Shown in pieces: positions 1 through 64,000 of a stretch of DNA of 64,000 bases. Made by a program: the position numbers and the translations under genes. The first letter of the stretch is position 1; the number at the start of each line of letters is the position of its first letter. The DNA comes from Candidatus Nitrotoga arctica (GTDB lineage Bacteria > Pseudomonadota > Gammaproteobacteria > Burkholderiales > Gallionellaceae). The stretch covers positions 186,001 to 250,000 of the forward strand of contig NZ_OU912926.1 of assembly GCF_918378365.1 (NCBI RefSeq), given 5' to 3'. The notes beneath the pieces were generated by a model. The model was given only the letters and a program-made list of their open reading frames with translations. It did not search any database and had not been told where the DNA came from.

Positions 1-1040
1 CATGAAGCCGCGTAGGCGACTTTTGGGTCGCCGAAATAACGGCGCACGCGTTCGGGGTTTTGCTCAAGCATGATCATGTGATCAGTCGCAGCAGCTCTGA
101 GTTTTGCCTTGGTGCGCACTGGCACCTTTGAAGTGATGACGTGCTTGAGATCTGCATTCAGTCTTTCTTCGGGGTTGAGTTCAGGGCTGTAGCTGGGCAA
201 GTAGAACAACTCGATTTTCTGTGCGTTCTCGGCAGCCCAAGCCTTTACAGGTTTGCTGTGATGAACTCTCAAGTTGTCCAGTATCAGAAACACCTTGCGG
301 TCTGTATCCTTGATGAGCGCCTCCAGAAATTCAATGAGCTTGTCGGAGTTAAATGCCTCATCAATAATCATCCAGCGCGTTTTACCCTGATTGGTTACCG
401 TCGCAATCATCGATAGCTTGTGGCGCGTGCCGCCTACTGCGAACGTCACAGGTGTCTTGCCCACCGGCGCATAGCTCCTGCCTCTGACATCCGTGTTGAC
501 TAGCGCCGTCTCGTCGCCCCAGTGAATTTCCGCACCTTCGGCTTTTGCTCTGGTTTCAATGGCCGGATACTGTTCAACAAGCCAAGCCTGGACGGCTTCA
601 GGCCGCTGCTCGTATGCTTTTTTAATGGGTTTTTGTGGTGTAAAACCCCAACGTGCCAAGTGGTTGCCTACTGCCCGAATAGACAGCTTGATACCGTGCG
701 CCAGCTCAATGTGCTGGCGCACAGCGGGCCTGCTCCATAGCGCAAAATCCATCTTGAGTTGTTCGGGGCGTCTGTCGCAGATGGTTTGTTGAATCGCCAG
801 CTCTTGGCTAACCGTCAAGCTACGTCCACTGCCAGGTTTTTTACCCCGAACGCCGGGCTTGAGTGCCCCCGAACCTTCAGCCTTATACAACCGCAGCGCC
901 GTATTGACTGCCGTCCAGCTCAGTCCCGTTTGCACCACGATCTCCATCACCGCCACACCTTTGCGGTGCATACGAATAACTTGCTTGCGTCGTTCATGCA
1001 GTACTTCTCGCGACTGCTTGCGGGCATCTTCTTTTTCCAT
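1..1040 (-). CDS. IS630-family transposase (3' end beyond window)
   Basis: The frame is open from an ATG at 1040 to the window edge, about 346 codons, with no stop or frameshift seen. The N-terminal third is helix-turn-helix-like (KQVIRMHRKGVAVMEI, then LSWTAVNTALRLYK), followed by a winged-helix-like stretch ending RWGFTPQKP. The catalytic DDE domain shows the IS630/Tc1-type motifs in order: HWGDETALVNTD (first Asp), FLILDNLRVHHSK (second Asp) and LPSYSPELNPEERLNADLK (Glu). IS630 elements usually insert at TA. I could not define the terminal repeats, because one end is outside the window and none is obvious between 1041 and 1250. It may be active, since nothing visible is broken. Confidence 0.9.
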   Translation of the reverse strand, partial: MEKEDARKQSREVLHERRKQVIRMHRKGVAVMEIVVQTGLSWTAVNTALRLYKAEGSGALKPGVRGKKPGSGRSLTVSQELAIQQTICDRRPEQLKMDFALWSRPAVRQHIELAHGIKLSIRAVGNHLARWGFTPQKPIKKAYEQRPEAVQAWLVEQYPAIETRAKAEGAEIHWGDETALVNTDVRGRSYAPVGKTPVTFAVGGTRHKLSMIATVTNQGKTRWMIIDEAFNSDKLIEFLEALIKDTDRKVFLILDNLRVHHSKPVKAWAAENAQKIELFYLPSYSPELNPEERLNADLKHVITSKVPVRTKAKLRAAATDHMIMLEQNPERVRRYFGDPKVAYAAS

Positions 1041-1251
1041 ACTCCATAGACATCGAAAACCAATAAAAATTCATTTATAAATCGTGCCGGGTCTATAGGT
1101 AATCAGGTTTATGACAGTCGGCCAGTAGCTGGCCAATTAAATAAGATGAGGATGCCGTCTTTGCTATGGTGATGTTCATTACTTTTCAAAGTTGCGCTAT
1201 TTCCTGCTATGCCTGTTTAGGCAAAATTAATTACACTCGTTGATCACTTGC

Positions 1252-1989
1252 CTAAATAAAATCCCCCCACAAAGTTTGCAAAGTAGCTATTCCCGCCACC
1301 GCAGCCGTCTCGGTACGTAGCAAGCGTGCACCTAAACGGATAGAAATAAAACCAGCTCGCTGGGCAATCTGGACTTCGTCCGCACTGAAACCACCTTCCG
1401 GCCCAATCAACAGGGTCGCTTTCCCTTGCGGTTTCGGCTGCTCATGCAATGTTGTCACGGCTTCCGGCAACAGGATAAATTTGCTGCCCCGCGCATCGCC
1501 TATAGTGGCAATCCACGAGCTGAATTCTAGTGGAGCATGAACTTTAGGTAACATGTTTCTGCCACATTGTTCACATGCTGCAATGGTGATGCCATGCCAA
1601 TGTTGGGTGCGTTTTTCAGCGCGGTCTCCAGTTAGCTTTACCATGCTACGTTGGGTCTGTACTGACTGTATTTCGGTAGCACCGAGTTCAGTGGCCTTTT
1701 GTATTACCCAGTCCATTTTTTCGCTACTACACAACGCCTGTGCCAGTACGATATTTAATGGAGACTCGCGGTTGACCGTGCAAACTTGTAGTTTCTCCAG
1801 CACTACTTTTTTGCCTTCGATTTCGCAGATGCGGCCATGAAGTTCATTGCCGACACCATCAAATACCCGAACTCCATCATTAACGCGCAGGCGCAAGACT
1901 CGACTGGCGTGATGTGCGGCAGCTTCTGGCAGCTCAAATTTGGTATTTGCATGCAGTGGTGGGGGACAATAAAAGCGTGGTGTAGTCAT
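1252..1989 (-). CDS. rsmE: 16S rRNA m3U1498 methyltransferase RsmE
   Basis: RsmE methylates N3 of U1498 in 16S rRNA in the small ribosomal subunit, using SAM. The protein starts MTTPRFYCPPPL and has the family's N-terminal PUA-like barrel (HHASRVLRLRVNDGVRVFDG). The C-terminal SPOUT domain carries KATELGATEIQSVQTQRS, LLIGPEGGFSADEV and the knot-region LGARLLRTETAA. The 245-residue length from this ATG is normal. An in-frame ATG at 2034 would add 15 residues unlike the family, so 1989 is preferred. The gene stands alone between the IS630 element and a divergent TPR gene. Confidence 0.93.
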   Translation of the reverse strand: MTTPRFYCPPPLHANTKFELPEAAAHHASRVLRLRVNDGVRVFDGVGNELHGRICEIEGKKVVLEKLQVCTVNRESPLNIVLAQALCSSEKMDWVIQKATELGATEIQSVQTQRSMVKLTGDRAEKRTQHWHGITIAACEQCGRNMLPKVHAPLEFSSWIATIGDARGSKFILLPEAVTTLHEQPKPQGKATLLIGPEGGFSADEVQIAQRAGFISIRLGARLLRTETAAVAGIATLQTLWGDFI

Positions 1990-2111
1990 TGATCGATCAG
2001 GTATAAATGGTCTGCATGATAATATAACGGTCATCTGTAAAAACTCAAATTCAAGTTAGACGAGGTATTTTTGGTTAACCCCAAGCTAAAATACTTAAAC
2101 AATATTTTAAA

Positions 2112-4523
2112 ATGAAAAAAATCGGCCGTAATGATCCTTGTCCTTGTGGCAGCGGTAAGAAATATAAGCATTGCTGCCAGCCAAGCGGGGAAGTTCCTAT
2201 GGCAAAAACGCACTCATCAGATTTATCAATCCCCCAAATTATCCAGATCGCACGGGAACACCATCAAGCTGGACGTTTGTCTCAGGCAGAAGCTATTTAT
2301 CAGAAAATACTCCAAGTAGAGCCAAACCATCCGGATGCGCTGCATTTATTAGGGCTGATAGCCCGTCAGGGAGGAAAGAACGGGATTGCTGTTGGACTTA
2401 TTAGCAAGGCTATCCGTATAAATCCATCCAATCCAATTTATTACATTAATTTGGGGAATGCGCTCAAGGACCAAGGTCAGTTGGAGGAAGCCATCCTCAA
2501 TTATCGTCAAGCGCTTTCAATTAAGCCGGATTTTGCCGAAGTGCACAACAATTTGGGGAATGCCCTCAAGGAACAAGGTAATTTGGAAGCGGCGATTGAG
2601 AGTTTCCGTCGGTCACTCGTATTGAAGCCCGATTTTGCCGAGACGCACAGCAATCTGGGAAATACGCTCAAGGATCAAGGCCAGCTGGAAGAAGCAATAG
2701 CATGTTACGGCCAAGCACTTCTGCTCAAGCCGGATTATGCTGAGGCATACAATAACTTGGGAACTGCTCTCAAGGCACAAAACAAGCTGGATGCAGCAAT
2801 CGGAAGTTACCGGAAGGCAGTTTCGCTCAAGCCGGATTTTGTTGATGCGTATAACAACTTGGGAAATGCGCTCATGGCACAAGGCAAACTGGAAGCGGCA
2901 ATTGTGAGCTTCCACCAGTCGCTCTTAATCAAACCGGATTATGCCGAGGCGCACAATAATTTGGGGAACGCGCTTAAAGATCAAGGCAAATTGGATGCAG
3001 CGGTTGAGAGCTTCCAGAGAGCGCTAGCGTTCAAGCCGGATTTTGCCGAGGCGTACAGTAACCTTGGGCTCGCGCTTCAGAAACAAAGTAAAATGGATGA
3101 GGCGATTGCCTGTTACAACAAAGCGCTTTCAATCAAACCGGATTATGCCGAAGCGTACAACAATCTGGGACTTGCGCTACAAGAGCAAGGTAAATTGGAT
3201 GGGGCGGTTGACAGCTACCACAAAGCACTCGCGCTCAGGCCGGTTTATCCCAAGGCTCATAGCAACCTGCTTTTTACCCTGAGTTTTTATTCCAAGTGCT
3301 TGCCTGATAACCATCTCGCAGAAGCACGTCACTATGGCAATCAAGTGATGGCAAAGGTCCAACCGTATACAAGTTGGCTTGTTTATCCAGAAAACACAGT
3401 GGGACGAGGTATGCTGCCTCTGCGGATTGGCCTGGTTTCTGGAGATTTTAGAACGCATCCCGTTGGTTTTTTCCTGGAGAGTATTCTCGCGAATTTGAAC
3501 CCTGCTCGAGTAGAGCTGGTTGCATATTCGACGTCTCCACAAGAGGACGAACTCACCGCCCGCATTCGGCCTTGTTTTGTTGCCTGGAATATGATTGTGG
3601 GTCTTAGTGATGAGGCTGCGGCCCGGAAGATTCACGATGATGGGGTTCATATTCTCATTGACCTGACAGGGCATACTGCCAGCAATCGTTTGCCGATGTT
3701 TGCACTGAAGCCTGCTCCGGTGCAAGTAAGTTGGTTGGGCTATTTCGCTACCACCGGGTTGCCGACGATAGACTATCTTCTGGCAGACCCGGTATCGGTG
3801 CCGGAAACTCACCGGGAGCACTTTACTGAAACAGTGTGGTATCTGCCAGAAACCCGGCTTTGCTTCACCCCACCTGCAAATAGAGCAGGGCTGGAATTAA
3901 CCCCCTTGCCGGCAGTGCAGAATGGCTATATCACTTTTGGTTGTTTCCAAAATCTTACCAAGGTAAATGACACTGTGCTGGCTGCATGGGGACAAATTTT
4001 CCTTGCCTTGCCAGAAGCTCGACTGCGGCTGCAAAGCAGTCAGCTGAATTGCTCAATCGCGCGCGAATCTCTACAGCATCGGTTCGTTCAAGTCGGGATA
4101 ATGCCGGAGCGAGTAATAATGGAAGGATATGTTCCTAGAGAGGATTATCTCGCGGCATATGCTAACGTGGATATCATTCTGGACACATTTCCTTATCCCG
4201 GGGGCACTACAACCTGCGAAGCGTTGTGGATGGGGGTGCCTACCCTGACCCTCGCCGGCGGCACATTGCTCGCCCGCCAAGGTGCCAGCATGCTAACCTG
4301 TGCCAGTCTGGAAGATTGGATTGCCAGCGATGAAGGTGACTATGTAAACCGGACTCTGTTTCACGCCACTGACATTAATCGTTTGGCGCAACTGAGGTCA
4401 GGATTACGGCAGAAAGTGCTTGCTTCGCCACTTTTTAATGCCCCACGTTTTGCCCTGCATTTGGAGGATGCATTGCAAAAAATGTGGCAACAAAAGATGT
4501 ACTCGGAAGCTGACCCTAAATGA
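2112..4523 (+). CDS. SEC-C / TPR / O-GlcNAc transferase-like (GT41) protein
   Basis: The 803-residue protein has three parts. Residues 1-23 form a SEC-C zinc motif (CPCGSGKKYKHCC; Cys 10, 12, 21, 22). About ten TPR units of 34 residues follow (about 41-384), nearly identical to each other. The C-terminal half (about 435-790) is an OGT/SPINDLY-type GT41 domain, with GLVSGDFRTHPVGFF, DLTGHTASNRL, PVQVSWLGYFATTG and DTFPYPGGTTTCEALWMG. GT41 enzymes transfer a sugar from UDP-sugar to Ser/Thr (or Asn in HMW1C relatives), using the TPR solenoid to hold the target. No signal peptide is seen, so it should act in the cytoplasm. The methyltransferase and glycosyltransferase genes downstream suggest glycosylation of a protein or surface glycan; the target is unknown. 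The SEC-C fusion is unusual. Confidence 0.88.
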   Translation: MKKIGRNDPCPCGSGKKYKHCCQPSGEVPMAKTHSSDLSIPQIIQIAREHHQAGRLSQAEAIYQKILQVEPNHPDALHLLGLIARQGGKNGIAVGLISKAIRINPSNPIYYINLGNALKDQGQLEEAILNYRQALSIKPDFAEVHNNLGNALKEQGNLEAAIESFRRSLVLKPDFAETHSNLGNTLKDQGQLEEAIACYGQALLLKPDYAEAYNNLGTALKAQNKLDAAIGSYRKAVSLKPDFVDAYNNLGNALMAQGKLEAAIVSFHQSLLIKPDYAEAHNNLGNALKDQGKLDAAVESFQRALAFKPDFAEAYSNLGLALQKQSKMDEAIACYNKALSIKPDYAEAYNNLGLALQEQGKLDGAVDSYHKALALRPVYPKAHSNLLFTLSFYSKCLPDNHLAEARHYGNQVMAKVQPYTSWLVYPENTVGRGMLPLRIGLVSGDFRTHPVGFFLESILANLNPARVELVAYSTSPQEDELTARIRPCFVAWNMIVGLSDEAAARKIHDDGVHILIDLTGHTASNRLPMFALKPAPVQVSWLGYFATTGLPTIDYLLADPVSVPETHREHFTETVWYLPETRLCFTPPANRAGLELTPLPAVQNGYITFGCFQNLTKVNDTVLAAWGQIFLALPEARLRLQSSQLNCSIARESLQHRFVQVGIMPERVIMEGYVPREDYLAAYANVDIILDTFPYPGGTTTCEALWMGVPTLTLAGGTLLARQGASMLTCASLEDWIASDEGDYVNRTLFHATDINRLAQLRSGLRQKVLASPLFNAPRFALHLEDALQKMWQQKMYSEADPK
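2424..3245 (+). repeat. 102-bp tandem repeats encoding TPR units
   Basis: Inside the GT41-like gene, about eight consecutive 102-bp units encode the TPR consensus (N-x-GNAL-x-DQG-x-L-x-AAI-x-SY-x-AL-x-KPDFAEA). The units are close in DNA as well as in protein, which points to recent amplification or gene conversion. Copy number could vary between strains and could be miscounted in short-read assemblies. Confidence 0.85.
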
Positions 4524-4784
4524 ACTGAGATGCATGCCAGAAGCAGATATCCCACAAATACTTAAGGTTTATGATCCCGTTAAAATGTTCTGATGTTTAA
4601 TAATCCACCTGGATCTGAACTTTTCTGCATTGTTTTTGTCCCTACCCTTAAATAAGTGCCGACAACCTAAAGTTCAATCTATTTGAGGACTTAACCTATG
4701 TTATTCACATGCTAAACACATTATTCCGTGCTGAATTAGTCTACGTAGCGTGTATAATCTTCAGTTTTAATATTTCTTGAATTT

Positions 4785-5996
4785 GTGAGCCAACCTCCTT
4801 CCTTCACGGGTGAGCGCTTTTTGCCCGTGTGCACCGGTGAAATATGGTATGAACATTGGCACCGCTATGCCTTGGCACGCCAGCTAAGTTCACATTGCAC
4901 AGTTTTGGATGTGGCCTGCGGTGAAGGCTATGGTGCCGCCATGGTGGCTGAAACCGCATATCAAGTGGTGGGTGTTGATTTATCCGTTGAAGTAATTCAG
5001 CATGCCAAAAACAATTATAGGCATCATGCTAACCTGCAATTCGTTACGGCTTCATGTGAATGCTTGCCGTTTTCAGATGCGAGCTTTGACTTAGCAATTT
5101 CCTTTGAAACAATAGAGCACATTGAGAAACAGAAAGAATTTATTTCTGAACTCACGCGTGTTTTGCGCCCAGACGGGGTATTGATCCTGTCCTCTCCGAA
5201 CAAGCGCTTGTATTCCGATGCACATGATTATCACAATGAATTTCATGTGCGCGAATTGTATCGAAATGAGCTGGAAGAGTTACTGCGCGTGAGTTTTCCG
5301 CATATATTCTGGCTTGGCCAAAAATTATTGTTCCATTCCGCCATTTGGCCAGAAAACCAGGCCTGCGTTATGACAGAATATTTGGTTAACGACGATCGGC
5401 AAGTTACTGTAGTCAGCCATCCTTCTGTCGAGCCAATGTATTACATCGCAGTCTGTAGCCGTAACCCCTCTATGCTGCCCACCGCGCTCAATAAACTTTC
5501 TTTGTTTAGTGACAGCGCCGAAATGGTTTATCAGGATTATGCTAAACAAACCAGGCGCGTGATGGAGCTGGATCAACTTCTGAAAGATCGCGAGTATCTG
5601 ATTGTTGAACGTGATAATTTTCTTTCGCTTCGCACCCAGCAAATGGAGGAACGCGAACAGCTGATCGCTGAACGTGATGCACTTCTGGACATGCGCACGG
5701 AACAATTAAGTGAACGTACCGAAGAATTGAATACACGCACCGAACAATTGAATGAACGTACTGGACAATTAAGTGAACGTACTGAAGCATTAAATATTTG
5801 TACCGATCACTTAAATCAACATACTGAAGAAATAATCAAACTTAATGCGCTTCTAACACTACGCAACGAACAAATTACTGAACATGAGCGTTTGAATGTT
5901 GCGCTCAACCAGCAAATTGACTATCGCGCCAGTTTGGTCTGGTGGCTGAAGTCGCCGTTACGCTTCCTCAAACGTGCCATCAAAGGGAATTCTTGA
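4785..5996 (+). CDS. SAM-dependent methyltransferase with coiled-coil tail
   Basis: Residues 1-160 form a class I methyltransferase domain of the Methyltransf_11/UbiE type: motif I is VLDVACGEGYGAAM, then GVDLS, ASCECLPFSDASFDLAISFETIEHI and LRPDGVLILSSP. A 250-370 stretch rich in Glu, Gln and Arg forms a coiled coil. Within it a 7-residue unit (RTEQLSE, RTEELNT, RTEQLNE, RTGQLSE, RTEALNI) is repeated. The C-terminus is basic (LRFLKRAIKG), a possible membrane-surface anchor. The start is GTG; no closer ATG keeps the N-terminal FTGERFLPVCTG, which is typical of glycan-linked methyltransferases. It lies 6 bp before the glycosyltransferase gene, so probably the same operon. The acceptor is unknown. 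Confidence 0.82.
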   Translation: MSQPPSFTGERFLPVCTGEIWYEHWHRYALARQLSSHCTVLDVACGEGYGAAMVAETAYQVVGVDLSVEVIQHAKNNYRHHANLQFVTASCECLPFSDASFDLAISFETIEHIEKQKEFISELTRVLRPDGVLILSSPNKRLYSDAHDYHNEFHVRELYRNELEELLRVSFPHIFWLGQKLLFHSAIWPENQACVMTEYLVNDDRQVTVVSHPSVEPMYYIAVCSRNPSMLPTALNKLSLFSDSAEMVYQDYAKQTRRVMELDQLLKDREYLIVERDNFLSLRTQQMEEREQLIAERDALLDMRTEQLSERTEELNTRTEQLNERTGQLSERTEALNICTDHLNQHTEEIIKLNALLTLRNEQITEHERLNVALNQQIDYRASLVWWLKSPLRFLKRAIKGNS

Positions 5997-6002
5997 ATTA
6001 GC

Positions 6003-8267
6003 ATGTTACCCCCAGCAATCGACATTATCATCCCGGTCTACAATGCATACGATGACTTGCAGCGCTGCCTCGACAGCGTGCTTCGCACCACTATGCCCCA
6101 TCATCGCATCATCATGATCGACGATTGTTCAACGGATAGCCGCATCGCCGACTATTTTGAGACGCAGCGTAGCAAAGCAGACAAACGTCTGTGGCTGCTC
6201 CAGAACGATACAAATCTCGGCTTTGTCAGCACCGTTAACCGTGGTATGACGCTCAGTCAAAATGATGTCGTGTTGCTCAATTCCGATGCCATCGTTACCT
6301 CGGGCTGGTTGGAAAAACTTTGCTGTTGCGCTGATTCAGATCCGCTTATCGGCACAATCACCCCGTTTTCTAACAACGCCGAAATTTGCTCGTTCCCGAA
6401 CTTTTGCCAAGATAATGCGTTGCCGCAAGGAATGAATGCAGAGGACGTCAATCGCGCCATTGAGGCAGCCGCCCTTCGCGTTTATCCTGACATACCCACC
6501 GGGGTCGGATTTTGCATGTTTATTCGGCGTCGCCTGCTTAATAAAATCGGCCTGTTCGATGCTGATACGTTCCGTCACGGTTACGGCGAGGAAAATGATT
6601 TCTGCATGCGGGCGTTGGCAGCTGGATGGCGCAATGTACTGTGCGACGATACTTTCGTCCAGCATGTCGGCAGTTGCTCTTTTAGTACGAAAAAAGAGAC
6701 GCTGGTTGAAGAAAATATGCAGCGTTTGCTGGCTAAGCATCCAGACTATATGCAACGTGTAATGGCTTTCATCACGGCCGATCCAATCAAGCCGATCCGT
6801 CAGTTGGCACAGTCGTTCCTGGCACTCACCGGAGCGGCTGGCGATAAGCCCGGCATCCTGCATATCATGCACGGCCGTAGCGGCGGCACGGAGCAGCACA
6901 CTCGTAGCTTGATGCACAGTGACGGCGAGGACTACCGCCATTATTTGCTGGTAACCATGGATGATGTCTGGCAACTTAAGGATGCCAACAGCGGTGAATT
7001 GCTAACTTATCAATTCAACCGGCAACCTGACCAGCTGTGGACGGATTTTTTGGCCAGCCTGTGTGCCAGTTTTCGTATCCATTTATGCCATGTACATCAT
7101 CTGGCCGGCTGCAGACCGGGCTTGCTGGAAGCGATGCGCAACCTTGGAATTCCATTTGGCTTCAGTGTGCACGATTTTTTTCTGGCTTGTCCGACTATCA
7201 ACCTGCTCGACGCCACAGGAATTTATTGTGGCAGCGAAACTGATGCATCGCGCTGTCAGAATTGTCTTAGCGCCCAGCCAGATTTTCGTGGCATTGACAT
7301 CGTTGCTTGGCGCGCAGTGCATGCGGATTTCATTGAGCAGGCAGTATTCGTGATTGCTCCCAGCGACTTGGCTGCTGAGATGTTCCGTAGCTATTTTCCG
7401 CGCGCTGATGTTCGCGTTATCCAGCACGGCGTCGATTTGACCGCCAACCGCGTTAATGCTCTGACATCGGCGCTACTGTTGCCGAAGGATGCGTATCAAA
7501 GTATCGGGGTATTGGGTGCGATTGGCCCGGTCAAAGGCGCCCGCCAACTGGAGCGCTTAGTAGCACGCAGCCGCGAACGCAAGCTGCCATTTCGCTGGGT
7601 TGTGGTCGGTTATATGGATCGCCAGTTTCAGCCGTATCAGACTGCCGATACCTTATTGACAGTGCATGGCCAATACACGCCAGATCATATGGAAGACTTG
7701 CTCGACCATTATCGAATTAATCTGGTGGTGTTTCCATCTGCCGGCCCGGAAACTTATTGCTACACCCTGACCGAAGCTTGGATGGCTGGACGACCCGCAT
7801 TGGTGCCTCCGATCGGCGCGCTGTATGAGCGTGTGCAAACGAACGGTGCCGGTTGGATCATGCAAGACTGGTGTGATACTGATGCTATTTTAGATGACAT
7901 CATTTCGATATTACGGCCGGAAAATAGTACCGATTTTGTGCACAAGCAAACGCAAGCGCGGGCAGTACCGGTTACCTCGGTACGCGACATGGCTAACGCT
8001 ACCGAAATGGTTTACCACGAAGTTTTGTCGCGACAAGTCGTCAAATTTGCTGCGCCGTTGCCGCAAACCACCCTGTACACCGCGCTGCAAACTGCGCTGG
8101 GAGTGGCTGCCGCCGACAAGCACCGTGCCCTATCAATGGGGCAGCACTGGTTGCTGCGGCTTGCACATCTCGGCCTGCGTTTGCGCTATACATTGCTTGG
8201 TCGCTGGCTATATCGCATCATCCCGGTCCGATGGCAACAAATCCTGAAGCAACGACTGTTGGCATAG
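6003..8267 (+). CDS. two-domain glycosyltransferase (GT2 + GT4-like)
   Basis: The 754-residue protein joins two glycosyltransferases. The first (about 5-240) is a GT-A fold GT2 enzyme: DIIIPVYNAYDDLQRCLDSV, MIDDCSTD, NLGFVSTVNRGM, LLNSDAIVTSGWLEKL, and GYGEENDFCMRALAAGW near its end. The second (about 275-690) is GT-B/GT4-like: ILHIMHGRSGGTEQHT, SVHDFFLACPTINLLD, VIQHGVDLT, GVLGAIGPVKGARQLE and FPSAGPETYCYTLTEAWMAGRPALVP. No membrane span is obvious. Such fusions usually build a surface polysaccharide or add two sugars in turn. It follows the methyltransferase gene by 6 bp. Substrates cannot be read from sequence. Confidence 0.85.
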   Translation: MLPPAIDIIIPVYNAYDDLQRCLDSVLRTTMPHHRIIMIDDCSTDSRIADYFETQRSKADKRLWLLQNDTNLGFVSTVNRGMTLSQNDVVLLNSDAIVTSGWLEKLCCCADSDPLIGTITPFSNNAEICSFPNFCQDNALPQGMNAEDVNRAIEAAALRVYPDIPTGVGFCMFIRRRLLNKIGLFDADTFRHGYGEENDFCMRALAAGWRNVLCDDTFVQHVGSCSFSTKKETLVEENMQRLLAKHPDYMQRVMAFITADPIKPIRQLAQSFLALTGAAGDKPGILHIMHGRSGGTEQHTRSLMHSDGEDYRHYLLVTMDDVWQLKDANSGELLTYQFNRQPDQLWTDFLASLCASFRIHLCHVHHLAGCRPGLLEAMRNLGIPFGFSVHDFFLACPTINLLDATGIYCGSETDASRCQNCLSAQPDFRGIDIVAWRAVHADFIEQAVFVIAPSDLAAEMFRSYFPRADVRVIQHGVDLTANRVNALTSALLLPKDAYQSIGVLGAIGPVKGARQLERLVARSRERKLPFRWVVVGYMDRQFQPYQTADTLLTVHGQYTPDHMEDLLDHYRINLVVFPSAGPETYCYTLTEAWMAGRPALVPPIGALYERVQTNGAGWIMQDWCDTDAILDDIISILRPENSTDFVHKQTQARAVPVTSVRDMANATEMVYHEVLSRQVVKFAAPLPQTTLYTALQTALGVAAADKHRALSMGQHWLLRLAHLGLRLRYTLLGRWLYRIIPVRWQQILKQRLLA

Positions 8268-8423
8268 ATATTTTAAGGTGGCTGTCCCTGAGCAACGCCT
8301 ATAAATGTGGTGTATTTATTAGCTTTTCGCGATGTTCAAGCAATGTGGAATTTGCAAAAATTTGATCTACAGCGTACAAATTTCTTGCAAAATAAAACCA
8401 CGTCAATTGGAGCAAACTCCCGT

Positions 8424-9680
8424 TTATTTGACCTCAGAATCAATGGTAATGACGATGTCTTTTTGACCAACTTTCACTGGCTTCGAAAACCCCTCCAGAT
8501 CTTTTGCGCTCGAAATTACATTCCCCGATTTTGATATGCGCGCACCGACGATAACATTCGTCACAGAAGATAAGTTTAAACCTGGCACCATCGACATGCT
8601 GTCATCCAGCGTGAAATCAAACGGTAGATCCTTCACTGTCTTGCGTAAAACGGCCAACGGCGGTTTGCGCCCACCTTCCACAGCCCGGGCGAAAATAAAA
8701 ACGGCGTCGGTATCTGCGATTCGCGCCTTGAAAGCAGGGTCAAGACGTACCGTTCCACTCACTGACCCTTTTGCAACGTTTGACTGGGTCGCGGCTCTGT
8801 TACCAGCCGGAGCGACAACTACCGGAGGCAGTCCGGCCAATCCACGTGCTTCATTGACACTGGCGCTGACCGAGGCCACCACAGGAGAATCTGCCGGTAA
8901 CAAATTGAGAATTTTTTCCCACCATTTAATGGCGTCTGAGTAGTCTTTGCGTTCGAAAGCCGCAGAACCTGCCAGAGACAGCGCTTTGAGGTTATCAGGA
9001 TCAATTTTCAGCGCCTGCCGGATTATTTTTTCTGGCTCACCTTGTAGGGTCTGCTTGAGCATGGCCAGCATATCGGCGTGATCGGCCAGCACAGAGGCGT
9101 TGTTCGGTTGCAGTGCTACAGCACGAGCGTAAGCGGCACTGGCATCCTGATAGCGATTGAGGGCGGTGTAGGAGCGAGCAAGCATCACCCAGCCCTCGGC
9201 ATTGTCCGGTTCTGTCTTTAGCCGTTCCGCAAGCCACGTCACCATTGCCTCAAATTGCTCAGGTGTAGCTGGATGTGCTTCGTCCATGGCTGTTGTCGGG
9301 ATTTGCGGCTTTAATCCGGCTGGCGTACCCAGCATGAAATATAGAGAAATCGCTAACAAAGGTACTGAAATTATCAACGCTGCAATCGCCGCATTACCCC
9401 AGCGGTTATCCGTTGATGGCGCAATAGCGATTTCGGCGGCGCCGGAATCTTCCAGCACGCGACTTTCCAGATCGCTCCGCGCGTTTTGGTATTGAACCTC
9501 ATTCAGTGTCCCGGCTGCCAGATCTGCGTCTAATTCGCGTAACTGATCACGATAAACAGACAGATTCACCTCTGAATGCGTGGTGGATATTGAGCTATTC
9601 CCTCTTCTCAGTAATGGAAGCACCAGAATCAGCAAAGTAACAGCAATCAGAACGCCCACTATAAGCCAAAACGTGATCAT
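8424..9680 (-). CDS. ccmI: cytochrome c maturation protein CcmI (CycH)
   Basis: CcmI holds apocytochrome c for CcmF/CcmH during heme attachment. The protein begins with a membrane span (ITFWLIVGVLIAVTLLILVL). A cytoplasmic loop of CcmI type follows (LSVYRDQLRELDADLAAGTL, YQNARSDLESRVL), then a second span (IAALIISVPLLAISLYFML). The periplasmic part has TPRs (EGWVMLARSYTALNRYQDASAAYARAVALQPNNA) and a C-terminal domain (GSVSGTVRLDPAFKARIADTD). The length of 418 residues fits the long, fused CcmI form. Its ATG overlaps the ccmH stop by 4 bp, so the two are translationally coupled. It is the last gene of ccmFGHI. Confidence 0.93.
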   Translation of the reverse strand: MITFWLIVGVLIAVTLLILVLPLLRRGNSSISTTHSEVNLSVYRDQLRELDADLAAGTLNEVQYQNARSDLESRVLEDSGAAEIAIAPSTDNRWGNAAIAALIISVPLLAISLYFMLGTPAGLKPQIPTTAMDEAHPATPEQFEAMVTWLAERLKTEPDNAEGWVMLARSYTALNRYQDASAAYARAVALQPNNASVLADHADMLAMLKQTLQGEPEKIIRQALKIDPDNLKALSLAGSAAFERKDYSDAIKWWEKILNLLPADSPVVASVSASVNEARGLAGLPPVVVAPAGNRAATQSNVAKGSVSGTVRLDPAFKARIADTDAVFIFARAVEGGRKPPLAVLRKTVKDLPFDFTLDDSMSMVPGLNLSSVTNVIVGARISKSGNVISSAKDLEGFSKPVKVGQKDIVITIDSEVK

Positions 9681-10153
9681 GACTGTCCCTCGCCTCTTTT
9701 TCCAGACAACAACGAGGCCGCGCGGGCATGCTCATCTGTGCTCAGGGCGGGTGCCTGCTGCATCATTTTGCGGCGCTGGCGCAGAATAACAATGAGTACG
9801 CCCACCCCCACTACTAGTAGTAGAAGTGGCCCGAACCAGAGCAACCAAGTGGTTGATTTCACCAGTGGGCTGAACAGAACGAATTCACCATAGCGCTTTA
9901 CCATGTAATCTAATATTTCCTGCTCTGATTGTCCTTGCCGCAGTTTTTCGCGCACTTGATTTTTAAGGTCAACCGCGAGTTCGGCATTGGAATCGGCAAT
10001 CGTCTGGTTCTGGCAGACCAGGCAGCGAAGATGTGCAGACAGATCCATAACGCGTTTTTCCAGTACAGGATCATCTCTCGTAATCATCGCCTGATCAGCA
10101 TGAGCCAGTGGCATTAAAAGCAACAGTACAAGAAAGAGAAGTTTGCTATGCAC
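9677..10153 (-). CDS. ccmH: cytochrome c maturation thiol oxidoreductase CcmH
   Basis: CcmH (CcmL type) keeps the CXXCH cysteines of apocytochrome c reduced on the periplasmic side. A signal peptide (LLFLVLLLLMPLAHA) is followed by the family's redox motif LRCLVCQNQTIADSNAELA. Then come REKLRQGQSEQEILDYMVKRYGEFVLFSP and one C-terminal span (LLWFGPLLLLVVGVGVLIVIL). The size of 158 residues is normal. The gene overlaps ccmG by 8 bp and ccmI by 4 bp. Confidence 0.95.
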   Translation of the reverse strand: MHSKLLFLVLLLLMPLAHADQAMITRDDPVLEKRVMDLSAHLRCLVCQNQTIADSNAELAVDLKNQVREKLRQGQSEQEILDYMVKRYGEFVLFSPLVKSTTWLLWFGPLLLLVVGVGVLIVILRQRRKMMQQAPALSTDEHARAASLLSGKRGEGQS

Positions 10154-10673
10154 CGTTCAACTCCTTAACTAGAGGAATTAGTTTGTTCTGTATGAGTTCA
10201 GGCGTGAGCGCCCCGATAAATTTGTGGCGGATGAGACCTGATTTGTCGATGACGAAAGTTTCCGGCACACCATAGACGCCCCAGTCAATGCCAACGTTGC
10301 CTTCTCGATCGTAGGCTGACAGGACATAGGGGTCACCTGAATTTCTTAACAAAGTTAGGCCATCATCGCGATTGTCCTTGTAATTAAGGCCATAAATTGG
10401 CACCAAATTTTGCCGTCCCAACTCTACTAACAGAGGATGCTCTTGACGGCAAGTTACACACCACGAGGCCCAAACGTTAAGCAGCCAAACTTTGCCACGT
10501 AAATCTTCAGGCCCAATCGTTTTATCAGCGTTATGAAGTTGTGGCAGCCGAAATGTGGGTGCTATCTTGTTGATCAAGGGCGATGGAACTTCCCTGGGAT
10601 TAAGTGTGAGTCCGATCCACAAGAAAATAACGAGAATAATAAAAACCCCAAGAGGAAGAAGAAAGCGGTTCAT
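10146..10673 (-). CDS. ccmG: thiol:disulfide interchange protein CcmG/DsbE
   Basis: This is a membrane-tethered periplasmic thioredoxin that reduces CcmH and apocytochrome c. The N-terminal anchor is FLLPLGVFIILVIFLWIGL. The active site WASWCVTCRQEHP carries the CxxC pair within the thioredoxin fold, and VYGVPETFVIDKSGLIRHK contains the cis-Pro loop. The 175-residue length fits. It starts 10 bp after the ccmF stop. Confidence 0.94.
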   Translation of the reverse strand: MNRFLLPLGVFIILVIFLWIGLTLNPREVPSPLINKIAPTFRLPQLHNADKTIGPEDLRGKVWLLNVWASWCVTCRQEHPLLVELGRQNLVPIYGLNYKDNRDDGLTLLRNSGDPYVLSAYDREGNVGIDWGVYGVPETFVIDKSGLIRHKFIGALTPELIQNKLIPLVKELNGA

Positions 10674-10683
10674 TGGTTCCCTT

Positions 10684-12636
10684 TCAGCGCTGCGTGGGTG
10701 GCGTTAATGGTAAGCGATAACGACGATCGCTTACCGCCAGCAAACCGCCAAGCGCCATAAGTAAGCAGCCGCCCCAGATCCAGTTAACCATCGGTTTATG
10801 CTGGATGCGCATAATCCACTCATCTCTACTGACTTGTTCGCCAAGTGCAACGTAAAGGTCGCGGAACAGGCCCGTGTAAATGGCCCCTTCGGTCATGGCT
10901 GAATCCTGCATGGTATAAAGACGCTTCTCAGGATAGAGCGTGTCTATCTTCGCTCCATCCAGTGTTACCTCCAGAGTGCCACGAATTCCGCTGTAATTCG
11001 GCCCTTTCATTTTCTCCATAGCAAGCAAACGGAAGACATAACCGTCCAGCGTGGTCGTGTCACCTACACGCAGGCGCATTTCGCTACTGGTTTCGTAGCC
11101 CTTAACCAAGGTTACACCGAGAATAAATACACCAATTCCAGCGTGGGCGAGCAGCATGCCATAGGTGGCACGCGATGTGGCGCGCAACGTTGCCCAAGCG
11201 CCCGCGCTGGCTGATTCGCGCACCCGCGTAACCAGATAAGCCACGCTTGTGAGCAATGCCCACATCCCCAGCGAAGTCCCGGCTACCACTGGTGCCGTCC
11301 AGTGGCCGAACCAGGATGGCACCAGCATTCCCAAAGCCACGCTGACAATGAACCATGGCCCAAGGTGTTTCACTATTTTTGCCATGCTCGCTTGCTTCCA
11401 TGGTGCGCGTGGCCCGATACCCATCAAGAAAACAGCGACGGCCATGATCGGCGCAAACACTGCTTCAAAATAGGGCGGTCCGACCGAAATTTTACCCAGA
11501 TTCAATGCATCTAAAAATAACGGATAGAGCGTGCCAAGGAATACCGCACCAGCGGCAGCGACCAGTAGTACATTATTCACCAGTAGCATCGATTCGCGTG
11601 AAATCAATCCGAATCCGCTGCCCAGCCCAACTTTCGGCGCGCGCCACGCAAATAGTACAAGCGACCCGCCGACTACCACACTCAGAAATGCCAAAATGAA
11701 AAGTCCACGCGCCGGATCTGTAGCAAAAGAATGCACGGAAGTCAGCACTCCGGAGCGCACAAGAAAGGTTCCGAGCAGGCTTAAGGAAAAAGCGATAATA
11801 GCCAGCAATACTGTCCAGTTTTTGAAAGCACCGCGTTTTTCTGTTACCGCCAGGGAATGGATCAGTGCAGTGCCCACCAGCCAAGGCATGAATGAGGCAT
11901 TCTCAACTGGATCCCAAAACCACCAGCCGCCCCAACCCAGCTCATAATAGGCCCACCAGCTACCGAGCATTACGCCAAGCGTGAGAAACATCCAGGCTAC
12001 TGTAGTCCATGGCCGTGACCAGCGCGCCCAAGTTGCATCAAGCTTGCCGCCGATCAATGCGGCAATGGCGAAGGAAAAGGCCACCGAGAAGCCTACGTAA
12101 CCCATATACAGCAAGGGCGGGTGGAATATCATGCCCGGATCTTGCAACAAAGGATTCAGGTCGCGGCCATCCATTGCAGCGGGCAGCAGGCGTTCAAAAG
12201 GGTTGGAGGTGAATAGCGTGAAAGAGAGGAAACCCACACTGATTAGCCCCATCACGCCTAATACGCGTGCCAGCATTTCTTCCGGCAAACGCTTGCTGAA
12301 TATCGTCACCGCCAGCATCCACCCGCCGAGCATCAGCATCCATAAAAGTAACGAGCCTTCATGTCCGCCCCACACCGCAGCGATGCGGTACTGAACCGGC
12401 AATAGTGAGTTGGAGTGGGCGGCAACGTATTTAACCGAGAAATCGTTGGTAACAAAGGAGTAAACGAGGCAGCCGAAGGCGATAACGATGAAGGCCAGTT
12501 GTCCGCGAGCTACCGGGCGAGCGAGTGCCATCAGCTGCCGATTACCGCGCAAACTGCCCGTTATAGGTAGTACACCCAGTATTAGCGCCAGCACGAGCGC
12601 TAGCATGAGGGAAAAATTACCGATCTCGGGTATCAT
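10684..12636 (-). CDS. ccmF: heme lyase CcmF
   Basis: CcmF is the membrane core of the system I heme lyase, which ligates heme from CcmE to apocytochrome c. The 650-residue protein has about 14 membrane spans and the heme-handling WWD segment ELGWGGWWFWDPVENASFMPWL. Other family blocks are AVWGGHEGSLLLWMLML, FHPPLLYMGYVGFSV and FLVRSGVLTSVHSFATDP. It is first of ccmFGHI. The genes ccmABCDE, which normally precede it, are absent; xthA lies about 400 bp upstream instead. Confidence 0.96.
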   Translation of the reverse strand: MIPEIGNFSLMLALVLALILGVLPITGSLRGNRQLMALARPVARGQLAFIVIAFGCLVYSFVTNDFSVKYVAAHSNSLLPVQYRIAAVWGGHEGSLLLWMLMLGGWMLAVTIFSKRLPEEMLARVLGVMGLISVGFLSFTLFTSNPFERLLPAAMDGRDLNPLLQDPGMIFHPPLLYMGYVGFSVAFSFAIAALIGGKLDATWARWSRPWTTVAWMFLTLGVMLGSWWAYYELGWGGWWFWDPVENASFMPWLVGTALIHSLAVTEKRGAFKNWTVLLAIIAFSLSLLGTFLVRSGVLTSVHSFATDPARGLFILAFLSVVVGGSLVLFAWRAPKVGLGSGFGLISRESMLLVNNVLLVAAAGAVFLGTLYPLFLDALNLGKISVGPPYFEAVFAPIMAVAVFLMGIGPRAPWKQASMAKIVKHLGPWFIVSVALGMLVPSWFGHWTAPVVAGTSLGMWALLTSVAYLVTRVRESASAGAWATLRATSRATYGMLLAHAGIGVFILGVTLVKGYETSSEMRLRVGDTTTLDGYVFRLLAMEKMKGPNYSGIRGTLEVTLDGAKIDTLYPEKRLYTMQDSAMTEGAIYTGLFRDLYVALGEQVSRDEWIMRIQHKPMVNWIWGGCLLMALGGLLAVSDRRYRLPLTPPTQR

Positions 12637-12779
12637 TTTTCTGCCCCTTGTCCGCTATAAACGCAACCAACCGCTATCCATGTATTTGATTCAGTCTTGC
12701 CCGGTGTTGGTAGTTTGTTCATCAACTTCAACGTTTTCAATTCCTTCAACTTGTTCTCCAATTCTTTCATCTTGCTCAT
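12633..12779 (-). CDS. putative 48-residue ORF overlapping ccmF start
   Basis: A small ORF starts MSKMKELENKLKELK and ends in a TGA that overlaps the ccmF ATG as ATGA, the spacing of a coupled gene pair. The first half is Lys/Leu/Glu-rich and could be a short amphipathic helix. No clear Shine-Dalgarno precedes the first ATG. I recognise no family. It may be a leader that couples translation into ccmF, or a chance ORF in a compositionally biased stretch. Confidence 0.3.
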   Translation of the reverse strand: MSKMKELENKLKELKTLKLMNKLPTPGKTESNTWIAVGCVYSGQGAEK

Positions 12780-12974
12780 CTTGATCTGACAATGCTCTTA
12801 AAAGAGATCTTGAAAACTCTTTTGTCCTCGTAAAGATGAGAATGACAAAGTCAGACAAATTCAGAATTTAATAGATGCGTCCTTATAACTCCTGCATCGT
12901 ATGCTCCTCAGGACGCGACACAACTTTTAATTTTAACATGGACATTCTAGTTTTTTTGAAACAACTTCGAGTAA

Positions 12975-12992
12975 GACCACTATTTAGTGGTC
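12975..12992. other. hairpin between xthA and the ccm genes
   Basis: A perfect 7-bp inverted repeat (GACCACT, 4-nt loop, AGTGGTC) lies about 40 bp after the xthA stop. Neither side has a T-tract directly adjoining, so it is not a classical intrinsic terminator. It may protect the 3' end of the xthA mRNA. The rest of 12780-13032 holds nothing I recognise. Confidence 0.4.
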
Positions 12993-13032
12993 AAGGTGTA
13001 AGTGTCTCTTGTGCCATTGTCTCTTGAAATAC

Positions 13033-13824
13033 TCAAGGAGATATGTTTGCCTTAAGGTTAATATCGTAATCCACCGTCAGCGGTGCGTGGTCACTAAAGC
13101 GCTGATCCATATAGATGTTGGCTGATCGAGCGGACTGTGCAACACCCGGCGTGGCAATGTGGTAGTCAATACGCCAGCCCACGTTTTTTGCCCAAGCCTG
13201 GCCGCGATTTGACCACCATGTGTAAGCTTCCAATTCGGGATGCAGGTGACGGAACACGTCTACGAACCCAACTTCATTAAATAGTTCAGTAAGCCAGGCA
13301 CGTTCTTCTGGCAAAAAGCCGGAGTTCTTGCGGTTGCCGCGCCAATTTTTCAAATCTTTTTCGGTGTGGGCTACGTTCCAGTCGCCGCATAACAATACCT
13401 CACGTCCACTGGCGTGAAGTTCACGCAGATGCGGCATAAAGGCAGCCATAAACTGAAATTTTACCGTCTGACGCACCTCACCGCTGGAACCGGAGGGAAG
13501 GTAAAGCGACACGACACTAAGGTTACCGAACCGTGTTTCAATATAACGTCCTTCGCTGTCGAATTCAGGAATGCCCAACCCTTCCATTACTGTTTGTGGT
13601 TTTTGCCTGCAATAGATGCCCACGCCGCTATAACCCTTTTTTTCGGCATAGTGGAAATAGCCGTGGTAACCATCGGGCGCTAACATTTCTAGCGTCATGT
13701 CAGCGGCTTGTGCTTTGAGTTCCTGCACACAGACAATGTCGGCATCTTGCTGTGCCAGCCATGGCAATAACCCTTTGCTGCAGGCTGAACGAATTCCGTT
13801 GAGGTTAATGCTGATGACGCGCAC
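13033..13824 (-). CDS. xthA: exodeoxyribonuclease III
   Basis: XthA is a Mg-dependent 3'-5' exonuclease and AP endonuclease of base excision repair. The 263-residue protein shows the EEP-fold motifs: INLNGIRSACSKGLLPWL, VCVQELKAQ (metal-binding Glu), YSGVGIYCRQKP, LCGDWNVAHTEKDLKN, YTWWSNRGQAWAKNVGWRIDY and FSDHAPLTVDYD (catalytic Asp-His). It is divergent from pyrE, with 67 bp between the starts. Confidence 0.95.
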   Translation of the reverse strand: MRVISINLNGIRSACSKGLLPWLAQQDADIVCVQELKAQAADMTLEMLAPDGYHGYFHYAEKKGYSGVGIYCRQKPQTVMEGLGIPEFDSEGRYIETRFGNLSVVSLYLPSGSSGEVRQTVKFQFMAAFMPHLRELHASGREVLLCGDWNVAHTEKDLKNWRGNRKNSGFLPEERAWLTELFNEVGFVDVFRHLHPELEAYTWWSNRGQAWAKNVGWRIDYHIATPGVAQSARSANIYMDQRFSDHAPLTVDYDINLKANISP

Positions 13825-13891
13825 TAAAATTCTCCATAAGCAAAGCTTGTAATTATAATGGCGGCACGTCTAAATTTTTGATCTATCTGTC

Positions 13892-14557
13892 ATGTCTAAT
13901 TTTCGCCAGGATTTCATCCGTTTCGCCATCAAGCAAAAAGTATTGTGTTTCGGTGAATTCAAAACCAAGGCTGGCCGTTTATCGCCCTATTTTTTTAATG
14001 CAGGTTTGTTCAACGACGGTGAATCGTTGAAACAGCTTACGCAGTTTTACGCAGAGGCCATTCTATTCTCAAAGATTCCCCTCGATATGTTATACGGCCC
14101 CGCTTATAAAGGTATTCCGCTCGCGGCGGGAACGGCCATTGCTCTAGCAGAAAAAGGCCGCAATGTGCCGTACTGCTTTAACCGCAAGGAAGCCAAAGGC
14201 CATGGTGAAGGCGGTAGCACGGTGGGAGCGAAACTGCAGGGAGGTGTGCTGATTATCGATGATGTGATTTCCGCTGGTACCTCAGTCCGAGAATCCATAG
14301 CCTTAATCCGTGCGGCGGGTGCAACGCCTTGCGGGGTGGTCATTGCATTGGATCGCATGGAGCTGGGACAACAAACAGAGCGGAATGAAGATGAACTTTC
14401 CGCAGCACAGGAAGTAGAGCGCAACTATGGTATTCCGGTGGTGTCAATTGCTACACTGAACGATTTGCTCGGTTATTTGCAGGATAATCCCGCGATGGCG
14501 CAGAATCTGCAAGCTGTACAATCTTACCGTGATCGTTATGGGATAGAACGTAAATAA
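13892..14557 (+). CDS. pyrE: orotate phosphoribosyltransferase
   Basis: PyrE makes OMP from orotate and PRPP in pyrimidine synthesis. The 221-residue protein carries [21 protein letters not shown], the substrate loop [11 protein letters not shown] and [11 protein letters not shown], and the PRPP motif [16 protein letters not shown]. The length fits the enteric-type enzyme. The DUF4124 gene starts 1 bp after its stop, so the two are probably cotranscribed. Confidence 0.96.
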
Positions 14558-14558
14558 G

Positions 14559-15173
14559 ATGAAAATTTTTAGTGTATGTCTGGTATTGATTGTAGTCGTC
14601 TTCAGTACAGCAGTTGAAGCGAAACTATATAAATGGGTGGACGACAAGGGTGTGACCCATTACGGCGAAGTTATTCCTCCAGAATATACTAACAAAAGTA
14701 ATGTGCTATTAAACGATAAGGGGCGTTTAATCAAACGAAACGAGGAAATAAACAATACGGAGCGGCGTACCAATGAGGAGGATGATGCCAAGAAACGTAT
14801 TGATAATGAAGCTAAACTTGAATTAAGTCGCAAAGACAAAGCGTTATTGAACACTTTCAGTAATGAGAAGGAAATTGACCTGGCTCGCGATCGCAATCTG
14901 CATCAAGTTGAATCACTTATCAGCAGCATACAGTCACTGCAACGAGCAGCCCGAGAGAGCTTGAAGAATTATCAGCAGGAAGCAGAGGGAATAAAGCGCG
15001 CTGGCAGAAAGCATCCCGTTTCATTGCAAGTCGACATTACTGAGGGCGAGAATAAATTAGCTAAATTGCAATTAGACTTGGTCAAGGCTCAAGAAAAGGC
15101 AGCTTCGGTTAAAGCGAGTTATGAAGCCGACAAGATGCGCTTCCGTGAGCTGAATGGAAGCACCAAGAAATAA
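14559..15173 (+). CDS. secreted DUF4124-domain protein
   Basis: A Sec signal peptide (FSVCLVLIVVVFSTAVEA) leads into the DUF4124 motif KLYKWVDDKGVTHYGEVIPPEY at residues 22-43. The rest is charged and helical, with a likely coiled coil (about 65-200, rich in Lys/Glu/Arg). DUF4124 proteins are periplasmic and common in beta- and gammaproteobacteria; their role is not established. It is coupled to pyrE by position only. Confidence 0.82.
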   Translation: MKIFSVCLVLIVVVFSTAVEAKLYKWVDDKGVTHYGEVIPPEYTNKSNVLLNDKGRLIKRNEEINNTERRTNEEDDAKKRIDNEAKLELSRKDKALLNTFSNEKEIDLARDRNLHQVESLISSIQSLQRAARESLKNYQQEAEGIKRAGRKHPVSLQVDITEGENKLAKLQLDLVKAQEKAASVKASYEADKMRFRELNGSTKK

Positions 15174-15391
15174 GTCAAGGGCGTCTTAAAATTTCCTATG
15201 TTCCGCCCGAATTTGTTGCATGACAGGGCCTTTCAGGCAAGGGTTGGCCGGGAAGATAGCCGGGGAAGACGAGCCATTATTACAACTCCCAAGAGAGGTG
15301 ACGGGTAAGAAATAGCAGATTAAATCGAGTCCCACCTTGATTCGTTCTATTTGCGCTGCCATGTTTATAAACCAATCCGATAGAATTTTTA

Positions 15392-15838
15392 GTGTTTTAT
15401 CGGGGTCTACTTTACGTCAGCTATGAATCAAAGTTGCTGATTCCACTAGTCCTTACAGCGATGGTCGCAGTAGTCGGCTGGATCGTTGTACATCATTTGA
15501 GCGCCTCGCGAGACCGAGAAAACAAACGTCGAGAGAAGCTCACAGAATTTTTGATTGATGTATACCGCCGAATCGAAAAGTATCCATGTCGCCAATTATC
15601 ACCAGACAACGCCGCAGATTTTGAGTCGGCGATTGCCGATATTCAATTGTTCGGCTCACCTCATCTCGTCCAGCTTGCCCAAAGTGTAGCGGAGGGTATT
15701 CCGAAGTCAGGTGTTGCTCAAGCAGACCGGCTGTTACTTGAGCTCCGTAAAGTCTTGCGCAAAGAACTTGGGCTTGAAGAAGTACCAGGCAAAACCGTCT
15801 ATTTGCGTATCACTGAGCGGAAAATTTCTCATAGCTAA
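15392..15838 (+). CDS. small membrane protein of unknown function
   Basis: The 148-residue frame begins at a GTG. One membrane span (LLIPLVLTAMVAVVGWIVVHHL) is followed by a soluble helical domain (KLTEFLIDVYRRIEKY, FESAIADIQLFGSPHLVQLAQSVAEG). I recognise no family. No good ribosome binding site precedes the GTG, so the true start may differ. It stands alone; the 218 bp before it and 216 bp after it hold nothing I can name. Confidence 0.6.
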   Translation: MFYRGLLYVSYESKLLIPLVLTAMVAVVGWIVVHHLSASRDRENKRREKLTEFLIDVYRRIEKYPCRQLSPDNAADFESAIADIQLFGSPHLVQLAQSVAEGIPKSGVAQADRLLLELRKVLRKELGLEEVPGKTVYLRITERKISHS

Positions 15839-16054
15839 CGAATAAGGTTAGATCGTGCGAGCGAAGCCATGATCTGAACCGTTTGTTGGATAAGCCCGGT
15901 ACTTAAGTGTGGGTCGGGCCTTATTAAGACAAATAGGGTCAGACATTCGCATCCTTGTATTCACGGAAATTCATGTTACTCGGATGAAGAGGATATCCAT
16001 TAATCAATCTTTGTGGCAGGAAGAGAGAGAAATTATTCAAGTTTCAAAGATTAG

Positions 16055-16915
16055 CTAAATGGTGGACAGCATTGTTACTTGCATTTTCGCCATGGCTTTC
16101 TGTTCAATCTGGCGTATGCGTTCGGCTGACACGCCAAATTCATTTGCGAGATCGTGTAACGTAACCGTGTTGCCCTCGCGAAGCCAACGAGCTTCAATGA
16201 TGCGACGGCTGCGTTCGTCCAAGCTCGCCAGTGCGCGGGTTAAGCCCGTGCTTTGCTGCATTTCAAGTTGTTTGTGCTCAAGGACGCAAGATGGCTCGCT
16301 ATCTGCCGCAGATGCCAAGTAGGTGATAGGCGCAAAGCTATTATCATCTTCCTCGTTTGTAGCTGGCTCCAGCGCCACTTCGTGACCATTGAAACGAGCT
16401 TCCATCTCTAACACTTCGCTTGTGCTGACCTTCAGTTGCTGGCCAATTACACTGGCTTCTTGCGGTTTGAGTGATCCCAACCCCTGCTTCATGCTACGCA
16501 AATTGAAGAACAGCTTGCGTTGAGCTTTCGTGGTTGCAATCTTGACCAGGCGCCAGTTGCGCAGAATATATTCATGCATCTCAGCGCGTATCCAGTGCAG
16601 TGCGAACGATACTAACCGCACACCATGATCTGGGTCGTAGCGTTTGACGGCCTTCATTAGGCCGATATTGCCCTCTTGGATTAAGTCTGCTTGTGGTAAG
16701 CCATAACCAGCATAGCCGCGCGCCACGCTGACTACTACACGTAGGTGCGAGACGATAAGCTGGCGTGCCGATTCCAGGTCATTATCGCGGTTGAAGCGGA
16801 TTGCCAAGCCTTGTTCCTCTTCTTGCGTAAGTAATGGGAAACGATTCACGGCTTGTATATATTGGTCTAAGCTACCCACTGTCGAGGGTGTCGGCAACGT
16901 CAAAGTTTGATTCAT
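16055..16915 (-). CDS. rpoH: heat-shock sigma factor RpoH (sigma-32)
   Basis: The 286-residue protein has all group 3 heat-shock sigma regions: SLDQYIQAVNRFPLLTQEEE (region 1.2), LIVSHLRVVVSVARGYAGYGL and LIQEGNIGLMKAVKRYDP (2.1-2.2), GVRLVSFALHWIRAEMHEYIL (2.3-2.4), and LHDLANEFGVSAERIRQIEQKAMAKM (4.2). The RpoH-box-like segment RKLFFNLRSMKQGL identifies RpoH rather than another sigma factor. It directs RNA polymerase to heat-shock promoters. Its own promoter carries a CIRCE operator (see 16954-16983). Confidence 0.95.
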   Translation of the reverse strand: MNQTLTLPTPSTVGSLDQYIQAVNRFPLLTQEEEQGLAIRFNRDNDLESARQLIVSHLRVVVSVARGYAGYGLPQADLIQEGNIGLMKAVKRYDPDHGVRLVSFALHWIRAEMHEYILRNWRLVKIATTKAQRKLFFNLRSMKQGLGSLKPQEASVIGQQLKVSTSEVLEMEARFNGHEVALEPATNEEDDNSFAPITYLASAADSEPSCVLEHKQLEMQQSTGLTRALASLDERSRRIIEARWLREGNTVTLHDLANEFGVSAERIRQIEQKAMAKMQVTMLSTI

Positions 16916-16953
16916 GGTTATAATCTTCTAATGGTTATCATCATAAAGTATAA

Positions 16954-16983
16954 ATTTTAGCACTCAATGTCCTTGAGTGCCAA
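16954..16983 (-). promoter_or_regulatory. rpoH sigma-70 promoter with CIRCE (HrcA) operator
   Basis: On + the site reads TTAGCACTC, nine bases, then GAGTGCCAA (16957-16983), against the CIRCE consensus TTAGCACTC-N9-GAGTGCTAA: one mismatch. Read on the minus strand, TTGGCA (-35, 16983-16978), 18 bp, and TAAAAT (-10, 16959-16954) form a good sigma-70 promoter that the operator fills. A bound HrcA repressor would block RNA polymerase. The transcript would start near 16947, about 31 nt before the rpoH ATG. HrcA/CIRCE is an established heat-shock control; its use at this gene is inferred from the site. Confidence 0.8.
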
Positions 16984-17472
16984 ATCGTCTATAGATTAAA
17001 TTGGTGAACAGGCTGCCTGGCTTCTAGTCACGTCAAATTTGTTCTATAAGCTCAACTCAAATCAAACTTAGTCGAGTTGACTTATAAAGTCATTCGCAGA
17101 TAGCTAAGGCCTGAAGCACAGGCTATCGGATTGAAAGTGCAGGTGACGTATCAAAGCGTGCCGCTGCCAACGATCACATCACGATGCCGGAGAGCAACCC
17201 AGGATGCGTCGCTTCTTAGCTTTCAAAAGCCACGCGTAAGATATGCTGCTTGAAACCGTATTGGTAGCAGATTTTATAATACTACCTGACTCGTGGGCAA
17301 ACTCAGGGCCCGCTCCGACCATCTATAACCCGTTGTTCACCCAGCGACAGTGGGCATCAATTCGCTGTTGAATCCGTTGGATTCTACTGTTGCCAACCTA
17401 CCTCACAGTAAGGTGCGGGTCAATTTACGAATCTTGGGAGTGAATTAAGCCTGTCAAAAAAATAGCAGAAAC
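16984..17472. other. gene-free stretch at the left edge of the NXR cassette
   Basis: Together with the leader up to 17727, this makes the longest gene-free stretch in the window. I see no tRNA, intact ORF of note or IS end. A 7-bp inverted repeat (TCAACTC ... GAGTTGA, about 17052-17080) is the only clear small structure. Its base make-up resembles decayed coding DNA in places, but I cannot assign a relic. The acquired cassette's left junction probably lies here. Confidence 0.5.
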
Positions 17473-17521
17473 TTGATCTAGATCAAATCGACTTTAATTT
17501 ATCCGCGTAGATTCGCGATCA
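17473..17521 (+). promoter_or_regulatory. FNR/CRP-family palindrome and probable nxrA promoter
   Basis: TTGATctagATCAA at 17473-17486 is a perfect match to the FNR/ANR/DNR-type consensus TTGAT-N4-ATCAA and a perfect 14-bp palindrome. Its centre (17479.5) lies 41.5 bp before 17521, the spacing of a class II activated promoter. A fair -10 (TAGATT, 17508-17513) sits at the right place and no -35 is needed in that design. The transcript would have a leader of about 207 nt before nxrA. A regulator sensing oxygen, NO or redox is likely; which one binds is unknown. Confidence 0.65.
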
Positions 17522-17727
17522 TTCACTACCCGATTTTTGCTTCCATAAAAATCCGTATATTCAGGGTGTGACTGACTGTGGTATGTACTGAAAAATTAGT
17601 TTTTGCGGCATGAATTATTGTTGTTTTTTTGTTTCAAGTTAAAGTGGTGAATGAAAATTACTCGGATTGATGCCTTAACATAAAGCCGAGAAGATAATTT
17701 AATTTAAATTAACATAGGGGTGACTAA

Positions 17728-20700
17728 ATGATGGAAATCAAGAACAACATAGGCAGGCGCAGCTTTTTAAAGCTGTCTGCCACCGCCGGACTCGCTGTAA
17801 TGGCCAATAACGCCTTTGCAGCATCACCATTTCTGAAGCCGTATGTCGTTGACAACCCTCTGAAGTCCTACCCGAATAGAGACTGGGAGAAGGTTTACCG
17901 GGACATGTTCCATGTTGACAGCGAATTTATATTTCTGTGTGCGCCGAATGACACGCACAACTGCCTGCTTAAGGCCCACGTAAAGAATGACGTGGTCATC
18001 CGCATCTCGCCGTCCTACGGCTACGGAGATGCCGAAGATATGGATGGAAACCGTTCCAGTCACCGCTGGGAGCCGCGGATCTGTAACAAGGGCATGGTCA
18101 TGAACAGAAAGGCCTATTCTGACAGACGGCCCAAAGGCGCGATGGTCAGAACCGGCTTCAAGGCTTGGGCAGAAGCGGGTTATCCGCGGACGGGCGCAAA
18201 CGGCTTCCCGGATCAAAAATATCTGCAACGCGGCAAAGAACCCTTCATCAAACTGCCCTGGACCGAGGCTTACGCATTGGCAGCAGGCGCATTGGAGAAC
18301 ATTGCCCGGACCTATTCCGGTGACAAAGGTGCTGCGTTACTGACGCGCCAAGGCTATGACCCCGAGATGATTGCGTCGATGCACGGCTGCGGCTGTAAGA
18401 CCATGAAATTCCGGGCCGGGATGGCCGCCTTGGGCGTGTTAAGAATCTATTCGCTCAAGCGGTTTTCACAAGGATTGGCGCTATTGGACGCCTATGTCAG
18501 AAATATCGGACCCGACGAAGCGAGTGGCGCCAAAGTATTGGACAGCTATTCCTGGCACACCGATCTGGCGCCCGGATGTCCGATGGTGACCGGTCACCAG
18601 ATGCTGGATTACGAGTTCATGGTCTATGAGCACGCCAAGCTGATTGTCTTCTGGGGAAACAACTTCGTCTGTACCAAGATGCCTGACCTTCATTGGGTCA
18701 GCGAGTCGCGGCTCAAAGGCTGTCATATCGTCGACATCTCCATTGATTACCACGCGACCTCGAACAAGGCGGATGACGTCATTATTCTTCGGCCCGGTAC
18801 CGATCCGGCGCTGGGTCTGGGGGTGTGCCATCTGCTCATCAAGAATAATCAGTATGACGAGAATTATCTGAGAGCCAATACGGACATGCCGCTGTTGATC
18901 AGAACGGATAACTGGAAAAACCTGAAGGCTTCGGACATTATCGCGGACTACAAGCTGGCGGACCTGACGCACCATCTTAAGGTGATGAAGCCCGGTGAAA
19001 GTCCGACGATGCCGCCGGCGTTCCAAGCCACGGCCTTTGTTTCGGAAGAAATCCGCAAGTTCTGGGGCGACAATGTAGTCTGGGATAGAAAGACCAACAA
19101 AGCCGTACCGCTGACCCGGGATGAATGCGGCGCGCGCTATGCGGCGAAGGGCGTCGACTCGGCCTTGACCGGCGATTATGAAGTGACCCTGGTCGACGGC
19201 AAGAAGATCAAGGTTACGACGGTATTCCAGTTGCACAAAGAATACCTGGAGGAATACACGGCCGAGAACACCTCGATCATGACCGGCGTTCCAATGGAAG
19301 CCATCGTTGACCTGGCCAACCTGTTCCACAAGCACAGAGGGCAAGGCATTATCAGCACCGGTGCGGGAACCAATCACTACTTCAATTCGACCCTGAAGGA
19401 TCGTGGCTTCATGTTGTTATCGGCCCTGAGCGATAACGTTGGCCATATTGGCGGATGTACGTTTGGTAACTACGTGGGTAACTACCGGCAGTCCGTCTTT
19501 GGCGGGTTTGGTCAGTACCTTCTGGAAGATCCGTTCAATCCTGAACTGGATGGCCGTAAGATGGTCACCAAAATGGCTCACTATACCGATGACGAATCTG
19601 CCCATTACTACAACTATGGCGATCGGCCCTTAAGGAACGGAACCCGGTTGCTGACGGATCCTGGCCATATGCCGGCACCGACCAAGGTTCTGTGGCAAGC
19701 GAACTCCAACTCCTCACTGGGCAATGCCAAAGGTCACTACGACATGGTCGTCAATACCCTGCCGAGATGGGAAGCGATATTTTACAGTGACTGGAACTGG
19801 ACTGCCTCTTGTGAATATTCCGACATCGTCTGGGGTGTGGACTCGTGGTTGGAAAACAAGCATACCGACATGGCCTGCTCCTGCTCCAACCCGTTCCTGA
19901 CCGTTTCCCCGATCACCCCGCTGAGGCGGTTCCAGGATACCGTAGGCGATGCCGAAGTGCCTGCCGGAATCTTCAGAGCCTTTACCGCGCTGACCGGTGA
20001 TCAACGGTTTGCCGACTACTTCAAGTTTGTGGGCACCAACCCTGCCGGCAATCCGGCGGATCGGGATTCCGAAGTTTATGGTCAACGGGTTCTCAACGCC
20101 GGCTCCGCCACCCGCGGGATGGTTTTTGCTGAGATCCGGGAAAAAGCCAAGCGAGGCGTTCCGACCATCTTCATGGCCAGAACCTATCCGAGAATCAGCG
20201 GCTGGGAACAAACGGCTGAAGGCGGCGGCTTGCCTTGGTACACCAAGAGCGGTCGGTTGGAATTTTACATGGATGACCCGCGGTTGATTGATGGCGGCGA
20301 GAATCTCACCGTCTATCGCACCCCGATTGATTCAAGCCACTACGAGCCGAATGTCATCGTCGGTAACAGCCGCGCGTTTGCATTGATGGAAACCCCCGAG
20401 ATGCGTGGTCTGGAAAGAATGGGCAACAGCCTTAAAATTGCCGAAAACCGGCAAGGGCGGAACGTCATCCTGACGACCAAAGAACTGATGGCGACCACCC
20501 ATCCGCTGCGGCCGCACGGCTATGAGTTCTGCTTCAATTCGCCCAAGTACCGGCACGGCGCTCACACCACCCCGATTGATACGGACTTGATGACCCTGTG
20601 GTGGGGACCGTTTGGCGACATCTACCGTCATGACAAGCGTCAACCGTCCGTGGGTGAAGGATTCGTGGACGTTAACCCGCTCGACGCCAAGCGCTTCGGT

Positions 20701-21237
20701 ATCGATGAAGGCGACTATATCTGGGTGGATGCGGATCCCGGCGACCGTCCTTACAAAGGCTGGAAAGAAGGTACACCGGAATACGCCCTGGCCCGGTTCA
20801 TGGTCAGATGCAGATACTTCCCCGGTATGTCGCAAGGCTCCATGCGGATGTATTACAACGCCTATGCCGCCACGTATGGCAGTATGGAAGGTGCGCGGAC
20901 CCGGGCGGATGGATTGGCGAAGAGCCCAAGGACCAACTATCAAGCCATGTTCCGCTCCGGAAACCATCAAAGCTGCACCCGCGCGTGGATCAACCCGACC
21001 AATACCACGGATACCGTGGCCAACAAGAAGGTCTTTGGACAGGAAATTATTATCGGGATGCAGAATGACGTCCACTGCGCCAATGGTTCTCCCAAGGAAT
21101 CGTATGTGAAGATCGAGCTGGCTGAAAAAGGCGGCGTCAACGGGGGTGTTTGGCATATTGCCGCTAAAGGCTACCGGCCGACCTATGAGAGCCTTCAAAT
21201 GAAGACTTATCTCCAGGGCGGGTTTACAAGCAGATAA
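17728..21237 (+). CDS. nxrA: nitrite oxidoreductase alpha subunit NxrA
   Basis: The 1169-residue protein is a Mo-bis-MGD enzyme of the type II DMSO reductase family and should oxidise nitrite to nitrate in the periplasm. A Tat signal (GRRSFLK, hydrophobic stretch, AFA) covers about residues 1-31. The Fe-S (FS0) segment reads Cys71-x3-Asp75-x3-Cys79 with Cys119 (RICNKGM); Asp where NarG has Cys is notable. SWHTDLAPG places the likely Mo ligand at Asp279, aligned with NarG DLPP. The length suits periplasmic NXR (about 1150) rather than selenate, chlorate or ethylbenzene enzymes (about 900-980). NarG is similar in size but lacks a full Tat signal. AGGGG precedes the double ATG. Arg codons AGA and CGG are common, unlike the neighbours. 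A reversed role (nitrate reduction) cannot be excluded from sequence. Confidence 0.92.
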
Positions 21238-21273
21238 TTACGCCTCCAGGGCGGTTTTATCAGCAGATAATGA
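21211..21273 (+). repeat. 33-bp tandem duplication across the nxrA stop codon
   Basis: Two copies start at 21211 and 21244 (CTCCAGGGCGG...), matching at 26 of 30 positions. The period of 33 bp keeps the frame: copy one encodes LQGGFTSR and the nxrA stop TAA, copy two encodes LQGGFISR and TAA-TGA in the 3' untranslated region. Either the gene end was duplicated after its stop, or a longer C-terminus was shortened by a new stop. Confidence 0.85.
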
Positions 21274-21285
21274 CGGGTGTGCAGC

Positions 21286-21308
21286 CGCCGCCCTGAAGCA
21301 GGGCGGCG
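21286..21308 (+). other. strong hairpin between nxrA and nxrB
   Basis: CGCCGCCCTG, a 3-nt loop (AAG) and CAGGGCGGCG form a perfect 10-bp stem. The following TTCTTGAAA is not a T-tract, so full termination is unlikely. It could stabilise or separate the nxrA and nxrB parts of the mRNA and set their ratio. It shares GGGCGGCGTT with the terminator after nxrC. Confidence 0.7.
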
Positions 21309-21349
21309 TTCTTGAAATTGTGAAATAATTTTGTAAATGGAGATCTACA

Positions 21350-22507
21350 ATGGCAAAAGTTAGAAATTGGCAACTGGGCAGGGAAATGGATTACCCCTAC
21401 GAAGAAAACAGGCCAGGTCGGCAAGTATCCATGTTATTCGACTTGAATAAATGTATCGCCTGTCAGTCTTGTACCATGGCGTGCAAAACGACCTGGACGG
21501 CTGGTAAAGGCCAGGAAACGATATTCTGGAATAACGTGGAATCGAAGCCTTATGGATTCTATCCGCTTGCTTGGGATGTGAAGGTTTTGGCCCTCCTGGG
21601 AGAACAGGCGCAACCCTGGTCAGGCAACAAATACAACGGCACGACGATCTTTGAAGACCTGGGCATGAATCAACGGATCAAGGGTTATCTGCCCGATGAA
21701 ATGGACTATGCGCATCCGAACCTTGGGGAAGATGAGTGCCTTAAAATCCTGGATGGTGAAGGGGATTATATCAAGGGTCCGACGCATAAGAACTGGGGTT
21801 TCTTCTTCCCGCGGATATGTAACCACTGTACCTTCCCCGGTTGTTTGGCAGCGTGCCCGAGAAAGGCGATCTACAAGCGGCAAGAAGATGGGATCGTTTT
21901 GATTGATGCGTCCCGCTGCAGAGGATACAGAGAATGCGTTGCAGCTTGTCCTTACAAAAAGTCGTTCTACAATGACACCACACGGACCGGTGAAAAGTGC
22001 ATATCGTGCTATCCGAAAGTAGAGGCTGGGTTGATGACGCAATGCGTTACTCAATGCATCGGAAAGATCCGTCTCTTTGGTTTCAAGTCAGCCGATTACG
22101 ATAAGATCACCAGCAAGCAAGTCCGGGAAAACAACCCGATCGATTTCCTGGTGCACGTGAGGAAGATTGCACTGCCGATCTATCCCCAGTTCGGTACCGA
22201 GCCAAACAACATGTACTTGCCGCCTGTCCATGTTAACCCTGATTTCCTGGCCCAAGTATTTGGCCCCGGCGTTGAGAACTCCATCAAGCAATACCGGAAT
22301 GCTGGCAAGGACAAGGAGCTTCTAGCCGCGTTGTTACTCTTTGGAACGACCGAACGGATCTGCGACACGTTCAAGCTTGAGGGTAATGAGACGGTTGGTT
22401 ATGATCCACAAGGAAAAGAGATTATCCGGGTTCCCTTGACTGAACCTGTTTATATCAGGCAGGTCAAGAACTTGAAGACCGGCGCATTTCTTACCAATAA
22501 CTCATAA
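21350..22507 (+). CDS. nxrB: nitrite oxidoreductase beta subunit NxrB
   Basis: NxrB is the four-cluster Fe-S subunit that carries electrons from NxrA to NxrC. Cysteine groups are visible at 35-45 (CIACQSCTMACK), 157-169 (CNHCTFPGCLAACP), 190-200 (CRGYRECVAACPYKK) and 217-236 (CISCYP ... QCVTQCIGK), the NarH/NxrB pattern. It begins MAKVRNWQLGREMDYPYEE, typical of periplasmic-clade NxrB, and has no signal peptide. It would therefore be exported with NxrA through Tat. The 385 residues are near the family length (about 410-430), slightly short. The gene starts 112 bp after nxrA, with AATGGAGATCTACA as ribosome binding region. Confidence 0.93.
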   Translation: MAKVRNWQLGREMDYPYEENRPGRQVSMLFDLNKCIACQSCTMACKTTWTAGKGQETIFWNNVESKPYGFYPLAWDVKVLALLGEQAQPWSGNKYNGTTIFEDLGMNQRIKGYLPDEMDYAHPNLGEDECLKILDGEGDYIKGPTHKNWGFFFPRICNHCTFPGCLAACPRKAIYKRQEDGIVLIDASRCRGYRECVAACPYKKSFYNDTTRTGEKCISCYPKVEAGLMTQCVTQCIGKIRLFGFKSADYDKITSKQVRENNPIDFLVHVRKIALPIYPQFGTEPNNMYLPPVHVNPDFLAQVFGPGVENSIKQYRNAGKDKELLAALLLFGTTERICDTFKLEGNETVGYDPQGKEIIRVPLTEPVYIRQVKNLKTGAFLTNNS

Positions 22508-22514
22508 GGGGCGG

Positions 22515-23636
22515 ATGATGAAAAAACTATTAATAGCCGCGTCACTTCTGATGATCCCGGTTGCGACTCCTGCTTTTGGGAGTGATGCTGCGCACGGGCC
22601 AGCGCACGATTTGGCGATTCCAATTATTGCGGTTGATAATCCTGGCCAGTATGGGGGCCACGCGTTTCATGGTTCCTTCAAAAGGCTCCCACCCGTTCGT
22701 CTGGATGGGGGGGAAACGTATAATGAGGGCGTCATCAAGTCCAAAGCAGTCAAGGGAGAAATCCCGATGGACCCGTTGAACCGGACCTGGCATCAGGAAG
22801 ATCCAGTCAGGGAAACCTCTTATAATCAGTACAATCAGAGCTGGGAGCACGCCCCGGCCACGATCTGGAGTGATGCTTCGGCCACTGAAGTTCCCATGGG
22901 GCCGCAGAACCTGGTGATGCCGGGTTTGGTCGTGGCTTCCGTGCCGCTGGTGAAGATCAAGTCTATCCATAATGACAAGGATATTGCCTTCTTGTTAACG
23001 TGGTATGACTCAACCAAGTCTGAAACAGAAGTAATGGAAGACAAGTTCTCTGATGCGATCGCCATTATGTTCCCGGTGAATGCGGGATCGGAGCCCTCCT
23101 TCATGATGGGTGACGAAGAGAATCCTGTTCACATTGTTTACTGGAAGGCCGCCTGGGAAAGAGATATCGAGTTTGGATATCAAGACGTCAGAGATGCTTA
23201 CCCCAATTACAACTATGATATGTATCCGGAAGTGATCCCGGCAATTGGTCAAACAATTGATACCCCTATCAGACGTTATAATGAAGGTCAAAGGCAATAT
23301 TTGGCGGCCTTTAAGCTCAGAAATCTCAGCAGAGTTGACCCTGAGAGGTTAACACCGGTGGAAGAGCTTAATGCTGTTGGCTTCGGAACATTGACGCGGC
23401 AGGCCACCAATAATGCAACCGGCAATGGCGTCAGACGGTTTGGCTACTGGTCGGTTGTCATCAAACGTCCTTTAAACTCCGGTGATGTTCAGGACTCCGT
23501 GCTTAAGCCTGGATCCAAGACCATGATGGCGATCGCTGCCTGGGATGGCAAAAATCACAATAATGGCGCTGGCGGCAACAGGGGGCCACGCAAGAACTAT
23601 TCAAACGGAGGCTGGATACCGCTTGAAATTGAATAG
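22515..23636 (+). CDS. nxrC: nitrite oxidoreductase gamma subunit NxrC (heme b type)
   Basis: The 373-residue protein has a Sec signal (KKLLIAASLLMIPVATPAFG) and an ethylbenzene-dehydrogenase-related gamma-subunit domain, as in EbdC, DdhC and SerC. These bind heme b through Met and Lys. SFMMGDEENPVHIVYWKAAW (about 195-214; Met197/198, Lys211) is the likely heme region, but I cannot fix the ligands. No C-terminal or internal membrane span is seen, so the complex may be soluble in the periplasm. It follows nxrB by 7 bp with AGGGGCGG as ribosome binding site. A strong terminator comes right after it. It would pass electrons to a c-type cytochrome. Confidence 0.88.
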   Translation: MMKKLLIAASLLMIPVATPAFGSDAAHGPAHDLAIPIIAVDNPGQYGGHAFHGSFKRLPPVRLDGGETYNEGVIKSKAVKGEIPMDPLNRTWHQEDPVRETSYNQYNQSWEHAPATIWSDASATEVPMGPQNLVMPGLVVASVPLVKIKSIHNDKDIAFLLTWYDSTKSETEVMEDKFSDAIAIMFPVNAGSEPSFMMGDEENPVHIVYWKAAWERDIEFGYQDVRDAYPNYNYDMYPEVIPAIGQTIDTPIRRYNEGQRQYLAAFKLRNLSRVDPERLTPVEELNAVGFGTLTRQATNNATGNGVRRFGYWSVVIKRPLNSGDVQDSVLKPGSKTMMAIAAWDGKNHNNGAGGNRGPRKNYSNGGWIPLEIE

Positions 23637-23657
23637 TCGTAATTGATTGACATGAGG

Positions 23658-23690
23658 GGGGCGGCGTTAAAACGCCGCCCCACTTTTTAT
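23658..23690 (+). terminator. rho-independent terminator after nxrC
   Basis: GGGGCGGCG and CGCCGCCCC (23658-23681, loop TTAAAA or smaller) form a very stable stem, followed by CACTTTTTATTT. The chaperone's Shine-Dalgarno (AAGGGGAT) starts just after the T-tract, with its ATG at 23704. Read-through would give low chaperone expression from the nxrABC promoter. Confidence 0.9.
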
Positions 23691-23703
23691 TTAAGGGGAT
23701 AGA

Positions 23704-24444
23704 ATGTTAACGACGAAATCGGAAACAGAGTTGGCCCTCGCGAGGGCAGATGTTTACAGGTTTTTATCAATGGCCTTTGTCTATCCAGACAAAGATAGAC
23801 TCGCCACGTTGCACGAACTTGCCTCCGATATGGATAGTTCAATCAGCCTGCTTCCTTATGATATGAAGGAAGAGTACCAGGCCTTTACCAGTCTGATCGA
23901 GACCGTCGACGTGACCGCGCTCCAGCCGGATTTTACCGAGATGTTTTTAACCCGTATGTTTTGCCCGTCGAGTGAAACCACCTATGGGAAAAACAGTTTC
24001 AACCAGCCGAATATTCTGGGCGACATCAGTGGCTTCTATAAAGCCTTTGGCTTTGTCATGAAAGACGATGCCGGGGTTTCATTTGATCAGATAACCGTCG
24101 AGCTTGAGTTCATGAGCTTTCTGGAATTAAAGATCGCCTATGCCCTGGATCAGGCGATGGAAGAGAATATCGATATCTGCCTGTCGGCGGAAAGAAGGTT
24201 CCTTGAGCAGCATATCGGGAAATGGACGGGCGTGTTCGGTGAAAATCTGGCGGCGAGAGCGAATGAAGCCTATTACCGAAACCTGGGCCTGTTGTTATCA
24301 AAATTCATGGGGTCGGAACTTAAATTCTTTGGCATTGAAGTGGACAGCAGAATAAAAGAATTGCCCAAATCGGATTATGAGGGGCCGGTGGATTGTCCTC
24401 AACAGACCGGCACCGAAATGGATGAACCTTTGCCTCTTCATTAG
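23704..24444 (+). CDS. TorD/NarJ-type chaperone for NXR assembly
   Basis: The 246-residue, all-helical protein is of the TorD/DmsD/NarJ group, which hold molybdoenzyme alpha subunits until cofactor insertion and guard the Tat signal. Seen here are ALARADVYRFLSMAFVYPDKDRL at the start, PDFTEMFL, the PSSETTYGKNSFNQPNILGDISGFY block typical of chaperones of type II DMSO reductases, and VELEFMSFLELKIAYAL. Its place after nxrABC points to NxrA as client. No signal peptide is present. Transcription probably comes in part by read-through of the terminator just upstream. Confidence 0.88.
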   Translation: MLTTKSETELALARADVYRFLSMAFVYPDKDRLATLHELASDMDSSISLLPYDMKEEYQAFTSLIETVDVTALQPDFTEMFLTRMFCPSSETTYGKNSFNQPNILGDISGFYKAFGFVMKDDAGVSFDQITVELEFMSFLELKIAYALDQAMEENIDICLSAERRFLEQHIGKWTGVFGENLAARANEAYYRNLGLLLSKFMGSELKFFGIEVDSRIKELPKSDYEGPVDCPQQTGTEMDEPLPLH

Positions 24445-24457
24445 AGGAGTGTTATTC

Positions 24458-24523
24458 GTGTCATTTAAATTGTGTATAGTAGTAGGGTGCTCAGTTGTAT
24501 GTCGTGCTTATGTCATTTTGTAG
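24458..24523 (+). CDS. possible 21-residue hydrophobic micro-ORF
   Basis: A GTG at 24458 lies 7 bp after GAGGAGT and opens 21 codons starting MSFKLCIVVGCSVVC, ending in TAG. The AGGAGT-x-TTATTC spacing repeats that of the ATG at 24581. It is Cys- and Val-rich and could insert in a membrane. The length is too short to exclude chance. It may be a leader of the next gene. Confidence 0.22.
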   Translation: MSFKLCIVVGCSVVCRAYVIL

Positions 24524-24580
24524 ATCTTTTTTTGAAAAAAATGTATCGTACTGTCCGATCGCTGAATTAAGGAGTTATTC

Positions 24581-24790
24581 ATGGACAATGGCAATGTGAT
24601 GGGAAGGCGCAAATTCTTTAGCAGATTTTTTCCTGCTCTTACAGAAACGATCGTTGAAAAAACTAAAGACGAGACAAAAATATCGACCAATTCGAGCGTT
24701 ATCAGACAAACGCCTACCCTCGATAAGATCGAAGTGGCGGAGGGAGTCCAGGAGGATGTCGGAAGAAAGTACCCTTGGGTCGGGATGTGA
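24581..24790 (+). CDS. 69-residue unknown protein with twin-Arg start
   Basis: A strong ribosome binding site (AAGGAGTTATTC) precedes the ATG, so this is likely a real gene. The protein starts MDNGNVMGRRKFFSRFFPAL; the GRRKFF looks like a Tat twin-arginine motif, but no hydrophobic core follows. Instead the chain is polar (VEKTKDETK), ending EDVGRKYPWVGM. I recognise no family. Its place between the NXR chaperone and the Mrp-type ATPase suggests an assembly role, for example binding the same chaperone that reads NxrA's Tat signal. That is only inference. Confidence 0.6.
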   Translation: MDNGNVMGRRKFFSRFFPALTETIVEKTKDETKISTNSSVIRQTPTLDKIEVAEGVQEDVGRKYPWVGM

Positions 24791-24817
24791 CCTCATTTAT
24801 GGATATGAAGGGGTCGC

Positions 24818-24883
24818 ATGCTGAGAAAGCTACATATAATAAAGTCAAAATGGGTTGTCAACCTTGAGCAATGTGTTGGCTAA
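24818..24883 (+). pseudogene. possible N-terminal fossil of a 4Fe-4S protein
   Basis: An ATG with a good ribosome binding site (GAAGGGGTCGC) opens 21 codons and then stops. The end reads KWVVNLEQCVG followed at once by TAA. VVNLEQCVG-C is how many ferredoxin-type subunits begin their first CxxCxxC cluster, so the stop falls exactly inside the motif. It may be the stump of a deleted Fe-S gene. Nothing similar continues downstream in any frame I read. The alternative is a chance peptide. Confidence 0.35.
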
Positions 24884-24935
24884 GATGATTATTGAAATAA
24901 TTGTTTAGTCATTAAATAACCAGAGAGCGATTGAA

Positions 24936-24956
24936 GATGGGGTGATCAACCCCATC
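24936..24956. other. hairpin upstream of the Mrp-type gene
   Basis: GATGGGGT, 5 nt, ACCCCATC form a perfect 8-bp stem 36 bp before the ATG at 24992. It is followed by AT-rich DNA but no T-run. It could be a weak terminator or attenuator. No clear Shine-Dalgarno stands before that ATG (ATCACGAGAATGTTTAA). Confidence 0.5.
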
Positions 24957-24991
24957 ATGAAGATAATTATTTATATCACGAGAATGTTTAA

Positions 24992-26008
24992 ATGACGAAA
25001 ACTATTGAAATAAAGAACATGAGAGACACCCGGACGGTGGCTGCGCCAGCGAAGGACTGCGGATATTTTCATGGCTGTCAAACATGTGACGAAAATGATA
25101 CGTGTAAGCTGGACCGTGCTGCTCATAAAAAATGGTTGATTAATAAGCGGATGGCGGATATCAAGTACAAAGTTCTTGTCGGTAGTAACAAGGGCGGCGT
25201 GGGCAAAAGTACCACCACGGTTAACCTCGCCTGTGCCTTGGAAAAACTGGGTTACAAGGTTGGCTTGGCGGATGCCGACCTTCATGGGCCAAATATTCCA
25301 AAGATGCTTGGGATTGAGAATGTAAGACTTCGCGGGGATAAAGACGGCATCGCCCCGCACATCATGCCTGCGGGGTTAAAGGTTGCGTCTTTGGGTTTGT
25401 TGATAGAAGACCAGAACGAGCCAGTTGTCTGGAGAGATGCAGTAAAGTACGAATTTATCATTGAACTCCTTGGGAATATTACCTGGGGGAAGCTCGACTT
25501 CTTGATAATAGATCTACCACCCGGCACGGGGAATGAACATATTACGATCATGGATTTTATTCCCAATCTGGATGGGGTTGTTGTTGTAAGCACTCCGCAG
25601 GATGTTGCGCTTCTTGACGCAAGGAAAATGATCTCTTTTGTAAAAGAAAGAAATACACCCATTATCGGAATTGTTGAGAACATGAGCGGTTTGATCTGTC
25701 CACACTGCAGTGGTGAGATTGACGTATTCAAGAAGGGCGGAGGAGAACGGGTCGCGAGTGAACTGGGCGTGCCATTTATTGGCGCGATCCCGCTCGATAG
25801 CGAGATAACCATTTGTGCGGATAAAGGAGTCCCCGTTGTGCAGGCTTATCCAGAATCTCCTTCAACCAAGGCATTTATGGCGGTTGCCGAAAGATGCGCG
25901 ATATTTTTAGGCGCTCATCCAGAACAGGAGAGCGGCGGCGGGGCTGCGCAGTTTAGAGAGGTTGCGAATGTAACCGCAGGTGCTACAGTTCAAACAATAG
26001 TGAGTTAA
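24992..26008 (+). CDS. Mrp/NBP35-type Fe-S cluster carrier ATPase
   Basis: The 338-residue P-loop ATPase shows the deviant Walker A of the Mrp/ApbC/NBP35 group (VGSNKGGVGKSTTTVNLA, about 64-81), LADADLHGPNIPKMLG, IIDLPPGTGNEH and the CxxC metal site ICPHC. Its N-terminus has four extra Cys (CGYFHGCQTC ... DTC, about 23-37), resembling the N-terminal cluster site of eukaryotic NBP35 more than typical bacterial Mrp. Such proteins hold and hand over 4Fe-4S clusters. In this setting NxrA and NxrB, with five clusters in all, are the likely recipients. This is an inference from position. Arg codon usage resembles the nxr genes. Confidence 0.83.
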   Translation: MTKTIEIKNMRDTRTVAAPAKDCGYFHGCQTCDENDTCKLDRAAHKKWLINKRMADIKYKVLVGSNKGGVGKSTTTVNLACALEKLGYKVGLADADLHGPNIPKMLGIENVRLRGDKDGIAPHIMPAGLKVASLGLLIEDQNEPVVWRDAVKYEFIIELLGNITWGKLDFLIIDLPPGTGNEHITIMDFIPNLDGVVVVSTPQDVALLDARKMISFVKERNTPIIGIVENMSGLICPHCSGEIDVFKKGGGERVASELGVPFIGAIPLDSEITICADKGVPVVQAYPESPSTKAFMAVAERCAIFLGAHPEQESGGGAAQFREVANVTAGATVQTIVS

Positions 26009-26010
26009 GG

Positions 26011-26724
26011 ATGAATATTCATGCTGTTCGCCGGTGGCATGGTCTTGTTGGAGCGGTCATCGTATTTTTTTTAGTCTATCTTTTAGTGTCCGGATTAGCT
26101 ATAAATCATGTTGAGATACTTAAATTAGATAAACGGGAAGTAAGCTATCCTTGGCTAATGCGCTGGTACGGGATTCATGTTGCTGATCCAACTCAAGGGT
26201 ATTTGCTGGGTAAAAGCTATTTTTCTTGGGATGATGAAAAATGGGTTTTAGACGACAAATTATTGTCCAGTAGCGCGGGGCAACCAGTTGGAGCAGTCGA
26301 GGTTAGGGGTATTAATTATGTTGCGACCGCCGCCGCTCTTTATTTGTATCAATCGGATGGACAGTTGCTAAATAAGCTGGAAAAACAATCGCTACCCGCT
26401 TATCCAATTTTGGCGCTTGGTAAAATGGGTAGCAATGTCATGCTGCAAACTCCCTCTGCCGTATTTGCTAGTGTTGATGGCCTGACTTGGGAAAAATCAA
26501 GTAGTACTGGAATGACGTTGTCTTCTCTACAAGACCTTCCTGCTGATGTTAAGCGTCGCTCGGCTGACATTCTTGAATCGGGCATACCGCTACAGCGTAT
26601 ATTGCTGGATGTGCATAGCGGCCGTATTTTTGGGCGTTATGCGATATGGGTGATGGATATTGCGTCGCTTGTATTGTTTGCATTGGGTTTAAGCGGGTTT
26701 TGGCTTTACTGGAGGCTAAGGTAA
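26011..26724 (+). CDS. PepSY-type transmembrane protein
   Basis: The 237-residue protein has an N-terminal span (GLVGAVIVFFLVYLLVSGLA) after MNIHAVRRWHG. A periplasmic loop of about 165 residues follows, then a C-terminal span (IASLVLFALGLSGFWLYW). The LLDVHSGRIFGRYAIWVMD just before the last span is characteristic of PepSY_TM proteins, which sit near cytochromes, metal uptake and ferric reductases. The function here is unknown. It begins 2 bp after the Mrp-type gene, so may share its transcript, but its codon use is more like the host genes. Confidence 0.75.
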   Translation: MNIHAVRRWHGLVGAVIVFFLVYLLVSGLAINHVEILKLDKREVSYPWLMRWYGIHVADPTQGYLLGKSYFSWDDEKWVLDDKLLSSSAGQPVGAVEVRGINYVATAAALYLYQSDGQLLNKLEKQSLPAYPILALGKMGSNVMLQTPSAVFASVDGLTWEKSSSTGMTLSSLQDLPADVKRRSADILESGIPLQRILLDVHSGRIFGRYAIWVMDIASLVLFALGLSGFWLYWRLR

Positions 26725-26920
26725 CTAGAGTTAAGCGGTTTTTTATATGTTTTTGTTTGCAGATGATTTTTATTGGAAAAAGGCAAATTGGCACGAGAAC
26801 ACTGGCTTCATTATTGTAGTTATTGATCCGGCTAGGATATGTTTGAGCTTATTTGCCAGTTAAACCACACAGTGACGGCACCTTCCACTTCAAATTTCAC
26901 TTGGCCGTATCAATAAAATT

Positions 26921-28001
26921 GGCTGTGTTCGTAAATCATATTGCTAGCTCATTTGGTGAGCCACTTTGACGTGCATACTATGTGTCACGGTACATGTGCA
27001 CCGGTTCATGCAGGAGGCAGAATGAGAAAGCTGGAGCTGAAACGAATCACTGCCGCGTTGCGGCACCTGACGCCCGATCAGCGTAAGAGTGTAGCGGTTG
27101 AATTGGCAGCGCTGGATGCGCAGTCGGCATCGACTGTGTTTATCGAGGGGCGCTTCGCATGTGGCGCGACGTGCCCACATTGTAAGTCTATGCACGTGAT
27201 TCGGAACGGCCACGCCAACGGATTGCAACGCTATCGTTGTCGGGAGTGCTGCAAGACGTTTAGCGCCCTGACCGGCACCCCGTTGAACCGGTTGCATAAG
27301 CGCGGCAAGTGGCTTGACCAGGCGCAGGCACTGCACGACGGTCAGACGCTGCGAGAGACTGCCCGTGCCTTGCGAATTCACCTCAGCACCGCACACCGCT
27401 GGCGGCATCGCTTTCTGGCGGCACCCAAGACCGTCCAGCCGCAGGCACTGACTGGCATTGCCGAGGCTGACGAAACGATGTTTTTGCTGTCGTTCAAGGG
27501 AAAGCGGAGTGGTTTGGATCGCAAGGCACGAAAGCGCGGCGGGAAAGCCACCCAGCGCGGCCTCTCGCACGAACAGGTGCCGGTGCTGGTTGCTCGTAAT
27601 CGTGCCGGTGCAACGATGGATTGTGTGCTGAAGGCAATGGACATGGCAACGCTGTCTGTTGCGCTGAAACCGTTCTTGACGAAAGATGTTGTACTCTGTA
27701 CTGACGGTAGCAAGGCGTTTGCCGGCGCAGCACGTAAGTTGGGCATCGAGCATCACGCTGTCAACCTGTCAGCAGGCATCCGCGTCGACGGGGCTTGGCA
27801 CGTGCAGAATGTCAACGCTTATCACAGCCGGCTCAAAGCCTGGGTACAAAAATTTCGCGGTGTGGCCACGTGTTACTTAGACAACTATCTCGGCTGGTTT
27901 CGTGCCCTCGACCGTGAAATAGGCAATAGACCGAAACCCCAGCAGTGGCTGGCTATGGCGATCGGTGAAACGGTCTAACAACATGATTTATGAACACAGC
28001 C
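26921..28001 (+). mobile_element. IS1595-type insertion sequence
   Basis: The ends are inverted repeats of about 24 bp: GGCTGTGTTCGTAAATCAT at the left (26921 on) and, read on the minus strand, GGCTGTGTTCATAAATCAT at the right (to 28001). Flanking 8-bp target duplications are ATAAAATT (26913-26920) and ATAAGATT (28002-28009), one mismatch. The element carries one transposase and no passenger gene. The imperfect duplication suggests an insertion that is not very recent. It lies just downstream of the NXR cassette. Confidence 0.88.
27022..27978 (+). CDS. IS1595-family (ISXO2-like) transposase
   Basis: The start at 27022 has a clear ribosome binding site (CAGGAGGCAG). An in-frame upstream ATG-like start would run into the IS end. 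The 318-residue protein has an N-terminal zinc ribbon (CPHCKSMHVIRNGHANGLQRYRCREC), a helix-turn-helix (LRETARALRIHLSTAHRWRHRFL), and an ISXO2-like DDE domain: GIAEADETMFLLSFKG (Asp), VVLCTDGSKAFAGAARKLGIEHHAV (Asp) and NVNAYHSRLKAWVQKFRGVATCYLDNYLGWFRAL. No frameshift is seen, so it is potentially active. Confidence 0.93.
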   Translation: MRKLELKRITAALRHLTPDQRKSVAVELAALDAQSASTVFIEGRFACGATCPHCKSMHVIRNGHANGLQRYRCRECCKTFSALTGTPLNRLHKRGKWLDQAQALHDGQTLRETARALRIHLSTAHRWRHRFLAAPKTVQPQALTGIAEADETMFLLSFKGKRSGLDRKARKRGGKATQRGLSHEQVPVLVARNRAGATMDCVLKAMDMATLSVALKPFLTKDVVLCTDGSKAFAGAARKLGIEHHAVNLSAGIRVDGAWHVQNVNAYHSRLKAWVQKFRGVATCYLDNYLGWFRALDREIGNRPKPQQWLAMAIGETV

Positions 28002-28199
28002 ATAAGATTAAAGTCATGCGAACTTAAATTCGGCGTGTAAATTTAGTACATTGCTGGGAGCTCGTTTATCCCGATTTATAACCTATTGTGTCTGCTTTTT
28101 CTTGCATCGTCTTTATATATGCACTGTCGATCCGAACATTAACCTGAGGTGCAATTTATTTGCAGGACGAGTTTTCTGAACATAGATATTGCAGCAAAG

Positions 28200-29654
28200 T
28201 CACATTAATATGATGTCGTATTGCTCTTGGCTATACAAGTTTTCCACCTGTAGTGACACCGGTTTGCCGATAAGATCAGAAAGCTGAGCCAAGCTTTGTG
28301 ATTCTTCGTCGAGAAACAGGTCGATGACCAGTTGCGAAGCCAGGATGCGATATTCACGAGCGTTAAATTGGCGCGCTTCGCGCATAATTTCGCGCACAAT
28401 TTCGTAGCATATGGTCTGCGCGGTCTTTACTTCACCTCGTCCATTGCAAGTGTGGCAGGATTCGCACAGTATGTGAGCCAGACTTTCGCGCGTGCGTTTG
28501 CGCGTCATTTCCACCAGCCCCAAAGCGGAGAAACCGTTTACGGTGATACGGGTGTGATCGTTTGCCAGCGACTTTTTGAATTCTTCCAGCACGGCATCAC
28601 GGTGGCCTTGGTTATTCATGTCAATAAAGTCGCAAATGATGATGCCGCCCAAATTTCGCAGGCGTAACTGACGCGCGATGACTTGTGCAGCATCCAGATT
28701 CGTCTTGAAGATCGTGTCGTCAAAATTACGCGAGCCAACGAAGCCACCGGTGTTAACGTCGACCGTGGTGAGCGCTTCGGTCTGGTCAATGATGATATAT
28801 CCCCCCGACTTGAGATTCACGCGGCGCGACAGCGCACGCTCAATTTCCTCTTCTACTCCATACAACTCAAATAGCGACCGTTCGCCGACATAGTGCTCCA
28901 GCCGCGACATCGCACTGGAGATAAAATCCTGTGCGAAAGCAGCCATTCGCTGATAAGTTTCGCGTGAATCCACCAAGATGCGCGTGGTGCCTTCGTTAAC
29001 GAAATCGCGCAACACGCAGAGGCTAATGTTGAGTTCTTGGTACAATAAAAAAGGAGCTGTAGATGTTTTCGCCAGCTCTTGGAGCTTGATCCACAGTTTG
29101 TTGAGATATTCCATGTCAGCGAGCAACTCTTTGTCTGTCGCAGTCTCCGCCATGGTACGGATGATATAGCCGCCGCTGCTATTATCAGGCAGTAACTGTT
29201 GCAGCTTGGTGCGCAGTAGTTCGCGTTCGACTTCATTCTCAATACGTTGCGATACGCCGATGTGCGATTCCTGCGGCATAAACACCAGCAGACGTCCGGC
29301 AATACTGATTTGAGTGGAAAGTCTGGCGCCCTTGCTGCCGATGGAGTCCTTAATGACCTGTACCAGCAGGCTCTGCCCCTCATACAGCATTTTCTCGATG
29401 GGCTTAGCAGCATCGCTGTTATTACGGTTTTCCCAGATATCCGCAACATGCAGGAAAGCAGAGCGTTCCAGCCCAATATCGATGAAGGCGGATTGCATGC
29501 CCGGCAGTACGCGTTTGACGCGCCCGACGTACACATTGCTGACTATTCCCAGATGACTGTCGCGCTCAATGTGGAGTTGTTGCACTATTCCCTGTTGCAT
29601 TATTGCAACGCGGGTTTCCTGCGGGGTAACATTGATAAGAATTTCGTCATTCAC
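28200..29654 (-). CDS. rng: ribonuclease G
   Basis: RNase G trims the 5' end of 16S rRNA and turns over some mRNAs. The 484-residue protein has an S1-type domain (IVSNVYVGRVKRVLPGMQSAFIDIGLERSAFLH), the catalytic region GGYIIIDQTEALTTVDVNTGGFVG and IICDFIDM, and the Zn-link cysteines in CESCHTCNGRG. It lacks the long C-terminal scaffold of RNase E. Its ATG overlaps the maf stop by 4 bp. It is the last gene of the aceE-rng operon. Confidence 0.95.
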   Translation of the reverse strand: MNDEILINVTPQETRVAIMQQGIVQQLHIERDSHLGIVSNVYVGRVKRVLPGMQSAFIDIGLERSAFLHVADIWENRNNSDAAKPIEKMLYEGQSLLVQVIKDSIGSKGARLSTQISIAGRLLVFMPQESHIGVSQRIENEVERELLRTKLQQLLPDNSSGGYIIRTMAETATDKELLADMEYLNKLWIKLQELAKTSTAPFLLYQELNISLCVLRDFVNEGTTRILVDSRETYQRMAAFAQDFISSAMSRLEHYVGERSLFELYGVEEEIERALSRRVNLKSGGYIIIDQTEALTTVDVNTGGFVGSRNFDDTIFKTNLDAAQVIARQLRLRNLGGIIICDFIDMNNQGHRDAVLEEFKKSLANDHTRITVNGFSALGLVEMTRKRTRESLAHILCESCHTCNGRGEVKTAQTICYEIVREIMREARQFNAREYRILASQLVIDLFLDEESQSLAQLSDLIGKPVSLQVENLYSQEQYDIILM

Positions 29655-30268
29655 AGAATGGGATAACCGAATATTTGCAGCAGCTCAGCCGTTTCGAACA
29701 GGGGTAGGCCCATTACACCTGAGTAGCTGCCGTTTATGTGTTGTATGAATGCCGCAGCGTAACCTTGGATGGCATACGCACCCGCTTTATCTAGCGGTTC
29801 GCTGGTGAGGATGTAGCGCCGAATACGCTCTTCGCTAAGCGTGGCAATAGTAACTGTACTGACCGACAAACGTATTTCCGTACGTTCTTCGAAGGTAACC
29901 GCGACCGCACTCAATACTTGGTGTTGACGTCCAGAAAGAATACGCAGAGTGGCCGAAGCCTGTTCACGACCTTGCGGCTTGCCAATAATCTTGCCGTCCA
30001 GAATAACGCTGGTGTCGGCCGCCAAAACCGGAAGTGGGGGTAAGTTGCGGAATTGCAGAAACTTCCATCCGGCATTCACTTTCTCCTGACAAACCCTTCG
30101 CACATAAACTTCCGGTGACTCATCTGTGTGCGGAGTTTCGTCCACATCCATCTTGCGGGATGAGTTAGAACGTAACAACAGTGTTTCAAAATTAATCCCA
30201 ATCTGCTTCAGCAGCTCTCGGCGACGCGGGCTTTGCGAGGAGAGGTAAATGCGTGGGTGGGAAATCAT
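29651..30268 (-). CDS. maf: Maf nucleotide pyrophosphatase (dTTP/UTP type)
   Basis: Maf proteins hydrolyse non-canonical or excess nucleoside triphosphates to monophosphates. The 205-residue protein has the signature YLSSQSPRRRELLKQIGI at the start and VLAADTSVILDGKIIGKPQ with the catalytic Asp. YILTSEPLDKAGAYAIQGYAA and INGSYSGVMGLPL follow. The spacing matches YhdE-like members more than the m7GTP-specific ones. It begins 32 bp after the rlmH stop. Confidence 0.92.
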   Translation of the reverse strand: MISHPRIYLSSQSPRRRELLKQIGINFETLLLRSNSSRKMDVDETPHTDESPEVYVRRVCQEKVNAGWKFLQFRNLPPLPVLAADTSVILDGKIIGKPQGREQASATLRILSGRQHQVLSAVAVTFEERTEIRLSVSTVTIATLSEERIRRYILTSEPLDKAGAYAIQGYAAAFIQHINGSYSGVMGLPLFETAELLQIFGYPIL

Positions 30269-30300
30269 GGCTCTTTAAAGTCCTGTATTAGCGGGTCGCA

Positions 30301-30771
30301 TCATTCACGATGATAAGGATGATTGTGCAACAAGCTGTGGGCGCGATACAACTGTTCCGCCAACAATACTCGTACCAAGCCATGCGGCAGTGTCATCATC
30401 GACAGCGCTAGTAGCTGCTGCGCACTATTTTTAACGGACTCGTGCAAGCCATCCGCGCCCCCAATGATGAAGGCCACATCGCGTCCGCTGCCCAACCAAC
30501 CTTGCATTTGTTGCGCCAGCTGTTTGGTGGAGGACTGAACGCCGCGTTCATCCAACGCGATGCGCAGCACCTCCTTCGGCAGGGCGGTTAATATACGCTG
30601 CGCTTCTGCCTCCATCATCTGTCCTATGCTCTTGCCGGTAGTTCGCGGCTCCGGCTTTATTTCTATAAGTTCGATTTGGGCCTCGCGTGTCATGCGCTTG
30701 GTATACTCGGTGAAGCCTGCGGTAATCCAGGCAGGCATCTTGTGCCCGACCGCCACCAGCCACAATTTCAT
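30301..30771 (-). CDS. rlmH: 23S rRNA pseudouridine-1915 N3-methyltransferase RlmH
   Basis: RlmH is a small SPOUT enzyme that methylates pseudouridine 1915 in helix 69 of 23S rRNA. The 156-residue length is exact for the family. Signatures are [52 protein letters not shown] and [19 protein letters not shown]. It overlaps rsfS by 4 bp, the usual gene pair. Confidence 0.96.
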
Positions 30772-31127
30772 TTTGGGTCGCTAGCCGCCTTAGGCGGCAG
30801 ATGCCTCATACTCCATAGTTCTTCCAACTGGTAGTAGGCGCGCACTGCAGGCTGCATAATATGCACGACCACTTCGCCGAGATCAACTAGCACCCACTCC
30901 CCGCTTTCTTCACCTTCTATGCTGAGGGCTGGCTCGCCGCGCAATTTAAGTTGCTTGGATACATGGTCGGCTAAGGCCCTGGTTTGACGTGGTGAGTTGG
31001 CACTGGCAATCACCATGCGCTCGAATAGTTGACTCTTTTTGCTGGTATCGAGGACGTTGATATCATTGGCCTTGATATCTTCCAATGCGGTCACTACGGC
31101 CAGGATTTTTTCTTCAATGGTTAGCAT
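30768..31127 (-). CDS. rsfS: ribosome silencing factor RsfS
   Basis: RsfS binds L14 of the 50S subunit and blocks subunit joining in slow growth. The 119-residue protein shows the conserved [39 protein letters not shown] and [20 protein letters not shown]. It lies between nadD (1 bp) and rlmH (4-bp overlap), the conserved order. Confidence 0.95.
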
Positions 31128-31128
31128 G

Positions 31129-31785
31129 TTAGGTATATAGGTGATGTAATTGAATGTAATCGGCTACTACGTCTGGTAGCAGGTAATGTATGTTTTTTTT
31201 TTCGGCACAGCGTTTACGAATATCAGTGGCGGAAATTTCCAGGGCAGGCATATCCGCCACCAGAATTGCCCCTGCAGGCGAGTCACATAGAATGCGGGGC
31301 GACGGAGCGAGGCGTGTCCTGTATTCATCGCGCAAAGCGTCATTAGCCCCATTTATGGTATTGCCAAGTGGGTGCCCGACACGCTGCATGACCACTATGT
31401 GCGACAGTTCAAACAAGCTTTTCCATTCATGCCAAGAGTGTAACAGCAGGAAGGCATCGCCGCCCATCAACAAACACAGCGGCTGTTGCATACCGTGCTC
31501 GGCACGCAGCGCAGTAAGCGTATCCACCGTATAACACGGATCGATGCGATAAATTTCGCGTTCATCCAGCACGAATGCCGCGTTGCCTTGCAATGCCAGA
31601 CGAATCATATCCAGACGCTGTATTGCGCTAGCGTGCGGCGCATTGCGGTGCGGCGGCGTACCGCTGGGAATGAAGTGTATTGCAGCCAGATTACATTGCT
31701 CCAGTGCTTCCTGTGCCAAGCGCAGATGACCATTATGGACAGGATCGAACGTGCCACCCAAGATACCGATGGGGGCCTGGTTCAC
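31129..31785 (-). CDS. nadD: nicotinate-nucleotide adenylyltransferase
   Basis: NadD adenylates nicotinate mononucleotide in NAD synthesis. The 218-residue protein begins with the nucleotidyltransferase motif IGILGGTFDPVHNGHLRLA. Then come FIPSGTPPHR, LCLLMGGDAFLLLHSWHEWKSL and the C-terminal EISATDIRKRCAEKKNIHYLLPD. It starts 3 bp after aceF. Confidence 0.95.
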   Translation of the reverse strand: MNQAPIGILGGTFDPVHNGHLRLAQEALEQCNLAAIHFIPSGTPPHRNAPHASAIQRLDMIRLALQGNAAFVLDEREIYRIDPCYTVDTLTALRAEHGMQQPLCLLMGGDAFLLLHSWHEWKSLFELSHIVVMQRVGHPLGNTINGANDALRDEYRTRLAPSPRILCDSPAGAILVADMPALEISATDIRKRCAEKKNIHYLLPDVVADYIQLHHLYT

Positions 31786-31788
31786 AGG

Positions 31789-33063
31789 TTATAGCACCAG
31801 CCGGCGAACATCCGACAATACTTTGCCAAGATAACTCGTGAAATGCACTGCCTGCGCACCATCGATTACGCGATGATCATATGACAGCGACAGTGGCAAC
31901 ATTAGCCGTGGCACGAATTCACTCTCTTTGAATACTGGCTTTATGCTCGCCTTGGACACACCCAGAATGGCTACTTCTGGCGCATTAATAATAGGCGTAA
32001 ACGCTGTCCCGCCGATGCCGCCCAGACTGGAAATAGTAAAACAGCCACCTTGCATGGCAGTTGCGGGGAGTTTTTTCTCCCGTGCCTTGGTGCTAATCTC
32101 GCCCAACTCCTTGGCCAGTTGAACTATGCCCTTTTGATCTACATCACGTAATACGGGCACCATCAGACCATCCGATGTATCCACTGCCACGCCGATATGA
32201 AAATATTTTTTCAGCACCAAGTTTTCACCGCTAGCATCTAATGATGCATTGAAATCCGGGTATTGTTGCATAGCTGTCACCACAGCCTTGAGTAAGAAAG
32301 CCAGCGGAGTAATTTTTATTCCCTGTTTTGTGTATTCCTCGCCAAGCTCCTTGCGGAAAGCTTCCATCTCAGTGATGTCAGCCTCATCGTGCTGGGTAAT
32401 ATGCGGAATGGAGACCCAGTTGCGATGAAGATTAGCACCAGAAAGCTTTTTGATGCGCGAGAGCGGCTTGGTTTCGATGGCACCGAACTTGGAAAAATCC
32501 ACTACCGGCATGGCTGATACGTGTAAACCACCGCCACCCGTACCACCTTGCGGTTGTGCAAGCGCAGTTTTAACGAAGCTCTGCACATCATTTTTGGTAA
32601 TGCGTCCTTTTTCTCCGCTACCTTTTACTCGCGTAAGATCAACCCCCAGTTCGCGCGCAAAATGCCGAATGGATGGACTGGCATGCGCCTTACTTGTAAG
32701 GTTGTTTGGCAAACTAGTTGGCGTGACAGGCACTGCAACAGGAGTTGCTGCAGGTGGATTTGCAGCTTCTTTTACTGAAGTCGGTGGGGTGGTGGGGCTA
32801 ACCACAGCGGACGTTACCGTTGTATTGGTTTCCATCAATAAAATCAGTGTACCTTCCGATATTTTGTCGCCCACTTTAACGCTAACATTCTTCACCACCC
32901 CATCAAATGGAGCGGGTACATCCATCGTAGCCTTGTCAGTTTCCAGAGTAAGCAAGGACTGCTCAGCCTTGACCGTATCACCAGCTTTTACCATTACTTC
33001 TATTACCGGCACATCTTTAGAATCACCGATGTCCGGCATCAGTACTTGTTTGATTTCTGCCAC
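31789..33063 (-). CDS. aceF: pyruvate dehydrogenase E2 (dihydrolipoyl acetyltransferase)
   Basis: E2 moves the acetyl group to CoA in the pyruvate dehydrogenase complex. The 424-residue protein has one lipoyl domain (SLLTLETDKATMDVPAP, lipoyl-Lys at about 44) and an Ala/Pro/Thr-rich linker. A peripheral subunit-binding domain follows (SPSIRHFARELGVDLTRVKGSGEKGRITKNDV), then the catalytic domain ending LSLSYDHRVIDGAQAVHF with the HxxxDG site. E. coli AceF has three lipoyl domains; one is common in betaproteobacteria. It follows aceE by 17 bp. The E3 gene lpd is not adjacent. Confidence 0.95.
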   Translation of the reverse strand: MAEIKQVLMPDIGDSKDVPVIEVMVKAGDTVKAEQSLLTLETDKATMDVPAPFDGVVKNVSVKVGDKISEGTLILLMETNTTVTSAVVSPTTPPTSVKEAANPPAATPVAVPVTPTSLPNNLTSKAHASPSIRHFARELGVDLTRVKGSGEKGRITKNDVQSFVKTALAQPQGGTGGGGLHVSAMPVVDFSKFGAIETKPLSRIKKLSGANLHRNWVSIPHITQHDEADITEMEAFRKELGEEYTKQGIKITPLAFLLKAVVTAMQQYPDFNASLDASGENLVLKKYFHIGVAVDTSDGLMVPVLRDVDQKGIVQLAKELGEISTKAREKKLPATAMQGGCFTISSLGGIGGTAFTPIINAPEVAILGVSKASIKPVFKESEFVPRLMLPLSLSYDHRVIDGAQAVHFTSYLGKVLSDVRRLVL

Positions 33064-33080
33064 GCGTGTCTCCTGCCCGC

Positions 33081-35741
<2,661 letters not shown>

Positions 35742-35824
35742 ATATCTACTCTCTATCACTCGTTGTTGTTGGTCGGTGCATTACGCGCACTAAGCTGTTT
35801 ATTTTGTGATGGCGCAAGCACGCG

Positions 35825-36469
35825 CTATCTGCCTATATGCATATCAGAAACGCACTGTATCGTCTCGTTCTCCGTTACCACCCATTCCACTTTATGGTCG
35901 GTGGCTTCCTGCGGTATACCTTCAACCAGCTGGATAGCAAATGCCCCGGCAATCAGCGCAGGGCGGCAGCTTTGGTTCGCAGCCTTAATTCGCGCCAGCA
36001 GTTTGTCATAAAATCCGCCGCCGTAACCTAGTCGCGCACCGTTGCGTCCAAATGCCACGCCCGGTAGCAAGATAAAATCCACTTCCTTTAAAGTATCCAT
36101 TCTGGCACAGCGCTCAGCCAACGGTTCGCGTATACCCCACTGGCCGGGTGCCAAATCATGCTGCAAGTTGGTCACGCGATAAATATCCAATTCTTTCGTG
36201 GCGCGGTTCACCTTTGGCAACAGCAAGCACTTGTCATCGCACAATGCCTGCTGCACCCATTTTTCGGTGGAAAACTCTGCGCCGAAGCTCATATAAGCCA
36301 ACACTGTATTGGCCGTGCGATAAGCATTCAGGTTGGCGATGCGCTCCGAGATGGCATGGCTCAAGCATGCCCTCTCAGCGGCGGTCAATTGTTCACGCTC
36401 TGCAATTATACGTTGTCTGATGGACTGCTTCATAACCTGTATTGTCATGGGTAAATCATCTTTGGTCAT
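35825..36469 (-). CDS. 5-formyltetrahydrofolate cyclo-ligase
   Basis: The enzyme turns 5-formyl-THF into 5,10-methenyl-THF with ATP. Conserved blocks are IRQRIIAEREQLTAAER, VLAYMSFGAEFSTEKWVQQAL, CLLLPKVN, WGIREPLAE and DFILLPGVAFGRNGARLGYGGGFYDKLL (ATP-binding GYGGGFYD). The start is uncertain, with ATGs at 36469, 36448 and 36433 and no strong ribosome binding site. In many proteobacteria the gene (ygfA) follows the 6S RNA gene. Confidence 0.92.
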   Translation of the reverse strand: MTKDDLPMTIQVMKQSIRQRIIAEREQLTAAERACLSHAISERIANLNAYRTANTVLAYMSFGAEFSTEKWVQQALCDDKCLLLPKVNRATKELDIYRVTNLQHDLAPGQWGIREPLAERCARMDTLKEVDFILLPGVAFGRNGARLGYGGGFYDKLLARIKAANQSCRPALIAGAFAIQLVEGIPQEATDHKVEWVVTENETIQCVSDMHIGR

Positions 36470-36787
36470 ACATTCAAGTGGACGGTATCTTCTAAAATAT
36501 CGACGGTAACTTCACAGCACTTGTTCAAAGTTTTCTCAGTGAACGCGGCAAACCGTCACATGTTGACTCGAATAATCCGTCAAGGAATTCAGGTGAGTTT
36601 TTGGAATGCCATCCAGAATGCGAAAATTATTCACCACCATATAAACTATAACCGCGGAACATGGCTCTGCCGTGAACGGCATCCACGATACCGAATCGTT
36701 CCAGCATGAACTCACTAAAGATAGCTGCTACGGATTTTATGGATAAGGACAAATTCAAATTTGCTCGCGCTTGTTACAATTTCACCG
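36470..36787. other. intergenic stretch with inverted repeats
   Basis: No gene is seen between the cyclo-ligase and ilvA. Read leftward, GTGAGTT ... AACTCAC pairs over about 120 nt, with an inner TGGAA ... TTCCA and the small hairpin TGCCG-TTCA-CGGCA. Closer to the cyclo-ligase, ACGGT ... ACCGT encloses TTCAC ... GTGAA. This could be a structured RNA, possibly 6S by position, but its sequence does not show the 6S signatures I know. Confidence 0.3.
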
Positions 36788-38296
36788 TCAGCTCAAGAAT
36801 AGTTTGTATGCCGGGTTATCACTCTCATCCCAATAGCGATAACCGAGATTATCCAGGAAAATTCGCAGTGGTTTCTTATCATGATTTGGCACTTGCATGC
36901 CGATCAGCACGCGGCCGTAATCCGCACCATGATTGCGATAGTGGAACAAGCTGATATTCCAGCTATGGTTCATGCTATTGAGAAAAGTCATCAATGCACC
37001 AGGGCGTTCCGGAAATTCAAAGCGAAACAGGATTTCGTCCTGCAAACCAGGCGCGTGTCCTCCTACCAGATGACGTACATGCAGCTTGGCCATCTCATTG
37101 TCGGTGAAGTTCAGTGTGGGCAGTTTATGTTTCCCCAGCGTGGTAACAAGCTTGGTGGTTTCAGACTGATCTTTCACCTGCACTCCGACGAACACATGCG
37201 CCTCCTTGGAGTTCGCATAACGGTAGTTGAATTCAGTGATGTTACGGTGGCCCAGCAATGAACAAAATTTGCGAAAGCTGCCAGGAGTTTCCGGGATGCT
37301 CACAGCCAGAATAGCCTCGCGCTTTTCACCGAGCTCTGCCCGCTCCGCGATGAAACGCAAGCGATCGAAATTCATGTTGGCACCGCTAGCAATTGCCACC
37401 AGCGTTTTGCCCTTTAGTTTTTCGCGCTCCGCATACAACTTTGCACCAGCAATAGCCAGCGCTCCGGCAGGCTCAAGATTGGTGCGGGTATCTTCGAACA
37501 CATCCTTGATTGCTGCACAAATGGCGTCGGTGTCCACCAGTATAATTTCGTCCACCAATTCGCGGCATAAACGGAAAGTTTCCTGTCCGACTTGTTTCAC
37601 CGCCACGCCATCTGCGAACAAACCGACATGCTCGAGCTTGACGCGCCGACCGGCCTTAATCGAGCGGCTCATGGCATCGGATTCCACGGGTTGCACGCCA
37701 ATAACTTTGATCTCTGGGCGCACTGCTTTGACGTAAGCGGCAACGCCTGAGATTAGGCCCCCGCCACCGATGGGCGCGAAGATAGCATGGATAGGCTGGC
37801 TATGCTGCCGCAGTATTTCCATACCGATCGTTCCCTGTCCGGCGATTACGTCGGAATCGTCATAAGGATGAACGAAGGTAAGCTTGAGTTTCTGCTCCAG
37901 CTCCAACGCATGCAGATAGGCATCAAAATAAGAATCGCCATGCAATATTATTTTTGCGCCGCGGCTGGCAACTGCCTCCACCTTAATCTGTGGCGTGGTC
38001 ACTGGCATGACGATGATGGCCTTGCAGCCCAGCTTCTGCGCCGACAGCGCCACGCCCTGCGCGTGATTACCAGCCGAGGCAGCAATGACACCGCGCTTAA
38101 GCTGCGCCGGCGTCAACTTCGCCATCTTATTATAGGCACCGCGCAGCTTGAAAGAAAATACCGGCTGCATGTCTTCACGCTTTAACAAAACGTTGTTGTC
38201 GATGCGAGCGGACAAATTAGGCGCAACATCCAATGGGCTTTCAACAGCCACGTCATAAACGCGGGCGGTGAGAATGCGGTTCAAGTAACTTCGCAT
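36788..38296 (-). CDS. ilvA: threonine ammonia-lyase, biosynthetic
   Basis: IlvA makes 2-oxobutanoate from threonine, the first step to isoleucine. The 502-residue protein has the PLP-Lys motif VFSFKLRGAYNKMAKL, AASAGNHAQGVALSAQKLG, IFAPIGGGGLISGVAAYVK and VAIASGANMNFDRL. Two ACT-like regulatory domains follow (AVSIPETPGSFRKFCSLLG and FEFPERPGALMTFLNSM), as in isoleucine-inhibited enzymes. Confidence 0.95.
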   Translation of the reverse strand: MRSYLNRILTARVYDVAVESPLDVAPNLSARIDNNVLLKREDMQPVFSFKLRGAYNKMAKLTPAQLKRGVIAASAGNHAQGVALSAQKLGCKAIIVMPVTTPQIKVEAVASRGAKIILHGDSYFDAYLHALELEQKLKLTFVHPYDDSDVIAGQGTIGMEILRQHSQPIHAIFAPIGGGGLISGVAAYVKAVRPEIKVIGVQPVESDAMSRSIKAGRRVKLEHVGLFADGVAVKQVGQETFRLCRELVDEIILVDTDAICAAIKDVFEDTRTNLEPAGALAIAGAKLYAEREKLKGKTLVAIASGANMNFDRLRFIAERAELGEKREAILAVSIPETPGSFRKFCSLLGHRNITEFNYRYANSKEAHVFVGVQVKDQSETTKLVTTLGKHKLPTLNFTDNEMAKLHVRHLVGGHAPGLQDEILFRFEFPERPGALMTFLNSMNHSWNISLFHYRNHGADYGRVLIGMQVPNHDKKPLRIFLDNLGYRYWDESDNPAYKLFLS

Positions 38297-38742
38297 GGCT
38301 TATTCATGAATTAATTTATGAGCAGATTATGATGCAAGACTAGCAGGAATTGTGTGCAACCCGAAAGAGTTTCCGTAATTCCTCTACCAATTTTGGTCGT
38401 CATTCATGTAGTCCCTGTTTCCATCCTATCGCTCGCAAGATTATTGCGTGCATATCCAATTAGAACCCACAACGCCTTGAGCTGAATTGATGCCGAGCAA
38501 AGGGACTAATCGAAGGGTCATGCGATCTTCTCGCGTAAATCAAGAGTCACTGCTTGCGTAAAACGTCTTGTGTCATGCGCTGCATGGGCCGTCAATGCGA
38601 CTTCCAGGAATCCGATATCGTTACTCGCAGTGTGCACGTATTTATTCATTTATACTCTTTCTGCGTGGTTGTCTAAGAGGCTACTATGCTAACGTAATTG
38701 GACTCTCAAACAATCTTACAAAAATGATAATAGTAGAACCGC
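38297..38742. other. 446-bp stretch without a recognised gene
   Basis: I see no ORF, RNA gene or IS end that can be supported. The sequence is mixed in composition and contains many stops in all frames. It must hold the promoters for ilvA (leftward) and the lipoprotein gene (rightward), but no convincing -35/-10 pair was found. Confidence 0.5.
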
Positions 38743-39480
38743 ATGATTCTAAAATTGCAAAATAGTTGCCGTTTACTCGTCCTCTTTACCGTAGCCTTAT
38801 TTCTGGTCGCTTGCACCACCCCAATACCTGACAAAAACAGCAAGCACATTCCACAACAGAGTGATCGTAATTTGCTCAGTCAGCTTGGTAAATCAGATAT
38901 TGATCGTTTGGCTGATGTGGAGATGCGTGAAAACACCCAAATCCTGAGTATGTTAATGACAAAATTATACAAGCGTAATCCGCGCGAACTCAGAAAAAAC
39001 ACCACAGCTACCGCAGAAGATGCGGTGAAATCAATATTCGAAAACCAGCATGGCTGGCGGTTCAAGGAAATCGGCGACGCGCAGGGCTCCTATGCTATTC
39101 AACAGGCGTTCCGGCCTGACTATGAAGGTGATCGGGTAATGTCGTTGATCGTAGGCCTACAAACGATGTTGATCAAAGCACATGGCGGAAAAACTGAGTT
39201 CTATTTTACCGATACCATTGAGCCACAAAATATCTTTAATGCCGCGCGTAACGTCGAAATCGTCGTGTGGCAGCTCTCCAATACACGTGATGACAAAGGA
39301 CAACTTAAATTATTAACCAATGAATTGAATGACCACGAGCGTAATCTCAGCTTTGAACGTGAGTTCGGGAAAATTATCGGTAGCCTGGATTTGTTCGCAA
39401 TTACGTTATCGGAAAAATTGCAGCGCGTCATTACACGCGTGGTGCAGACTTTATCTACAGCATTGTTCTTGCCATTTTGA
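38743..39480 (+). CDS. predicted lipoprotein of unknown function
   Basis: The 245-residue protein has a lipoprotein signal (LLVLFTVALFLVACTT; lipobox LVAC, Cys about 24), so it should be membrane-anchored outside the cytoplasm. The mature part is mostly helical with an amphipathic C-terminal tail (VITRVVQTLSTALFLPF). DVEMRENTQILSMLMTKLYKRNP resembles lipoproteins found in nitrifiers and related betaproteobacteria, but I cannot name a domain. No operon partner is close. Confidence 0.7.
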   Translation: MILKLQNSCRLLVLFTVALFLVACTTPIPDKNSKHIPQQSDRNLLSQLGKSDIDRLADVEMRENTQILSMLMTKLYKRNPRELRKNTTATAEDAVKSIFENQHGWRFKEIGDAQGSYAIQQAFRPDYEGDRVMSLIVGLQTMLIKAHGGKTEFYFTDTIEPQNIFNAARNVEIVVWQLSNTRDDKGQLKLLTNELNDHERNLSFEREFGKIIGSLDLFAITLSEKLQRVITRVVQTLSTALFLPF

Positions 39481-39917
39481 CCTTACCCATCGTTAACGCC
39501 CCACCGCCTATAGATTCGGCCCATCAATAGATTAACTTCATTTGCAATGACTGAGTATCTGGTGATTCAAAGCATGTGGTAAGACCTATATCGGTTGGTA
39601 CATACGGAAATATCCACTGTATTGCATGATCATGGCGACAACTAGAGTTCGCACGGTGCTCTATATATGGCTACCGCTGTAGAGATACATTACAACCCAC
39701 AACGTCATAGCTGTTTATGATGTGTGCTTGCCCGAGGTAAGTCCTAGTGCATGTGTGCTTCGAGGTACTCAAACCTCAACAGTCGTATCAACACGATTCC
39801 TTGACAAATGCTTGATGGTAAAGCCGGTATTTACCAAGCTGCAATTGGTAAATCAGAGATTAAATTTGTGACATGGTAATATTATATAGAGCCATAAGAC
39901 CACAATAAGGTGCACTA
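39481..39917. other. 437-bp stretch without a recognised gene
   Basis: Nothing can be assigned here. A TTGACA hexamer at about 39802 and AT-rich DNA (about 39880-39893) before the next start may belong to a promoter for the lipoprotein hydrolase gene, but the spacings are poor. Confidence 0.45.
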
Positions 39918-41156
39918 ATGAATCAATTTAATAGTATGTTTTTAGCGGGACTTTTACTGTTGTTACAAGCATGTGGGGCGACCCCGCCACTGGGGGCGAG
40001 GCATCAGCCCTCTGGTTTAAATACTCAGTTCAATAGTGATCAATTGGCGTTTTCGGATTACGTGGCAGATAGCCGCGCAATGATTACAAAAGTACGTGCG
40101 GGAAGTAATGTGACCGAGTTGGAAAAGGTAGTCAATGGCAATGTTCCTTTTGAATTAAAGCCAGCAGAAAGTTGCCCAAAAGGACGTGAAAAACCATATC
40201 GACGTGGTGTTCTGCTTACCCATGCCTTGACCGATGCGCCTTATTCCATGCACTCACTGGCCTCCTTTTTTCAGGAAAATTGTTTCCGGGTAATGGCGGT
40301 GCTGTTGCCCGGGCATGGCACACAGCCCGGAGACTTGCTTGATGTAACGTGGCAGGAGTGGGCGAAGGCGGAAGCCTATGGTACCGATAAGCTCGCCGCT
40401 GAGGCTGATGAAATCTATCTGGCTGGGTTTTCTACTGGCGGCACGCTAAGTGTTTACCAAGCATTGGGAGACAATCGGGTACGTGGATTGTTCCTTTTTT
40501 CTCCCGCGCTGAAAGTTACTCCAATGGCTTCCTTGGCCACTGTTCATAAAATTTATAGTTGGTTGATGCCATCAGCAAAGTGGGTCAGTATTATGCCGGA
40601 CAAGGCTATTTACAGATACGAATCGTTCCCCAAAAATGCCGCTGCCCAGGTATATACGTTGATACAGAAAGTACAAGCTCAGTTGCATAAGCACGAGGTA
40701 AATATCCCCATATTTACCGCTGCAAGTCAGGACGATACTACCGTTTATACCTCTGCCACTTTAGATTTTATGGCCCACGCGCACCATGAATCCAATAAAC
40801 TGGTACTTTATACTGCTGATACCAAGAAAATTCCGCCAAATATTCCAGCAGGAAATTTGGAGTTGGTAAACAGCATTTTTCCTGAGCAGAAAATATTAAG
40901 TTCTGCGCACACGTCGATGACATTGCCTTCAGAGGATGCCTACTATGGAATTAAGGGGGCGTATTCAAATTGCATACACTATTATCCAGATGATATTAAA
41001 AAATATGATGCTTGCAATCAAAATCCTGAACAAGATTTGCAGGGCGAATTAACTGAGGAAAACCTTAAAGCCGGTACACTGCGCCGTTTAATGTATAACC
41101 CGAATTTTTCAACGCTTAAAATTTCCATGAAAAAATTTATTGATGGTTTGCCCTGA
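39918..41156 (+). CDS. lipoprotein alpha/beta hydrolase (esterase/lipase-like)
   Basis: The 412-residue protein has a lipoprotein signal (MFLAGLLLLLQACGA; lipobox LQAC) and an alpha/beta hydrolase fold of the serine aminopeptidase/monoglyceride lipase type. Visible are RGVLLTHALTDAPYSMHSLASFF (oxyanion region), VLLPGHGTQPGDL, the nucleophile elbow LAGFSTGGTLSVYQA, an Asp in TAASQDDTTVY and a His in SSAHTSMTLP, giving a full triad. The substrate is unknown; a lipid or ester at the outer membrane is likely. Confidence 0.82.
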   Translation: MNQFNSMFLAGLLLLLQACGATPPLGARHQPSGLNTQFNSDQLAFSDYVADSRAMITKVRAGSNVTELEKVVNGNVPFELKPAESCPKGREKPYRRGVLLTHALTDAPYSMHSLASFFQENCFRVMAVLLPGHGTQPGDLLDVTWQEWAKAEAYGTDKLAAEADEIYLAGFSTGGTLSVYQALGDNRVRGLFLFSPALKVTPMASLATVHKIYSWLMPSAKWVSIMPDKAIYRYESFPKNAAAQVYTLIQKVQAQLHKHEVNIPIFTAASQDDTTVYTSATLDFMAHAHHESNKLVLYTADTKKIPPNIPAGNLELVNSIFPEQKILSSAHTSMTLPSEDAYYGIKGAYSNCIHYYPDDIKKYDACNQNPEQDLQGELTEENLKAGTLRRLMYNPNFSTLKISMKKFIDGLP

Positions 41157-41244
41157 TCGTTGCATAGGGCGGACAGCATCTTATTTGTGTATTCGTTTAG
41201 GATTGCTGCAAAGGTTGGCAGCGGGTTTCCGGTAAAATTAGCTG

Positions 41245-42201
41245 ATGGTTTCAGAATTCGAGTTGATCCGTCATTTCTTCACCCGTCTCACGCCCGGCGC
41301 GGTGTTGGGCGTGGGCGACGATGCCGCGCTTCTACATGTGAGGAGTGGTATGGAGCTGGCAGTGTCAACCGACATGCTCGTGAGCGGGACACATTTTTTT
41401 CCGGATGCTGATCCTTTTTTTCTTGGTCACAAGGCGCTGGCAGTAAACCTGTCCGACATGGCGGCGATGGCGGCGCAGCCGCGTTGGGCGACTTTGGCTT
41501 TGTCACTGCCCGAGGTAGATGAGACGTGGCTGGAAAAATTCAGCGCGGGGTTGTTTGCGTTGGCAGATGAACATCACGTAGAGCTGATTGGCGGCGATAC
41601 CACTCGTGGGCCGCTTAATCTATGCATCACTATTATGGGTGAAGTGCCGCCCGGGGCGGCGTTGCGTCGTTCGGGTGCGCAGGTGGGTGACGATGTTTGG
41701 GTGTCCGGCGTATTAGGTGATGCTGCGCTGGCATTAGCGCATATGCAAGGGCATATACAATTGGCTGCGAAGAATTTTGCGGCCTGTGCTTTGGCGTTGC
41801 ACCAACCCAAGCCGCGTGTGGCACTTGGGCTGGCACTCCGCGGCGTGGCGCACAGTGCAATAGATATTTCCGATGGACTGCTGGCAGATCTCGGTCACAT
41901 ACTGGATTGCTCTAACGTTGGTGCCGAAATTGCATTCGATGCTCTGCCAATTTCCTGCGCACTGCAACTTTTTCTTGAGCAGCCGTTGGGCAAGCGCTGT
42001 TTACTGGCCGGGGGCGATGATTATGAGCTTTGTTTTACGGCATCCGTTGCGCATCGTTCCGAAGTTGAAAAAATTGCCGCCGATCTCGGTTTGCTGCTGA
42101 CACGCATTGGCATCATCACGGCGGAAAAGAAGTGCACAGTGCGCGCTGCGGATGGCAACATTATCAACATTGAGGAATCAGGCTATGACCACTTCCGCTG
42201 A
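41245..42201 (+). CDS. thiL: thiamine-monophosphate kinase
   Basis: ThiL makes thiamine diphosphate from the monophosphate. The 318-residue protein begins VSEFELIRHFFTR and has the family's GVGDDAALLHV, STDMLVSGTHFF, LAVNLSDMAAMAAQPRWATLALSLP, LIGGDTTRGPLNLCITIMGE, SAIDISDGLLADLGHIL and LAGGDDYELCFTA (Mg and ATP sites). Its 3' end overlaps pgpA by 17 bp, a coupled pair often seen in proteobacteria. Confidence 0.95.
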   Translation: MVSEFELIRHFFTRLTPGAVLGVGDDAALLHVRSGMELAVSTDMLVSGTHFFPDADPFFLGHKALAVNLSDMAAMAAQPRWATLALSLPEVDETWLEKFSAGLFALADEHHVELIGGDTTRGPLNLCITIMGEVPPGAALRRSGAQVGDDVWVSGVLGDAALALAHMQGHIQLAAKNFAACALALHQPKPRVALGLALRGVAHSAIDISDGLLADLGHILDCSNVGAEIAFDALPISCALQLFLEQPLGKRCLLAGGDDYELCFTASVAHRSEVEKIAADLGLLLTRIGIITAEKKCTVRAADGNIINIEESGYDHFR

Positions 42202-42688
42202 TTTTCGCGTGCAACCTTCATGGCGCTTTATCTTTAGTCACCCCGCACATTTCCTTTCCTTCGGTTTCGGCAGTGGGCTGTTTCCCGGATCACCGGGCAC
42301 GGCGGGCACATTGGTTGCTTTCCCGATTTATTGGTACCTTGCAGAACGCCTAACTGATGCGCAGTTTATCCTGGTGTTAATCTTGGCCTTCGCTGTGGGT
42401 GTATGGGTGTGTGAGAAGACCGGAAAGACGCTGGGCGTACCCGACCACGGAGGAATGGTGTGGGATGAGATTGTAGCTTTTTTGCTGGTGCTGATTTTTA
42501 CACCCGAAGGTTTTTTTTGGCAACTGCTGGCGTTTTTACTGTTCAGATTTTTCGACATAGTTAAGCCACCGCCCATTCGTCACTTTGACCGGACATGGCA
42601 CGGAGGTCTCGGCGTCATGTTCGACGATATTCTTGCGGCGGGCTACACGCTATTGAGCTTGGCGCTGGTGAAAAGTGCGCTGTTGTGA
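42185..42688 (+). CDS. pgpA: phosphatidylglycerophosphatase A
   Basis: PgpA removes phosphate from phosphatidylglycerophosphate in the inner membrane. The 167-residue protein shows FGSGLFPGSPGTAGTLVAFPIYW, KTLGVPDHGGMVWDEIVAFLL (acidic active site) and FRFFDIVKPPPIRHFDRTWHGGLGVMFDDILAAGY, with several spans. The ATG at 42185 gives a normal N-terminus. The stop overlaps the next gene's GTG. Confidence 0.94.
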   Translation: MTTSADFRVQPSWRFIFSHPAHFLSFGFGSGLFPGSPGTAGTLVAFPIYWYLAERLTDAQFILVLILAFAVGVWVCEKTGKTLGVPDHGGMVWDEIVAFLLVLIFTPEGFFWQLLAFLLFRFFDIVKPPPIRHFDRTWHGGLGVMFDDILAAGYTLLSLALVKSALL

Positions 42689-43335
42689 AGAGCATCCTTG
42701 ATATTGGATTGGTAACTGTTCTATTTCTACTCGGGACACTCAATGCAGCTTACGCTGAAGAATTTTCAGCCAAGGTTATCGTCGTAATAGATGGCGATAC
42801 TGTGCTTATATTGCGTGGCAATAAGCAAATCAAGGTGCGGCTGGCCGGAATTGATGCGCCGGAAAAAATGCAGGCATTCGGTGAAAATTCCACGCAATCG
42901 CTGGCCGAGCTGGTACTACATAAACAAGTGCGCGTGGATAGCCAGGCAATGGATAGTTATGGCAGGATGGTGGCGCAGATCAAAGTGGACGAATTGAACG
43001 TTAACTACGAACAGGTGCAGCGCGGAATGGCGTGGGCGTATTCTCGTTTTAACAGGAGTAAAACATTACTCATATTGCAGAATGGTGCTATGGAAGCTAA
43101 GCGCGGGTTATGGGCGCAGGCCGATCCGATCCCACCGAAGGAATGGCGCAAGACGCATGCAACGTCTCAGCAACAATATGGCGTGCAGAATGATATCTGC
43201 GGCAGTAAGCGATATTGTTCACAAATGAGCTCTTGCAACGAAGCGAATTTTTATCTATCACATTGTAATGCCAGATCTTTAGACAAAAATCACAATGGAG
43301 TGCCGTGCGAAAATTTGTGCGGTGCTACAAAGTAA
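42685..43335 (+). CDS. secreted thermonuclease-like protein with Excalibur domain
   Basis: A GTG overlapping the pgpA stop opens 216 codons with a signal peptide (GLVTVLFLLGTLNAAYA). A staphylococcal-nuclease (SNase) domain follows: VIDGDTVLILRGNKQIKVRLAGIDAPE (active-site Asp and Arg), YGRMVAQIKVDELNVN and QRGMAWAYSRF. The C-terminus is an Excalibur Ca-binding module (CNEANFYLSHC ... DKNHNGVPCENLC). It should cleave DNA or RNA outside the cytoplasm. The 3' end overlaps convergent lpxH by 11 bp. Confidence 0.88.
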   Translation: MKSILDIGLVTVLFLLGTLNAAYAEEFSAKVIVVIDGDTVLILRGNKQIKVRLAGIDAPEKMQAFGENSTQSLAELVLHKQVRVDSQAMDSYGRMVAQIKVDELNVNYEQVQRGMAWAYSRFNRSKTLLILQNGAMEAKRGLWAQADPIPPKEWRKTHATSQQQYGVQNDICGSKRYCSQMSSCNEANFYLSHCNARSLDKNHNGVPCENLCGATK

Positions 43336-44053
43336 TCGTTTCCCAACTGCACCCTACTACATCGCAGCGCAAGGCATTCCCTGTCTCGTGCCAATCTCCT
43401 AGTACCCAGCGCTCGCAATTATGGCCATCTACCGTATGCAGGTGACGCTTTAGCCGATGAGTGTGTCCATGGATCATGCGCGGATAATGATGCTGACGTA
43501 GCATGCTTGCGACTGCATCCAGATTGACGTCCATGATATTTTCATTCTTGTGTTTTTTTGCCTTTTCGCTCCGTGCACGCAGTTGCGCAATGGCGGCTTT
43601 GCGCTGCGCCAGCGGCTGATCAAGAAAGTTCTGCTGCCATATGGGTTCATGGACTTGTTTACGGAAATCTTGATAAGCAATATCGTCAGTGCACAGGAGG
43701 TCGCCATGGGTGAGCAACGTCGGCGTGCCATATAGGTCGAGCAGCGTAGGGTCATTTAGGAGCGTGGCGCCGCTCGCTTGTGCGAGTTTCTGGCCCATTA
43801 GCAGATCGCGATTGCCATGCATCATGCTGATGGCGGTGCCGCTAACGGAAAGTGCGTGCAAAGCATGGGTAATCTGGCGATTAAATGGGTCGTCGATGTC
43901 ATCATCGCCGGCCCAGTATTCGAATAAATCACCGAGGATAAAGAGTGTGTCGGCTCCAAGCGCAATCTGTTGAATAAAGTGCAGAAATACCTGCATGCTG
44001 CGCGGTTGTTCCGCGCACAGGTGCAGGTCAGAAATAATTAAACTGTAGGCCAC
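43325..44053 (-). CDS. lpxH: UDP-2,3-diacylglucosamine pyrophosphatase LpxH
   Basis: LpxH releases lipid X and UMP in lipid A synthesis at the inner membrane. The 242-residue calcineurin-type protein has all metal motifs: LIISDLHLCAEQP, FILGDLFEYWAGDDDI, MMHGNRDLLMG, LTHGDLLCTDD and MIHGHTHRLKRH. The cap segment KKHKNENIMDVN is present. The length fits. Confidence 0.95.
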   Translation of the reverse strand: MAYSLIISDLHLCAEQPRSMQVFLHFIQQIALGADTLFILGDLFEYWAGDDDIDDPFNRQITHALHALSVSGTAISMMHGNRDLLMGQKLAQASGATLLNDPTLLDLYGTPTLLTHGDLLCTDDIAYQDFRKQVHEPIWQQNFLDQPLAQRKAAIAQLRARSEKAKKHKNENIMDVNLDAVASMLRQHHYPRMIHGHTHRLKRHLHTVDGHNCERWVLGDWHETGNALRCDVVGCSWETITL

Positions 44054-44232
44054 GGAATGAATGGAGCCCTGAAGGACTTAAAATAAATTTGCTATAAAAG
44101 CGTTGGGGCGGTTCATGTTTCGCCGTGTCATTGGTTATTCAATTGAAACGCGACGAAATTTTTGCCCGCCCAGCTATTTTTTGCTTCGAGACTTCAAGTT
44201 CGGCAGACTTGTTTAATCTACCGTTCTGTAAG

Positions 44233-44838
44233 TTATTGCACTACTTCCGCTTTGGTGAGGACTACATCCTCCAGCGGCACGTCTTGGTGCCCCGATTTAT
44301 TGTCCGTCTTGACTTTGCGGATAGCATCCAACACTTCTATGCCTGACACCACTTTCCCGAATACGCAATAACCATAACCTTGGTTATTGGGTGCAGTGTA
44401 GTCGAGAAAGATGTTGTCCTTTAAGTTAATAAAAAACTGTGCTGTGGCAGAGTGCGGATCGGAGGTACGTGCCATGGCGATAGTATATTTATCGTTCGTC
44501 AAGCCATTCGCTGCCTCGTTTCGAATGGTTGCCTTGGTAGGTTTTTCTTTCATGCCGTGCTCGAAGCCGCCGCCTTGGATCATGAAGCCATCGATTACAC
44601 GATGGAACAGCGTATTATCATAAAATCCGCTGTTCACGTAGTCGAGGAAATTTTTGACGGTGACAGGCGCTTTTTCAGCATCCAGTTCGATGGTGATATT
44701 GCCGTGGTTGGTGTGCAGTTTGACCATGCTAATTTTTCCTTTTTGTGCTGAGTGTTGTTGAGAAATGGGAGCGGCTTGTGCTGTGCACAATAGCAGGCAA
44801 CTAAGCAGCAGAGTAGCGAATATTTGTTGAAGTTTCAT
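44233..44838 (-). CDS. peptidyl-prolyl isomerase, cyclophilin type (periplasmic form)
   Basis: The 201-residue protein has a Sec signal ([18 protein letters not shown]) and a complete cyclophilin domain: [52 protein letters not shown] and [16 protein letters not shown]. The start at 44838 has GAGGGAATCAAATA before it. Inside, at Met34 ([16 protein letters not shown]), a second good ribosome binding site (AAAGGAAAAATTAGC) precedes an ATG that matches the usual start of cytoplasmic PpiB. Two products, periplasmic and cytoplasmic, are possible. Confidence 0.9.
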
Positions 44839-45001
44839 TATTTGATTCCCTCGTAAATGATCTGAAAGCAGTTGCCGCACTTAACTCCTTATGGGTAACT
44901 CTTATGCGGTTTAAATGATTGTTACCTATGATTTTGCTCGCAGTTTAATAGTGTAGGCTTCTATTTTTTAAGACCGACCGGCTCACGGGCGGTATTTTTC
45001 A

Positions 45002-45529
45002 TTATTGCACTTCTTCCGCCTTTTTGAGGACGACATCCTCTAATGGAACGTTTTCGAGTCCATAGCGATTGCCGGTCTGTACCTTGCTGATAGCATCCAC
45101 AACTTCTGTACCCGCCACTACCTTGCCAAACACGCAATAGCCATAGCCTTGCTTATCGGCTACAGTGTAATTCAGGGAATCATTATCCTTTAAGTTAATG
45201 AAGAATTGAGACGTGGCGGAATGAGGGGCGGATGAGCGCGCCATGGCGATCGTATACTTGTCGTTCTTCAGGCCGTTTGCAGCCTCATTTTTTATGGGCG
45301 CATTGGGAGATTTTGGTGCCATTTTTGCAATGCTGCTCATCGAGACTGTTCCCAATGAGTAGTTATAGCCGCCGCCCTGGATTACGAATCCATCGATTAC
45401 GCGATGAAATAAGGTTTTGTAGTAAAAACCACTGTTAACATATTCGAGGAAATTTTTAACAGTGGCAGGCGCTTTTTCAGCATCCAGTTCAAGAGTGATT
45501 ATTCCATAATTGGTATGTAATTTAACCAT
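45002..45529 (-). CDS. peptidyl-prolyl isomerase, cyclophilin type (cytoplasmic form)
   Basis: This is a close paralogue of the next gene, in tandem. The domain is complete ([52 protein letters not shown]), with a longer loop (YNYSLGTVSMSSIAKMAPKSPNA) than its neighbour. The ATG at 45529 has GGAGA 6-7 bp before it and gives MVKLHTNYG, a PpiB-like start. A signal peptide once stood upstream but is now out of frame (see 45530-45635), so this copy should stay in the cytoplasm. Confidence 0.88.
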   Translation of the reverse strand: MVKLHTNYGIITLELDAEKAPATVKNFLEYVNSGFYYKTLFHRVIDGFVIQGGGYNYSLGTVSMSSIAKMAPKSPNAPIKNEAANGLKNDKYTIAMARSSAPHSATSQFFINLKDNDSLNYTVADKQGYGYCVFGKVVAGTEVVDAISKVQTGNRYGLENVPLEDVVLKKAEEVQ

Positions 45530-45635
45530 GCTAGATTCTCCATTTATTGCTGAAGGTTGAGAAGAGTGCCAGCTGGTGCGGCGCACCATCGCACGTAACT
45601 GAGCAGCAGGGAGAGTGATATGTTTGAAGTTTCAT
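45530..45635 (-). pseudogene. frameshifted signal-peptide remnant of the cyclophilin copy
   Basis: An ATG at 45635 starts ATGAAACTTCAA, identical to the first 12 bases of the neighbouring periplasmic copy. The following DNA (CTGCTGCTCAGTT against CTGCTGCTTAGTT) still matches the other copy's signal sequence. Its frame is shifted, however, and ends in a TAG just before the ATG at 45529. This is a decayed signal peptide. Confidence 0.75.
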
Positions 45636-45783
45636 TATGCTATTTCTTATATGCTTATATATAGCGGCATAGGATTTCAATTTCCGGTAAGTAGGAGGAG
45701 ATGGATTGAATATGGATAGCGGTGCAAGAGTCAAGGTCTAGAGACTGGGAGGCACCGGTAGCTAGGCCGAGGAACATGTTAAA

Positions 45784-46791
45784 TTATTTTACGGCACGTT
45801 CTTCTTGAATGAGCCATTTATTGTTTGATTTTACCAGAAGCATGATTTTGTCGAAGGATGTGTTGAGGTAGTCGGAGCGATAGGATTGATGAAAAGTAAC
45901 GGTGGCGTGGTTTTCATCCGGGAAGCTGACCTTTTCATTGCTGACATTGATCTCGATATATTTAGGCGTGCTGATACGTGCATTGCTTTCGGTTTCCCAC
46001 TGGTCATGGTTTTCGCCATTCGGAGTTTTGAAATCGGTAGCATAGAAATCTAAATATTTTCTGACATTTTGGGACGACCATACTTCGGCCCATTCATGCA
46101 ATGTTTTTAGAACTTCAGCGCTACTGTTGACAACAAGCTTTTTAATAATTGCGGGCTTAGTGGACGGAGCAGGTTCGGGCACAGCTGTAACTGCTTTGGA
46201 CGGTGCCGGTGTTGTCTCGGGAGCAGCGGCTTGCAGCTTGACTGCATTACCAATGGCGGGATTGGATTTACTCTTGGGGAACAGATCATTAATCAGAGCA
46301 AGCTTGGTTTGTGTGGTGGCATTGTTCCGGTCCAGTTGTAGCGCGCGCTCATAAGCCTGGCTTGCCATTTTAGCGTAGATATCGCCCAAATTTTCTTGTG
46401 CGGTGGCATAGTTCGGGTGGTTGCGGATCGCCGTTTCCAGTGCGACCTTGGCCTTATCGTATTGGCCTAACCCTGCGTATAGCACGGCGAGGTTGTTATA
46501 TGGCTCCGGCAGTTCCGGGTAGTCTTCAGTTAGTGATAAAAATATGCTGATCGCGTCATTGGTTTTACGCTGTGTGGTGAGGATTAGACCTTTCAGGAAG
46601 CGTGCTTGTGCATCTTTGGGCTTGTTGGTGAGATAGATGTCAACCCGCTTCAGTGCCTGCGCATGCTGATTCTGCTTGAACAACTTATTGATATCCTGGA
46701 TTTCATCCGCGCCTGCGGTGAGGCTGAAGCACAGTAACAGCGCGCCTCCGAATAGTGCTGCGTGGAGGCCAAACCGGTTGAAATTGTCCAT
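45784..46791 (-). CDS. secreted TPR protein with NTF2-like C-terminal domain
   Basis: The 335-residue protein has a signal peptide (ALFGGALLLCFSLTAGA). About four TPRs follow (ALKRVDIYLTNKPKDAQARFLKGLIL, LPEPYNNLAVLYAGLGQYDKAKVALETAI, YATAQENLGDIYAKMASQAYERALQLD), then a Pro/Ala-rich linker. The C-terminal SnoaL/NTF2-like domain reads VLKTLHEWAEVWSSQNVRKYLDFYATDF ... FHQSYRSDYLNTSFDKIMLL. That domain resembles the one at the C-terminus of YafK-like L,D-transpeptidases. Its function is unknown; a periplasmic scaffold is likely. Confidence 0.82.
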   Translation of the reverse strand: MDNFNRFGLHAALFGGALLLCFSLTAGADEIQDINKLFKQNQHAQALKRVDIYLTNKPKDAQARFLKGLILTTQRKTNDAISIFLSLTEDYPELPEPYNNLAVLYAGLGQYDKAKVALETAIRNHPNYATAQENLGDIYAKMASQAYERALQLDRNNATTQTKLALINDLFPKSKSNPAIGNAVKLQAAAPETTPAPSKAVTAVPEPAPSTKPAIIKKLVVNSSAEVLKTLHEWAEVWSSQNVRKYLDFYATDFKTPNGENHDQWETESNARISTPKYIEINVSNEKVSFPDENHATVTFHQSYRSDYLNTSFDKIMLLVKSNNKWLIQEERAVK

Positions 46792-46901
46792 TATGTGGTA
46801 CTTTTCCGAAATGATTATGACTGATATGAAAGATTTTGTTCGCTTGGGCGTATAAATAATTACGCCACGTTTTTACCAAAATTTTCCTATCAGTCAATCT
46901 T

Positions 46902-46916
46902 GCGTGATCATCACGC
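46902..46916. promoter_or_regulatory. 15-bp inverted repeat, possible operator
   Basis: GCGTGATCATCACGC is a perfect 7+1+7 inverted repeat between the divergent TPR gene and glnS. Its position, about 110 bp from the TPR start and 180 bp from glnS, fits an operator. I cannot name the regulator. Confidence 0.4.
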
Positions 46917-47094
46917 GAAATTTATGAAGCATTCAGAATAAATGGGTTACCCAAGGAAACTGGATTCTATCAAATCTGCTCATTTTTTTCACAGCTTATC
47001 GTATCAGCTGACAAGGTCATTCGTGCTTCATCTGTTTGAGTAAGGAGATTTTCGGGTAAAATCATTGCTCTTGCCTGGAAAGAACCGTCGAATA

Positions 47095-48771
47095 ATGAGC
47101 AGTCACACACAAGCACCCATTCCCCACTTCATCCGCAATATTATTGAGGCCGATCTGGCGAGTGGTAAACATACCGATATTGTCACACGCTTCCCACCGG
47201 AGCCAAATGGATATCTTCATATTGGCCATGCCAAGTCAATTTGCCTGAATTTTGGTTTGGCACTCGACTATCAAGGCCACTGCAATTTGCGCTTTGACGA
47301 CACTAATCCAGAAAAGGAAAGTGAGGAATATGCACGTGCTATTCAGGAGGACGTTCAATGGCTGGGCTTTCAATGGCATGGTGAAGTGCGATGGGCGTCT
47401 GATTACTTTGAACAGCTTTACGGCTTTGCAGTCGAGTTGATTAAGCAGGGCAAGGCTTATGTGGATGATTTGAGTGCTGAGGAGATGCGCGAGTATCGCG
47501 GCACGCTCACTCATCCGGGCAAACCCAGTCCGTACCGCGAGCGCTCTGTAGCTGAAAACCTGGATCTGTTTCAGCGCATGCGCGCAGGTGAGTTTGTCGA
47601 TGGCGCCAAGGTGCTGCGCGCTAAGATCGACATGGCTTCTGGCAATATCAACTTGCGCGACCCGGCGATTTACCGCATTCGTCGCGCGCATCACATTCGC
47701 ACGGGTGATGTTTGGTGCATCTACCCGATGTATGACTACACTCACTGTATTTCCGATGCGCTGGAATGCATTACTCACTCGCTATGTACGCTGGAGTTTG
47801 AAGACCACCGTCCCTTATATGACTGGGTGCTGGATCAGTTGGCTGTACCGTCTCATCCCCGACAAATTGAGTTCTCGCGTCTAGAATTACGCTACACCAT
47901 AACCAGCAAGCGCAAGCTGTTGCAACTTGTTACCGAGCAACATGTATCCGGCTGGGATGATCCTCGTATGCCGACCATTATCGGTATGCGCAGACGCGGA
48001 TACACACCGCAGGGCATACGCGAATTTACGCGCAGGATTGGTATTTCCAAGAGCGAAAACGTGGTTGACATGGCTGTGCTGGAGGGCTGCATCCGCGAAG
48101 ATTTAGAGGCGCGTGCGGCGCGCGTGATGGCGGTAGTTAAACCACTGAAAGTCACCATCAGCAATTTTGTGGCGGGCGAGAGCCAATCACGCGAAGCTGG
48201 CTTTCATCCTGAGCACCCAGAATTCGGTAGCCGCATGGTGCCGTTCAGCAAAGAGATTTGGATTGAGGTTGACGACTTTACCGAGAACCCGCCCGCTGGC
48301 TGGCAGCGTTTGACACCCGGTGGTGAAGTGCGCTTGCGCTACAGTTATGTGATGCGCTGTGATGAAGTTGTAAAGGATGTTGCGGGTAACGTAATCGAAC
48401 TGCGCTGCTCTATTGATCAAGATACGCTGGGCAAAAACCCGGCAGGGCGCAAGGTGAAGGGCGTGATCCACTGGCTGTCCGCAGAACATGCACTACCTGC
48501 GGAAATTCGTTTGTATGATCGCTTGTTCACGGTGCCGGAACCCGACAGCGATAAGACGCGTGATTTTTGTGAATTCATCAACCCAGCGTCGCTGACTGTA
48601 GTGCAGGGTTGGGTCGAGCCTGCCGTGCGTGACGCGGCACCTGAAACACATTACCAGTTTGAGCGTCTTGGATATTTTTGCACCGATCGACATGAGCACC
48701 AATCTGGTGGAAAACTGACGTTCAATCGCACCGTGACCCTCAAAGATTCGTGGACAAAAGACCAGGGTTAA
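47095..48771 (+). CDS. glnS: glutaminyl-tRNA synthetase
   Basis: GlnRS charges tRNA-Gln. The class I motifs are [24 protein letters not shown] (HIGH) and [11 protein letters not shown] (MSK-like loop). The acceptor region is [16 protein letters not shown] and the C-terminal beta-barrels include [14 protein letters not shown] and [23 protein letters not shown]. The ATG at 47095 gives [22 protein letters not shown], the normal start. Length 558 residues. Confidence 0.96.
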
Positions 48772-48784
48772 GCAGGAGGCATCA

Positions 48785-49231
48785 ATGTATACGCGTATGG
48801 TAGTGGCGGTCGATGGGAGCGAAACTTCCGGTAAGGCGTTAGACGAAGCAATCAAGCTGGCTCGAGAAATGAGCTCTATAATTTTGCTGCTGCATGTGTG
48901 TGAAGAAATGCCCATCATGTGGGAGCCAGACGGTATGAATATGATCCTGATGCAAAATAGTTTGAAAGCGGTTTCAGATGCAGGTAAGGAATTGCTGGAA
49001 AAGCATAGAAGACAGCTTGCAGCGCAAGGCATAACGGTCGAAACGAAATTGGTTGAGACCTATGGCGGCCGCATCGGTAGCGTCATAGCAGAGGAGGCTC
49101 AGAAATGGAATGCCGATTTGCTGGTGGTGGGCACGCACGGTCGCAAGGGTATTGCACATTTACTGATGGGTAGTGTGGCAGAAGGTGTAACCCGTTCGGC
49201 ATCCATGCCGGTGTTGCTGGTGCGAAGATAG
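48785..49231 (+). CDS. universal stress protein, UspA family
   Basis: The 148-residue protein begins YTRMVVAVDGSETSGKALDEA and ends with the ATP-binding signature VVGTHGRKGIAHLLMGSVAEGVTRSASMPVLLV (G-x2-G-x9-G-S/T). The nucleotide-binding kind may act in stress or energy signalling. It lies 13 bp after glnS, with a good ribosome binding site (AGCAGGAGGCATCA). Confidence 0.9.
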   Translation: MYTRMVVAVDGSETSGKALDEAIKLAREMSSIILLLHVCEEMPIMWEPDGMNMILMQNSLKAVSDAGKELLEKHRRQLAAQGITVETKLVETYGGRIGSVIAEEAQKWNADLLVVGTHGRKGIAHLLMGSVAEGVTRSASMPVLLVRR

Positions 49232-49260
49232 TTGAAAAAAGTTTGCTCTAAAGGTTTTTG

Positions 49261-50700
49261 ATGCTGAAAATTTACAATACTCTCACCCGCGACAAGCAGG
49301 ATTTTATTCCCATCGAACCCGGCAAGGTTCGAATGTATGTATGCGGCATGACGGTGTATGACTATTGCCATCTCGGTCATGCGCGGGTAATGGTGGTGTT
49401 TGACATGGTATATCGCTGGCTTAAGGCGAGCGGGCTGGACGTAACCTATGTGCGTAATATCACCGACATTGACGATAAGATTATTAAGCGTGCGGTGGAG
49501 AATGATGAATCTATCCATACGCTCACGCAGCGTTTCATTGATGCGATGCATGATGATGAACATGCATTGGGCATCTTGCCACCGGATTTTGAACCACGAG
49601 CCACTCAATACATACCGCAAATGCTGGACATGATCGCCAAGCTGGAAGTTAATGGATTAGCCTATCAAGCAGCTGATGGAGATATGAACTATGCGGTGCG
49701 CAAATTTGCCAATTACGGCAAATTATCTGGCAAAACACTGGCGGATTTGCGTGCCGGCGAGCGTGTGGAGGTGAATGATGGCAAGCTTGATCCGCTCGAT
49801 TTCGTACTGTGGAAACATGCCAAAGATAGCGAGCCTGACGAAGTGAAATTGGATTCCCCGTGGGGGAAAGGGCGACCTGGTTGGCATATTGAATGTTCGG
49901 CGATGAGCCTGGCAACGTTGGGTAAACATTTCGACATTCACGGTGGGGGGGCCGACTTACAGTTTCCGCATCACGAAAATGAGATTGCTCAAAGTGAGGG
50001 CGCACATCAGTGCAAGTATGTAAATGTCTGGATGCACAATGGCTTCGTGCGCGTAGACAATGAAAAGATGTCGAAAAGCCTCGGTAATTTCTTCACTATC
50101 CGCGAGGTGCTGAATAAATATGATGCCGAAGTGGTGCGCTTCTTTATCCTGCGCGCGCACTACCGCAGCCAGCTGAATTATTCGGATGCACATCTGGACG
50201 ATGCCAAGCAGTCATTGAACCGCCTGTACACGGCATTAGGAAAAATTGCTGTGCCTATCGAAACGAATTCAATCGATTGGAACGAACCCTACTCACAACG
50301 TTTTAAAACGGCAATGGACGATGATTTCAACACGCCTGAAGCGATGGCAGTCCTCTTCGATCTGGCAAATGAGGTGAATCGCAGCCAATCGGTAGAAGCT
50401 GCGAAGAACCTTAAGATGTTAGGTGAAGTGCTTGGCTTATTGCAGTGGAATCCTGATGTTTATCTGCAAGGAAGGCATCGTCATAACACGGCCATCCAAT
50501 TGACTACAGCTGTTAAATTGACTACAGCCACTTTTTCAATGACTGCAGCTCCTATAGATGTCGAGGCTCTAATTGCCGAACGAACTGTCGCCAAGCAATC
50601 CAAAAATTTCGCTGAATCTGACCGTATCCGTAAGGAGTTATTAGAGGCGGGAATTATATTGGAAGACTATGCGTCCGGTACCACTTGGCGACGAGCGTAG
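49261..50700 (+). CDS. cysS: cysteinyl-tRNA synthetase
   Basis: CysRS charges tRNA-Cys with a Zn-assisted active site. Motifs are [27 protein letters not shown] (HIGH as HLGH), [14 protein letters not shown] and [20 protein letters not shown] (zinc ligands), and [12 protein letters not shown] (KMSKS). Near the C-terminus (about 405-425) lies an unusual linker with two TT-x-A units ([18 protein letters not shown]) not typical of the family. Length 479 residues. The ATG at 49261 is chosen. Confidence 0.95.
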
Positions 50701-51227
50701 GCAGGAATTGGATCGAGAATAATGATTCATAGACGTGTCTTTCATAATTTCAAAAAAGCGCCCCCACAGTATTTCAATATTTTGTGAATAGTTATTCATG
50801 TCAAAAGTGCTGTCTCATTAGAACTGAATGTCTAAATTTGAGTGAAACAAAAAAGTAGCGTTTTTAAATATTGAGCATGAAATTTTGAATGCTGCGCTCG
50901 CGGCATACCGCTTTACACTCGCGGAAATCATACGATCGAGTTTTAGCAGTATCCACCGAAATGAAGATGTTCAACCAAAATATCTTTTAGACATAAAACC
51001 CTTTATAGATTAAATAACACTCCCATGGATCGATTTGGAACTTTAAATAAATCAATGGTATTCGTTTCAGACGAAAAATCTGTGTTTAAAAATTTCATTA
51101 GCCAAAAATTAAGGAATTTTCTTATTTACTTTTTATATTTTCCATCCTACTATTTGCATTGTAGGAATGCGGTGACTTTCGCCCCTGCTCAACTATCCTC
51201 ATAAATTTTTTATTTAAGGAGCTAATC
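50701..51227. other. 527-bp AT-rich stretch without a recognised gene
   Basis: No supported ORF or RNA gene is present. A small hairpin (TCCTAC ... GTAGGA, about 51144-51165) lies 60 bp before the next gene, and AAGGAG at about 51218 is that gene's ribosome binding site. The rest is AT-rich with stops in all frames. Confidence 0.5.
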
Positions 51228-51509
51228 ATGAATAAAGTTATTATTAATTTTGCTATTGTTTCCTGTTTTGCATTAGGAGCGACGTTAGCGCACGCTGATA
51301 ACGGCAAAGCGGGAAAGAGCGTTAATTATTATCAAGCATATGATCCGCATGGTGTTGCGCAAACTGGCCCTGGAGGCGCTCAGGGGGTTATGCATCCTAA
51401 ACATCCTATTCAAATGCAGTCCGATGAGGGAGTCGCTTCTCCTAATGCGCCTACACCCCCAATTAAAGAGATGAATGATCCAGGGCATAGAAAAGTAGAC
51501 GGCGCATAA
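51228..51509 (+). CDS. small secreted protein of unknown function
   Basis: The 93-residue protein has a clear Sec signal (FAIVSCFALGATLAHA) and a strong ribosome binding site (TTAAGGAGCTAATC). The mature part of about 69 residues is rich in Gly, Pro, His and Gln (YDPHGVAQTGPGGAQG, MHPKHPIQMQ, NAPTPPIKEMND) and has no Cys. It looks unstructured. I recognise no family. A hairpin follows at 51550. Confidence 0.72.
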   Translation: MNKVIINFAIVSCFALGATLAHADNGKAGKSVNYYQAYDPHGVAQTGPGGAQGVMHPKHPIQMQSDEGVASPNAPTPPIKEMNDPGHRKVDGA

Positions 51510-51549
51510 GCTGAAAAAGTTGATGCCGAAAGTTTGTACATCAGGTCGT

Positions 51550-51575
51550 GCCCTCCCATAACATATAGGGAGGGC
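51550..51575 (+). terminator. hairpin, possible terminator of the small secreted gene
   Basis: GCCCTCCC, a 10-nt loop and GGGAGGGC form a perfect 8-bp GC stem 40 bp after the stop. It is followed by TCAATAAAACT rather than a T-tract, so termination would be weak or the hairpin protects the 3' end. Confidence 0.5.
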
Positions 51576-52179
51576 TCAATAAAACTGATAGCTCGAAGTA
51601 CAATGCCCTAATAAACTATCCAGACTGTAAGAAATCGTCTCCCTGCTACTCTAGATCTTGCGTCCAGTGTTCGGATCCAGCCCACCGTTTAGCTCTGCTA
51701 AACAAAACAGCAAAAAAACTATCGTTGGTCCGAAATTATTCGACCACTACAGTTGAATTTAGTCTATGAAATAAATAGAAGTACAGTATTTTCATCATAT
51801 CCCATTAGAAGTGTTTCGCATCTTCCGCAAGATTCCAGATTGTTTCGTTCACTGTTACAGGTTGATTTGAAGTGGACGTGCGTCCCCGGTTTTAATTTGC
51901 CACTTAAATTCACTTACGAAAGTTACCCTTCAGCGTTGAGTCTGCCCGTGGATGCTGGATTGAATTAGCATAACTTTAAATTTTTGCGAAAATTTAAAGA
52001 TTACGAATTGCAATTGACCATGTAGAAACGCATATAGGTACTGTTGAATGATATTATTCGGTGCATGATTGCAGTATTCGCAATGCACAAAACCATGATT
52101 AAAAAATTCGCAATATAAAAATTAATAGGTATCAAAAATGATTCAACCTACACCACAACACGAACAGGAGAACAAAACC
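51576..52179. other. 604-bp stretch without a supported gene
   Basis: Stops occur often in all frames. A 71-codon frame from a TTG at 51753 has no ribosome binding site and no recognisable content, so it is not called. The last part (from about 52138) holds an in-frame ATG and the ribosome binding site of the next gene. Confidence 0.45.
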
Positions 52180-52590
52180 ATGACATTTGTGAATGAATAC
52201 GTCCCAGAGGAGGACATTAAGAAATACGGATTAGAGGAAATTAACCAGTGTTATGGCAAAGCAAATGTGCGGCCTGATTGGACTATTGATCGTGAAAATG
52301 ACATCTATCTTCGATGGATCATGTCAGGCGAAGACGAATTCCGGAATCAGCACGACTTCACCTTTTACTGGAAAGGAACATTGATATTTGTCCGGCTTCG
52401 GATTAGCAATGGAAAAGTACTGGGTTCCAGAGGTTGGGCAAACTGGAGGCTGGTTATAATGAATCTGCCAGAAGAGTTACAGGAAAAAAAACCGGAGATC
52501 ATTACTGACTTGAAAGCAGCTCTGACGGTTTATAAAGATTTCGGGGTTTATTCGACCTTGGTGGAACACACTGCTTCTTTTGAATTCTAA
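52180..52590 (+). CDS. conserved-looking cytoplasmic protein of unknown function
   Basis: The 136-residue protein has no signal or membrane span. The ATG at 52180 is preceded by CAGGAGAACAAAACC, a better site than the in-frame ATG at 52138. It reads TFVNEYVPEEDIKKYGLEEI, DIYLRWIMSGEDEFRNQHDFTFYWKG and NWRLVIMNLPEELQEKKPEI. The mix of Trp, Tyr and acidic residues looks like a folded alpha/beta protein. I recognise no family. Confidence 0.7.
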   Translation: MTFVNEYVPEEDIKKYGLEEINQCYGKANVRPDWTIDRENDIYLRWIMSGEDEFRNQHDFTFYWKGTLIFVRLRISNGKVLGSRGWANWRLVIMNLPEELQEKKPEIITDLKAALTVYKDFGVYSTLVEHTASFEF

Positions 52591-52892
52591 GGCAGCGCTA
52601 ATTAATTCGCGTTTCAGAATTTCACACAGTTAAGAATCAATTTGTTACGCGCGCAATTCCGAGAAATTTTGAATTAATCAGCTTCTCCCTAAAAACTACA
52701 GTCGATGGCTATGTAATTGCGATTTGACATGACGGCATTCCAAAGCACATAAAAAATATGGCAGTATGTAGTAAGTGCTTTTTATTTGATCCGAAGAAAA
52801 ACTTGCTTGGCCTGGCTTCACTCAGGGTATAAAGCAACACGGTATTGGCTCCATAAAAATAAATACTTATATCGAAACCGCGCGCCACTTTT
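52591..52892. other. 302-bp stretch, nothing recognised
   Basis: The stretch separates the unknown gene and the end of the yggU-type gene. No RNA gene, repeat or convincing terminator is visible. Confidence 0.45.
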
Positions 52893-53195
52893 TTATTTCG
52901 TTTTGGACAAATTTTTAGAAGTAAGTAGACTCTCCGGTTCTAATGTGCTGCTATTTACCAGCACTACTTTATGGCGTGACAGTGCCCCTTGCTTTAGCTC
53001 GACGTTGCGTAGTGGAACATTAAAGCTATCAGCAATGAAGCGCAGCAGCGCTTCATTGGCACGTCCCTCAATGGGTGGAGCGGCTAGGCGAATCTTCAGT
53101 GCATCGCCATGCAAACCAATCACCTTACTGCTTTTGGCACCTGGTTGAACATATAGCATCAACGTAATGACATTTTCTTTGTGGTGATACCACAC
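52893..53195 (-). CDS. yggU: DUF167 family protein (YggU type)
   Basis: The roughly 100-residue protein carries the DUF167 core LYVQPGAKSSKVIGLHGDALKIRLAAPPIEGRANEALLRFIAD and VELKQGALSRHKVVLV. A GTG 2 bp after the yggT stop gives MWYHHKENVITL, the usual N-terminus; a longer frame reaches 53261 inside yggT. The C-terminal tail (SSTLEPESLLTSKNLSKTK) is a little long. The family's role is unknown. Confidence 0.85.
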   Translation of the reverse strand: MWYHHKENVITLMLYVQPGAKSSKVIGLHGDALKIRLAAPPIEGRANEALLRFIADSFNVPLRNVELKQGALSRHKVVLVNSSTLEPESLLTSKNLSKTK

Positions 53196-53197
53196 GT

Positions 53198-53761
53198 TTA
53201 AAACAGGCTCAAGACTAAGTTTTCCAACCAACGCAGCGGCACAATGAGGATGAGTTGGCACACGATAAGTAATACAAGTAAGGTGAGATCTATATTACCG
53301 AAGGGTGGGATACGCCGTTGCAGGGGTAGAAGGAAAGGCTGCGTCACCGCGGCCATCAAACCAGCCATCGGTGAATGGGGGTTAAACCACGATAATAGTG
53401 CCTGAATAAACAGTGCCGCCATGAGCAAGTATAGACTGAGCTTGAGCAGCTTGACCGCTGTCCACATAAGCAGTCCGAGCACGGGGAAGTCAATAGGCAA
53501 ACCTTGTAACCAGAGCGTGGCGGCGAGATAAATCGCTTCCACCACGAAAGCCAGCAGCAAGGTGGCGATATCGAAACCACGGGCAGAAGGAATAAACCGG
53601 CGCGCTCGCAGTACCAAAAAATTGGTAATCGTCATAATGAATGCACCCAGTGGATTACGCATCGGTGCGCGTAACCATTGCAAGTGGAAGCGCAGTAGCA
53701 ATATGACAGCGAACGGCTGCAACAATGTGTCAAACAAAAATTGTAGTGCTTCACTCAGCAT
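53198..53761 (-). CDS. yggT: YggT family membrane protein
   Basis: The 187-residue protein has two YGGT repeats, each with two membrane spans (LQFLFDTLLQPFAVILLLRFHLQWLRAP, LFIQALLSWFNPHSPMAGLMAAVTQPFLLPLQRRIPPFG, IDLTLLVLLIVCQLILIVPL). YggT is part of the widespread yggS-proC-yggT-yggU neighbourhood and has a proposed role in osmotic or K+ homeostasis. It overlaps proC by 7 bp. Confidence 0.92.
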   Translation of the reverse strand: MLSEALQFLFDTLLQPFAVILLLRFHLQWLRAPMRNPLGAFIMTITNFLVLRARRFIPSARGFDIATLLLAFVVEAIYLAATLWLQGLPIDFPVLGLLMWTAVKLLKLSLYLLMAALFIQALLSWFNPHSPMAGLMAAVTQPFLLPLQRRIPPFGNIDLTLLVLLIVCQLILIVPLRWLENLVLSLF

Positions 53762-54570
53762 GGCGCACTCCCCAGTTCGTCTCCCATTTCCTTGGCACGC
53801 CTGGCCGCAGCTTGCACCGCTGTAATAATATGTTGCTTAACCGAATTGGCGTCCATGCTTAGTAGGGCGCGCTCGGTCGTGCCATTTTTGGAAGTAACGC
53901 GCGCGCGCAGCACGCTCACATCATCGCTACTGGCATCGGCAAGTTTAACTGCACCGCTGAATGTGTTAATTGCCAAATGGCGCGCCGTTTCAGCATCGAA
54001 GCCAAGTTCGCTGGCCGCCTGTTGTAGCGCCTCGATAAAATAAAACACATAGGCGGGGCCACTGCCTGACACCGCAGTAACCCCATCCATCATTTCTTCG
54101 TCTTTTAGCCATATCGTGCTACCCACCGCAGCGAGTATGGTTTGCGCTGTGTCGCACTGCACCTGGCTTACCGCCGGTAGCGCATACAAGCCAGTAATTC
54201 CACTCTGAATTAAAGCAGGCGTATTGGGCATGGCGCGCACAATGTTTTGCGAACCCAGCCAATGCGCCAGATCAGCGGCGCGAATACCGGCCGCTATCGA
54301 GATCAGTAATTGCCCAGTCAACAATGGAGCCAGACTGATTGCGACCTCGTGCAACTGCTGCGGCTTGACCGCTAATACAATTACATCACTGCCCGCCACC
54401 CCCGCTTCCAGTTCGGTTACCGCTTGCACCCCAAATTCATTGTGTAACTTGGCATGGTGGCTCACATTGATTTCCACTACGCTTACCTGCGCAGCAACAA
54501 AATTCTGTTTAAGCAAGCCGCCAATGAGTGCGGTCGCCATGTTGCCGCCCCCGATAAAACAAACTTTCAT
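53755..54570 (-). CDS. proC: pyrroline-5-carboxylate reductase
   Basis: ProC makes proline from pyrroline-5-carboxylate. The 271-residue protein has the Rossmann start MKVCFIGGGNMATALIGGLL, DVIVLAVKPQQLHEVA, RAMPNTPALIQSGITGLYA and AVSGSGPAYVFYFIEALQQA. DDVSVLRARVTSKNGTTERAL is the signature. It overlaps yggS by 4 bp. Confidence 0.95.
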   Translation of the reverse strand: MKVCFIGGGNMATALIGGLLKQNFVAAQVSVVEINVSHHAKLHNEFGVQAVTELEAGVAGSDVIVLAVKPQQLHEVAISLAPLLTGQLLISIAAGIRAADLAHWLGSQNIVRAMPNTPALIQSGITGLYALPAVSQVQCDTAQTILAAVGSTIWLKDEEMMDGVTAVSGSGPAYVFYFIEALQQAASELGFDAETARHLAINTFSGAVKLADASSDDVSVLRARVTSKNGTTERALLSMDANSVKQHIITAVQAAARRAKEMGDELGSAPC

Positions 54571-55265
54571 TGATTTCCTCCGTAATTTCTTTCGCCAAAG
54601 ATTGCCGTGCCGATGCGCACGATGGTCGCCCCTTCCAATATTGCGGCACTGAAATCATGCGACATTCCCATCGATAGAGTATCCAGTGCCAACCCTTGCG
54701 TATTGATCTGCTGCATAAGTTCGTGCAGTTTTAAAAATGGTATGCGTTGGGCTTCCATCCCTTCAGCGGGCGCAGGAATGGCCATCAACCCACGCAATTC
54801 AAGTTGTGGCAAACTCGCCACAGCCTGTGCCAGCTCCACCAATCCGCCAGGCGCTATACCGCTTTTGCTGTCTTCTCCGCTCACATTAACCTGTATACAT
54901 ACATTGAGTGGCGGCAAACTGGCTGGCCGCTGTGCTGACAGGCGTTCAGCGATCTTCAGCCTGTCAATGCTGTGTACCCATGCGAAATGCGTTGCAATGG
55001 CCCGCGTTTTATTACTCTGTACCGGCCCGATGAAATGCCACTGTAGCGGCAAGTCACGTAGCAGCTCAATTTTATCCAAGGCTTCCTGGATGTAACTTTC
55101 ACCGAAAGCGCGTTGACCGGCCTGGCACGCTTCGCGCACTGCAACAGCAGAAAATCCCTTGCTCACCGCCAGCAGCTCAATACTTTCCTTGCGTCGTTGA
55201 GCCATGTAAGCTGCCTGTGTAATAGCATGATTGACAACTTGCAAGTTGGAAGTGATCGCGGTCAT
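54567..55265 (-). CDS. yggS: PLP homeostasis protein (YggS family)
   Basis: YggS/PROSC proteins bind PLP and keep its level in balance. The 232-residue protein shows IELLAVSKGFSAVAVREACQAGQ (PLP Lys), RAFGESYIQEALDKIELL, WHFIGPVQSNKTRAIA and LDTLSMGMSHDFSAAILEGATIVRIGTAIFG. It is first in the yggS-proC-yggT-yggU operon and divergent from pilT. Confidence 0.95.
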   Translation of the reverse strand: MTAITSNLQVVNHAITQAAYMAQRRKESIELLAVSKGFSAVAVREACQAGQRAFGESYIQEALDKIELLRDLPLQWHFIGPVQSNKTRAIATHFAWVHSIDRLKIAERLSAQRPASLPPLNVCIQVNVSGEDSKSGIAPGGLVELAQAVASLPQLELRGLMAIPAPAEGMEAQRIPFLKLHELMQQINTQGLALDTLSMGMSHDFSAAILEGATIVRIGTAIFGERNYGGNQ

Positions 55266-55428
55266 AATTAACTGGTCGTTGAATCGAATGCTTCATTAAT
55301 TTTTGATGAGTGCACAGTATTTTGTTTGATAGGCATCAATGTGAAGGTGCGGTAGAGGCGCTATTAGTCGCGCCCCCTGACTTATTTTCATGCGATAGTT
55401 CAGTTCTGCGAATTAACTAGGATTATAT

Positions 55429-56472
55429 ATGGACATTACCGAACTGCTTGCTTTTGGTGTCAAAAACAAGGCTTCCGATTTGCACCTATCTGCTGGGTTG
55501 CCGCCGATGATTCGTGTGCATGGTGACATACGCAAAATCAACCTGCCAGCGATGCTACATACGGAAGTGCACGCCATGGTATATGACATCATGAACGATG
55601 GGCAGCGCAAAATTTATGAAGAAAATAAAGAAATCGATTTCTCTTTTGAGATCCCGGGACTCGCACGTTTTCGCGTAAATGCCTTTGTCCATCAGCGCGG
55701 TGCAGGTGCGGTGATGCGTACCATTCCATCTAAAATATTGACCTTGGCAGACCTCAAGGCCCCCAAAATTTTGGAGTCTATTGCCGATTATCCGCGTGGC
55801 ATGGTGTTAGTGACTGGCCCGACTGGATCGGGTAAGTCTACCACGTTGGCCGCGATGGTTAATCATCGCAATGAACATGAAATGGGGCACATCCTGACCG
55901 TGGAGGATCCGATTGAATTTGTCCACGAAAGTAAAAAGTGTTTGGTCAACCAGCGCGAAGTCGGCGCGCATACTTTGTCATTTCAAAACGCTTTACGTAG
56001 CGCATTGCGCGAAGACCCGGACATTATCCTGGTAGGTGAAATGCGCGACTTAGAAACGATACGCCTGGCCATGTCTGCGGCTGAAACCGGTCATTTGGTA
56101 TTTGGAACACTCCATACCAGTTCTGCGGCCAAGACCATCGACCGCATCATTGACGTTTTCCCCGCGGACGAAAAGGAAATGGTGCGCGCCATGCTGTCAG
56201 AATCACTGCGAGCAGTCATTTCCCAAACCTTGCTTAAAACCAAAGACGGTACCGGACGTGTGGCAGCCCATGAAATTATGATTTGCACTCCAGCTATCCG
56301 TAATCTGATTCGTGAAGCCAAGGTGCCACAGATGTATTCCTCTATCCAGACCGGGGGTGCTCTTGGAATGCAGACGCTAGACCAATGCCTGCAAGATCTG
56401 GTCAAGCGCAACGTTGTATCATCTGCAGAAGCGCGCACCAAGGCAGCTAACAAAGATACGTTTGTCGGTTAA
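55429..56472 (+). CDS. pilT: type IV pilus retraction ATPase PilT
   Basis: PilT drives pilus retraction and twitching. The 347-residue protein begins MDITELLAFGVKNKASDLHLSAGLPPMIRVHG and has the Walker A TGPTGSGKSTTLAAMV (Gly at about 130). ILTVEDPIEFVH (Asp box), LREDPDIILVGEMRDLETI (Walker B), the His box GHLVFGTLHTSSAAKTIDRIIDVFP and a C-terminal AIRNLIRE follow. pilU comes 25 bp later. Confidence 0.96.
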   Translation: MDITELLAFGVKNKASDLHLSAGLPPMIRVHGDIRKINLPAMLHTEVHAMVYDIMNDGQRKIYEENKEIDFSFEIPGLARFRVNAFVHQRGAGAVMRTIPSKILTLADLKAPKILESIADYPRGMVLVTGPTGSGKSTTLAAMVNHRNEHEMGHILTVEDPIEFVHESKKCLVNQREVGAHTLSFQNALRSALREDPDIILVGEMRDLETIRLAMSAAETGHLVFGTLHTSSAAKTIDRIIDVFPADEKEMVRAMLSESLRAVISQTLLKTKDGTGRVAAHEIMICTPAIRNLIREAKVPQMYSSIQTGGALGMQTLDQCLQDLVKRNVVSSAEARTKAANKDTFVG

Positions 56473-56497
56473 TCAGTGGGGTTATCAGGGGTTCATC

Positions 56498-57634
56498 ATG
56501 GAAAGAGATCAGGCTACCGAGCTAATGCATAATCTGTTGCGAGGGATGATTACCCAGAAGGCATCTGACCTGTTTATTACAACCGGATTCCCACCCGCAT
56601 TCAAGGTGGACGGCAAGATGACCCCCGTTTCACAACAGGTGCTGACACCGCAACACACTATGGAATTAGCGAATAGCATCATGAACGACCGCCAGGCCGC
56701 TGAATTCGAAGCGTCACACGAATGCAACTTTGCGATCAGTCCGGCTGGCATTGGTCGCTTCCGCGTTAATGTGTTTATGCAACAGCAGCGTATAGGCATG
56801 GTGTTACGCACCATCACTACGAAGATTCCCGATCTTACTCAAATGGGGATGCCAGAAGTACTAAAGGATGTGGCAATGACCAAACGTGGACTGGTCGTTC
56901 TGGTCGGTGGTACTGGCAGTGGCAAATCCACAACATTGGCAGCCATGCTTGGCTACCGTAACCAGAATACGTATGGTCACATCATTACCATCGAAGATCC
57001 GGTTGAGTTTGTGCATGAGCACATCAACTGTCTCATCACTCACCGCGAAGTTGGAGTGGACACGGATTCTTGGCAAGTCGCATTGAAAAACACGTTGCGC
57101 CAAGCGCCGGATGTCATTTTCATCGGTGAGATACGCGACCGTGAAACCATGGAATATGCTGTGACATTTGCTGAGACCGGCCATCTGTGTATGGCCACAT
57201 TACACGCCAACAGTGCGAATCAGGCACTGGATCGCATTATCAATTTCTTCCCGGAAGAGCGTCGCGAGCAATTGTTAATGGATTTATCTCTCAATATCAA
57301 GGCACTTATTTCACAGCGCCTAATCCCGCGTGTGGATGGGATAGGTCGTTCAGTGGCCATGGAAATCATGCTCAACTCACCGCTCATCTCTGATTTGATT
57401 TTTAAGGGCGAGGTGCTTGCAATCAAGGGAGTGATGTCTAAATCGCGTGAGCTTGGGATGCAGACCTTCGATCAAGCGCTGTTCGATCTGCATGAAGCCA
57501 ACCTGATCAGTTATGCAGAAGCGTTAAAGAATGCTGACTCGGTCAATGATCTGCGCCTGCGTATTAAGCTGGAAAGTCAAAGTTCCAAGGATATCGACAT
57601 AATGGCGGGGCTGGATCACTTGCAGATGACTTGA
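56498..57634 (+). CDS. pilU: type IV pilus ATPase PilU
   Basis: PilU assists PilT in forceful retraction. The 378-residue paralogue has KASDLFITTGFPPAFKVDGK, Walker A VGGTGSGKSTTLAAML (about 137), ITIEDPVEFVHEHINCLITHREVG, LRQAPDVIFIGEIRDRETMEY, GHLCMATLHANSANQALDRIINFFP and PLISDLIFKG. The ATG at 56498 is the family start. A small frame continues in phase after its stop (see 57647). Confidence 0.95.
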   Translation: MERDQATELMHNLLRGMITQKASDLFITTGFPPAFKVDGKMTPVSQQVLTPQHTMELANSIMNDRQAAEFEASHECNFAISPAGIGRFRVNVFMQQQRIGMVLRTITTKIPDLTQMGMPEVLKDVAMTKRGLVVLVGGTGSGKSTTLAAMLGYRNQNTYGHIITIEDPVEFVHEHINCLITHREVGVDTDSWQVALKNTLRQAPDVIFIGEIRDRETMEYAVTFAETGHLCMATLHANSANQALDRIINFFPEERREQLLMDLSLNIKALISQRLIPRVDGIGRSVAMEIMLNSPLISDLIFKGEVLAIKGVMSKSRELGMQTFDQALFDLHEANLISYAEALKNADSVNDLRLRIKLESQSSKDIDIMAGLDHLQMT

Positions 57635-57646
57635 TTAGCTCGTGAC

Positions 57647-57805
57647 TTGATTAGCCTGGATACGCAGATATTCCAGCTCATTAAGATTGGCAAAGGTTCA
57701 ATCCACGTGAACGTCTTTGCCGGTGACAACTATAAAATCGAAGTTAATCACTGCGAGTATGGGCTTCTCGAACGAGAGACTGTTTCCCGCTATGATGGTG
57801 CGTAA
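57647..57805 (+). CDS. 52-residue ORF just after pilU
   Basis: A frame in phase with pilU, after its TGA, runs from a TTG at 57647 to TAA at 57805. It reads LISLDTQIFQLIKIGKGSIH ... VNVFAGDNYKIEVN ... YGLLERETVSRYDGA. The alternating hydrophobic pattern and balanced codons look like a real beta-rich protein. No ATG or good ribosome binding site is visible, so it may be the end of a decayed gene or a C-terminal extension of PilU cut off by a stop. I recognise no family. Confidence 0.4.
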   Translation: MISLDTQIFQLIKIGKGSIHVNVFAGDNYKIEVNHCEYGLLERETVSRYDGA

Positions 57806-57820
57806 GCACTTTCCGGCAAG

Positions 57821-58528
57821 TTACTCTAAAACTTCGCGCTCAATTTCTTCCACGGTGACATGGCGCACGTCCTTACCCTTGACCATATAAACCACATATT
57901 CGGACATGTTCTTGGCATGATCACCAATGCGCTCAATGGCTTTGGCGACGAACAGAATTTCCAGTGCAGTGGAGATGGTGCGCGGGTCTTCCATCATGAA
58001 GGTGATGAGGTAACGCATGATGGTGCGGAATTCTTCATCCACCAACTCATCCTGGCGCACCACCTGAGCAGCATAGGCAAGATCAAGACGAGCAAAGGCA
58101 TCCAGCGATTTGCGTAGCATGTCCAAAGCCAGTTCTGCGGCATGCTTGATCTCCGTATAACGTGGCAGGATGAGACTGTTCCTCTGCGCCAGCAGTTTGC
58201 CCATGCGTGCAATTTTTTCCGCCTCGTCGCCGATACGTTCGAGATCAGTAATCGTCTTGATCACCGTCATCACCATACGCAAGTCACCCGCGGCAGGCTG
58301 GCGGCGAGCAATAATCTGGTTACAGCTCTCGTCGATTTCTACTTCCATCGCGTTAACACGATGATCATCATTGATAATGCGATTCATCAGCGGCACATCG
58401 CCACTAACCAGCGCCTCAATAGCGAGCCGAATTTGACTCTCCACCAGTCCACCCATTTGTAATACTCGCGCACGCACTGCTTCCAGCTCGGCGTCAAATT
58501 GCTTAGAGGTATGTTCAGTGGAGACCAC
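57821..58528 (-). CDS. phoU: phosphate signalling protein PhoU
   Basis: PhoU links phosphate transport to the PhoR/PhoB system. The 235-residue protein has two three-helix repeats: EHTSKQFDAELEAVRARVLQMGGLVESQI, RIINDDHRVNAMEVEIDESCNQIIARRQPAAGDLRMVMTVIKTITDLERIGDEAEKIA and EILFVAKAIERIGDHAKNMSEYVVYMVKG. The pst and phoBR genes that usually adjoin are absent. Confidence 0.95.
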   Translation of the reverse strand: MVSTEHTSKQFDAELEAVRARVLQMGGLVESQIRLAIEALVSGDVPLMNRIINDDHRVNAMEVEIDESCNQIIARRQPAAGDLRMVMTVIKTITDLERIGDEAEKIARMGKLLAQRNSLILPRYTEIKHAAELALDMLRKSLDAFARLDLAYAAQVVRQDELVDEEFRTIMRYLITFMMEDPRTISTALEILFVAKAIERIGDHAKNMSEYVVYMVKGKDVRHVTVEEIEREVLE

Positions 58529-58595
58529 GATTCAGATCCTTTTATGGCTAAGGTTGGGCGATACTACTCGCGTGCTGTGACAATTTTGTTGCATA

Positions 58596-59255
58596 TTAAG
58601 CAGTAAAGGTCTGTACTCCGCTTGTAGTTCCCAGCAGTAGCACGTCCGCCCCACGACGCGCAAACAGGCCATTGGTGACCACCCCCGTAATATTATTTAT
58701 TGTCGTTTCCAGCTCTATCGGATTCAATATTTTTAGGCCAGATACATCAAGAATGAGATTGCCGTTGTCAGTCACAAAACCCTCACGCAATTTGGGCTGA
58801 CCACCCAGCAACACCATCTGGCGTGCCACATAACTGCTGGCCATGGGGATCACCTCCAGCGGCAATGGGAAGCTTCCAAGAACATCCACTAGCTTGCTGG
58901 AATCGCATAAACAAATAAATTTTTTGCTTGCAGCGGCTACTATTTTTTCGCGCGTCAATGCGCCGCCACCGCCCTTAATCATATGCAAATGACGCGTAAT
59001 CTCGTCTGCTCCATCCACATAAATAGATAAGCTACCTATATCATTCAGCGAAACTACCTGGATGCCATGCTCTTTTAAGCGCTGCGCTGAAGCCTCGGAG
59101 CTGGCCACTGCAGCGCATATTTTTTTCTTGATCTTTCCCAGTTCGTCTATAAAGAAATTGGCCGTCGAGCCGGTGCCCACTCCCACGATGCAATTCGCCG
59201 GGACATATGCTATTGCGGCTTGTGCCACCGCGAGCTTTAACTCATCTTGCGTCAT
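58596..59255 (-). CDS. rpiA: ribose-5-phosphate isomerase A
   Basis: RpiA interconverts ribose-5-P and ribulose-5-P, for the pentose phosphate and Calvin cycles. The 219-residue protein has [65 protein letters not shown] (catalytic Asp/Lys) and [17 protein letters not shown]. Length and motifs are standard. Confidence 0.96.
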
Positions 59256-59501
59256 GATTATGCTGCCTCAATTTAACAAATATTGTTTCTTGCCCCGGAT
59301 TATTGCAGGAATTAACACTTTTAGAAACACTTGGCATCGTGCATATTATGATATCTTTAGAAAATTATCGTGCGGCCTTGCCAAGCAGGTTGTCACCAGA
59401 AAAATTGTAACCTTACCCTCATACAACGATGTATTGTCCGAAGCAAAGTTAACTTTAACCATGCAGTTGAAGTGCTTCACGGAGCTAACGCCATTTTAGA
59501 A

Positions 59502-60059
59502 ATGACAAAACATAACGGAAACACTGTTCCATTACAACCCGAGGGAATTCCATCGCCATGGATTTGTCACTATGCTAAATTGATTCGTAGCGGCGGTCAG
59601 GTGCTCGATTTAGCTTGTGGCAGTGGACGCCATGCGCGTTGGCTTGCGGCTAATAACTGGCGAGTAAATGCTGTGGATCTCGATGCGGCTGCTCTTGCCG
59701 GGCTGCAACAGCTATCTAATGTATCAACCAAAATCGCAGACTTGGAGAATAATATTTGGCCCTATGCTGACTATCACTTCGATGGCATAGTTGTCAGCCG
59801 TTATCTGCATCGGCCACTATTACCACGACTGATCGAGTCGCTAAATGCTGGTGGAGTGCTGATTTACGAAACTTTCATGGACGGCAATGAGCGTTTTGGG
59901 CGACCTAAAAACCCCGATTTTTTGCTGCGTTCTAACGAGCTATTGGAGTTTTTTTCCCCGCATCTGACAGTCATTGCCTATCAACAAGGCGAGTTTCAAG
60001 AGCCAGGTCCCACCGTCATGCAGCGCATTTGCGCAGTGTCTGAAAGGCGCAACCATTAA
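59502..60059 (+). CDS. class I SAM-dependent methyltransferase
   Basis: The 185-residue protein has motif I GQVLDLACGSGRHARWLAANNWRVNAVDLD, a motif-IV-like YHFDGIVVSRYLHRPLLPRLIESLNAGGVLIYETFMDGNERFGRP and a C-terminal HLTVIAYQQGEFQEPGPTVMQRI. It resembles TehB-like and UbiE-like small methyltransferases; the acceptor is unknown. A frame open further upstream has no homology-like content, so the ATG at 59502 is preferred although its ribosome binding site is weak. Confidence 0.82.
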   Translation: MTKHNGNTVPLQPEGIPSPWICHYAKLIRSGGQVLDLACGSGRHARWLAANNWRVNAVDLDAAALAGLQQLSNVSTKIADLENNIWPYADYHFDGIVVSRYLHRPLLPRLIESLNAGGVLIYETFMDGNERFGRPKNPDFLLRSNELLEFFSPHLTVIAYQQGEFQEPGPTVMQRICAVSERRNH

Positions 60060-60161
60060 TTCGAGAACTAACATTAGATATAGATAGGGCTTGTATATCT
60101 CAAGCTACATTCATTTATATTTGGTCACCCTAAATCAACCTGATATTTTCGTTTGTAATGG

Positions 60162-60815
60162 TTAGTTTTCGTCCAAACTCTTCTTGGCGAACTTAACGTC
60201 GAGCTGTTTTAATTTGCGATATAAATGAGTGCGTTCCAAGCCAACGTTCTTCGCCACACGGGTCATATTGCCGTTTTCTTTATGCATATGATAATTAAAA
60301 TACAGGCTGTCAAAATGATCACGCGCTTCGCGTAATGGCAAGTCGAGCGGCAAGGGGAATTGTGCCGCAGTCCCCCAAAGGGTCGCCATGTTTCCCCGAT
60401 CAGTTAACGATGTAACTTCCTGCCGAATATTTGGTGTTGCACCCAGCTTGATTGCCTTGGCAACAGCATCAAGCAATTTCTGTAACGCAATGGGTTTTTC
60501 AAGGAAATCCACCGCACCGATGCGCGTCGCCTCAAGTGCTGTTTCTATGGTGCCATGCCCTGACATCATGATCACTGGCATAGTCAACAAGTTCTGTCCC
60601 ACCCACTCTTTAAGTAGACTGACGCCATCGGTATTCGGCATCCAAATGTCCAGCAATACCAAATCCGGCACCTGCCGGTTGCGAAAATCGCGAGCCTGAA
60701 TAGCATTTTCAGCCAGATGCACATGATAGCCTTCGTCAAACAAGATTTCCGAGAGCAGCTCGCGTATTCCGATTTCATCATCTACCACTAGAATTTCTTT
60801 AGTTGCCATTTTCAT
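60162..60815 (-). CDS. NtrX-like response regulator lacking the AAA+ domain
   Basis: The 217-residue protein has a receiver domain (EILVVDDEIGIRELLSEILFDEGY; phospho-Asp in LVLLDIWMPNTDG; MSGHG; FLEKPI) and a C-terminal Fis-type helix-turn-helix (NMTRVAKNVGLERTHLYRKLKQL). Full NtrX proteins (about 450 residues) have a sigma-54-activating AAA+ ATPase between these; here only a linker of about 60 residues lies between them. It would bind DNA but could not activate sigma-54 promoters. The ATG overlaps the ntrY stop by 4 bp, so NtrY is its probable kinase. Confidence 0.88.
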   Translation of the reverse strand: MKMATKEILVVDDEIGIRELLSEILFDEGYHVHLAENAIQARDFRNRQVPDLVLLDIWMPNTDGVSLLKEWVGQNLLTMPVIMMSGHGTIETALEATRIGAVDFLEKPIALQKLLDAVAKAIKLGATPNIRQEVTSLTDRGNMATLWGTAAQFPLPLDLPLREARDHFDSLYFNYHMHKENGNMTRVAKNVGLERTHLYRKLKQLDVKFAKKSLDEN

Positions 60816-62935
60816 ACGACCTCTATCAATAAGGGCAAGGTAACACTTACTCTTGTTCCACCAGTTGTCACATTTTCAATAACAATACTGCCACCGTGTT
60901 CTTCCACAATTTTCTTCACGATTGCTAAACCTAGCCCAGTACCCTTGGGCTTAGTCGTTCTGTAAGGTTCAAAAGCACGCGCCAGCAAATGCTCAGGAAA
61001 ACCGCAGCCATTGTCTTGCACACACAATTTTAATGCGCTGCCCTCCTCTGCCGTGCTCAGGATAATTTCCCGTTGAGTCACGTTTTGTAGAGCATCATAC
61101 GAATTCTGCAACAAATTATGGATCACTTGGCGCAAGCGTGTCGCATCCCCCTTCACCCAAGTTTGGGTCGCATTCAAGCGTAAGGTGATTGGACTGCTGT
61201 TAGCTTCATACAACCCGAGCACTTCGCGTAGTAGCTGGTGCATGTCCAGCACTACCAGTTTGGGAGCAGGCGCCCGGGCATAATCCGCGAATTCGGTTAC
61301 CATGTTTTTCATGGCTGCTACTTGACTTACGATAGTCTGCGTGGCCCGCTGCAATAGCTGCGCGTCGCTACCGTCCAGCTTGGCGCTCAACTTGTGCTGA
61401 AGGCGCTCTGCGGACAGCTGAATAGGTGTAAGCGGATTCTTAATTTCATGCGCCAAACGGCGTGCCACTTCACCCCACGCGGCCTGACGTTCCGCTTGCA
61501 GCAAATAGGTAATATCGTCGAACACAACCACGTAGCTATTATCCGCCGCTGTGGATAACCGGGTGCCGCGCATTAACAAGATCTGATCACCATTCTTGCT
61601 TAGCCGCTCAATTTGACGCTGCCATTCGCCGCTTGTCACTTCATTAAAAGCCTGCATGATCGCATCGGAAAAAGGACGGAGCAGGGGATGACGCACGGCG
61701 ATTTCCGCTAACGGCACATCCTGCATATCCAGGAGCGACGCCCCAAGTATCTGCGCCGCACTACTGTTGACAGAACGCAGCTTGAATTGTTCATCCACTA
61801 CTAACACTCCAGACGATAGGTGTGCCAGCATGCTTTCCAAGTAGGCTTTAGCATCTTCCGCTTGGCGTTGTTGCTGTTCACTTGTGGTTTTCGCATCGGC
61901 CAGTTGTAACGTCATCTGGTTGAACAGTCCGGTCAGTGCCCCCAGTTCATCACGGCTTTTAATGGGATGCTGACGTGAAAAGTCACCCTGCGCTACCGCC
62001 CGAGTTCCTTCGGCTAGTGCTGCGAGCGGTGCGCTTAGGCGATCACTGATAAAAAAAGCAGCTGACACCGCACTCAACAACACAATCAACAGCGATAGCG
62101 TCAGCGTGATGCCATACAAGCGCTTCAATCCCAAACGAGACAATGCTAACTCCTGGTAATCGCGATAAACCGCCCGTACCATTTCTGCATCAGCGGCAAG
62201 CTGTTTGGGCACTGGCTGTGTCAGTTGCAGAATACGCGCGCCGGCTGACAGTTGCAGCGGCTTAACCAGCACCAGCACACGCAATATCAGGCTGTTATCA
62301 GGCAGTGTATCAATAATGCTATGAAGTCCCTGCTGGCTTGCCTCTCGCAGCATTTCGGCAGCCGGTGTATCGGGAGGCGGCTTGCGGTTGCTACTGGCAA
62401 ACGCAAGTAGCTTTCCGCTTTTGTTAAACAACGCAGCATCATGGGCAGGACCTTTGCTTATTAGCTGGCCCAACGTTTTTGTGTATTGCTCTGGAGATTG
62501 TTTGGCAAGTAGCAGGGCGGTGGACTGAGCTTTTTTGCTCAATTCCTTAAGACCCGTTTCCAGCGCATTTCGGCCCAAGTTTAAACCGCCCTCCAACGCT
62601 TTTTCTACCCGAAGGTCGAACCACGATTCAATGCTCTTATCAAGAAACTGTACCGAAACAGCATACACCAGTAAACCGGGCAGGATCGCAATCAAAATGA
62701 AAAACAACGTCAAACGCAGAGTGAGTTTCGCACCGAATACCTGTGTCTTAAGCTTGCCGCGCAACTGCCATAATTGATAGCCAACCAGCACGGTTAGATA
62801 CACGGCTAAGACCCCGGCCAAAGCCAGCAGTACATAGTAATTGCGTGAGAACAACTCAGTATTAGCGCTGGCGCTTGACAGCAGATAAAGCAGGAAGCTG
62901 CCAACCAGTGCGCTGATGAAAATTAAGTATTTCAC
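60812..62935 (-). CDS. ntrY: NtrY-type sensor histidine kinase
   Basis: The 707-residue membrane kinase has several N-terminal spans (ISALVGSFLLYLLSSA, YVLLALAGVLAVYLTVLVGY, LTLFFILIAILPGLLVYAVSV), a periplasmic domain and another span near 280. Then come HAMP (RLSAPLAALAEGTRAVAQGDFS), PAS (MLAHLSSGVLVVDEQFKLRSVNSSAAQILG), the phospho-His box RRLAHEIKNPLTPIQLSAERL (His at about 495) and ATPase motifs NLLQNSYDAL, DNGCGFP and GTGLGLAIVKK. NtrY systems respond to nitrogen or redox state. Confidence 0.92.
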   Translation of the reverse strand: MKYLIFISALVGSFLLYLLSSASANTELFSRNYYVLLALAGVLAVYLTVLVGYQLWQLRGKLKTQVFGAKLTLRLTLFFILIAILPGLLVYAVSVQFLDKSIESWFDLRVEKALEGGLNLGRNALETGLKELSKKAQSTALLLAKQSPEQYTKTLGQLISKGPAHDAALFNKSGKLLAFASSNRKPPPDTPAAEMLREASQQGLHSIIDTLPDNSLILRVLVLVKPLQLSAGARILQLTQPVPKQLAADAEMVRAVYRDYQELALSRLGLKRLYGITLTLSLLIVLLSAVSAAFFISDRLSAPLAALAEGTRAVAQGDFSRQHPIKSRDELGALTGLFNQMTLQLADAKTTSEQQQRQAEDAKAYLESMLAHLSSGVLVVDEQFKLRSVNSSAAQILGASLLDMQDVPLAEIAVRHPLLRPFSDAIMQAFNEVTSGEWQRQIERLSKNGDQILLMRGTRLSTAADNSYVVVFDDITYLLQAERQAAWGEVARRLAHEIKNPLTPIQLSAERLQHKLSAKLDGSDAQLLQRATQTIVSQVAAMKNMVTEFADYARAPAPKLVVLDMHQLLREVLGLYEANSSPITLRLNATQTWVKGDATRLRQVIHNLLQNSYDALQNVTQREIILSTAEEGSALKLCVQDNGCGFPEHLLARAFEPYRTTKPKGTGLGLAIVKKIVEEHGGSIVIENVTTGGTRVSVTLPLLIEVV

Positions 62936-62938
62936 TGC

Positions 62939-63550
62939 CTACTCACTTTCGCGGTCTGCAGCAGATACGATGGGGCGAACTATCCAGCGGTACCAATTGG
63001 AATCAAAGTTCCAGTCTTGGGTGGCCAAGGCATTGACTTGCAATGGTTTGGGTAATTGCGTTACATCCAGACGCATTCGCGTGGCAGCAATGTAGTCCCC
63101 TTTTTGGGGCAACAACGCTGTAATATAATCATTGTTTTTCTGGAGCAGCGAAGCATCAATAGGTGAAGCAGATTGATGACTGATAATACGCAGTGCATCA
63201 CCCAAGCTAGAAAAGTTTTGGAATAGCGAGCCACGCGTGATGCGGTACTGGCGCGTCAGTTTGTTGTAAGATAGTTTGGCAGTCTGTTCATTTTTTGCGA
63301 TAACTTCGTCCAGCCAGTACCAACGCGGACGAATCAAGGTGAACTCGCTAATGAAATACAGAGGCACCCCGCGCGTCAGTGCTTGATCTACAACAAAGTT
63401 TAAGCTAATGTCGAAATCAGCTGAAAACTGGTAACTGCCGTCAGAAAGTCGCGCCTCAGTTTTACGCACGGTAATACCCTCGGCACAGACGACCGAAATG
63501 CCTAGCCAGAATGCCAGCAGCACAGCCAGCAATCGCTCCAAGTTATGCAT
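62939..63550 (-). CDS. DUF4390 secreted protein
   Basis: The 203-residue protein has a signal peptide (LLAVLLAFWLGISVVCA) and the DUF4390 body: LSDGSYQFSADFDISLNFVVDQALTRGVPLYFISEFTLIRPRWYWLDE and DWNFDSNWYRWIVRP. It usually lies between rsmB and ntrY in betaproteobacteria, as here. The ATG at 63550 overlaps the rsmB end by 8 bp. The role is unknown, possibly tied to NtrY signalling. Confidence 0.88.
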   Translation of the reverse strand: MHNLERLLAVLLAFWLGISVVCAEGITVRKTEARLSDGSYQFSADFDISLNFVVDQALTRGVPLYFISEFTLIRPRWYWLDEVIAKNEQTAKLSYNKLTRQYRITRGSLFQNFSSLGDALRIISHQSASPIDASLLQKNNDYITALLPQKGDYIAATRMRLDVTQLPKPLQVNALATQDWNFDSNWYRWIVRPIVSAADRESE

Positions 63551-64000
63551 GCTTTTGCAGTAATGCATAAAAGAAACCATCGTGCTGGTCATTGGGGAAT
63601 ATTTGACCTTCATTTAAATTGGGCATGGACAGCGGTAATTGTTTGCCATCGTCATGCTGATTTAAAAACTCATTAATAACTTCCTGGTTTTCTCGCGCAA
63701 AAATGGAACAGGTTACATATAGTAGCTTTCCATCTCTTTCCAGCAACTGCCACAATGCGCAAAGAATATGCAACTGCTGTTGCGCGAACCCATTGATGTC
63801 GCCCGGACGACGCAGCCACTTTATATCGGGATGGCGCCGCACCACCCCGGAGGCAGAGCAGGGTACATCGGCCAAAATTCGATGGAATGGTTTGCCATCC
63901 CACCAGCTATCAGGCTGTGCCGCATCACCGCTTTGCAACTGCGCATGCAATTGCAAACGTTGCAGGTTTTCACGTACCAGTTCCAAACGCTGCGAATTTT
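63543..64000 (-). CDS. rsmB: 16S rRNA m5C967 methyltransferase RsmB (5' end beyond window)
   Basis: About 151 C-terminal residues are visible and the frame is open to the window edge (SQRLELVRENLQRLQL). Motif IV (ILADVPCSASGVVRRHPDIKWLRR) and motif VI (LLYVTCSIFARENQEVI, with the catalytic Cys) identify the enzyme, which makes m5C967 in 16S rRNA. The C-terminus ends DGFFYALLQKHA as in the family. Confidence 0.93.
   Translation of the reverse strand, partial: NSQRLELVRENLQRLQLHAQLQSGDAAQPDSWWDGKPFHRILADVPCSASGVVRRHPDIKWLRRPGDINGFAQQQLHILCALWQLLERDGKLLYVTCSIFARENQEVINEFLNQHDDGKQLPLSMPNLNEGQIFPNDQHDGFFYALLQKHA

Follow-up and report, generated by a model that had tools for sequence, protein, structure and literature searches.

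The nxr gene block

The window, a stretch of 64,000 nucleotides, is part of a closed 3.30-Mb genome. Five genes in one block at 17728–26008 encode the three subunits of a nitrite oxidoreductase (NXR), an assembly chaperone and an Fe–S carrier ATPase (Table 1), an arrangement far beyond what chance grouping would yield. An earlier note made from the letters of this DNA had claimed the same five genes, and all were found as described. NxrA, expected at about 1170 residues with a Tat signal, is 1169 aa long and carries a twin-arginine motif, RRSFLKL, in a leader that was read by eye from the sequence. NxrB contains Fer4 domains and 17 cysteines, with Cys 35, 38, 41 and 45 present, in agreement with its assignment as the Fe–S subunit. 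Criteria for a Nitrotoga-type NXR include an NxrB with Cys in cluster IV where N. defluvii has Asp45 and with no 8-residue insertion, as well as an NxrC free of a transmembrane anchor. The signal and heme-b type proposed for NxrC fit a hydrophobic leader (also read by eye), a match to Pfam EB_dh and an aligned heme ligand; its match to the NCBIfam heme-b gamma subunit family was under the cut-off of that model. The TorD-type chaperone matched PF02613 over the cut-off and TIGR03482 under its cut-off, and the Mrp-type ATPase matched PF10609.

Table 1. Features of the nxr block and segments shared with the other loci (window positions)
Feature	Position	Strand	Details
nxrA, catalytic Mo subunit, locus A (QM form)	17728..21237	+	1169 aa; family profiles, structure match, tree
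Main nxrA portion differing in locus C vs A/B, nxrA nt 243–1761	17970..19488	+	
Mo-site motif Y-4x-D-11x-QM, NxrA residues 274–292	18547..18603	+	motif per PMC6050957
NxrA codon 292	18601–18603	+	Met in locus A, Gln in locus C
nxrB, Fe–S subunit, 385 aa	21350..22507	+	sequence same across loci A, B and C
nxrC (373 aa), heme-b subunit, predicted to be exported	22515..23636	+	heme ligand Met198 aligned
TorD/DMSO-reductase-II-type assembly chaperone, 246 aa	23704..24444	+	family profiles
Mrp/ApbC-type Fe–S carrier ATPase, 338 aa	24992..26008	+	PF10609
Segment identical in loci A and B (locus B at C1:690 kb)	17426..25948		
Segment common to loci A and C	17677..24450		98.2% over 6774 columns

Enzyme family and host

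The closest solved relatives of NxrA, NxrB and NxrC are the three subunits of a single structure, the Kuenenia NXR 7b04 (777, 378 and 89 bits, respectively). NxrA Asn74 and Asp75 align with Kuenenia Asn70 and Asp71, NxrA Asp279 with the Mo ligand Asp275, and NxrC Met198 with the heme ligand Met155. The Mo motif Y-4x-D-11x-QM is present in NxrA of two of the three nxr loci of this genome, A (in the window) and B, and is the motif reported for N. fabula (PMC6050957). In the third locus, C, the motif ends in QQ, so that locus C itself falls outside the Y-4x-D-11x-QM definition.

An NxrA tree rooted on an outgroup was computed from 57 of 74 prepared rows using a non-mixture model, with a program warning on long outgroup branches. 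The 17 rows left out were the short rows ORD_L090 and PHY_L094 and 15 homologues, and the 74 were themselves selected (32 of P0002–P0120 and 18 of P0121–P0240). Nitrotoga NxrA fell in a 40-row clade (100/100) sister to a 14-row anammox-type clade (100/100) and lay outside the latter, that side of the tree being anchored by Kuenenia. ClrA was placed with the outgroup (100/99), which also held Thermus NarG. The earlier note had named branching with selenate, chlorate or other oxyanion reductases as the outcome that would speak against an NXR; NxrA stood apart from ClrA and NarG in this tree, whose rows contained no SerA, PcrA, Nitrobacter NXR or any row named Nitrospira. An oxyanion reductase of the selenate, chlorate or perchlorate type has next to no chance of being the right assignment and was rejected: membership of the same superfamily is reflected in a TIGR03479 match, though far under its cut-off, but NxrA reached 777 bits with Kuenenia NXR as opposed to 156 with perchlorate reductase, is 1169 aa long compared with 914 aa for ClrA, and is set apart from ClrA and NarG in the tree and from PcrA by score alone.

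Family placement cannot separate oxidation from reduction, since the clade, as described in PMC6050957, also includes putative nitrate reductases and one characterised periplasmic nitrate reductase. The cassette might thus encode a periplasmic nitrate reductase run reductively, as in some clade relatives, and Kuenenia NXR is reported to be bidirectional in vitro (PMC8387239). We consider this very improbable, as NxrA has 94–98% identity to its counterparts in named Nitrotoga genomes, N. fabula among them; the N. fabula isolate is reported to grow by nitrite oxidation (PMC6050957), and its Mo motif is conserved in this NxrA.

The scan of named genomes returned 13 NxrA loci, 12 of them from Ca. 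Nitrotoga; ten encode a full or nearly full NxrA at the identity given above, which supports Ca. Nitrotoga as the host, and the other three are contig ends. Two 16S rRNA genes, which the note had suggested looking for, are present in the genome, as is RuBisCO. A ccoN model matched only under its cut-off, so the terminal oxidase step leans on the literature. By analogy with the N. fabula isolate, the host probably oxidises nitrite (PMC6050957). The enzyme has already been described as the periplasmic NXR of Kitzinger et al. 2018 (PMC6050957), and the note's interpretation was largely right, although not new. Its statement that only Nitrotoga-type organisms are known for this enzyme among betaproteobacteria fits the host, but cassette relatives at 64–68% identity are present in two further genera of the Gallionellaceae; the cassette therefore extends beyond Nitrotoga, whatever its role there. 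Its suggestion that the cassette was assembled or acquired as a unit gains partial support from the recurrence of the order nxrABC–chaperone–mrp in genome G089, a support that does not extend to the direction or time of any transfer.

Three loci and the NxrA variant of locus C

Three nxr loci are also found in the second closed Nitrotoga genome, G008, in orthologous surroundings. The alignment of loci A and B contains six differences in total, all at the left edge (17410–17425). The ATPase is 319 aa in locus B and is missing at locus C, and the upstream region of locus C is unlike that of the other loci. The nxrB, nxrC and chaperone genes are identical across the three loci inside each genome and differ between genomes. 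Between nxrA nt 3510 and the point where the chaperone gene ends, the two genomes differ at 171 sites, with no A–C substitutions within either. Identity of the copies within a genome, while the genomes differ, indicates that the copies are homogenised by gene conversion. Homogenisation is incomplete, as loci A and B here contain some 33 bases in the nxrA–nxrB spacer that neither locus C nor any G008 copy has. Two candidates tried for the cassette were rejected: a plasmid origin (best plasmid match 41.9%, from a haloarchaeon) and an IS1595 element as vehicle (an insertion beside locus A, without counterpart in G008).

A portion of the locus C nxrA is the exception to homogenisation. Four replacements, T288S, M292Q, S/N425E and R454K, are common to the C copies of both closed genomes. 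Residue 292 is the last of the Mo motif, and an alignment of all 240 homologues has glutamine at this position in none of them. By exact pattern, the QQ form was found in two of the 158 family genomes, both being the closed ones. The upstream flank of locus C runs into nxrA at a contig end in G003, G013 and G015, where the QM or QQ form is not readable because the copies are collapsed or cut. The downstream flank is less telling, as 16 of the 19 genomes had a match to it, often in the interior of a contig.

These differences may be neutral drift in a spare copy missed by conversion, with no second enzyme form, an account to which we give somewhat better than an even chance. Between genomes the patch is more replacement-rich in the C–C than in the A–A comparison (dN/dS of 0.12 vs 0.04), as expected from relaxed constraint, yet the value for locus C is still far below 1. 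The shared A/C pattern involves only seven codons, homologues differ greatly at positions 425 and 454, two of the four with replacements, and for N. fabula just two loci, identical to each other, are reported (PMC6050957). However, the amino acid is changed in 4 of 7 paralogue-specific codons compared to 7 of 117 species-specific codons (p 0.001); with residues 67–600 only, the counts are 4/7 vs 4/37 (p 0.014). The mirrored codon pattern, for which the chance expectation is about equal, comprises two codons and no replacements. Moreover, species-specific sites lie close on both sides of codons 288–292, at nt 822 and 921. Selection acting against ongoing conversion could have kept the Mo-motif residue and three others distinct. 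On this reading, which we hold to be less likely than drift, some Nitrotoga species would have two NXR forms, QM (A/B) and QQ (C, with its own upstream region), with identical NxrB and NxrC. The locus C NXR may then differ in function, the two being differently tuned nitrite oxidases, e.g. in affinity, nitrite tolerance or reversibility.

Proposed function and comparison with known systems

We are confident that the window carries locus A of the periplasmic Nitrotoga NXR, a cassette present three times and kept alike by conversion, with an NxrA variant in locus C. As read from the two closed genomes, this explanation draws on gene content, family, aligned residues, copy number, homogenisation and the presence of the C variant in both. 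NxrA with Mo-bisPGD would oxidise nitrite to nitrate in the periplasm, and electrons would pass through the Fe–S clusters of NxrA and NxrB to heme b of a soluble NxrC, and then via c-type cytochromes to an oxidase. NxrB would be exported via Tat together with NxrA, and the chaperone would serve cofactor and Fe–S loading prior to export, a role that the Mrp ATPase may share. Nitrite oxidation is known at the genus level, and the export and electron route have been proposed (PMC6050957). Gene conversion keeps the three cassettes similar and so raises gene dosage, presumably to the benefit of the host.

Taken alone, the cassette confirms an enzyme that is already in the literature. Its copies add a natural NXR variant pair in one cell, with shared B and C subunits and only a few residues apart, one of which belongs to the Mo-site motif. 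Should the kinetics of the two differ, residue 292 would provide a handle on what determines the affinity for nitrite, or the reaction direction, of an NXR; for anammox NXR, mutational studies reportedly cannot be performed (PMC8387239). Draft genomes collapse nxr copies, so variants of this sort are easily missed.

Nitrospira moscoviensis is likewise a nitrite oxidiser with multiple NXR copies (five, differentially regulated; PMC9239080), but it belongs to another phylum and, according to PMC6050957, to another NXR clade; the available text of PMC9239080 does not mention paralogue-specific Mo-motif residues. The nxr tags of Ca. Nitrotoga sp. AM1P number six and form three pairs of neighbours, with a spacing that fits the three G008 loci, so that G008 is probably AM1P; transcript changes are reported for its nxr genes, with no comparison of copies in the available text (PMC10728634). 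Like the Kuenenia stuttgartiensis NXR (7b04; PMC8387239), the enzyme has three subunits, the Mo ligand Asp, the substrate Asn, the FS0 Asp and the NxrC heme Met, whereas it falls in a separate sister clade and residue 292 aligns with Thr288 of Kuenenia. The closest likeness is to the N. fabula NXR (Kitzinger et al. 2018, PMC6050957), which shares nxrABC with a chaperone, the Mo motif Y-4x-D-11x-QM, the presence of multiple loci and a clade sister to Nitrospira/anammox NXR. Its Tat leader on NxrA and Sec leader on NxrC have putative counterparts here, read by eye. The Mrp ATPase of this cassette is not mentioned for N. fabula in the available text of that paper. Unlike N. fabula, with its two identical loci, the present genome has three, and the Mo motif of locus C ends in QQ.

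The nxr cassette, its relatives and its host

The earlier note had claimed a complete periplasmic nitrite oxidoreductase (NXR) cassette in the window, and its five genes (nxrA, nxrB, nxrC, a TorD-type chaperone gene and mrp, encoding an Mrp/ApbC-type ATPase) were found at the place and on the strand it gave. In family searches the Pfam domains of the encoded proteins scored above cut-offs, and NCBIfam models for type II DMSO reductase subunits and their chaperone matched below their curated cut-offs. The closest solved structures for NxrA, NxrB and NxrC were the corresponding Kuenenia NXR subunits (7b04; 777, 378 and 89 bits). The printed alignments with 7b04 placed NxrA Asp279, Asn74 and Asp75 on the Mo ligand Asp275, the substrate residue Asn70 and the FS0 ligand Asp71, and NxrC Met198 on the heme ligand Met155 (roles as given in the text available from PMC8387239). 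NxrC Lys360 was aligned opposite a Lys in subunit C of ethylbenzene dehydrogenase.

An NxrA tree was built from 57 proteins, three of which (ClrA, Thermus NarG and one from Halobaculum) served as the outgroup; it contained no sequence named Nitrospira. Fourteen anammox-type proteins, anchored by Kuenenia (P0123), and 40 proteins around Nitrotoga formed two clades, each with support of 100/100. The window protein fell in the Nitrotoga-side clade, apart from ClrA and Thermus NarG. The five Nitrotoga rows had nine proteins as their sister group; four of these belong to two other Gallionellaceae genera and the other five are unnamed homologues. NxrA proteins from three genomes of the order (L087, L088, L089) lay inside the anammox-type clade and were 39% identical to window NxrA.

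The window genome (G000) is a single contig of 3,301,051 bases, 99.64% complete, in which the window occupies C1:186001-250000 and the suggested search for 16S rRNA found two genes. RuBisCO is encoded, and the ccoN model gave a match below cut-off only.

The mrp gene lies next to the cassette in loci A and B of Nitrotoga, as well as in one locus of G089, a genome of another family genus. From its membership of the ApbC family, it can fairly be inferred that this ATPase would act in Fe-S loading of NXR. On a plasmid of the haloarchaeon Natronococcus occultus (L082), genes for a 4Fe-4S protein, a TorD chaperone and a P-loop NTPase are grouped with an unannotated stretch resembling NxrA (42% identical, aligned in two parts). 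This NTPase and the Mrp ATPase share 35% identity over 240 residues.

Three loci and the sameness of their copies

Loci A and B of G000 were identical across window 17426-25948; the aligned stretch held six differences in all, every one at 17410-17425. Locus B stops inside mrp, with a stop after residue 319, and locus C ends after the chaperone gene, without mrp. The second closed Nitrotoga genome (G008) also carries these three loci, in matching surroundings, its B mrp cut at the same residue and its C lacking mrp; its A and B differed in 2 of 8517 columns. Strain AM1P has nxr locus tags in three pairs (PMC10728634). As the spacing of the G008 loci agrees with these pairs, G008 is probably AM1P. 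In a study of the Great Lakes, short-read data led to an inferred number of two copies in each genome (PMC9239080).

Positions of the nxrA copies and of two genes beside locus A
Feature	Position	Genome
nxrA, locus A (the window)	C1:203728	G000
nxrA, locus B	C1:690020	G000
nxrA, locus C	C1:548904	G000
PepSY_TM protein gene	window 26011-26724	G000
Stretch of ~1180 bases with IS1595-family transposase gene	window 26823-28002	G000

The PepSY_TM gene directly follows mrp in locus A of both genomes, which is not the case in loci B and C. The transposase stretch lies downstream of locus A and is missing from the same place in G008. Locus C surroundings match between the two genomes. Farther upstream of nxrA than about -51 (G000) or -36 (G008), locus C showed no similarity to locus A by blastn.

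Over the stretch that starts at nxrA nt 3510 and runs through the chaperone gene, G000 and G008 differed at 171 sites, and no substitution separated A from C in either genome. The simplest reading of this sameness would be conversion between the copies. One exception was ~33 bases between nxrA and nxrB, which G000 carries in A and B but not in C, and which are missing from every G008 copy. The nxrA genes of A and C differed at 83 sites in G000 (19 residues) and at 60 sites in G008 (21 residues), mostly at nt 243-1761 with a few more up to nt 3430.

The Mo-motif variant of locus C

Seven codons carried a change common to both C copies relative to both A copies, and four were replacements (T288S, M292Q, S/N425E, R454K), compared to 7 of 117 species-specific codons (Fisher p 0.001). 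Within residues 67-600 the species-specific replacements numbered 4 of 37 (p 0.014). Both p values are generous because adjacent sites do not vary independently. As a gauge of chance, the mirrored pattern gave two codons and no replacements. Codon 292, which ends the Mo motif (Y-4x-D-11x-QM), reads ATG in loci A and B, and CAG in locus C. In an alignment of the 240 homologues listed, the Mo ligand Asp279 and Gln291 were invariant; position 292 was T (151), A (51), N (20), S (7), G (6), C (4) or M (1, the Nitrotoga cluster), and none had Q. Another 10 nxrA sequences from the genus were read, and all encode Met at 292. Positions 425 and 454 varied widely among the 240, so those two replacements carry less weight.

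Several observations argue against a functionally different NXR from locus C. The C copy is resolved in two genomes only, the patch of A/C differences varies within the genus in any case, and N. fabula manages without such a variant. Patch dN/dS was 0.12 between C copies compared to 0.04 between A copies, which relaxed constraint would also produce. Among the titles and abstract openings searched, none was found describing such a Nitrotoga nxr variant.

Distribution and comparison with the N. fabula enzyme

NxrA matches were present in 12 of 19 genomes of the genus (12 of the 15 of good quality). No match was found in G010, G017 and G018, each at least 91% complete, and 108 subglacial Nitrotoga single cells are likewise described as having no true NxrA (PMC12361377). 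An MtrB/PioB-type porin occurs in G018, one of two genomes with a porin of this type among the 10 searched. When named genomes were scanned with NxrA, 13 loci emerged, 12 of them titled Candidatus Nitrotoga and one a Nitrosomonadales MAG; 10 encode full or near-full proteins (94-98% identity) and three are contig ends. Counting the window genome, 9 of 399 genomes sampled from the order matched at 1e-100 and 21 of 398 from the phylum at 1e-150. One NxrA relative (L094, G817:C195) has one in-frame TAG.

At 1e-100 or better, 14 of 158 family genomes and 3 of 15 genera matched. Besides Nitrotoga, these genera were g6, with three copies in G089, and g10, with two in G111, one of which is truncated at a contig end. 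The g6 and g10 copies (L045-L049) share 85-90% identity with one another and are not homogenised; the four of five that show the motif have T (one) or C (three) at position 292. One G089 locus has the order nxrA-B-C-chaperone-mrp; for the second, the retrieved stretch holds nxrABC only, and the third is truncated. As a pangenome study of 103 genomes from 2023 limits nxrAB to Nitrotoga within the family (PMC10734462), these relatives widen the range, as judged by sequence. The earlier view, in which only Nitrotoga-type organisms among betaproteobacteria are known for NXR, would be incomplete.

The N. fabula NXR has been published with Tat and Sec leaders, the Y-4x-D-11x-QM motif and a place in a clade whose sister holds the enzymes of Nitrospira, Nitrospina and anammox bacteria (Kitzinger et al. 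2018, PMC6050957). As both the motif and the clade position of window NxrA fit, the cassette is a real, complete and already known enzyme; the earlier interpretation was right in the main. What is added lies in the gene copies and the Mo-motif variant: N. fabula is described with two loci, identical to each other, that comprise nxrA, nxrB, a putative nxrC and a chaperone gene (PMC6050957), whereas G000 has three.
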